Below, piece by piece: positions 1 through 36,763 of a stretch of 36,763 nt of DNA (its first letter is position 1; every line of letters starts with the position of its first letter). Location of the stretch: assembly GCA_020849175.1 (NCBI GenBank), contig JADLGR010000059.1, positions 1 to 36,763 of the forward strand, written 5' to 3'. The notes below the pieces were generated by a model that was not told the origin of the DNA, did no database searches, and saw only the letters and a program-made list of their open reading frames with translations. Both the position numbers and the translations under genes were made by a program. The stretch is from Deltaproteobacteria bacterium (GTDB taxonomy: Bacteria; Myxococcota_A; UBA9160).

Positions 1-332
1 AAGAGCGGAATGCGGCCGAGCTCGTCCTTGGCCACGAAGCGCACGCCGTGCCGGCGCAGCGCCGCGAGAATCGCCATCGGATCGAGATGGCTCTGGTGGT
101 TCGAGACGAAGACGTAGCGCGCTTCCGCAGCGAGGCCTTCTTCGCCCTCGCAGACGAGCCGCGCACCGCAGCCCGCGAGCGCCACCCGCGCGAAGTCTCG
201 ATACAGCCAGCTCACGACGGGGTGGGTCGGGCCGAGCGTCACGCCGGCCGCGATCGCAGCCGTCGCATGGAAGGCCGTGTCGGCCGCCATCACGCCGGAG
301 GCGACGGCCGTTCGCACGAGTCGTTCGATCAT
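1..332 (-). CDS. Lysophospholipid/1-acyl-sn-glycerol-3-phosphate acyltransferase (PlsC-like), C-terminus cut off by window edge
   Basis: Reverse translation from ATG at 332 gives ...YVFVSNHQSHLDPMAILAALRRHGVRFVAKDELGRIPL, with the NHQSxxD acyltransferase motif. Overlaps rnhB stop by 4 nt. Confidence 0.85.
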   Translation of the reverse strand, partial: MIERLVRTAVASGVMAADTAFHATAAIAAGVTLGPTHPVVSWLYRDFARVALAGCGARLVCEGEEGLAAEARYVFVSNHQSHLDPMAILAALRRHGVRFVAKDELGRIPL

Positions 333-1129
333 CGCGTCTCTCCACACATCGCCACGGGCGCGAACGAGCGGCGGTGGACCGGGCTCGGCCCGAGCTCGCG
401 CAGCGCCGCCAGATGCTCGGGCGTCGGATAGCCCGCATTGCGCGCGAAGCCATAGCCCGGATGTCGGATCTCGAGCTCCCGCAGGAGGGCGTCGCGATGG
501 ACCTTGGCGATGATCGAAGCCGCCGCGATCGAGGCGTCGAGCGCATCCCCATGGACGATCGCGGTCTGTCCGGCACGGATTCCCGGGATCGTTCGCGCGT
601 CGACGAGCACGTGATCGGGTCGCACGGCGAGGGCCTCGACGGCGCGGCGCATCGCGAGCAGCGCCGCGTGATGGACGTTGAGGCGGTCGATCTCCTCGGG
701 CGCCACCTCTGCGACCGCGACCGCCACCGCCTGCGCGTGGATGGCGCTCGCCAGACGTTCGCGCCGCCGCACGCCAACTCGCTTCGAATCGTCGAGGCCC
801 GGAAGGTCGACCCGGTCGGGCAGCACCACGGCCGCCGCCACCACCGGCCCGGCGAGCGGACCGACACCGACTTCATCGACCCCGGCCACGTAACGCGCGC
901 CCGCGGCGTGCAGGATGTCGCGACGCGCCAGCAGCGCCCGCATGCGCGAACGCTCCGCGCGCTGCGCGTCGATGCGCCGATCGAGGGAGCGGAGCAGCGC
1001 CTTTGCCCCCGCGCGTGGATCCTCGCGAAGCGCCGCGCGCCAGTGCTCTCGGCCCGCGTCGTCGCCGGCCTCGTCGAGCCGCTTCCGCAGCTCCGAGAGG
1101 GGGAGCCAGACGCCGTGCGCGGCGCTCAT
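329..1129 (-). CDS. rnhB: Ribonuclease HII, long form with ~80-aa N-terminal extension
   Basis: [32 protein letters not shown] and SIIAKVHRD motifs of RNase HII. Confidence 0.93.
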
Positions 1130-2163
1130 CGGCCTTCGTTCGCCTCCGGCGTCGTTCGGATGCCGAGCTTCTTCTCGACCGCGCGCAGCCGGCGCAGCGC
1201 CTCCGGCAGCCGCGCCATCGCCGCGATCACGCGATGCCAGCGCCGCTCTTCCATCGCCGGCGCACCGAACACGCGCGCGCCCGGCGCAACGTCCTTGTGA
1301 AGACCCGCGCGCGCGGAGACGAACGCGCCGTCTCCGACTGCGAGGTGTCCCGCGGCGCCCGACTGCGCCATCAGGATCGCGCGCCGTCCGACCGTCGTGC
1401 TTCCGGCGAGCCCCGCCTGCGCGATGATCACGGCGCTCTCTCCCACGTCGCAGTTGTGCGCGATCATCACGAGGTTGTCGATCTTCGCTCCGGCACGGAT
1501 GCGCGTCTCGCCGAGCGTGGCGCGGTCGACGGTCGTCCCGGCGCCGATCTCGACGTCGTCCTCGACGACGACGCGTCCGACCTGCGGAACCTTTTCCAGA
1601 CGGCCCTGCTCGTCGAAGGCGTAGCCAAAACCGTCCCCTCCGAGCACGACGCCCGGCTGGAGCGAGACCCGGTCGCCGATCTCGGTGCCCTCACCGATCA
1701 CGCTGCCCGAATGGAGCGTGCAGTCGTCCCCGACGCGGGCGCCGGGATAGACGTGGACGCCGGCGTGGAGCACGGATCGCGCGCCGATCCGGACGCCGTC
1801 TCCGACCGAGCACAGGGGCCCGACCGAGGCCGACGGGTCGACCGACGCGTCGCTCGCGACGAATGCGCTCGGATGGACGCCCGCCGCAGGACGGGTCGCC
1901 GGCAGCAGCAGTGCCACGGAACGCGCAAAATCGAGCCCGGGATTCGGCGAGACGAGCACCGGCAGGCCACCGGTCTCGATCAGCGCCGGCGCCACCACGG
2001 CAGCCGCTCGCGTCTGGCCGAGCTTCTTCGACCACGCGAGAGACCGAACGAACGAAAGGTCTCCGGGTCCGGCAGTCTCGAGCGGAGCGACACCCGAAAG
2101 CGTCACATCGCCGTCGCCTCTCACCTCGCGACCGAGCTTCTCGGCGAGCTCGCGCAGGCGCAT
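1126..2163 (-). CDS. lpxD: UDP-3-O-(3-hydroxyacyl)glucosamine N-acyltransferase
   Basis: [12 protein letters not shown]-terminus, hexapeptide repeats, [24 protein letters not shown] motif. ORF opens at 2202 but the internal ATG at 2163 fits LpxD better. 4-nt overlap with rnhB. Confidence 0.93.
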
Positions 2164-2179
2164 CGGGCGGCGCGGCACG

Positions 2180-3001
2180 CTACCTCGCGAGCAGCACCGC
2201 AACCGGCGACGTCCTCACCACGGCGGACGCGTTGCTGCCGAGGAAGTACTCGTGGATCCGGTTGCGGGCGAACGCGCCCATCACGATGAGGCTCGCGCGT
2301 ACGGAGCGGGCAGCATCGACGATCTTGACGTCGGGCCGTCCGAGCGTCGAAGACGTCTCGCGGCCCGTCGCGGCGAGGGGACCGAGGAGCGCGCGAACCT
2401 CTTCGAAGCGCGCAGCCGCCCGACCCTTGTCCTTCGAGTCGACGAAGACGTGGACGGCGGCGCCGATGCGCGTGGCGATCTCGACGGACAGACGCGCGGC
2501 GAGGACCGATCCGGGCGAGCCGTCGAACGCGAGGAGCAGCGGGCCACCCAGATTCGTACCGCTCGGAACCACGACGCAGGGCCGCGTCGTCTTGCGGAGC
2601 ACGGCGTCCATCGTCGGCCCGGCGAGGCCCGTGCGGAAGGCCTGGTTCTCTCCGTCGCGGCCGATCACGACGAGGTCGGCGCTCTCGCCCCGCTCGACGA
2701 TCCGGTCGTCCGCGGCGCCGGACACACACTCGCACTCGACTCCGAGGCTCGCTGCGCGTGCTCGTTCGGACAGGCGCTGGCACACCGCATCGGCGCGCGC
2801 CTTGAGGAACCCTTCGATCGCGTCGAGCGGCGGTGGCGCGACGCCGAGCGTCGCCGTGCGAAGACTCTGTACGCGCGCCGTCTCGATCACGGTCACGCCG
2901 CGAAGCCGGGTGCCGAGAGACTTCGCGAGCGAGATCGCGAAGCCCTCGGCTGCGACCGCTCCGTCCGATCCATCCGTCGCCAGCAGGAGCGTTTCGATCA
3001 T
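2180..3001 (-). CDS. Universal stress protein, tandem UspA domains
   Basis: Two UspA-like halves: [15 protein letters not shown]... and [33 protein letters not shown]... Confidence 0.85.
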
Positions 3002-3041
3002 GCCCGTCCCCGCAATCCCGAACGGCGCCCGGCCCGATGGA

Positions 3042-4574
3042 TCAAGAGAGCAGACGTCCGAGCGGCGTTCCCCAGACCCAGCGCAGCACGCGCTGGAGCC
3101 AGGCCAGCTTCTTGCCGGAATACGGATACCAGAGAAACTCGTTCTTCGCGCCGAAGCGGTCGCTCATGATCGACTGGGCGTGGCAGAAGCTCCGCAGCCC
3201 GTTCTCGCCGTTGACCTGGCCGATCCCACTCTCCTTCACGCCGCCGAAGGGAGACTCGGTCGCGCCGTACGTCAGCATGCAGTCGTTCACGACGACGGAG
3301 CCGGACTGCACGGCGCGGGCGAGCAGATCGCCCCTGCGCCGGTCGCGCGTCCACACGTTCGCGTTGAGGCCGTACCGCGAGTCGTTCGCGAAGCGCAGGG
3401 CCTCGGCCTCGTCGCGAACGCGCAGGATCGGCAGCACCGGTCCAAAGGTCTCTTCACGCATGATCGTCATGTCGTGGGTAACGTCCGTGAGGACCGTCGG
3501 CTCGTAGAACAGGCCCGGGAGGTCGGGATTGCGGCGCCCGCCCGTGAGAACCCTCGCGCCGCGGGCGCGCGCCTCCTCGACCTGACGTTCGACGATCTGG
3601 AGCTGCGCGGGCCAGATCATCGGCCCGACGTCGAACTCACCGCTCGCCCCCTGCCGCAGCGCCGCCGTCTTCTCGACCACCTTCTGCGTGAACGCGTCGG
3701 CCACCTCGTCGACCACGTAGACGCGCTCCGTCGAGACGCAGATCTGCCCCGCATTGCTGAACGCACCGTAGACGGCGCCGTTCGCCGCTCGCTCCAGGTC
3801 GGCGTCGGCGCAGACGATCATCGGGTCCTTGCCGCCGAGCTCGAGCGTGCACGGGACGAGATTCCTCCCGCACGCCTCGGCGACCTTTCGCCCGGTCCGC
3901 ACGCTGCCCGTGAACGAGATCTTGTCGACGCCGGCCTCGACGAGCGCCGAGCCGGTTTCTCCGTCGCCGAGCAGGACCTGGAACAGCCCTTCCGGGATGC
4001 GCGTCGCGCGCAGCAGATCCTGCAGCAGGAGCCCCGAGTAGGGCGTCACCTCCGACGGCTTGAGCAGCACGGCGTTTCCGGCGAGCAGCGCCTGGATGGT
4101 CGGGTTGAGCGCGAGCATCAGCGGAAAGTTCCACGGCGTGATGATCCCGACGACGCCGAGCGGGCGATAGGCGATGCGAAGGCGCTTGGTCTTGAGCAGG
4201 TGCAGCGAGACGCTGCGGTCGGCAAGGAGCCGCGGCGCCCGCTTCGTCCAGTACTGGATGGCGTCGCACGCGGCCAGCACCTCGACGGCGAACGCCTCGG
4301 TGCGCGGCTTGCCGGTCTCGCGAACGATCGTGTCGACGACATCGTCCTGACGCGCGATCAGCGCCGGAATCGCTCGCGCGAGGATCCGCCCCCGCTCGGC
4401 CACCTTGAGCGCCGCCCACTCGGGCTGAACCTTGCGCGCGACCTCGACCGCAGCGCGCACGTCGGCGGCGGTCTGGACCTCGATCTCTCCGAGGACATCG
4501 AGCGTCGCGGGACTGCGCAGCCGCAGGCTTCGGCGGCCGATGGTCTTCTCTTCTCCGGGCTCGACGATCGCCAT
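3042..4574 (-). CDS. NAD(P)-dependent aldehyde dehydrogenase family protein
   Basis: VVGIITPWNFPLML, FTGSVRTGRKVAE, LELGGKDPMIVCADADLE, GQICVSTERVYV and EETFGPVLPI motifs. ATG at 4574 is preceded by GGAGGT; ORF track opens at TTG 4631. Confidence 0.93.
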   Translation of the reverse strand: MAIVEPGEEKTIGRRSLRLRSPATLDVLGEIEVQTAADVRAAVEVARKVQPEWAALKVAERGRILARAIPALIARQDDVVDTIVRETGKPRTEAFAVEVLAACDAIQYWTKRAPRLLADRSVSLHLLKTKRLRIAYRPLGVVGIITPWNFPLMLALNPTIQALLAGNAVLLKPSEVTPYSGLLLQDLLRATRIPEGLFQVLLGDGETGSALVEAGVDKISFTGSVRTGRKVAEACGRNLVPCTLELGGKDPMIVCADADLERAANGAVYGAFSNAGQICVSTERVYVVDEVADAFTQKVVEKTAALRQGASGEFDVGPMIWPAQLQIVERQVEEARARGARVLTGGRRNPDLPGLFYEPTVLTDVTHDMTIMREETFGPVLPILRVRDEAEALRFANDSRYGLNANVWTRDRRRGDLLARAVQSGSVVVNDCMLTYGATESPFGGVKESGIGQVNGENGLRSFCHAQSIMSDRFGAKNEFLWYPYSGKKLAWLQRVLRWVWGTPLGRLLS

Positions 4575-4601
4575 GGCACCTCCGACGGACGCGGCCCGGG
4601 C

Positions 4602-4631
4602 AGGGTACGAGAGCCCCGCCGGACGTGTCAA
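4602..4631 (-). promoter_or_regulatory. Candidate sigma70-type promoter of the aldehyde dehydrogenase gene (TTGACA-N18-TACCCT)
   Basis: Minus strand TTGACA at 4631-4626, 18-nt spacer, TACCCT at 4607-4602, ~28 nt upstream of ATG 4574. Confidence 0.45.
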
Positions 4632-4642
4632 TCACTCCCGCA

Positions 4643-4666
4643 CCCGCGGTGGCCGGCCACCGCGGG
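4643..4666. repeat. 24-bp perfect palindrome CCCGCGGTGGCC/GGCCACCGCGGG in a divergent intergenic region
   Basis: Direct reading; the two 12-nt arms are exact reverse complements with no spacer. Confidence 0.9.
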
Positions 4667-4704
4667 ATCCTTGCGGGCCGGCGCGGGGCATGCGATAGGG
4701 AGGT

Positions 4705-5790
4705 GTGGCCGGCACCGATCTTCCGCTGCTCCGCGCGTTCCCTGCGATCGAGCGGGCACTCCCACGGATCCCGTTCATCCGCGTGCCGACGCCGGTCGAG
4801 CCTCTGGCACTCGGCGGCATCGCTCCAGGCACACTCTTCGTGAAGCGCGACGACCGCTCCTGCCCGCTCTACGGAGGAAACAAGCCGCGCAAGCTCGAGT
4901 TCCTGCTGGGGCGTGCGCGGGCACGCGGATGCCGCACGCTGGTGACGACGGGGGGGCTCGGGACGAACCACGGCCTTGCGATGACGATTCTCGCGCGCTC
5001 GGCCGGCATCTCGTCCGTGCTCGTGCTCGTCGACCAGCCCGTGACGCCCGGCGTACGCGAGACGCTTCGCCTGCATCTCGCATACGGCGCAACGCAGATC
5101 GCAGCGCGCAACGTGGGCGGTGCAGCGCTGCAAACGCTGCGCGCGCTGGCGGTGAGCGCGCTGCACGGCGAACGGCCGCAGCTCGTTCCGACGGGCGGCT
5201 CGTGCGCTCTCGGCAACGTGGGCTGCGTCTCGGCGGGCTTCGAGCTCGCGGAGCAGATTCGCGCGGGCGAATGCCCCGAGCCGGAGACGATCTACGTTGC
5301 CGTCGGTACCGGGGGATCGGCGGCCGGCCTCGCCGTAGGCCTGCGGCTCGCCGGCCTTCGAAGCCGCGTGCAAGGCGTGCTCGTGCTCGACATCCTGCCT
5401 CCTTCGCCTGCGCGGCTCGCGCGCGCAGCGCGAGCGACGCTTCGGCTGCTGCGCCGAGCGGATCCGTCGATTCCCGAGCTGAAGTTCGATGCGTCCGACT
5501 TTCCGCTCGTCCGCGACCAGCTCGGCGCCGGCTACGGCGTGCCGACGCCGGCCGCGACCGAGGCGGTCGCCGCGGCCGCGGCGGCGGGACTGCGGCTCGA
5601 GACGACGTACACCGGCAAGACGCTCGCATGCATTCGCGCGCTCGCCGCCCGCGGCGCGCTCGGCAAGGGCCCGGTCCTGTTCTGGGACACCTACAACGCC
5701 ATCGACGTCGCCGCAGCGGCGCCGCGAAGCGTGTCCGAAGCGGACCTTCCGCGCGGCATCCGGCGCGCAATCGCCCGCGCCGCGCATTGA
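4705..5790 (+). CDS. PLP-dependent fold-type II enzyme, D-cysteine desulfhydrase / ACC deaminase-like
   Basis: GTG start after GGGAGG; VKRDDRSCPLYGGNKPRKLEFLL (PLP Lys), GTGGSAAGLAVGL and KTLACIRAL motifs. Confidence 0.8.
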   Translation: MAGTDLPLLRAFPAIERALPRIPFIRVPTPVEPLALGGIAPGTLFVKRDDRSCPLYGGNKPRKLEFLLGRARARGCRTLVTTGGLGTNHGLAMTILARSAGISSVLVLVDQPVTPGVRETLRLHLAYGATQIAARNVGGAALQTLRALAVSALHGERPQLVPTGGSCALGNVGCVSAGFELAEQIRAGECPEPETIYVAVGTGGSAAGLAVGLRLAGLRSRVQGVLVLDILPPSPARLARAARATLRLLRRADPSIPELKFDASDFPLVRDQLGAGYGVPTPAATEAVAAAAAAGLRLETTYTGKTLACIRALAARGALGKGPVLFWDTYNAIDVAAAAPRSVSEADLPRGIRRAIARAAH

Positions 5791-5825
5791 GGCGCGCTCG
5801 CCGGCCGGGTATCGTCCTCCGTGTC

Positions 5826-6374
5826 ATGCCCCCCACCAGCGCCCGCGCCTTCGCGACGACACGGCGCGGATTCTTGCGCCTCGCGGGCTCGACAGCGGCG
5901 CTCACCACGCTCGCACAGATGCGGAGCGTCCCCGTCGCGGCGGCGTCGGCGAGCCGTCCAGGGGCGTTCTTCTCGCCGGCCGAGCAGGAGATCCTCACGC
6001 AGGTCACCGAGCGAATGGTCGACAGCGACGCGCCCGGCGCGCCGCGCGTTCGCGACACCGCGACGATCGCGACCATCGACGCGCTCTGCGCGTCGCTCGA
6101 CCCGTCGATCACGGCCCCTCTTCCGACGCTGCTGCGCGTCGTCGACTACGCGCCCTTCGTCTTCGACCTCCATTTCACGCGCTTCACGCGCATGACGCCG
6201 GCGGAGCAGGACGCCTCGCTCGCGGGCTGGATGCGTAGTCGCTTCGCACTCCGACGTCAGGCGTTCCTCGCGCTTCGCAACCTCGCGCTGCTCGGCTACT
6301 ACAGCCAGGACGAGACCTGGCCCATGATCGGCTATGCGGGGCCGCTGCTGCGGTCCGCCGTGGAGCCCGCGTGA
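5826..6374 (+). CDS. Twin-arginine signal protein, probable small subunit (gluconate 2-dehydrogenase subunit 3-like) of GMC dehydrogenase
   Basis: MPPTSARAFATTRRGFLRLAGSTAALTTL Tat-like leader; short protein immediately upstream of a GMC oxidoreductase with GTGA overlap. Lies at the end of the 1863..6374 ORF. Confidence 0.7.
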   Translation: MPPTSARAFATTRRGFLRLAGSTAALTTLAQMRSVPVAAASASRPGAFFSPAEQEILTQVTERMVDSDAPGAPRVRDTATIATIDALCASLDPSITAPLPTLLRVVDYAPFVFDLHFTRFTRMTPAEQDASLAGWMRSRFALRRQAFLALRNLALLGYYSQDETWPMIGYAGPLLRSAVEPA

Positions 6375-7909
6375 TCACGCAGCTCATCGAGCGCGGCGGC
6401 GACCTCTCCGAACGCGCGCAGGTCTGCGTGATCGGCAGTGGCGGCGGCGGAGCCGTCGTGGCAGCGGAGATCGCGAGCGCCGGACACGACGTCGTCGTCC
6501 TCGAACAAGGCCACTACTGGACGAAGGCCAACTTCACGCAGCGTGAAGACCAGATGCTGCCGCGCCTGTTCGAAGAGGCCGGGATGCGGCAGACGAGCGA
6601 CGGTGCGATCCAGATCCTGCAGGGCCGCAACATCGGCGGCTCGACCGTTCACAACCTCTGCTACTCGTTCCGCACGCCGGACCCGATCCTCGCGATGTGG
6701 CGCGAGGAGCACGCGCTTCCCGACCTCACGCCCGAGGCGCTGCGGCCGAGCTTCGAGCGCGTCGAGAAGAACCTCAAGGTCAAGCAGATCCTCGAGCAGC
6801 AGGTGAACGCGCTCAACCGTCGCATCCGCGCCGGCGCCGAGAAGCTCGGCTACTCGGGGCTCGTCACGAAGCACAACCGCGAAGGCTGCATCGAGTCGGG
6901 CTACTGCATCCTCGGCTGCTCCTACGACGCCAAGCAGTCGATGCTCGTGACCTACGTACCGCGCGCCGATGCGGCCGGCGCGCGCATCTACGCCAACGCG
7001 CGCTCCGACCGAATCGAGATCGGCCCCGGACGCACCAAGACCGTGACCGGCTCCGTCGTCGATCAGTCGGGGCGCGCGATGGGTCGCGTCACGGTCGAGG
7101 CCCCCATCGTCGTTCTCGCCGCCGGAGCGATCAACTCGCCCGACCTCTGGCTGCGCAGCGGCCTTCCGAACCCGCACGGCGAGGTCGGGCGCAACCTGCA
7201 CCTGCACCCCTCGGCGATGGTCGCGGGCTTCTTCGACGAGCCGATCGATGCCTACCGCGGAATTCCCCAGAGCTACTACGTCGACGAGTTCATCGACCTC
7301 GACCGCGACCCGCGCAGCGGCTACGTGCTGATGCCGATCGCGGGCTTCCCGGTCCTGACGGCGGCGAGTCTTCCGGGGTTCGGCCGCGAGCACGCGCGGC
7401 AGATGCGCGACTTCGCGAAGCTCGGCGGCCTGCTCGTGCTGCTCCACGACCGCAGCGCGGGCCGCGTCGAGCCCGGCTCGTCTCCGGGGCGACCGAAGAT
7501 CACCTACACGCTCGAGCCCGACGACCGGCGCCTGCTCGCAGAGGGCCTGCTGCACAGCAGCGAGGTGCTCTTCGCCGGCGGCGCCGAGCGCTGCCTCGTC
7601 CCGTTCACACCCGATGCGCTCGTGCTCCGGTCGGGCGATGATCTGAACACGATCACGAAGCGGGGCGTTCGCGAGGGCGAGATCGTCCTCAACTCGACGC
7701 ATCCGCAGTCGACCCTGCGGATGGGTGGAGACCCGAAGCGCTCGGTCGTCGGCGCGTTCGGCGAGAGCCACGAGGTGCCGGGACTCTTCGTCGCCGACAT
7801 GAGCGTGTTCCCGACGTCTCTCGGAGCTCCGCCGCAGATCACGACCGCGGCGCTCGCCGACCGCACGGCCCACCACGTGCTCGACCGCTGGACCGAGCTC
7901 GCGGGCTAG
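6371..7909 (+). CDS. GMC family FAD-dependent oxidoreductase
   Basis: VIGSGGGGAVVAAEIASAGHDVVVLEQG (FAD), GRNIGGSTVHNLCYSFRTP, CIESGYCILGCSYDAKQS, STLRMGGDP...LFVADMSVFPTSLGAPPQITTAALA. Confidence 0.92.
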   Translation: MITQLIERGGDLSERAQVCVIGSGGGGAVVAAEIASAGHDVVVLEQGHYWTKANFTQREDQMLPRLFEEAGMRQTSDGAIQILQGRNIGGSTVHNLCYSFRTPDPILAMWREEHALPDLTPEALRPSFERVEKNLKVKQILEQQVNALNRRIRAGAEKLGYSGLVTKHNREGCIESGYCILGCSYDAKQSMLVTYVPRADAAGARIYANARSDRIEIGPGRTKTVTGSVVDQSGRAMGRVTVEAPIVVLAAGAINSPDLWLRSGLPNPHGEVGRNLHLHPSAMVAGFFDEPIDAYRGIPQSYYVDEFIDLDRDPRSGYVLMPIAGFPVLTAASLPGFGREHARQMRDFAKLGGLLVLLHDRSAGRVEPGSSPGRPKITYTLEPDDRRLLAEGLLHSSEVLFAGGAERCLVPFTPDALVLRSGDDLNTITKRGVREGEIVLNSTHPQSTLRMGGDPKRSVVGAFGESHEVPGLFVADMSVFPTSLGAPPQITTAALADRTAHHVLDRWTELAG

Positions 7910-8331
7910 CGATCGTCTCGCGGCACGCCGGCGAAGTAGCGCAGCAGATCGGTTTCGGTGAGCAGACCGACCAGGGTCTGCCCAGCCATCACGGGCAGGC
8001 AGCCGATCCTGCGCTCCGCCATCACCAGCGCCGCGTGCTCGACCGGGGCATCGGCCTCGATCACCACGGGTGGTGCGGACATCACACGAGCGATCTCGAC
8101 GCCGTTCAAGAACGCACGGCGCTCGTTCGGGTCGAAGCCGGTCAGGTTCGAGAGCGAAGCGCGCAGCAGGTCTCGCTCTGAAACCACGCCCACGAGCTGC
8201 CCGCCTTGCACCACGGGCATGTGGCGCACGCGCCCCAGCGTCATGATATCTTCGACCGTCGACAGACGATCGCTGGCGCCGATCGTGACGATCTTCTCCT
8301 GCATCAGGTCACGGACGCGCGTCTGGCCCAC
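7906..8331 (-). CDS. CBS-domain pair protein
   Basis: VRDLMQEKIVTIGASDRLSTVEDIMTLGRVRHMPVVQGGQLVGVVSERDLLR and a second CBS half. Confidence 0.9.
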   Translation of the reverse strand: MGQTRVRDLMQEKIVTIGASDRLSTVEDIMTLGRVRHMPVVQGGQLVGVVSERDLLRASLSNLTGFDPNERRAFLNGVEIARVMSAPPVVIEADAPVEHAALVMAERRIGCLPVMAGQTLVGLLTETDLLRYFAGVPRDDR

Positions 8332-8347
8332 GGCGGGAGTCTACTTC

Positions 8348-8788
8348 ATGGCGGCGGCGCAGGGAAAACGAAAACGGAGCGCCGGGCGCAGGGCGCGCTC
8401 CGCGAGCGAGTCGGATCCGGTCACGCCGTACTCCGGCAGCCCGCCTTCCGGCCTGCCCGATTTGCTGCGCCGAGTGATCACGACCGGGCTCTCGGGGCTG
8501 TTCACGACGAACGAGGTCGTGCGCCGTGCCGTGGGCGAGGCGATGCCGCGGGAATGGGTCGATTTCGCCGTCGACCAGAGCGAGCGGACGCGCGCAGAGT
8601 TCATCGAGCGGCTGGCCGGCGAGCTCGCGCGCACGCTCGAGAGTCTCGAGCTGGTGGAGATGGCCGAGCGCCTTCTCGACGGAAGGACGATCGAGGTCCG
8701 GGCCCAGATCCAGCTCCTCCCGCGCGAGGGCAAGCTCGCGACGCGACGGCTCGACGTCGCGATGGGACGCGCCGGAGGCAAGCGGTGA
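8348..8788 (+). CDS. Conserved-looking hypothetical helical protein
   Basis: In-frame portion of ORF 7958..8788 starting MAAAQGKRKRS; LPDLLRRVITTGLSGLFTTNEVVRRAVGEAMPREWVDFAVDQSERTRAEFIERLAGELARTLE; coupled by GTGA to the next gene. Confidence 0.65.
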   Translation: MAAAQGKRKRSAGRRARSASESDPVTPYSGSPPSGLPDLLRRVITTGLSGLFTTNEVVRRAVGEAMPREWVDFAVDQSERTRAEFIERLAGELARTLESLELVEMAERLLDGRTIEVRAQIQLLPREGKLATRRLDVAMGRAGGKR

Positions 8789-10125
8789 CGGCCGCCAACG
8801 CAGCCGCGACCGTTCGCCGCCGATCGTTCACGCTGCTCGGATGGGCTCTGCTCGTCGTCTCGATCGCCTACGCGATCGTGATCCACAATGGTGTCGGCGC
8901 ATCGGGCCGAGGCCCGATCACGCACTGGTGGCAGCCGCGCGGCCTGTTCTTCACGTGGGAGTCGTTCGATTCCCTGCTGGCGAATCCCACGCTCGCGACG
9001 ATCGTCCTCGCGATACCCGCCTTCGTGCTCGTGATCGCGATCGCTGCGACGACGCGGTCGGCCGTCGCGACGATGCTCGGGCTCGCTGCGGCGGGTCTCG
9101 TGGTCCTGTGCTGCTTCTACGGCCTCGGCGATGGGCGTCGCGCGGTGTGGGGCTTCTTCGGATGGCGGGGATCGAGCGTCATGGCGCTGTTCTCGCTCGC
9201 GCTGGCGGCGGCGCTCATGGCGCCGTTCTTCGCGCGGCGCTGGCTCGCGCACGGCTGGCCGGCGCGCGTTCTTCTCTATGCCCCCGTCGCCTTCGTCGTG
9301 ATGCTCACGATCCGCGACGTCACCGGCACCGACCCTTCACTTCCCTTCGCGATCTCGCCCTGGCCGGTCGTCTCGATGTTCGGCATCGAGATCGGCGACG
9401 CCGGCGTAGCCGCGCTGCTCGCGATGCTCGGCCTCGACCTGGCGGCGGCCGGACTGATCGGGCAGCGACGGATCATGGGCGGCCTCGTCTGCGGTCTGCT
9501 CTCGGTCCTGATCCCGATCGGGATCTTCGGATTCGGACTTGGTCTCGGGGTCGGCCTGCTGGCGCTCGTCGTGGCGAGCGCCGCCATGGCGCTCTGGCTC
9601 GCGCGCGACGACACTGCCGGAGACGGCGGAGCGTCGCCCCTTCTTCCGGCTGCACGCTCGGTGACCCTCGGTGCTGCGCTCGTCGCGGTGCCGATCCTCG
9701 GCGGCCAGCTTCTCGTCTCGTACGACTACGAGACCACGCGCAACCGGCAGGCAAAGCAGATCATCGACGCCCTCGATGCGTACCATGCGCGGGAGTCGGC
9801 CTATCCCGATTCGCTCGCCGACCTCGTCGCGTCGAAGGACCTGCCGGCGATCCCCGACCCTCGAGTCGGCTTCGGCTTCTTCGAAGCGCCGCGCTTCACG
9901 TACCAGAGCTTCGGCACCAACTACATGCTCGAGTTCTCCGCGCCGCGGTGGGTGCAGTGCGCCTACAGCCCACCGTATCCCGACGAAGGCGGAGGTTCTC
10001 TCGGTGCAATCGGCAACGACGCACCGGCAGGGCCCTTCGAAGCTCGTGCTGCCGAGACCGCGACGTCCGAGCCTGGCGAGCCGGGAAGCTGGTCGTGCCC
10101 GCAGAAGCCGCCGGAGCTCTGGTAG
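8785..10125 (+). CDS. Polytopic membrane protein with C-terminal pseudopilin/type II secretion GspG-like periplasmic segment
   Basis: GTG start overlapping the upstream TGA; multiple TM stretches; C-terminal TM followed by YDYETTRNRQAKQIIDALDAYHARESAYPDSLADLVASKDLPAIPDPRVG. Confidence 0.7.
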   Translation: MTAANAAATVRRRSFTLLGWALLVVSIAYAIVIHNGVGASGRGPITHWWQPRGLFFTWESFDSLLANPTLATIVLAIPAFVLVIAIAATTRSAVATMLGLAAAGLVVLCCFYGLGDGRRAVWGFFGWRGSSVMALFSLALAAALMAPFFARRWLAHGWPARVLLYAPVAFVVMLTIRDVTGTDPSLPFAISPWPVVSMFGIEIGDAGVAALLAMLGLDLAAAGLIGQRRIMGGLVCGLLSVLIPIGIFGFGLGLGVGLLALVVASAAMALWLARDDTAGDGGASPLLPAARSVTLGAALVAVPILGGQLLVSYDYETTRNRQAKQIIDALDAYHARESAYPDSLADLVASKDLPAIPDPRVGFGFFEAPRFTYQSFGTNYMLEFSAPRWVQCAYSPPYPDEGGGSLGAIGNDAPAGPFEARAAETATSEPGEPGSWSCPQKPPELW

Positions 10126-10127
10126 GA

Positions 10128-11450
10128 ATGGAGTCGATCTCGGCACGCGAGCGCGTGTATCGCGCGCGTCGCATCGGGACGACCTTCGGCCGCGTCTATC
10201 TCGGAATCAAGGCGAACCAGCTCGTGCAGGCGCGGTGGCATCCCGCCGACATGCGAGAGCGCTGGTCGCGCTTCAACCGGCGCAGCGCCGAGTCGATCTA
10301 CGACGCGGCCGTCGAGCTGCGCGGCCTCGTCCTCAAAGGCTGCCAGTTCCTCGGCTCGCGCAGCGACGTGTTGCCCCGGGAGTACGTCGAGGTGCTCTCG
10401 AAGCTCCAGGACCGCGTACCGCCGAAGCCCTTCTCGGTGGTGCGCCGGACGGTCGAGCGCGAGCTCCGCCGGCCGATCGAGGACGTGTTCGAGGAGTTCT
10501 CGGTCTCGCCCATCGCGTCGGCGTCGCTGGCACAGGTGCACGCCGCGCGCCTGCGAGGCGGTGAGCGCGTGGCGGTGAAGGTGCAGTACCCGGAGGTCGC
10601 GGCGCTCGTGCGCAGCGACCTCGCGAACCTGCGGCTCCTGTTCCGCGCGATCGACGTGATCGAACGAAAGATCGACCTCATGCCGCTCATCGACGAGCTG
10701 GGAACGCACGTTCCACGCGAGCTCGACTTCGTGAGCGAAGCCGACAACGCGGAGCGCTCAGCGAAGCAGCTCTCGCAGCGCACCGACGTACGGATTCCAC
10801 GCATCCATCGCGAGTGGACGACGCGCCGCGTCCTCGTGATGGAGTTCGTCGATGGCATCAAGATCACCGACGTCGCTGCGCTGCGCGCGGCCGGTATCGA
10901 CGTGCAGCGCGTGGTGCAGACGCTGATCGAGGTCTACTGCGAGCAGGTGCTCGTCCACGGCTTCTTCCACGCCGACCCGCACCCCGGGAACCTCCTCGTC
11001 GAGCCCGGAACCGCGCGACTCGTGATGCTCGACTTCGGACTCGCGAAGGAGCTTCCGCCGGGATTCCGCGAGGCGGTGGTTCGCGTCGCCGCCGCGCTGC
11101 TGAAGGACGATGCCGACGGGCTCGCCGCCGCGCTCTTCGACATGGGCTTCGAGACGCGGACGGGCGCACGGGGTGCGCTCGCGCCAGCCGCCCGGTTCTT
11201 CCTCGACTTCGCGGCACGCTTTCGCGAGCAGCCATTCGTGAACCCCCGAATGTTCGAGCAGCTCGGCGAAGAGATGCCAGAGATGATCCGTGAGAACCCG
11301 ATCGTCCGGGTTCCGAGCCACATCGTCCTCATCGGCCGCGTCCTCGGCCTGCTCTCCGGCGTGAGTCGCTCACTCGGCTCGCGCGCCGATCTGCTGCGAA
11401 CGCTCCTGCCCTATGCGCTCGGCCAGCGGGGTGCGGCCCCGCCGGCCTGA
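10128..11450 (+). CDS. ABC1/UbiB (AarF)-family atypical kinase
   Basis: SPIASASLAQVHAARLRGGERVAVKVQYPEV, HGFFHADPHPGNLLVE, VMLDFGLAKEL. Confidence 0.92.
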   Translation: MESISARERVYRARRIGTTFGRVYLGIKANQLVQARWHPADMRERWSRFNRRSAESIYDAAVELRGLVLKGCQFLGSRSDVLPREYVEVLSKLQDRVPPKPFSVVRRTVERELRRPIEDVFEEFSVSPIASASLAQVHAARLRGGERVAVKVQYPEVAALVRSDLANLRLLFRAIDVIERKIDLMPLIDELGTHVPRELDFVSEADNAERSAKQLSQRTDVRIPRIHREWTTRRVLVMEFVDGIKITDVAALRAAGIDVQRVVQTLIEVYCEQVLVHGFFHADPHPGNLLVEPGTARLVMLDFGLAKELPPGFREAVVRVAAALLKDDADGLAAALFDMGFETRTGARGALAPAARFFLDFAARFREQPFVNPRMFEQLGEEMPEMIRENPIVRVPSHIVLIGRVLGLLSGVSRSLGSRADLLRTLLPYALGQRGAAPPA

Positions 11451-12418
11451 TGCTGCGCCTTGGCCTCGCACTCGGCGGTGCGTCCGATGCCGTGGGATGG
11501 CGCCGGCTTCTCGCGCGCGCCGAGCACGCGGAGCGTCTCGGCCTGCACTCGGTGTGGGTGCCGGAGATGCACTTTCGCCCCGGAGCGATGTCCTCGCCGC
11601 TCCTCGCACTCTCGGCCATTGCGGCGCGGACGCGCCGGCTCCGGCTCGGAACGACGTCGCTCTTGCTCCCGATCCACCATCCGCTGCGGATCGCCGAAGA
11701 GGTGGCGGCGCTCGACGCGCTCTCCTGCGGCCGCGTCGAGCTCGGCCTCGGTCGCGGCTTCGCACCGGCCGTGCTCGAGACGTTCGGCGTCGAGGCCCGC
11801 GAGAAGCGCGACCGCTTCGACGATGCGCTGGCCGCGATCCTCGACGCCTGGGAGGCTGCCGAGCGTGCGACGCCCGGCGCGCGTCCGGCGCTTCGGCCCG
11901 TGCAGCGCCCGCATCCACCGCTGCTCGTCGCTGCCTTCGGCCGCAAGGGGCTGGTCCAGGCGGCGCGACACGGCCTTCCCTATCTCGCGTCACCGATCGA
12001 AACGCTCGACGCGCTCGCCGAGAACTTCTCGCTGCATCGCGCTGCGCTCCCGGCACACGTCGACCCCGCGCGGCTGCCCGTCCCCATCATGCGGACCGTC
12101 TTCGTCGCGCGCGACGACGCCCGGGCACGCTCCGTACGCGCCAGCCTCGCCCACGAGAGTGCCCGGATCCCGCGCGGCCTGCCTCCAGTGCTCGCCCGCG
12201 CCGCCGCCGAGGACGTCTCGGAACGCTCGCTGATCGGCACGGCGCCCGCGGTGCTCGATCTGATCGCGCGCTACCGCGAACGGCTCGGCATGGACCTGCT
12301 GATCGTTCGGTCCGATCCGGCGGGCGTCTTGCCCGAGGAGGCGCAAGAATCGCTCGAGCGTCTCACGGACGAAATCCTTCCGGCCCTGGCCTCGCGCGCG
12401 AGCGGAGCGCCGCTGTAG
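11450..12418 (+). CDS. LLM-class flavin-dependent oxidoreductase (luciferase-like)
   Basis: MLRLGLALGGASD..HSVWVPEMHF.., LRLGTTSLLLPIHHPLRIAEEVAALDALSCGRVELGLGRG. Confidence 0.9.
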   Translation: MLRLGLALGGASDAVGWRRLLARAEHAERLGLHSVWVPEMHFRPGAMSSPLLALSAIAARTRRLRLGTTSLLLPIHHPLRIAEEVAALDALSCGRVELGLGRGFAPAVLETFGVEAREKRDRFDDALAAILDAWEAAERATPGARPALRPVQRPHPPLLVAAFGRKGLVQAARHGLPYLASPIETLDALAENFSLHRAALPAHVDPARLPVPIMRTVFVARDDARARSVRASLAHESARIPRGLPPVLARAAAEDVSERSLIGTAPAVLDLIARYRERLGMDLLIVRSDPAGVLPEEAQESLERLTDEILPALASRASGAPL

Positions 12419-12444
12419 GCTCTCGGGGCACGCCGGAGTCCACC

Positions 12445-12681
12445 ATGGTGAAGCTACGCATCGACTTCGAGTTCCCGTCGCGCCTGTGGTGGGAGAGCGG
12501 CGGCCAGGACCTCTGGGACGGAATCGCCGAAGGCTTCGACGGCAGCTCCGTCGTCGTCGACGAGAGCGTCGCCGAGTCGTGGATCGCCGAGGCCGAGCAG
12601 ATCCCCGGGTGGGACGATGGCCACGAGTACGCACCGCACCCTGTACTGATGGCGCCGCTCGAAGAAGAAGACGAGCTCTAG
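12445..12681 (+). CDS. Small acidic hypothetical protein (78 aa)
   Basis: MVKLRIDFEFPSRLWWESGGQDLWDGIAEGFDGSSVVVDESVAESWIAEAEQIPGWDDGHEYAPHPVLMAPLEEEDEL, in frame within ORF 11413..12681. Confidence 0.6.
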   Translation: MVKLRIDFEFPSRLWWESGGQDLWDGIAEGFDGSSVVVDESVAESWIAEAEQIPGWDDGHEYAPHPVLMAPLEEEDEL

Positions 12682-12703
12682 CCGGCTGAACGCCGCCCTG
12701 GGT

Positions 12704-12877
12704 CTACGCTTCGCCCTCGCGCGTGAAGATCACGAATGCCATACCGGGCCGCTTCGACGATTCACGCATCGCGAACTGGATGCCGTCGAGGTGCCAGCCC
12801 TTCTCAGTCCACTCGTTGAGGACGCGCTCGAGCTCTTCTTCGGTCACGGTGTTCGTCTCGACCACCTTGTACTGCAT
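12704..12877 (-). CDS. DUF4177-like small protein (57 aa), below the ORF-track cutoff
   Basis: Manual translation: MQYKVVETNTVTEEELERVLNEWTEKGWHLDGIQFAMRESSKRPGMAFVIFTREGEA; 7 nt after the hemB stop, same strand. Confidence 0.75.
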   Translation of the reverse strand: MQYKVVETNTVTEEELERVLNEWTEKGWHLDGIQFAMRESSKRPGMAFVIFTREGEA

Positions 12878-12884
12878 CGCGCGC

Positions 12885-13859
12885 TCAGCCTCGCATCCGC
12901 GCCGCGACGTCCTTCGCGGCGTACGTGAGAATCAGGTCGGCCCCCGCCCGCTTGATCGAGAGGAGCGCCTCGTCCATTGCACGCGGGCCGTCGATCCAGC
13001 CGCGCTCGGCGGCCGCATGGATCATCGCGTACTCGCCCGACACCTGATACGCGGCGATCGGCACGTCGAACTCGCGCCTCGCGTCGGCGAGCACGTCGAG
13101 ACACAGGAGCGCCGGCTTGACCATCAGCAGATCGGCGCCCTCGGCGAGGTCGAGGCGCATCTCGCGCAGCGCTTCGCGCCGGTTCGACGGATCCATCTGG
13201 TAGGCGCGGCGGTCACCGAAGGCGGGTGCGCTCTCGGCTGCGTCGCGGAAGGGCCCGTAGTACGCGCTCGCGTACTTGGCAGCGTACGCGAGGATGGGCA
13301 CCTGCTCGAAGCCGCTCGTGTCGAGAGTGCGGCGGATCGCTCCCACGCGGCCGTCCATCATGTCGGACGGAGCCACGACGTCGGCTCCGGCGCGCGCGTG
13401 CGAGAGCGCCGCGGCAGCGATGCGTTCGAGCGATGCATCGTTCACGACTTCACCGTTCTCGACGATTCCGCAATGTCCGTGATCCGTGTACTCACACAGA
13501 CACACGTCGGTGATGACACACAGCTCGGGCGCAGCCTGCTTCACGGCCGCCACGGCGCGCTGAACGACTCCGCCCGGGTCGTCCGCGCCGGAGCCGCGCG
13601 CGTCCTTCACGGCCGGGATTCCGAACAGGAGGACCGCGGGAATCCCGAGATCGGCAACGAGCTTCGCCTCCGACGCGAGCGCGTCGACGCTGAAGCGAAA
13701 CACGCCGGGCATCGAGGCCACCGCCTCGTGAATCCCGCGCCCTTCGACGACGAAGAGCGGCAGAGCGAGGTCGTCTCGCGCGACCCGCGTCTCGGACACC
13801 ATTCGCCGAAGCGTCTCGGTCCGCCGTAGCCGGCGCGGTCGCACCGCCGGAAAGCTCAT
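12885..13859 (-). CDS. hemB: Delta-aminolevulinic acid dehydratase (porphobilinogen synthase), zinc-cysteine type
   Basis: [55 protein letters not shown]. Confidence 0.95.
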
Positions 13860-15409
13860 GCCTGTCCTCCTGTGCGCCCTTCGTGGCCAGCGAAGTGAGC
13901 GGCCAGCGCTTCGACGAGCGTCGCACCGCCCGCGCGCGGCGCCACCACCTGCGGCGCGAGACCGGCCTCGCGCAGCGCCCCTGCCGTCACGGGCCCGATC
14001 GCCGCGATCACGGCGCGCGTGGCCGCCGCTCGCGCGGCTGCGTCGAGCTGCTCGCAGAAGTGCCGCACGGTCGATGGGCTCGTGAACGTGATCACGTCGA
14101 GACGGCCCGCGGCCAGCTCCGCGCGCAGCCAGTCGGTGTCCACCGGCGCCGGGGCGGGCCTGTAGAGGTCGACGACGTCGACCCGTGCGCCGCGCGCGCG
14201 CAGCCCCTCGGGAAGCACGTCGCGTGCGGACGCCGAACGCGGCAGCAGGAAGCTGCGTCCGGCGGGCGGGAGCCAGGCATCGAGCGCTTCGAGCAGACCC
14301 TCGGCATCGAAGCGCTCGAACGGAACGACGTGGACGGCGAGTCCGGCGGCGGTGGCCGCCTCGGCGGTCGCCGGCCCGACGCACGCGATGCGAATGCCCT
14401 CGCGCGCGAGGACCGTTCCGCGCGCCGCCGCTCGCGCGACGAAGAGACGAACGGCGTTGGCGCTCGTGAAGATCAGTACGTCGTACGCGGCGAGGTCCCC
14501 GAGCGCGCGGTCGAGATCGCGCGTGTCCTCACAGGGAACGATACGAAGCAGCGGAAGCGCGACGGGCTCGGCGCCGGCTCCGCGCAGCGCCTCCATGAGC
14601 GCGCCGGCCTGATCCTCGGACCGCGTCACGAGAACGCGAAGGCCAAAGAGCGGACGCCGCTCGTACCACGCGAGACTGGCGCGCAGACGAACGACGTCGC
14701 CGACGATGACCGTCACCGGCGCCGCGATCCCCTCCTGCCGAACGCGTGCCGCCAGCTCACCGAGCGGCGCCACGATGACGCGCTGGCGCGGAGTCGTTGC
14801 GTCTGCGATGGCAGCCGCGGGCGTCGTGGGTGCGCGGCCGCTGGCGACCAGCTCGGACGCAACGGCGCCCAGGTTCTTGAGACCCATCAGGATCACGAGC
14901 GTATCGGCGCTCTGCGCCAGCTCCTTCCAGTGCGTCCGCGCTGCCGGATTCGCCGGATCCTCGTGACCCGTCGTCACGGCGAACGAGGTCGCGTGGCGCC
15001 GATCGGTGACGGGGATGCCGGCATAGGCCGCTGCCGCGATCGCCGCGCTCACGCCCGGGACCACCTCGAATGCGACCCCCGCCGCGGCGCACGCGCTCGC
15101 CTCTTCGCCACCGCGACCGAAGACGAACGGGTCGCCGCCCTTGAGCCGAACGACGGTCTTGCCGTCGAGGGCGAGGCGGACGATCAGCGCAGTCGTCTCC
15201 TCGAACGAGCGGCCGGCCGCCTCGTGCCCGCGTCGTCCCGCGGCGATTCGCTCGGCGCCGGCCGGCGCGAGCGCGAGTAGCTCCGGCGCCGCGAGCGCGT
15301 CGTAGACGACGGCGTCGGCCGACCGAAGGGCCTGCGCGCCCCGCAGCGTCAGAAGACCCGGGTCGCCGGGTCCGGCACCGACCAGCAGCACGCGCCCGCA
15401 CGGCTTCAT
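13856..15409 (-). CDS. Fusion: uroporphyrinogen-III C-methyltransferase (CobA/SUMT) plus uroporphyrinogen-III synthase (HemD)
   Basis: N-terminus [40 protein letters not shown]...[18 protein letters not shown]-terminus [32 protein letters not shown]...[12 protein letters not shown]. Confidence 0.93.
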
Positions 15410-16359
15410 GCGTCGCGCGCCGCGCGCCCGGCCGTCGCCTTTGCCCGCAGCGCTTCGAGAATGGCCGCGCCCCCGGCAGCCAGCACCCGCTCGGCCGCAC
15501 GCTCGCCGGCTTGCGCGGGGGCGACGGCCGGCGCCTCGGCCTGTGCCCGCGCGAGCGCGCTTCCGTCCTCGAGCGCGAGCAGGCCACGCAGCCGAACGCG
15601 GTCCGCGGCGACCCGCTCGGCAAAGCCCGCGAGCGGAACGTTGCAGTCCCCCTCGAGCCGCACGAGAAACGCGCGCTCCGCCGCGAGCGTCGCAGCAGCA
15701 CTCGCGTCCTCGAGGGCAGCGAGATCGCACGCCAGCGACTCTCCGGCCCTCGCCTCGACAGCGAGCGTTCCCTGGCCAAGAGCGGGGAGCAGCGTCTGGA
15801 CGGCGATGCGCTCCGCGATGCGTTCGCCGAGGCCGAGGCGGTCGAGGCCGGCGCACGCGAGCACCACCGCGTCGAGCGCGTCGCTCTCGAGTCGCCGCAG
15901 CCGCGTCGGAACGTTTCCGCGCATCGGAACGATCGAGAGATCGGGACGCAGTGCGAGGATCTGCGCGGCGCGCCGCGCGCTTCCGGTCCCGATCCGCGCA
16001 CCCTTCGGCAGCGACGCGAGGCTCGCTCCCGGGCGGCGCGTCACGAGCGCGTCGCGTGGGTCGGCGCGCTCGGGAACGGCCGCCAGCACGAGGCCGGCCG
16101 CGAGCGACGCCGGAAGATCCTTTGCGCTGTGGACGGCCACGTCGGCTCGACCCTCGCGGAGCGCCTCTTCGATCTCCTTCACGAACAGGCCCTTGCCGCC
16201 CACCTCGGAGAGTCTGACGTGCTGGAGGCGGTCGCCGCTCGTCGTCACGATCACCAGCTCCGTTTGGACGCCGAGCACGGCCTCGATGCGCGCTGCCACC
16301 CATCGGGCCTGCGTGAGCGCCAGATCGCTACCGCGCGTTGCGACACGAACGAGCGTCAC
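15406..16359 (-). CDS. hemC: Hydroxymethylbilane synthase (porphobilinogen deaminase)
   Basis: VRVATRGSDLALTQARWVA, VHSAKDLPA, RIGTGSARRAAQI, LEGDCNVPLAGFA. Confidence 0.95.
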   Translation of the reverse strand: MTLVRVATRGSDLALTQARWVAARIEAVLGVQTELVIVTTSGDRLQHVRLSEVGGKGLFVKEIEEALREGRADVAVHSAKDLPASLAAGLVLAAVPERADPRDALVTRRPGASLASLPKGARIGTGSARRAAQILALRPDLSIVPMRGNVPTRLRRLESDALDAVVLACAGLDRLGLGERIAERIAVQTLLPALGQGTLAVEARAGESLACDLAALEDASAAATLAAERAFLVRLEGDCNVPLAGFAERVAADRVRLRGLLALEDGSALARAQAEAPAVAPAQAGERAAERVLAAGGAAILEALRAKATAGRAARDA

Positions 16360-17651
16360 TCGTCGTCGTCCGTGGGCCGATCGTCGAGCCCGAACAGTGC
16401 ACGAACGACCTCGAGCCGTGCGAAGCCTTCCTCGCGATCGGCCTGTCCGCGCAGACGCGACACGGGAGCGTGAAGCAGCTTGTTGACGATCGCGCGCGTG
16501 AGCGCGTCGACTCCGTCGCGCTGCGCCGGATCGAGACCGAGACGTCCGACGGCCTTCTCGACCTCGGCAGCGCGGATCTGTTCGGCGCGGCCCTTCAGGT
16601 CGCGGATCGTCGGCACCGCCCCGAGCGCCGCGAGCCAGCCGTCGAAGCGCTGCTGCTCCTCGAGAACGATCGCCTCGGCGCGAATCGTCTCGCGCCTTCG
16701 CTCCTCGGCGTTCGACGCCGCCGCTTCGGTGAGATCATCGAGATCGTAGAGATAGACGCCGTCGAGGTCGTTGACCGCAGGATCGACGTTGCGCGGCACG
16801 CCGATGTCGATCACGAACAGCGGAGTCGATCGCTCGCGCAGCGCGGTCCTCACGAGCGCCGCCGTGATCACCGGCGTGTCGCCGCCAATGCACGAGAGCA
16901 CCATGTCCGAGCGGGCGAGCAGCGCCGGGATCTCGTCGAGGCCGTGTGCGGTCGCGTCGAATCGCTCCGCCAGCTCCATCGCGTGCGCGCGCGTGCGATT
17001 CGCGACGCGAACCGCCGCAAGGCCGTCCTGATGGAGTGCCTCGAGCGCGATCTCGATCATCTCGCCGGCACCGACGAGGAGCACCGACTTCTGAGAGAGA
17101 TCCTCGAAGATCTGTCGCGCCAGACCGACCGCGACGCGGGCGACCGAGACGGGCCGCTGCGCGATCTTCGTCTCGCGGCGAACCCGCCTGGCCGTCGCGA
17201 AGGCGCAGTGGAACAGTCGCGTCAGGATCGCTCCGCACGCGCCGGCCTCCCGCGCCGCGTGATAGGCGTCCTTCATCTGCCCGAGAATCTGCGGCTCGCC
17301 CACCACCATCGAGTCGATCGACGATGCGACGCGCAGTACGTGCGTCATGGCACCCGCGTCGTGGAGCTCGTAGAGCATCTCCTCGAGGCGCCGTCCACCC
17401 GCCGAGGCGGGAAGGTCGTCGCCACCCAGCTCGTGCCGAAACACCGAGCGCAGTCGCAGCCGCGCGGCATCGAGCCGGCGGGTGAGCACGACCACCTCGA
17501 CACGGTTGCAGGTCGAAACGAGCACGGCCTCGTCGATCTCGTCCGTCGCGACGAGCTTCTGGAGCAACGGGCCGGGCTCGGCGACGGCGAAGCGTTCGCG
17601 CACCTCGAGCGGTGCGGTGCGGTGGCTGAGGCCCACCAGCAGGACCCTCAT
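16356..17651 (-). CDS. hemA: Glutamyl-tRNA reductase
   Basis: MRVLLVGLSHRTAPLEVRERFAV, LVSTCNRVEVV, VGEPQILGQMKDAYHAARE, VGAGEMIEIALEAL. Confidence 0.95.
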   Translation of the reverse strand: MRVLLVGLSHRTAPLEVRERFAVAEPGPLLQKLVATDEIDEAVLVSTCNRVEVVVLTRRLDAARLRLRSVFRHELGGDDLPASAGGRRLEEMLYELHDAGAMTHVLRVASSIDSMVVGEPQILGQMKDAYHAAREAGACGAILTRLFHCAFATARRVRRETKIAQRPVSVARVAVGLARQIFEDLSQKSVLLVGAGEMIEIALEALHQDGLAAVRVANRTRAHAMELAERFDATAHGLDEIPALLARSDMVLSCIGGDTPVITAALVRTALRERSTPLFVIDIGVPRNVDPAVNDLDGVYLYDLDDLTEAAASNAEERRRETIRAEAIVLEEQQRFDGWLAALGAVPTIRDLKGRAEQIRAAEVEKAVGRLGLDPAQRDGVDALTRAIVNKLLHAPVSRLRGQADREEGFARLEVVRALFGLDDRPTDDDE

Positions 17652-18439
17652 GCGAGAAGGCTCACGCCGATCACGGCGAAGAACAGAAAGGCGAAGCCAG
17701 CGATCGCCGCGACGGCCGCGCGACGCCCCCGTTGTCGGCCTGCGAACCGCGCGGTGACGAGCGCCGCGTAGACCATCCACGCGAGCACCGACCACGTCTC
17801 GTGCGCGGTTCCGGTCCAGATCCGATCGCTCTCGCTCTCGACCCACAGCACGCCGGTCACGACGCCGAGCGTGAGCAGGAGGAAGCCGGCCGTCAGGGCC
17901 ACACGGTTCACGCGGTCGAGCGCTTCGAGCGAGGGCCATCGGGGACGCACGCGCCGGTGGCGTTTGAGGCCCCGATCGACGACGAGGAACAGGCAGCCCG
18001 CGACGCCCGCGACGCCGAGCAGGGCGAGGCCGGTGCTCGCGAGCAGGATGTGCAGGTGCGGCCACGAGGAGGCGGCGCCCACGAGCGGCACGGCCTCGGA
18101 ATGTGGAAGACGAAGCGCTGCGAAGAACGTCCCGACGAACGACGCGGGCGCCACGAGGGCGACGAGGGCCGCGAGCCGCGCTCGGCGCAGGAGCACGAGG
18201 ACGAAGAGGACCGCGATCAGCGCCATGAGCGAGACGGCCGCCGGCAGATCGGTGAGAGGCGGCGGGCGCGGCGCGAGGTGGAGGCCGACGAAGGCGCCCG
18301 CGTGTGCCGCGGCGCCCGCGGCGAGCATCACGACGGCCGCTCGGAGGCTGCGCGCCGACTCGAGCGCGATGCCCATCCACGAGGCGAGTCCTGCGGCGAG
18401 GTACAGACCCGCCGCCACGAGCAGCAGCTCGGTGGTCAT
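17648..18439 (-). CDS. Cytochrome c assembly / CcsA-HemX-like membrane protein
   Basis: Polytopic; WPHLHILLASTGLALLGVAGVAGCLFLV...GVVTGVLWVESESDRIWTGTAHETWSVLAWMVYAALV; located directly upstream of hemA. Confidence 0.85.
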   Translation of the reverse strand: MTTELLLVAAGLYLAAGLASWMGIALESARSLRAAVVMLAAGAAAHAGAFVGLHLAPRPPPLTDLPAAVSLMALIAVLFVLVLLRRARLAALVALVAPASFVGTFFAALRLPHSEAVPLVGAASSWPHLHILLASTGLALLGVAGVAGCLFLVVDRGLKRHRRVRPRWPSLEALDRVNRVALTAGFLLLTLGVVTGVLWVESESDRIWTGTAHETWSVLAWMVYAALVTARFAGRQRGRRAAVAAIAGFAFLFFAVIGVSLLA

Positions 18440-18996
18440 GCGCCGCCGCCGCCCCGGCGTTCGGCGAGGCGTGCCATCTGCGCCGCGATCCTCGCCGCAT
18501 CGCTCACCTGCTCGAAGATGCGATAGGCCGGCTCGCCGAAGAGCACGAAGCGAATCTCCTCGAGACTGGTCTCCCCGTCGAGATGCGCGCGCGCCTCTTC
18601 GAGCAGCACCTCTGCACAGCGCCGAAGCGGGAAGCCCGCGATACCCGCACCGATCGCGGGCGCAGCGAGCGTTCGACAGCCGTGCTCGCGTGCGAGCGCG
18701 AGCGCGCGGCGGAACGAGCTCCGAACGCTCTCCTCGCTCGCCTGCCCGCCGGGCGGCATGCTCGCCGCGTGGATCACGTGGCGCGCCGCGAGTCGCCCGG
18801 CGCCGGTGATCGCCGCTTCGCCGACGGCGATCGGCCCGTGACGATCGCACTCGGCCTGGATCTCGGACCCGCCACGCGCGGCGATCGCGCCTGCGACCCC
18901 TGCGCCCAGCACGAGCGCGCTGTTGGCGGCATTCACGATCGCGTCGGCGCGCTCCGCCGCGAGATCCCCTTCCCGCAGCACGATGCGGCCTGTCAC
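18436..18996 (-). CDS. Macro-domain (ADP-ribose-binding/hydrolase) protein
   Basis: GDLAAERADAIVNAANSALVLGAGVAGAIAARGGSEIQAECDRHGPIAVGEAAITGAGRLAARHVIHAA. Confidence 0.9.
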   Translation of the reverse strand: MTGRIVLREGDLAAERADAIVNAANSALVLGAGVAGAIAARGGSEIQAECDRHGPIAVGEAAITGAGRLAARHVIHAASMPPGGQASEESVRSSFRRALALAREHGCRTLAAPAIGAGIAGFPLRRCAEVLLEEARAHLDGETSLEEIRFVLFGEPAYRIFEQVSDAARIAAQMARLAERRGGGGA

Positions 18997-19014
18997 CCGA
19001 TTCCTCCTCTTCGC

Positions 19015-19623
19015 TCAGCCGCGGGCTGCGAAGAGCTCCTCCTCGACGAGCTCGCAGAGCACGTGGCCCACCGCGATGTGCGCCTCCTGGATGCGCTGCG
19101 TGTCGGCCGAGGGCACCACGATCGCCACGTCGACGGCCGGGGCGAGCTTGCCGCCGCCGCGGCCGGTCAGTGCGATCGTCCGCAGTCCGCGCCCGCGCGC
19201 TTCGCGGACGGCCTCGAGCACGTTCGGCGAGTTGCCGGAGGTCGAGATCGCGAGCGCGACATCCCCCATCCGCCCATGGGCGGACACGAGCCGTGCGAAC
19301 ACGCGTTCGAACCCGTAGTCGTTGCCGAGCGCCGTCACGTCGGAGGAGTTGGCGGTGAGCGCGATCGCAGGAAGCGCGTCGCGCTCGCCGCGGAAGCGGC
19401 CGGTGAGCTCGGCGGCGATGTGCTGCGCATCGGCAGCCGACCCGCCGTTGCCGAAGAGCAGGAGCTTGCCCCCGCCGCGGAAGCCCTCGACGATCATCGA
19501 GGCAGCGGCCGTGATGGCAGACGAGCTCTCGGCCGCCAGCGCACGCTTGACGGCCGCGCTCTCGTCGAGCAGCTCTCGCACCCGCGCGGCAGCGTCGAGC
19601 GATCGGTCCGGACCTCGGCCCAC
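19015..19623 (-). CDS. gmhA: Phosphoheptose isomerase (SIS domain)
   Basis: LLFGNGGSAADAQHIAAELTGRFRGERDALPAIALTANSSDVTALGNDYGFERVFARLV, ISTSGNSPNVLEAV, QEAHIAVGH. Confidence 0.9.
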   Translation of the reverse strand: MGRGPDRSLDAAARVRELLDESAAVKRALAAESSSAITAAASMIVEGFRGGGKLLLFGNGGSAADAQHIAAELTGRFRGERDALPAIALTANSSDVTALGNDYGFERVFARLVSAHGRMGDVALAISTSGNSPNVLEAVREARGRGLRTIALTGRGGGKLAPAVDVAIVVPSADTQRIQEAHIAVGHVLCELVEEELFAARG

Positions 19624-19808
19624 GGTTCCCCCGAGGCGGCCCGAGATCCCACGAAACCGCTGAAAAACCGGAAGGATAGGCCGCCGCGACCGAGTCTACC
19701 CAGCGCGCAGGAGCGCTGCAACGCGACGCGATCACGACCCGGGGGGCTGCTAGGATCGTCGCACTGGGCGGCCGTCCACTACCCCCGCCCGACAGGAGTG
19801 AGCGCGCC

Positions 19809-20135
19809 ATGGGCAAGATGCTGGACGTCACGGACCGCAGCTTCGACGAAGAGGTGTTGAAGGCGGCGCTGCCGACCGTCATCGACTTCTGGGCCGAGTG
19901 GTGCGCGCCGTGCCGCCAGATCAAGCCGATCCTCGAGGAGCTGGCGCAGCGCTACGACGGCAAGGTCAAGATCGTCAAGCTCAACGTCGACGAGAATCCG
20001 CAGACGATGACGAAGTACGGCGTACGTGCGATCCCGACGCTGCTCGCCTTCAAGAACGGCGTCGTCGTGCAGCAGGTGCAGGGCGCGCGCCCGAAGGCCT
20101 TCTTCGAGCAGATGCTGGACGGCCTGATCGCGTAG
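19809..20135 (+). CDS. trxA: Thioredoxin
   Basis: [26 protein letters not shown]...[29 protein letters not shown]. Confidence 0.95.
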
Positions 20136-20177
20136 GCCGCGTGCCTCGCGGGCGATCCTCCCGGGAGCGGCCGTCGG

Positions 20178-20951
20178 TCATGGCCCGTGCGCTTCGGGCT
20201 CTGCGTCTTCCGCGTCTGCTGCGTCTGCCGCGTCTGCCGCGAGCTCGGACGCGGAGGGCTTCGCGGGCGGCTCGAAGAAGCGCACCGGCCAGCAGCGACG
20301 AACGGCAGCGCGGTAGAGAAACGGGTCGGGATTCGTCACCACCGGGTGTCCTACGAGGTCGAGAAGCGGCACGTCGGTGATCGAGTCCGTGTAGAACCAG
20401 CTCTTCGCCAGATCGATGCCCTGCTCCTCGATGAACTGCTGCAGCCAGTAGATCTTGCCCTCCTCGAAGCAGATCGGCTCGATCACGCGACCGGTGAATC
20501 GGCCCTGCTCGACTTCGAGGCGGGTATAGAGGTAGTGGCGGATGCCGAGCCGCTCGGCGAGCGGCCGCACCACGAACCGGGTCGCGCCCGAGACGATCGC
20601 GACGACGTGCCCGGCTGCCTGGTGCTCCCTCACGAGAGCCTCGGCTTCGGGGTAGATCGTCGGCGCGACCATCTCACGGAACCAGCGGTTGGCTTCGCGC
20701 GTGAGCGTTCGCTCGGACTGTCCCTTGAACTGGACCATCATGCTCCGCGTCCATGCGCGGATGTCGAGCAAGCCCGCCTTGTAGCGAAGGTACGCGCCGA
20801 GCCCCGCGAGGAGGTCCCAGCCCGTGATCTCTCCTCGCTGGTACTGGTACTTCATGTAGAGCGTGCCGGAGTTCTCGGCGATCAGCGTCTTGTCCATGTC
20901 GAAGAAGGCGCCGGCGCGCAGGTGCGGTCGAACGGGCGAACGGCTCGGCAT
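20178..20951 (-). CDS. HAD-IB family (SerB-like) hydrolase
   Basis: AFFDMDKTLIAENSG, VAIVSGATRFVVRPLAERLGI, WFYTDSITDVPLLDLVGHPVVTNPD. Confidence 0.9.
   Translation of the reverse strand: MPSRSPVRPHLRAGAFFDMDKTLIAENSGTLYMKYQYQRGEITGWDLLAGLGAYLRYKAGLLDIRAWTRSMMVQFKGQSERTLTREANRWFREMVAPTIYPEAEALVREHQAAGHVVAIVSGATRFVVRPLAERLGIRHYLYTRLEVEQGRFTGRVIEPICFEEGKIYWLQQFIEEQGIDLAKSWFYTDSITDVPLLDLVGHPVVTNPDPFLYRAAVRRCWPVRFFEPPAKPSASELAADAADAADAEDAEPEAHGP
20203..20238 (-). repeat. Four near-identical 9-nt tandem units (GCGTCTGCC-type) encoding the Ala-Ala-Asp/Glu-rich tail of the HAD protein
   Basis: gcgtcttcc gcgtctgct gcgtctgcc gcgtctgcc; protein tail ELAADAADAADAEDAEPEAHGP. Confidence 0.85.
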
Positions 20952-20960
20952 CCCGCGATT

Positions 20961-22070
20961 CTAGAACATGAACCGGCGCATCGAGACGTTGAGCAGGAGT
21001 CCGATGCACACGAGACTCGCGATCAGGGACGACCCGCCGTACGAAAAGAGCGGGAAGGTCACGCCGATCACCGGAGCGAGGCCGAGCACCATCGCGATGT
21101 TGATCACCGCTGGCCAGAGCAGCGCGCCCACGACACCGATCGCGAGCATCGCGCCAAAGCCGTCCTTCGACCGGCGGGCGATCACGAGACCCCAGAGGAG
21201 CAGGGCGGCGTACAGACCGAGGACGAGCGCGCTGCCCACGAACCCCCACTCTTCCGCCAGCACGGAGAAGATGAAGTCCGTGTGCTGGGTCGGGAGGAAT
21301 CGGAGCTGTGTCTGCGTCCCCTCGAGGTATCCCTTCCCGAACATTGCGCCCGAGCCGATCGCGATCTTCGACTGGATCGCCTGATAGCCGGAAGCGAGCG
21401 GATCGCGGCCCGGCTCGAGGAAGTCGAGAATGCGCTTGCGCTGGTATTCGGCCAGTGCGAACGACCACAGGCCCACGAGGCCCGCCGCCCCGGCGACGCC
21501 GACGGCCGCCCACGCCCGCCACGGCACGCGAACGAAGGGCAGATACGTGGCGCCGACGAGCAGCGTGAGGAGCGCAACGCCCATGTCCTTCTGAAGGACG
21601 ATGAGGCCGACCGGCAGCGCGATCACGAGGCCCGGGCGCCACAGATCGCGCAGACGACGCATCTCCTGCGGAGGATGGCGATGGAAGGTCCACGCCAGCG
21701 CCAGCACGAGCCCGACCTTCGAGAACTCCGACGGCTGCAGCCGGACCGGCCCGAACGTGAGCCACGAGCTGTTACCGCGCGTCACCGGCGCGAGCACGAG
21801 CGTCGACGCGAGCAGCAGGGTCGACGCGAGGTAGATCGGGATCGCGAGCCGTTCGAGGCGGCGGTAGTCGACGAGGAGTGCAGCCACGAGGCCGACCGTC
21901 CCGAGACCCGCGGACACGAGCTGGCGCCGCACCTCGGGAGACAGGTCGCCCGACGTCGTGCCGTGCGTCGCGGAGACGAGGTTCGCGATCCCCAGGGCGA
22001 CCAGCACACTCGCCAGCAGCAGCAGCGTCCAGTCGAAGTTCTGCAGCAGCCGACGATCAATCAGCGGCAT
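20961..22070 (-). CDS. rodA: Rod shape-determining protein RodA (SEDS glycosyltransferase)
   Basis: MPLIDRRLLQNFDWTLLLL, LQPSEFSKVGLVLALAWTF, QKDMGVALL, SYGGSSLIASLVCIGLLLNVSMRR; ATG at 22070 chosen over the ORF-track start 22115. Confidence 0.93.
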   Translation of the reverse strand: MPLIDRRLLQNFDWTLLLLASVLVALGIANLVSATHGTTSGDLSPEVRRQLVSAGLGTVGLVAALLVDYRRLERLAIPIYLASTLLLASTLVLAPVTRGNSSWLTFGPVRLQPSEFSKVGLVLALAWTFHRHPPQEMRRLRDLWRPGLVIALPVGLIVLQKDMGVALLTLLVGATYLPFVRVPWRAWAAVGVAGAAGLVGLWSFALAEYQRKRILDFLEPGRDPLASGYQAIQSKIAIGSGAMFGKGYLEGTQTQLRFLPTQHTDFIFSVLAEEWGFVGSALVLGLYAALLLWGLVIARRSKDGFGAMLAIGVVGALLWPAVINIAMVLGLAPVIGVTFPLFSYGGSSLIASLVCIGLLLNVSMRRFMF

Positions 22071-24093
22071 CGCTTCCTCCGACGGCGGTGTCGGGTGTCG
22101 CGGCCTCCGGTGCATCCTCGATCAGCGGGTCCTCGTCTTCTTCGTGCGGAGTGTTGCTCGTAACGATCGGCTTCGGCGGCGGCACGACGCCCTTCTTCTC
22201 GAAGTACTTCGCCAGCACTTTCTGCGCTAGCGGTGCTGCCGCCGATCCGCCGTGACCGCCGTGCTCCGCGAGGACGGCCACGACGATCTCCGCGTCCTCG
22301 GCCGGCGCGAAAGACACGAACCACGCGTGATCGCGGTACTGGCGCGGGATCTTGCTCTCCTTCACGCCCTCGAAGTGCTCGAGCCGCACCACCTGCGCCG
22401 TCCCCGTCTTCCCGGCGACCGGAACGCCCGGCACGCGCGCCTTGCTCCCCGTACCCCCGGGCTGCTCGACGACGCCGGCCAGGGCCTTGCGAATGAGCGC
22501 GAGGCTCTCGGGCTTGACCGGCACCGCCCCGTTGATCTTCGGCTTCGTCTCGTCGATCCCGCTCTCGGAGCGCCGCCGGCGCAGGACGAGACGCGGCTCG
22601 TAGAGCGTTCCTCCGTTCGCGATCGCGGCGTAGGCGACGGCGAGCTGAAGCGGCGTCGTCAGGTCGTAGCCCTGCCCGATCGAGATCGACACGGTTTCTC
22701 CGGGATACCACGGAGTCTTGAAACGCCGGAGCTTCCACTCGCTGCTCGGAACGAGACCCGGCTTCTCGTCCGAGAGCGGGATACCCGTGAGCCTCCCGAG
22801 GTTGAACGCCTTCGAGAAGCTCGCGATGCGATCGACGCCGAGCCGCACACCAAGCTGGTAGTAGTAGACGTCGCACGAGCGTACGAGCGAGGTGTGAAGA
22901 TCGACCGCGCCGTGGCCCTCCTTCTTCCAGCACTTGAAGCTGCGATTGCCGTACCAGAACGACCCCGGACACACGACGCGGCTCGACGGCGTGATGAGCC
23001 CGGTCTCGAGGCCCGCCGCGGCGAGGAACACCTTGTACGTCGAGCCGGGCGGGTACTGCCCGGCGACGACGCGGTTCTGCAGGGGCTTGAGCGGGTCCTT
23101 CGTGAGCGAGCGCCAGGTCTCGGCATCGACACCGCCCGCGAAGGCGTTCGGGTCGAAGGCCGGACGCGAGACCATCGCCAGCACGTCACCACTTCGCGGA
23201 TCGAGCGCCACCAGCGCTCCCTCACGATCCGGCTCCTCCGGGCTCTCGGCCCGGAAGGCCTCGGCCGCCGCGCGCTGCAAGTCGAGGTCGATCGTGAGCG
23301 TCACGTCCGAGCCGGGTATGGGATCGACCTCGTCGAGGCGCTCGACCTCGCGTCCCGCGACGTCGACGATCACGTTGCGTCCTCCCGCCGACCCGCGCAG
23401 CGACGATTCGAGCACCGCCTCGAGGCCCGTCTGACCGATGACCTCGCCCTGCCGGTAGGTCTGGAACTCGGGGCGCTCGAGCTGGTCGGCCCGCACCTCG
23501 CCGAGCGTTCCCAGCAGATGCGCCGCGAGGTCGCCGCCCGTGTATTCGCGGCGCGGCCGAACCTCGGTGATGACGCCGGGTAGCGCGTAGCGGTGCGTCT
23601 CGATGCGGGCGAGGCTCTCGTACGGAAGATCGGCCTGCACGAGGAGCGGCTGGAAGCGCTCGCGGCCGCGACGCCGGTCGACGCGCGCGCGCAGCCCCGC
23701 GGTGTCGGTGTCGAGAAGCTGGCCGATGGCGCGGTAGGTGCGCTCCGCACCACGCACCTCGCTCGGCATCACCTCGAGATCGAAGGCCGGCCGCGTGCTT
23801 GCGAGCACGCGGCCCTCGCGATCGAGGATCCTCCCGCGCGGCGCGTCGAGCCGCACGGTGCGAATCGAGTTCTGTTCGGACCGCATGCGAAGCTCGGCGC
23901 CCTCGACGATCTGGAGCTGCGCGAGGCGCCCGACGAAGACCGCGAAGACCGCGAAGATCAGCAGGCCGAGGAGCCACAGGCGGCCCTCGATCACGACCTC
24001 CTTGCCAGCGGTGACGCGTTCGCGCACGGCGTTTCGCGCCCGCTCAGCGCCGGCTCGCGGCCCAGGGTGCCGCGCCGATCCATGCGACACCAC
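22057..24093 (-). CDS. mrdA: Penicillin-binding protein 2 (peptidoglycan transpeptidase)
   Basis: RGRILDREGRVLAS, QYPPGSTYKVF (SxxK), VPVAGKTGTAQV (KTG). Start uncertain; a downstream GTG (e.g. 24027) would remove most of the overlap with mreD. Confidence 0.93.
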   Translation of the reverse strand: MVSHGSARHPGPRAGAERARNAVRERVTAGKEVVIEGRLWLLGLLIFAVFAVFVGRLAQLQIVEGAELRMRSEQNSIRTVRLDAPRGRILDREGRVLASTRPAFDLEVMPSEVRGAERTYRAIGQLLDTDTAGLRARVDRRRGRERFQPLLVQADLPYESLARIETHRYALPGVITEVRPRREYTGGDLAAHLLGTLGEVRADQLERPEFQTYRQGEVIGQTGLEAVLESSLRGSAGGRNVIVDVAGREVERLDEVDPIPGSDVTLTIDLDLQRAAAEAFRAESPEEPDREGALVALDPRSGDVLAMVSRPAFDPNAFAGGVDAETWRSLTKDPLKPLQNRVVAGQYPPGSTYKVFLAAAGLETGLITPSSRVVCPGSFWYGNRSFKCWKKEGHGAVDLHTSLVRSCDVYYYQLGVRLGVDRIASFSKAFNLGRLTGIPLSDEKPGLVPSSEWKLRRFKTPWYPGETVSISIGQGYDLTTPLQLAVAYAAIANGGTLYEPRLVLRRRRSESGIDETKPKINGAVPVKPESLALIRKALAGVVEQPGGTGSKARVPGVPVAGKTGTAQVVRLEHFEGVKESKIPRQYRDHAWFVSFAPAEDAEIVVAVLAEHGGHGGSAAAPLAQKVLAKYFEKKGVVPPPKPIVTSNTPHEEDEDPLIEDAPEAATPDTAVGGSDAAD

Positions 24094-24592
24094 GCCGTGT
24101 CGGATCGAGCTCTCCTGCGGCCGACGCGACTGCCTCGACCATCCTGCACGTCGGCGGCGCGATCAGCGCGTTGACGCCCGTCTGCAGCGCCAGGCCGACG
24201 AGGGCTGCGAGGCCGTGGCTCGCCACGCCCCCTTCCGGCCGCACCAGCACCGCCATCGCGACGACCGCGACCGGTGTCAGAAGTGCGAGGAGGATCGCTT
24301 CGGACGCTCCGTGGCGCAGCTCGAGCGATCGGTTTGCGATGCGGGTCACCGCGAACGGCACCAGCAGCGCCAGCACCCCGAGGCCGAGCGGAGAGCCGCC
24401 GAGCAGGTCGGACGCGAAGCCGAGCGCGGCGAGAACGAGCAGAGCGGGCGTGCCGCCGAGGTACAACGCTGCAGAGACGCTCAGCACGAGCGCCACGTTG
24501 GGAAGCAGCGCCGCAGGGATGGCGAACACCAAGGCACCCTCGACGAGGAGAGCGAGCGCGCCGATCGCGACGAGTGCGAGCGCCGACTTCAC
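24044..24592 (-). CDS. mreD: Rod shape-determining protein MreD
   Basis: Small polytopic membrane protein between mreC and mrdA; LVEGALVFAIPAALLPNVALVLSVSAALYLGGTPALLVLAALGFASDLLGGSPLGLGVLALL. Confidence 0.85.
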   Translation of the reverse strand: MKSALALVAIGALALLVEGALVFAIPAALLPNVALVLSVSAALYLGGTPALLVLAALGFASDLLGGSPLGLGVLALLVPFAVTRIANRSLELRHGASEAILLALLTPVAVVAMAVLVRPEGGVASHGLAALVGLALQTGVNALIAPPTCRMVEAVASAAGELDPTRRGVAWIGAAPWAASRR

Positions 24593-25497
24593 GGCACGGC
24601 CTTCGCGTCGGCGCGCGGCGCTGCCCCCACCGCGGGAGGTTCGTCACCGGCGAGCAGTTCGAGGGTCGGGCTCCGCCAGAGCACGGCGAAGACACGCTCG
24701 AGGCGCTCGAAGCCGGCGGCCGGAGCCAGCCGGGCACGACGGACGAGGTACGGCGCGTCTCGTGCGACCGAGACGACCTCTCCGATCCGGATGCCCTTCG
24801 GGTAGACGCCGCCGTAGCCCGACGTGATCACCAGATCGCCGACCTGCACCTCCTCGGGCGGTCCGGTGTACTCGAACTCGAGCTCGGCCCCGCCGGTGCC
24901 GCGCACGATCCCGCGTGCACGGCTGCGCTGGACCAGGCCGTCTACGGCGCTTTGCCGGTCGAGGATCAGCATTGCGCGCGCCGCGTGCGGAGTCGTGGCG
25001 GTCACCAGCCCGACGACCCCGCTCTCCGTCACGATCGGCATCCCCGCACGAAGCCCGTGGTCGCGCCCGCGGTCGAGCACCACGCTACGAAACCACGGCG
25101 AGACATCCTGGCCCACGACCTCCGTCGCGAGCATCGACAGCTCGAGCTGAGCGCGCAGCGCCGCCACCTGCTCGAGCGCCCCGCTGGCGAGGAGCGCCTC
25201 GCGAAGCTGGAGGCCCTCGTCCTCGAGCGCCGCCACCCGCGCACGCAGCGCCGCGTTCTCATCGCGAACGCCGAGCAGATCGACGTAGCGCCGGTAGGCG
25301 TCTCGGATCAGCTCGAGCGGAGCGGTGAGGACGCGCTGGACCGGTGCCGCCACCTCGAGCAGCCCCCCAGAGAGCCACGAGAGGTCGCGCCCGCCAGCTT
25401 GCAGCGCACGCTGGTCCGCGAGGAGCGAGATCGCCGCAAGGACGGCCAGCCCTGCGAAGAGCAGTGGAAGGCGCAGACGGTGGAGAATGTCGCGCAT
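24589..25497 (-). CDS. mreC: Rod shape-determining protein MreC
   Basis: Single N-terminal TM, LRARVAALEDEGLQLREALL, VVLDRGRDHGLRAGMPIVTESGVVGLVTATTPHAARAMLILD. Confidence 0.92.
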   Translation of the reverse strand: MRDILHRLRLPLLFAGLAVLAAISLLADQRALQAGGRDLSWLSGGLLEVAAPVQRVLTAPLELIRDAYRRYVDLLGVRDENAALRARVAALEDEGLQLREALLASGALEQVAALRAQLELSMLATEVVGQDVSPWFRSVVLDRGRDHGLRAGMPIVTESGVVGLVTATTPHAARAMLILDRQSAVDGLVQRSRARGIVRGTGGAELEFEYTGPPEEVQVGDLVITSGYGGVYPKGIRIGEVVSVARDAPYLVRRARLAPAAGFERLERVFAVLWRSPTLELLAGDEPPAVGAAPRADAKAVP

Positions 25498-25534
25498 GGC
25501 CTCCGCGCCGCAGCCGGCCGAAGGGGGTGGGCGT

Positions 25535-28359
<2,825 letters not shown>

Positions 28360-28374
28360 CACGGCGCGCTCCGG

Positions 28375-29346
28375 CTACCGGACGAGGATCACCTTTCCCG
28401 TCGTGGCCCGGCTCTCGAGCGCGCGCTGTGCACAGGCCGCGTCCGCCAGCGCGAAGCGACCGCCGATGCGAACGCGGAGCTCGCCGGTCGCGACCGCGCC
28501 GAGAACGGCCTGCGCACGCAGCGCGAACTCCTCGCGCGTGGCGACGAAGTGCGCGAGCGAGGGTCGCGTCACGACGAGGGAGCCACCGGCGTTGAGCCGC
28601 TGCAAGTCGAACGGCGGAACCGGACCGCTCGACTGGCCGAAGAGCGCGAGCAGGCCGCGCGGCCGCAGCGACGCGAGACTCCCATCGAAGGTCGTCGCGC
28701 CGACGCCGTCGTACACGACGTCGACGCCGCGCCCTCCGCTCGCCTCGCGCGCAGCAGCGACGAAGTCCTCTCGGTCGTAGCGCACGACGCGCTCCGCACC
28801 CGCCTCGCGGACGAGGGCGGCCTTCGCCTCGGTCGAGCACGTCCCGACGACGCGAACGCCCGCGCTACGAAGGAGCTGCACGAGCAGCAGGCCCGTTCCT
28901 CCCGATGCCGCGTGCACGAGCGCCCAGTCCCCGGACCGCACTTCGCGAAGCGCATACACCAGATAGTGTGCTGTCATGCCCTGCAGCATCACGGCGGCCG
29001 CGATCTCGTCGGTGACCTCGTCCGGCACCCGGACGAGCTGCGCCGCCGGAGCCACGACGACGTCGGCGTACGAGCCCGGCGCCGACGCCCACGCGACGCG
29101 GTCGCCCGGTGAAAGACCTGCGACGCCTTCGCCGACGGCCTCGACCCGCCCTGCCCCTTCGAGCCCCGCGACGAACGGCAGCGCTCGCGCATAGAGCCCC
29201 GTCCGAAAGTAGACGTCGATGAAGTTGACGCCCGCCGCAGCGACGCGAACGCGCACCTGCCCTTCGCCAGGCGGTCCGGGATCGTGCTCCGCGATCCGCA
29301 GGACCTCGGGCCCACCCGTCTTGTCGACGACGATCGCGCGCGACAT
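28375..29346 (-). CDS. Quinone oxidoreductase / zinc-independent MDR family
   Basis: MSRAIVVDKTGGPEVLRIAEHDPGPPGEGQVRVRVAAAGVNFIDVYFRTGLY, ALVHAASGGTGLLLVQLLRSAG. Confidence 0.92.
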   Translation of the reverse strand: MSRAIVVDKTGGPEVLRIAEHDPGPPGEGQVRVRVAAAGVNFIDVYFRTGLYARALPFVAGLEGAGRVEAVGEGVAGLSPGDRVAWASAPGSYADVVVAPAAQLVRVPDEVTDEIAAAVMLQGMTAHYLVYALREVRSGDWALVHAASGGTGLLLVQLLRSAGVRVVGTCSTEAKAALVREAGAERVVRYDREDFVAAAREASGGRGVDVVYDGVGATTFDGSLASLRPRGLLALFGQSSGPVPPFDLQRLNAGGSLVVTRPSLAHFVATREEFALRAQAVLGAVATGELRVRIGGRFALADAACAQRALESRATTGKVILVR

Positions 29347-29351
29347 GGCGC

Positions 29352-29936
29352 CTAGGCGAAGCTCTCCTTGCGATGCCGGATGAGCTCCATGAACTCCGTG
29401 CGAGTCTTGACGTCGCTGTTGAAGGCGCCGCGCATGGAGCTGGTGACGGCGAACGCGTTCTGCTGCTCGACGCCACGCATCTTCATGCACAGATGGGTGC
29501 CCTCGATGACCACGCCGACGCCACGAGGGACGAGCACGCACTCGAGGATGCCTGCGAGCTCGGTCGTCAGCCTTTCCTGCACCTGGAGCCGCCGCGAGTA
29601 CATCTCGACCAGTCGCGGGATCTTCGAGAGCCCGACGATCTTTCCGTTCGGGATGTATCCCACGTGGACGCGCCCGAAGAACGGCAGGAGGTGGTGCTCG
29701 CACAGGCTGTAGAAGTCGATGTCCTTCACCAGCACCATCTCGTCGTAATCGACGTCGAAGAGCGCACCGTTGAGCAGCGTCATCGGGTCCTGCCCGTACC
29801 CGGACGTGAGAAAGCGCAGTGCTTTGGCAACGCGGTCTGGCGTTCGCACGAGACCATCGCGGCCCGGGTCCTCGCCGAGCTCCTTGAGCTGCGCACGGAT
29901 CAGCGGTTCGATCGGATCGAGATCGTCGGAGCTCAT
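29352..29936 (-). CDS. folE: GTP cyclohydrolase I, zinc type
   Basis: [66 protein letters not shown]. Confidence 0.95.
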
Positions 29937-30349
29937 GCGGACTCCCCGGTTTCGAACGCGTTGCGCGGCGTCTCGACGACGCGCACGCGAACGAGCCGCG
30001 CCGTGCCGAGCGCTGCAATCGGTGCCACCAGCGCCTCGTGGGCCACGATCGCGATGTTCTCCGCGGTCGGAACCCGTCCTGCGAAGAGCGGAACCTCGTT
30101 CAGCAGGCAGTGGTCGAGCCGGTCGAGCACGTGCTCGCGCACCAGCGCGTCGATCGCCGCAGGCGGCGCGATCCAGCCAGCGACGGGGTCGACCGGCCCG
30201 CCGATCGTCACCTCGAGACCGTAGTCGTGGCCGTGTCCGTTCGGGTTCGCACACTTGCCGTAGACGCGAACGTTCTCCGGCGCCGAGAGCTTCGGGCTCG
30301 CCAACACGTGGGCCGCGGCGAAGCGGTAGCGGCGGGCCGACTCGATCAC
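29933..30349 (-). CDS. 6-pyruvoyl-tetrahydropterin synthase / QueD family protein, motif-intact copy (138 aa, GTG start)
   Basis: [47 protein letters not shown]...LDHCLLNEV...[16 protein letters not shown] start overlaps the upstream TGA (GTGA). Confidence 0.88.
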
Positions 30350-30762
30350 GTGCCGTCCTCGGCCGACACGACGTCGACGAAGGTGTCCGGGTCCGGGTAT
30401 AGCCGCGTGCGGTCGAGCATCCCCGATGGGAGAGCCGCCCCCACGAGCCGGTGCAGCACACGCACAAAGTTCTCGGGTGTCGCCACCTGCTTCTCGAAGT
30501 ACGGCGTGTCCGCCAGGAGGTCGCGGTGGTCGAAACGCTCGACGACCTCGCGTTCGAGCAGCTCCTTCACGTCCTTTAGATCGACGACCATGCCCGTCAC
30601 GGGATCCGGCTCGCCGCGGAGGGTCACCTCGAGTCGATAGTTGTGGCCATGTGGCCGCGCGCAGGCACCGAACAGGCGCGCGTTCTCGCTCGCCGACAGC
30701 TCGGGGCGGAGGTAGCGCAGAGAGCACGAGAACTCGACGGCCCGGGTGAGGCGTACCAGAAT
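30346..30762 (-). CDS. 6-pyruvoyl-tetrahydropterin synthase / QueD family paralog with degenerate motifs and no canonical start codon
   Basis: Manual translation upstream of the track ORF 30346..30627: (I)[64 protein letters not shown]...RFDHRDLL. First upstream in-frame stop is TAG at 30801-30799. Start set at ATT 30762 after GAGGGG. Confidence 0.75.
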
Positions 30763-30819
30763 GCAACCCCTCGGAACTGAAAGAGAACCCCGTCGAGCCT
30801 AGCCGCGGAGGAAGCGCCG

Positions 30820-31449
30820 TCAACGCGGCCGCGCCACCGCCGGCCGCGCGTAGTGCCGCACGAGGCCGCGGACCACACCGCGAATCTGAACGTCCACCGC
30901 GGGCACGTCGATCGGCCGCATCGTCGGATTCGCGGGGATGAGCTGGATCCGATCCCCGTTGCGCCGGAAGCGCTTGAGCGTGGCCTCCCGGCCGCGAAGC
31001 AGCGCGACGACGACCTCACCGTCTTTCGCCTCGGGTCGGCTCTCGACGACGACGTAGTCGCCGTCGCGAATCTGCTCGTCGATCATCGAGTCGCCCCGGA
31101 CCCGGAGCACGAAGGTCCCACGCCGCCGCCCGACCAGCTCGCGCGGTACGGCGATCGTCTCCGAATCCTCGAAGACCTCCAGCGGCGCTCCGGCCGCGAC
31201 GGTTCCGAGGAGGGGCAGGGAGACCGCTGCCGGCGGCTCGGCCTCGACGACCTCGACCGACCGCGAGCGGTTGGCGTCCTTTCGCAGCAGGCCCTTCTCG
31301 GTGAGGCGGGCCACGTGCCGGTGGACGGTCGCCACCGACGACAGGCCGAGCGCTTCTCCGATCTCCTCGAGGCTCGGGGAGTAGCCGTTCCGAGCGATGA
31401 ACCCGCGAACGACGTCGTAGACCTGCCGCTGGCGCCGCGTGAGTGCCAT
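30820..31449 (-). CDS. lexA: LexA repressor
   Basis: [49 protein letters not shown]; cleavage site [12 protein letters not shown], Ser in VRGDSMID, Lys in REATLKRF. Confidence 0.95.
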
Positions 31450-31571
31450 TTTCGCCCTCTTTTCGCGGGCAGCGTCGGGTACGCGAACCCCTGCGTCAAG
31501 GGGCGCACATCGCTCGTCGCGCCGGCTCAGCCGGCGTCCCGCCGGCGAGCGGGCCGACGCTTGCCGCGCCC

Positions 31572-31600
31572 TTGCACCCCCCCTGCCCCGTGCATACATT
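31572..31600 (+). promoter_or_regulatory. Candidate groESL promoter (TTGCAC-N17-TACATT)
   Basis: TTGCAC 31572-31577 and TACATT 31595-31600, immediately upstream of the CIRCE element. Confidence 0.4.
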
Positions 31601-31610
31601 CGCGGCGCTC

Positions 31611-31635
31611 TGGCACTCTCGGATCGAGAGTGCCA
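31611..31635. promoter_or_regulatory. CIRCE element (HrcA operator) upstream of groESL
   Basis: TGGCACTC-N9-GAGTGCCA; exact GCACTC-N9-GAGTGC core. Confidence 0.93.
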
Positions 31636-31726
31636 CGCGGCTCGCCGGCGCGGTCACCCCCCGGCATCCGGCCGCACAGCCCAGACAATCCGGCCCCGGA
31701 GGGGCCCGCACGGAGGAGTCGATTCC

Positions 31727-32014
31727 ATGAAGATCCGTCCGCTTCAGGACCGCATCATCGTGAAGCGCGTCGAAGAGGAGGCCAAGACCAAGGGGGGGAT
31801 CATCATCCCCGACACGGCCAAGGAGAAGCCCCAGGAGGGGCGCGTGATCGCCGTTGGCAAGGGCAAGATCACCGAAGACGGGAAGCTCCAGACCCCCGAG
31901 GTCAAGAAGGGCGACCGCGTGCTCTTCAGCAAGTACTCGGGCAGCGAGATCAACATCGACGGCGAGGAGCACCTGATCATCCGCGAGGACGACGTCCTCG
32001 GCATCCTCGAATAA
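31727..32014 (+). CDS. groES: Co-chaperonin GroES
   Basis: [56 protein letters not shown]. Confidence 0.97.
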
Positions 32015-33700
<1,686 letters not shown>

Positions 33701-33735
33701 TCCCCGGCCTCCCGGCCCACGGCCGCGGAGAAAGA

Positions 33736-33768
33736 GAGGCCCCGGAGCGCACGGCGCTCCGGGGCCTC
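33736..33768 (+). terminator. Strong 14-bp perfect hairpin after groEL, probable intrinsic terminator
   Basis: GAGGCCCCGGAGCG-CACGG-CGCTCCGGGGCCTC followed by GTCGTTT. Confidence 0.75.
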
Positions 33769-33849
33769 GTCGTTTCGGCGCAAGGTGCGCAGTAAGCTGG
33801 CGCGCACGGGCGTCGCGAGATGCCGGCGCCCCGGAGGAGGGAGAGCCCG

Positions 33850-34407
33850 ATGACTGGTACGGAAAGCGTGACCCTGCAGGGGATCGACCGGCTTCGCTCG
33901 CGATCGGGATGGATCGTGACGATCGGCATTGTACTCGCCCTGCTCGGAACGGCGGCAATCGCCGCGGGCGTCGCGACCACGGTGGTGTCGGTCCTCGTCT
34001 TCGCGTGGCTCCTCGTCTTTGCAGGTGTCGCGCAGCTCTTCCATGCCTTCTCGCATCGCGACTGGCAGGGCTTCCTCCTCGACCTGCTGCTCGGGGTCCT
34101 GTACGGGGTGACGGGCCTCCTGCTGCTGCAAAGCCCGGTGCAGGGCGCCGAGACGCTCACCCTGCTCATGGCCGCCTTCTTCCTGGTGAGCGGTCTGTTC
34201 CGCATCGGCGCCGCCATTGGCGCGAGTCTCCCAAACCGCGGCTGGGTCGTACTGTCGGGCGTCGTCAACGTCATCCTCGGCGGCCTCATCCTCGCGCAGT
34301 GGCCGGCTTCCGGACTCTGGGTGATCGGCCTCTTCGTCGGCATCGATCTCGTCTTCGGCGGGTGGAGCCTCGTCATGCTCGGCCTCTCGCTGCGACGCGC
34401 GGCGTAG
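33850..34407 (+). CDS. HdeD/DUF308-family membrane protein
   Basis: MTGTESVTLQGIDRLRSRSGWIVTIGIVLALLGTAAIAAGVATTVVSVLVFAWLLVFAGVAQLFHAFSHRDWQGFLLDLLLGVLYGVTGLLLL. Confidence 0.88.
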   Translation: MTGTESVTLQGIDRLRSRSGWIVTIGIVLALLGTAAIAAGVATTVVSVLVFAWLLVFAGVAQLFHAFSHRDWQGFLLDLLLGVLYGVTGLLLLQSPVQGAETLTLLMAAFFLVSGLFRIGAAIGASLPNRGWVVLSGVVNVILGGLILAQWPASGLWVIGLFVGIDLVFGGWSLVMLGLSLRRAA

Positions 34408-34450
34408 GAGCGGGTCGACTGCCGGGGCTCGTTCTCATGATCGCGGGGCC

Positions 34451-36157
34451 ATGACGGCGCCGCGGCTGTTCGGGTCGATTCTCCCGCTGCGACGCGTCGA
34501 GGCGGTGCGCGATGCCGTCGCCGGCGTCGCGCTCGCGGCGATGAGCGTGCCGCAGGCGCTCGGCTACGCCCGGATCGCGGGGATGCCCGTGTTCACCGGG
34601 CTCTATACCCTCCTGCTTCCCCTCGTCGCGTTCGCCACGCTCGGCTCCTCGCGTTACCTCGTCGTCGCCGCGGATTCGGCGACGGCCGCGATCCTCGCGG
34701 GCCAGCTCTCGCAGCTCGCACCCGTTGCGAGCGAGCGCTACGTCGCGCTCGCGGGGCTCGTCGCACTCGTGACGGCGGCGCTGCTCGCGCTCGCGCGCGC
34801 TTTCCGGCTCGGCTTCCTCGCAGACTTCCTGTCGCAGACCGTGCTCGTGGGCTTTCTGACGGGCGTAGGCTTCCAGGTCGGTATCGCGGTTCTCGGCGGA
34901 ATGCTCGGCCTCGTGATCGAAGGCAAGGGCACGCTCGGAGAGGCCGCGCAGATCGTTCGCTCGATCGGTGACGTGCATCTGCCGACGCTCGCCCTCTCGG
35001 CGGCGGTCGTTGCGGTCGTGCTCGCACTTCGCCGCTTCGCACCGCGGCTTCCAGGCCCGCTCTTCGCCGTCGCCGGCGCGATCGTGGCGAGCGCCGCCTT
35101 CGACTTCGCCGGTAGCGGCATCCCCGTGATCGGCGCCGTTCCGAGGGGCCTGCCGCGCCTGGCGCTCCCGGACGTTGGCTGGCGCGACCTCGGCGCCCTG
35201 ATTCCGATCGCGGCGTCGTGCTTCCTCATGATCATGACGCAGAGCGCAGCGACGGCGCGCGCGTATGCAGAGCGCCATCGCGAAATGGTCGACGAGGACT
35301 CCGATCTCGTCGGCCTGTCCGCCGCAAACGCGCTCGCGGCGGTCTCGGGCACCTTCGTCGTGAATGGCAGTCCGACGCAGACGGCGATGGTCGAAGCATC
35401 GGGCGCGCGAAGTCAGATCGCGCAGCTCGTCACGGCTGCGATCGTCGCGATGCTGCTGCTCGTTCTGACCGGCCCGCTCCAGTATCTGCCGCACTGCGTT
35501 CTCGGCGCGATCGTGTTCACGATCGCGGTGGGCCTCGTCGATGTTCGCGGCTTGCGCGACATCCTGCGCGAGAGCCCGGGCGAGTTCCATCTGGCACTCG
35601 TCACGGCTGCGGTCGTCGTGGTCGTCGGCGTCGAGCAGGGAATCCTGCTCGCGATGGTGCTGTCGCTGCTCCGACACGTGCGGCACAGCTACCGGCCTCA
35701 CACCGACGTCCTCGTCCGGAACTCCGGCGGTCTGTGGCTGCCGCTCCCCGCAACGCCCGGCGCGACGAGCGGACCGGGCCTTCTCGTCTACCGCTTCGGC
35801 GCCGGTCTCTTCTACGCGAACGCGAACCGCTTCGCCGCCGAAGTGCGCGCGCTCGTCGAAGGAGCGCCTTCGCCCGTACGCTGGCTGGTCGTCGATGCGG
35901 GCGCCATCACGAGCCTCGACTACACGGCGGGCCGCACGGTCCGCGTCCTGCACGCGGACCTCACTCGCGCCGGAGTGCGACTGCTCCTTGCGCACGTCGA
36001 GCCGCACCTGCGGTCGGATCTCGACCGCCACCGGCTCACCGCAGTGCTCGGTGCGGAGAATCTCTTCGACCGGCTGCACGACACCCTCGGGGCGATCGCG
36101 GAACGCGAGGCGGAGGAGGCAGCTTCGAAGCGTGCCGTCGAAGCGCCGCGAGGCTGA
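34451..36157 (+). CDS. SulP-family anion transporter with C-terminal STAS domain
   Basis: AVAGVALAAMSVPQALGYARIAGMPVFTGLYTLLLPLVAFATLGSSRYLVVAADSATAAILAG...VVDAGAITSLDYTAGRTVRVLHADLTRAGVRLLLAHV. Confidence 0.94.
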   Translation: MTAPRLFGSILPLRRVEAVRDAVAGVALAAMSVPQALGYARIAGMPVFTGLYTLLLPLVAFATLGSSRYLVVAADSATAAILAGQLSQLAPVASERYVALAGLVALVTAALLALARAFRLGFLADFLSQTVLVGFLTGVGFQVGIAVLGGMLGLVIEGKGTLGEAAQIVRSIGDVHLPTLALSAAVVAVVLALRRFAPRLPGPLFAVAGAIVASAAFDFAGSGIPVIGAVPRGLPRLALPDVGWRDLGALIPIAASCFLMIMTQSAATARAYAERHREMVDEDSDLVGLSAANALAAVSGTFVVNGSPTQTAMVEASGARSQIAQLVTAAIVAMLLLVLTGPLQYLPHCVLGAIVFTIAVGLVDVRGLRDILRESPGEFHLALVTAAVVVVVGVEQGILLAMVLSLLRHVRHSYRPHTDVLVRNSGGLWLPLPATPGATSGPGLLVYRFGAGLFYANANRFAAEVRALVEGAPSPVRWLVVDAGAITSLDYTAGRTVRVLHADLTRAGVRLLLAHVEPHLRSDLDRHRLTAVLGAENLFDRLHDTLGAIAEREAEEAASKRAVEAPRG

Positions 36158-36290
36158 CGCACGGGCCACATGCACGCGCGGTAACGCCTCCCGCAGCCGC
36201 GGGGGCGGTCTCGGCGCGTTGGCGCTGCGCCCTTCCATGCCCGCTCGCGCCGCAGTAGCCTCGGCCCGCGACCACCTCGAAAGGAACCCC

Positions 36291-36763
36291 ATGGAGCTCA
36301 AGCAGGCGATCGGCCTCCGGCGTTCGGTCCGCTACCTCGATCCCACGCGCCGCGTCGAGCGGACGAAGATCCAGAAGATGCTCGAGGCCGCGCGGCGCGC
36401 GTCGCACTGGGGGAACGTGCAGACGCTGCGGGCCGTGGTGGTCGAGCGCGCAACTGCGCCCGACGAGGTGATGGATTCGATCGACGCCTTCATCGGGAAC
36501 TTCCAGGTCAAGGTCGCCCCCGTGATCATCGTCTGGTACCTCGATGCACAGGCGGTCGAAGAGCAGCCGCAGCGGCTGCGCGAGATCGTCGACGCGCGCG
36601 CGATGGGCGTCGACTACGAGGAGACGAAGCAGAAGCTCGAGAAGACGATCATCCCCTTCTTCGAGAACCTCACGGCCGTGCTCAAGGCCCCCGGCATGTC
36701 GGAGATGGACTGCGGACAGGGCATCGCGCAGGCGACGCTCGTCGCGTTCGAAGAAGGTCTCGG
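36291..36763 (+). CDS. Nitroreductase family protein, truncated by window edge
   Basis: MELKQAIGLRRSVRYLDPTRRVERTKIQKMLEAARRASHWGNVQTLRAVVVERA...GMSEMDCGQGIAQATLVAFEEGLG. Confidence 0.85.
   Translation, partial: MELKQAIGLRRSVRYLDPTRRVERTKIQKMLEAARRASHWGNVQTLRAVVVERATAPDEVMDSIDAFIGNFQVKVAPVIIVWYLDAQAVEEQPQRLREIVDARAMGVDYEETKQKLEKTIIPFFENLTAVLKAPGMSEMDCGQGIAQATLVAFEEGL

What the first reader, a model, noticed from the sequence alone, without database searches (positions are those of the whole stretch)
4602..4704. 24-bp perfect palindrome next to a TTGACA promoter between divergent aldehyde dehydrogenase and PLP-enzyme genes
CCCGCGGTGGCCGGCCACCGCGGG (4643-4666) is an uninterrupted perfect palindrome. 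It sits 11 bp upstream of a TTGACA-N18-TACCCT promoter facing the aldehyde dehydrogenase and ~38 bp upstream of the GTG start of the desulfhydrase/ACC-deaminase-like gene. A perfect 24-mer is unlikely by chance even at this GC content. No regulator is encoded nearby, so it may be a trans-acting operator or a cruciform/bidirectional terminator.
Basis: partly seen in the sequence, partly recalled or inferred. Interest (0 to 1): 0.6.

Follow-up and report, generated by a model that had tools for sequence, protein, structure and literature searches.

The report
Stray palindrome beside a conserved promoter
The 24-base palindrome is real but occurs in no related genome, and similar long palindromes are scattered through this genome's coding DNA, so it is probably incidental; the conserved feature is the neighbouring promoter of an aldehyde dehydrogenase and stress-protein gene pair, which occurs once per genome in about half of the related genomes examined.

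Summary
The palindrome CCCGCGGTGGCCGGCCACCGCGGG (4643-4666) is exactly as described and is the only copy in its genome at up to 3 mismatches. The evidence does not support it as an operator. It is absent from all 79 other genomes of the order examined, including the sister species. Its half-sites are no commoner than a reversed control. In 813 kb of the same genome there are five perfect palindromes of 24 bp or more, four of them inside genes. It has no T-tract and sits between divergent genes, so a terminator is unlikely.

A profile of it finds one strong site per genome in 40 of 41 positive genomes, out of 80. All 32 loci checked lie before the aldehyde dehydrogenase gene or the universal stress protein gene that follows it. 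A short dyad in the spacer is kept even when it slides. This suggests a sigma70-type promoter with a dimeric regulator bound in its spacer; the regulator is unknown and not encoded next to the site. The focal genome is the only one of 25 distinct spacers in which this dyad is broken.

The parts
4643..4666 (.). 24-bp perfect palindrome, species-specific, between the two -35 boxes
4600..4633 (-). Conserved promoter footprint of the ALDH-usp operon: TTGACA (4631-4626), 18-bp spacer (4625-4608), TACCCT (4607-4602)
   Evidence: conserved in orthologous loci; 36.1 bits, next best in genome 12.8 bits; one per genome in 40 of 41 positive genomes of the order; base-by-base conservation
4613..4622 (-). 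Degenerate copy of the spacer dyad: TCCGGCGGGG where relatives have TCCCGCGGGG
   Evidence: dyad kept in 24 of 25 distinct spacers, this genome is the exception
4671..4699 (+). Putative PLP-gene promoter: TTGCGG (4671-4676), 17 nt ending in TGC, GATAGG (4694-4699); likely leaderless transcript
   Evidence: CTTGCGG and ATGCGATAGGG are kept in the sister species; assignment of boxes is inference
3042..4574 (-). Aldehyde dehydrogenase (succinic-semialdehyde-dehydrogenase-like), ATG at 4574 with GGAGG upstream
   Evidence: PF00171, E 3e-146; NF006916 just above its cut-off
2180..3001 (-). Universal stress protein gene following ALDH; the conserved element stands before it where ALDH is missing
   Evidence: PF00582
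4705..5790 (+). PLP-dependent enzyme of the D-cysteine desulfhydrase/ACC deaminase type, exact activity unknown
   Evidence: PF00291; all NCBIfam equivalogs below cut-off

Best explanation
The region holds two conserved promoters back to back: one for ALDH-usp (minus strand) and one for the PLP enzyme (plus strand). The ALDH-usp promoter is sigma70-like, and its 18-bp spacer carries a conserved GC dyad that is most likely bound by a dimeric regulator encoded elsewhere (inferred). The 24-bp palindrome fills most of the unconserved 39 bp between the two -35 boxes. It most likely belongs to a genome-wide background of long perfect palindromes and has no dedicated function. Shown: the conservation pattern, the single copy per genome, the palindrome background. 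Inferred: promoter activity, regulator binding, and the lack of palindrome function.
For: Palindrome single-copy and absent from 79 other genomes of the order. Five perfect palindromes of 24 bp or more in 813 kb, four in coding sequence, and the non-coding share of palindromes matches that of the sequence. In the sister species both promoters align but the stretch between the -35 boxes is 13 nt shorter and not palindromic. The promoter footprint is found once per genome before ALDH or usp, including 17 examined loci outside the training set. The spacer dyad is kept beyond column composition.
Against: Only one other genome of the genus and three of the family are held, so recent gain of a functional operator cannot be excluded. 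The palindrome fits neatly between the two -35 boxes, where an activator or repressor site would be expected. The dyad shuffle test does not correct for relatedness. The excess of palindromes in coding DNA was not tested against a codon-aware null.
Confidence: 0.68

Rival explanations
1. The palindrome is a species-specific operator: a dimeric regulator encoded elsewhere binds it and represses or activates both divergent promoters at once.
For: Location between two -35 boxes (11 nt from one, 4 nt from the other); perfect symmetry; intergenic position.
Against: Single copy and no excess of paired half-sites in the genome; absent in the sister species although both promoters are kept; perfect 24-bp symmetry is longer than most regulators need.
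Confidence: 0.16
2. Operator turnover: the regulator of the ALDH promoter now uses the palindrome. The focal genome alone has lost the spacer dyad (CCGGCGGG for CCCGCGGG), and the two ends of the palindrome (CCCGCGGT, ACCGCGGG) each differ from CCCGCGGG by one base.
For: Only exception among 25 distinct spacers; the resemblance is read directly from the sequence.
Against: CCGCGG is common in 70% GC DNA, so the likeness may be chance; the base change may be neutral or an assembly error; no intermediate is known.
Confidence: 0.06
3. The palindrome extrudes as a cruciform or hairpin under supercoiling generated by divergent transcription and tunes both promoters.
For: Strong fold of the single strand, -18.5 kcal/mol, z -5.1; divergent promoters generate negative supercoiling between them (general knowledge).
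Against: Not conserved; a GC-only centre (CCGG) is slow to extrude (general knowledge); palindromes of the same length lie in genes.
Confidence: 0.05
4. Bidirectional intrinsic terminator.
For: A GC-rich stem-loop is possible on both strands.
Against: Both genes are transcribed away from it, no T-tract follows on either strand, and the scan finds no terminator.
Confidence: 0.02

Closest known systems
Sigma70-type promoter with an operator in the -35/-10 spacer (TetR-, MarR- or MerR-type control)
   Same: TTGACA and a TAnnnT -10 box, fixed 18-bp spacer, and a conserved inverted repeat inside the spacer
   Different: TACCCT is a weak match to TATAAT (not reported by the consensus scan); only one target per genome; regulator unknown; the dyad slides by up to 3 bp, unlike MerR operators, which sit at a fixed place
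Palindromes made by template-switch (quasipalindrome) mutation
   Same: Long perfect palindromes exceed Markov expectation and lie mostly in coding DNA; the process is described in E. coli (PMC7202029, abstract seen)
   Different: No imperfect ancestor could be shown; alignment with the one sister sequence does not tell

Membership tests
Trans-acting operator (24-bp palindrome) | Recurs at more than one target, or is conserved at the orthologous site | tested here: not met
   One copy in the genome, absent in 79 other genomes of the order, absent at the orthologous site
Trans-acting operator (24-bp palindrome) | Bound by a protein, with effect on expression | not testable with these tools
   Needs binding and reporter experiments
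Intrinsic terminator | GC stem followed by a T-tract, downstream of a gene | tested here: not met
   No T-tract; genes divergent
Dispersed repeat (REP-like) | Many copies in the genome | tested here: not met
   One copy at up to 3 mismatches
Sigma70-type promoter (ALDH-usp) | -35 TTGACA and -10 TAnnnT at 16-18 nt, conserved at orthologous sites | tested here: met
   Invariant TTGAC, TA and final T with an 18-nt spacer in 32 aligned loci
Sigma70-type promoter (ALDH-usp) | Transcription start at the expected place | not testable with these tools
   No RNA data
MerR-type promoter | Dyad at a fixed place in a long spacer (about 19 bp) | tested here: inconclusive
   Spacer fixed at 18 nt, but the dyad centre moves by up to 3 bp among genomes

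The most novel reading that the evidence does not exclude
An order-wide dedicated regulator acts on one promoter per genome (ALDH-usp). In the focal species its spacer site has decayed and the 24-bp palindrome, whose ends are near copies of that site, has taken over: a snapshot of operator turnover.
Probability: 0.06. Interest if true: 0.55.

Novelty: new member of a known kind. Interest (0 to 1): 0.26.

Why it matters
The palindrome alone is probably ordinary, and it shows that in a 70% GC genome a perfect 24-mer is weak evidence of an operator. The promoter beside it is a clean single-target footprint shared by about half the held genomes of an uncultured, Myxococcota-related order. It offers bait for finding an unknown regulator of an aldehyde dehydrogenase and universal stress protein pair.

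Tried and rejected
Half-site regulon search: no excess over the reversed control. Inverted duplication of the left arm as the origin, by alignment with the sister species: not supported; left and right arms fit about equally and 41% of shuffles do as well. Rfam: no match. Terminator scan: none. Wider search in the class: the promoter element was not found in the other order of the class or in family f5 of the same order. Literature search for the spacer motif: nothing relevant. Regulator next to the element: in 17 relatives' loci the gene upstream is mostly a CBS-domain protein gene; no obvious regulator was seen by eye, and no family scan was run on these. Two family scans failed on a wrong frame and were repeated.

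Full report
Observation. The 24-bp palindrome at 4643-4666 is exact and is the longest zero-loop palindrome of the window. The two genes are an aldehyde dehydrogenase (ATG at 4574, minus strand) and a PALP-fold PLP enzyme (GTG at 4705, plus strand). The ALDH promoter boxes are TTGACA at 4631-4626 and TACCCT at 4607-4602, with 18 nt between them.

Is it more than chance? In the window alone it looks unusual: an order-2 Markov model gave 0.1 palindromes with arms of 11 or more, and none with arms of 12 or more, per window in 60 simulations. In an 813 kb sample of the same genome (window included), five perfect palindromes with arms of 12 or more were found, against 0.3-0.8 expected from Markov models. 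Four lie in predicted coding sequence, two of them longer than this one. The non-coding share of palindromes (1 of 5 at arms of 12 or more, 6 of 35 at arms of 9 or more) equals the non-coding share of the sequence by a crude gene map (17.5%). So the genome carries an excess of long palindromes that does not favour intergenic DNA. I infer a mutational or compositional source; a codon-aware control was not run.

Is it an operator? The 24-mer is single-copy at up to 3 mismatches. Paired inner half-sites with 0-14 nt between them are no commoner than the reversed control. It is absent at up to 2 mismatches from the 79 other genomes of the order, and at up to 3 from the two other genomes of the family. 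The ALDH/PLP divergent arrangement is found in 16 loci, own included, so the comparison is at orthologous sites. In the sister species both promoters align almost base for base, while the stretch between the -35 boxes is 26 nt instead of 39 and has no palindrome. No T-tract or terminator is present, and both genes point away.

What is conserved. The ALDH promoter is strikingly conserved. A sequence-only profile (R1) was built from 18 loci. In the own genome it gives 36.1 bits at this site and 12.8 bits at the next best. In the order, 41 of 80 genomes have a match at E <= 0.001, 40 of them exactly one and one genome two. Twenty-three of these genomes were not in the training set. Of the 32 loci aligned, 17 of them from outside the training set, all have ALDH or usp downstream on the same strand. 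Information drops to near background a few bases outside the -35 and -10 boxes, so the footprint is the promoter itself. Where ALDH is missing, the same element stands directly before usp. The element was not found in the other order of the class. Titles of the named relatives are mostly Myxococcota or deltaproteobacterium.

The spacer. All 32 aligned loci fit an 18-nt spacer. It holds CCCGCGGG or CCCCGGGG, whose centre moves by up to 3 bp between genomes but stays symmetric: 24 of 25 distinct spacers have a dyad with arms of at least 4, against 17.4 on average, and no one of 2000 column shuffles reached 24. Relatedness of the sequences is not corrected for. This fits a dimeric protein bound over the promoter. 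The focal genome is the only exception, with CCGGCGGG. In relatives without the PLP genes the gene upstream of the element is mostly a CBS-domain protein gene, and no obvious regulator was seen next to it.

The plus-strand promoter. TTGCGG (4671-4676) and TGC-GATAGG (4691-4699) are identical in the sister species. With normal geometry transcription would start at the GTG, so the PLP mRNA may be leaderless. This is inference.

Verdict. The palindrome is real, but the evidence favours an incidental, species-specific sequence between two conserved promoters. The most novel reading left open is operator turnover from the broken spacer dyad to the palindrome, whose ends resemble it; I give it about 6%.

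Noticed in passing
window 4600-4633 (minus): Promoter footprint conserved across the order, one copy per genome, before ALDH or usp; the focal genome alone has the spacer dyad broken by one base.
   Followed up: yes
window 33736-33768: Inverted repeat with perfect 15-bp arms and a 3-nt loop (GAGGCCCCGGAGCGC ACG GCGCTCCGGGGCCTC), possibly a hairpin or terminator.
   Followed up: no
window 4671-4707: The putative PLP-gene -10 box ends 5 nt before the GTG, which suggests a leaderless transcript.
   Followed up: partly
L126 1259-1286; L129 10644-10669; L084 3702-3725; L128 12008-12031: Perfect palindromes of 24-28 bp inside predicted coding sequence of the same genome, more than Markov models expect.
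   Followed up: partly
window 7906-8331 and loci L159-L163, L166, L174, L175: A CBS-domain protein gene lies next to the ALDH/usp element in many relatives; in the focal genome the PLP, Tat-signal protein and GMC oxidoreductase genes lie in between.
   Followed up: partly
genome G000 C301:2145-2175 (L044): A weak promoter-like match (TTGACA-CCCCCGGGAGGCTCTCG-TTCCCT) a few bases before an ATG; may be a second, degenerate site or an ordinary promoter.
   Followed up: no
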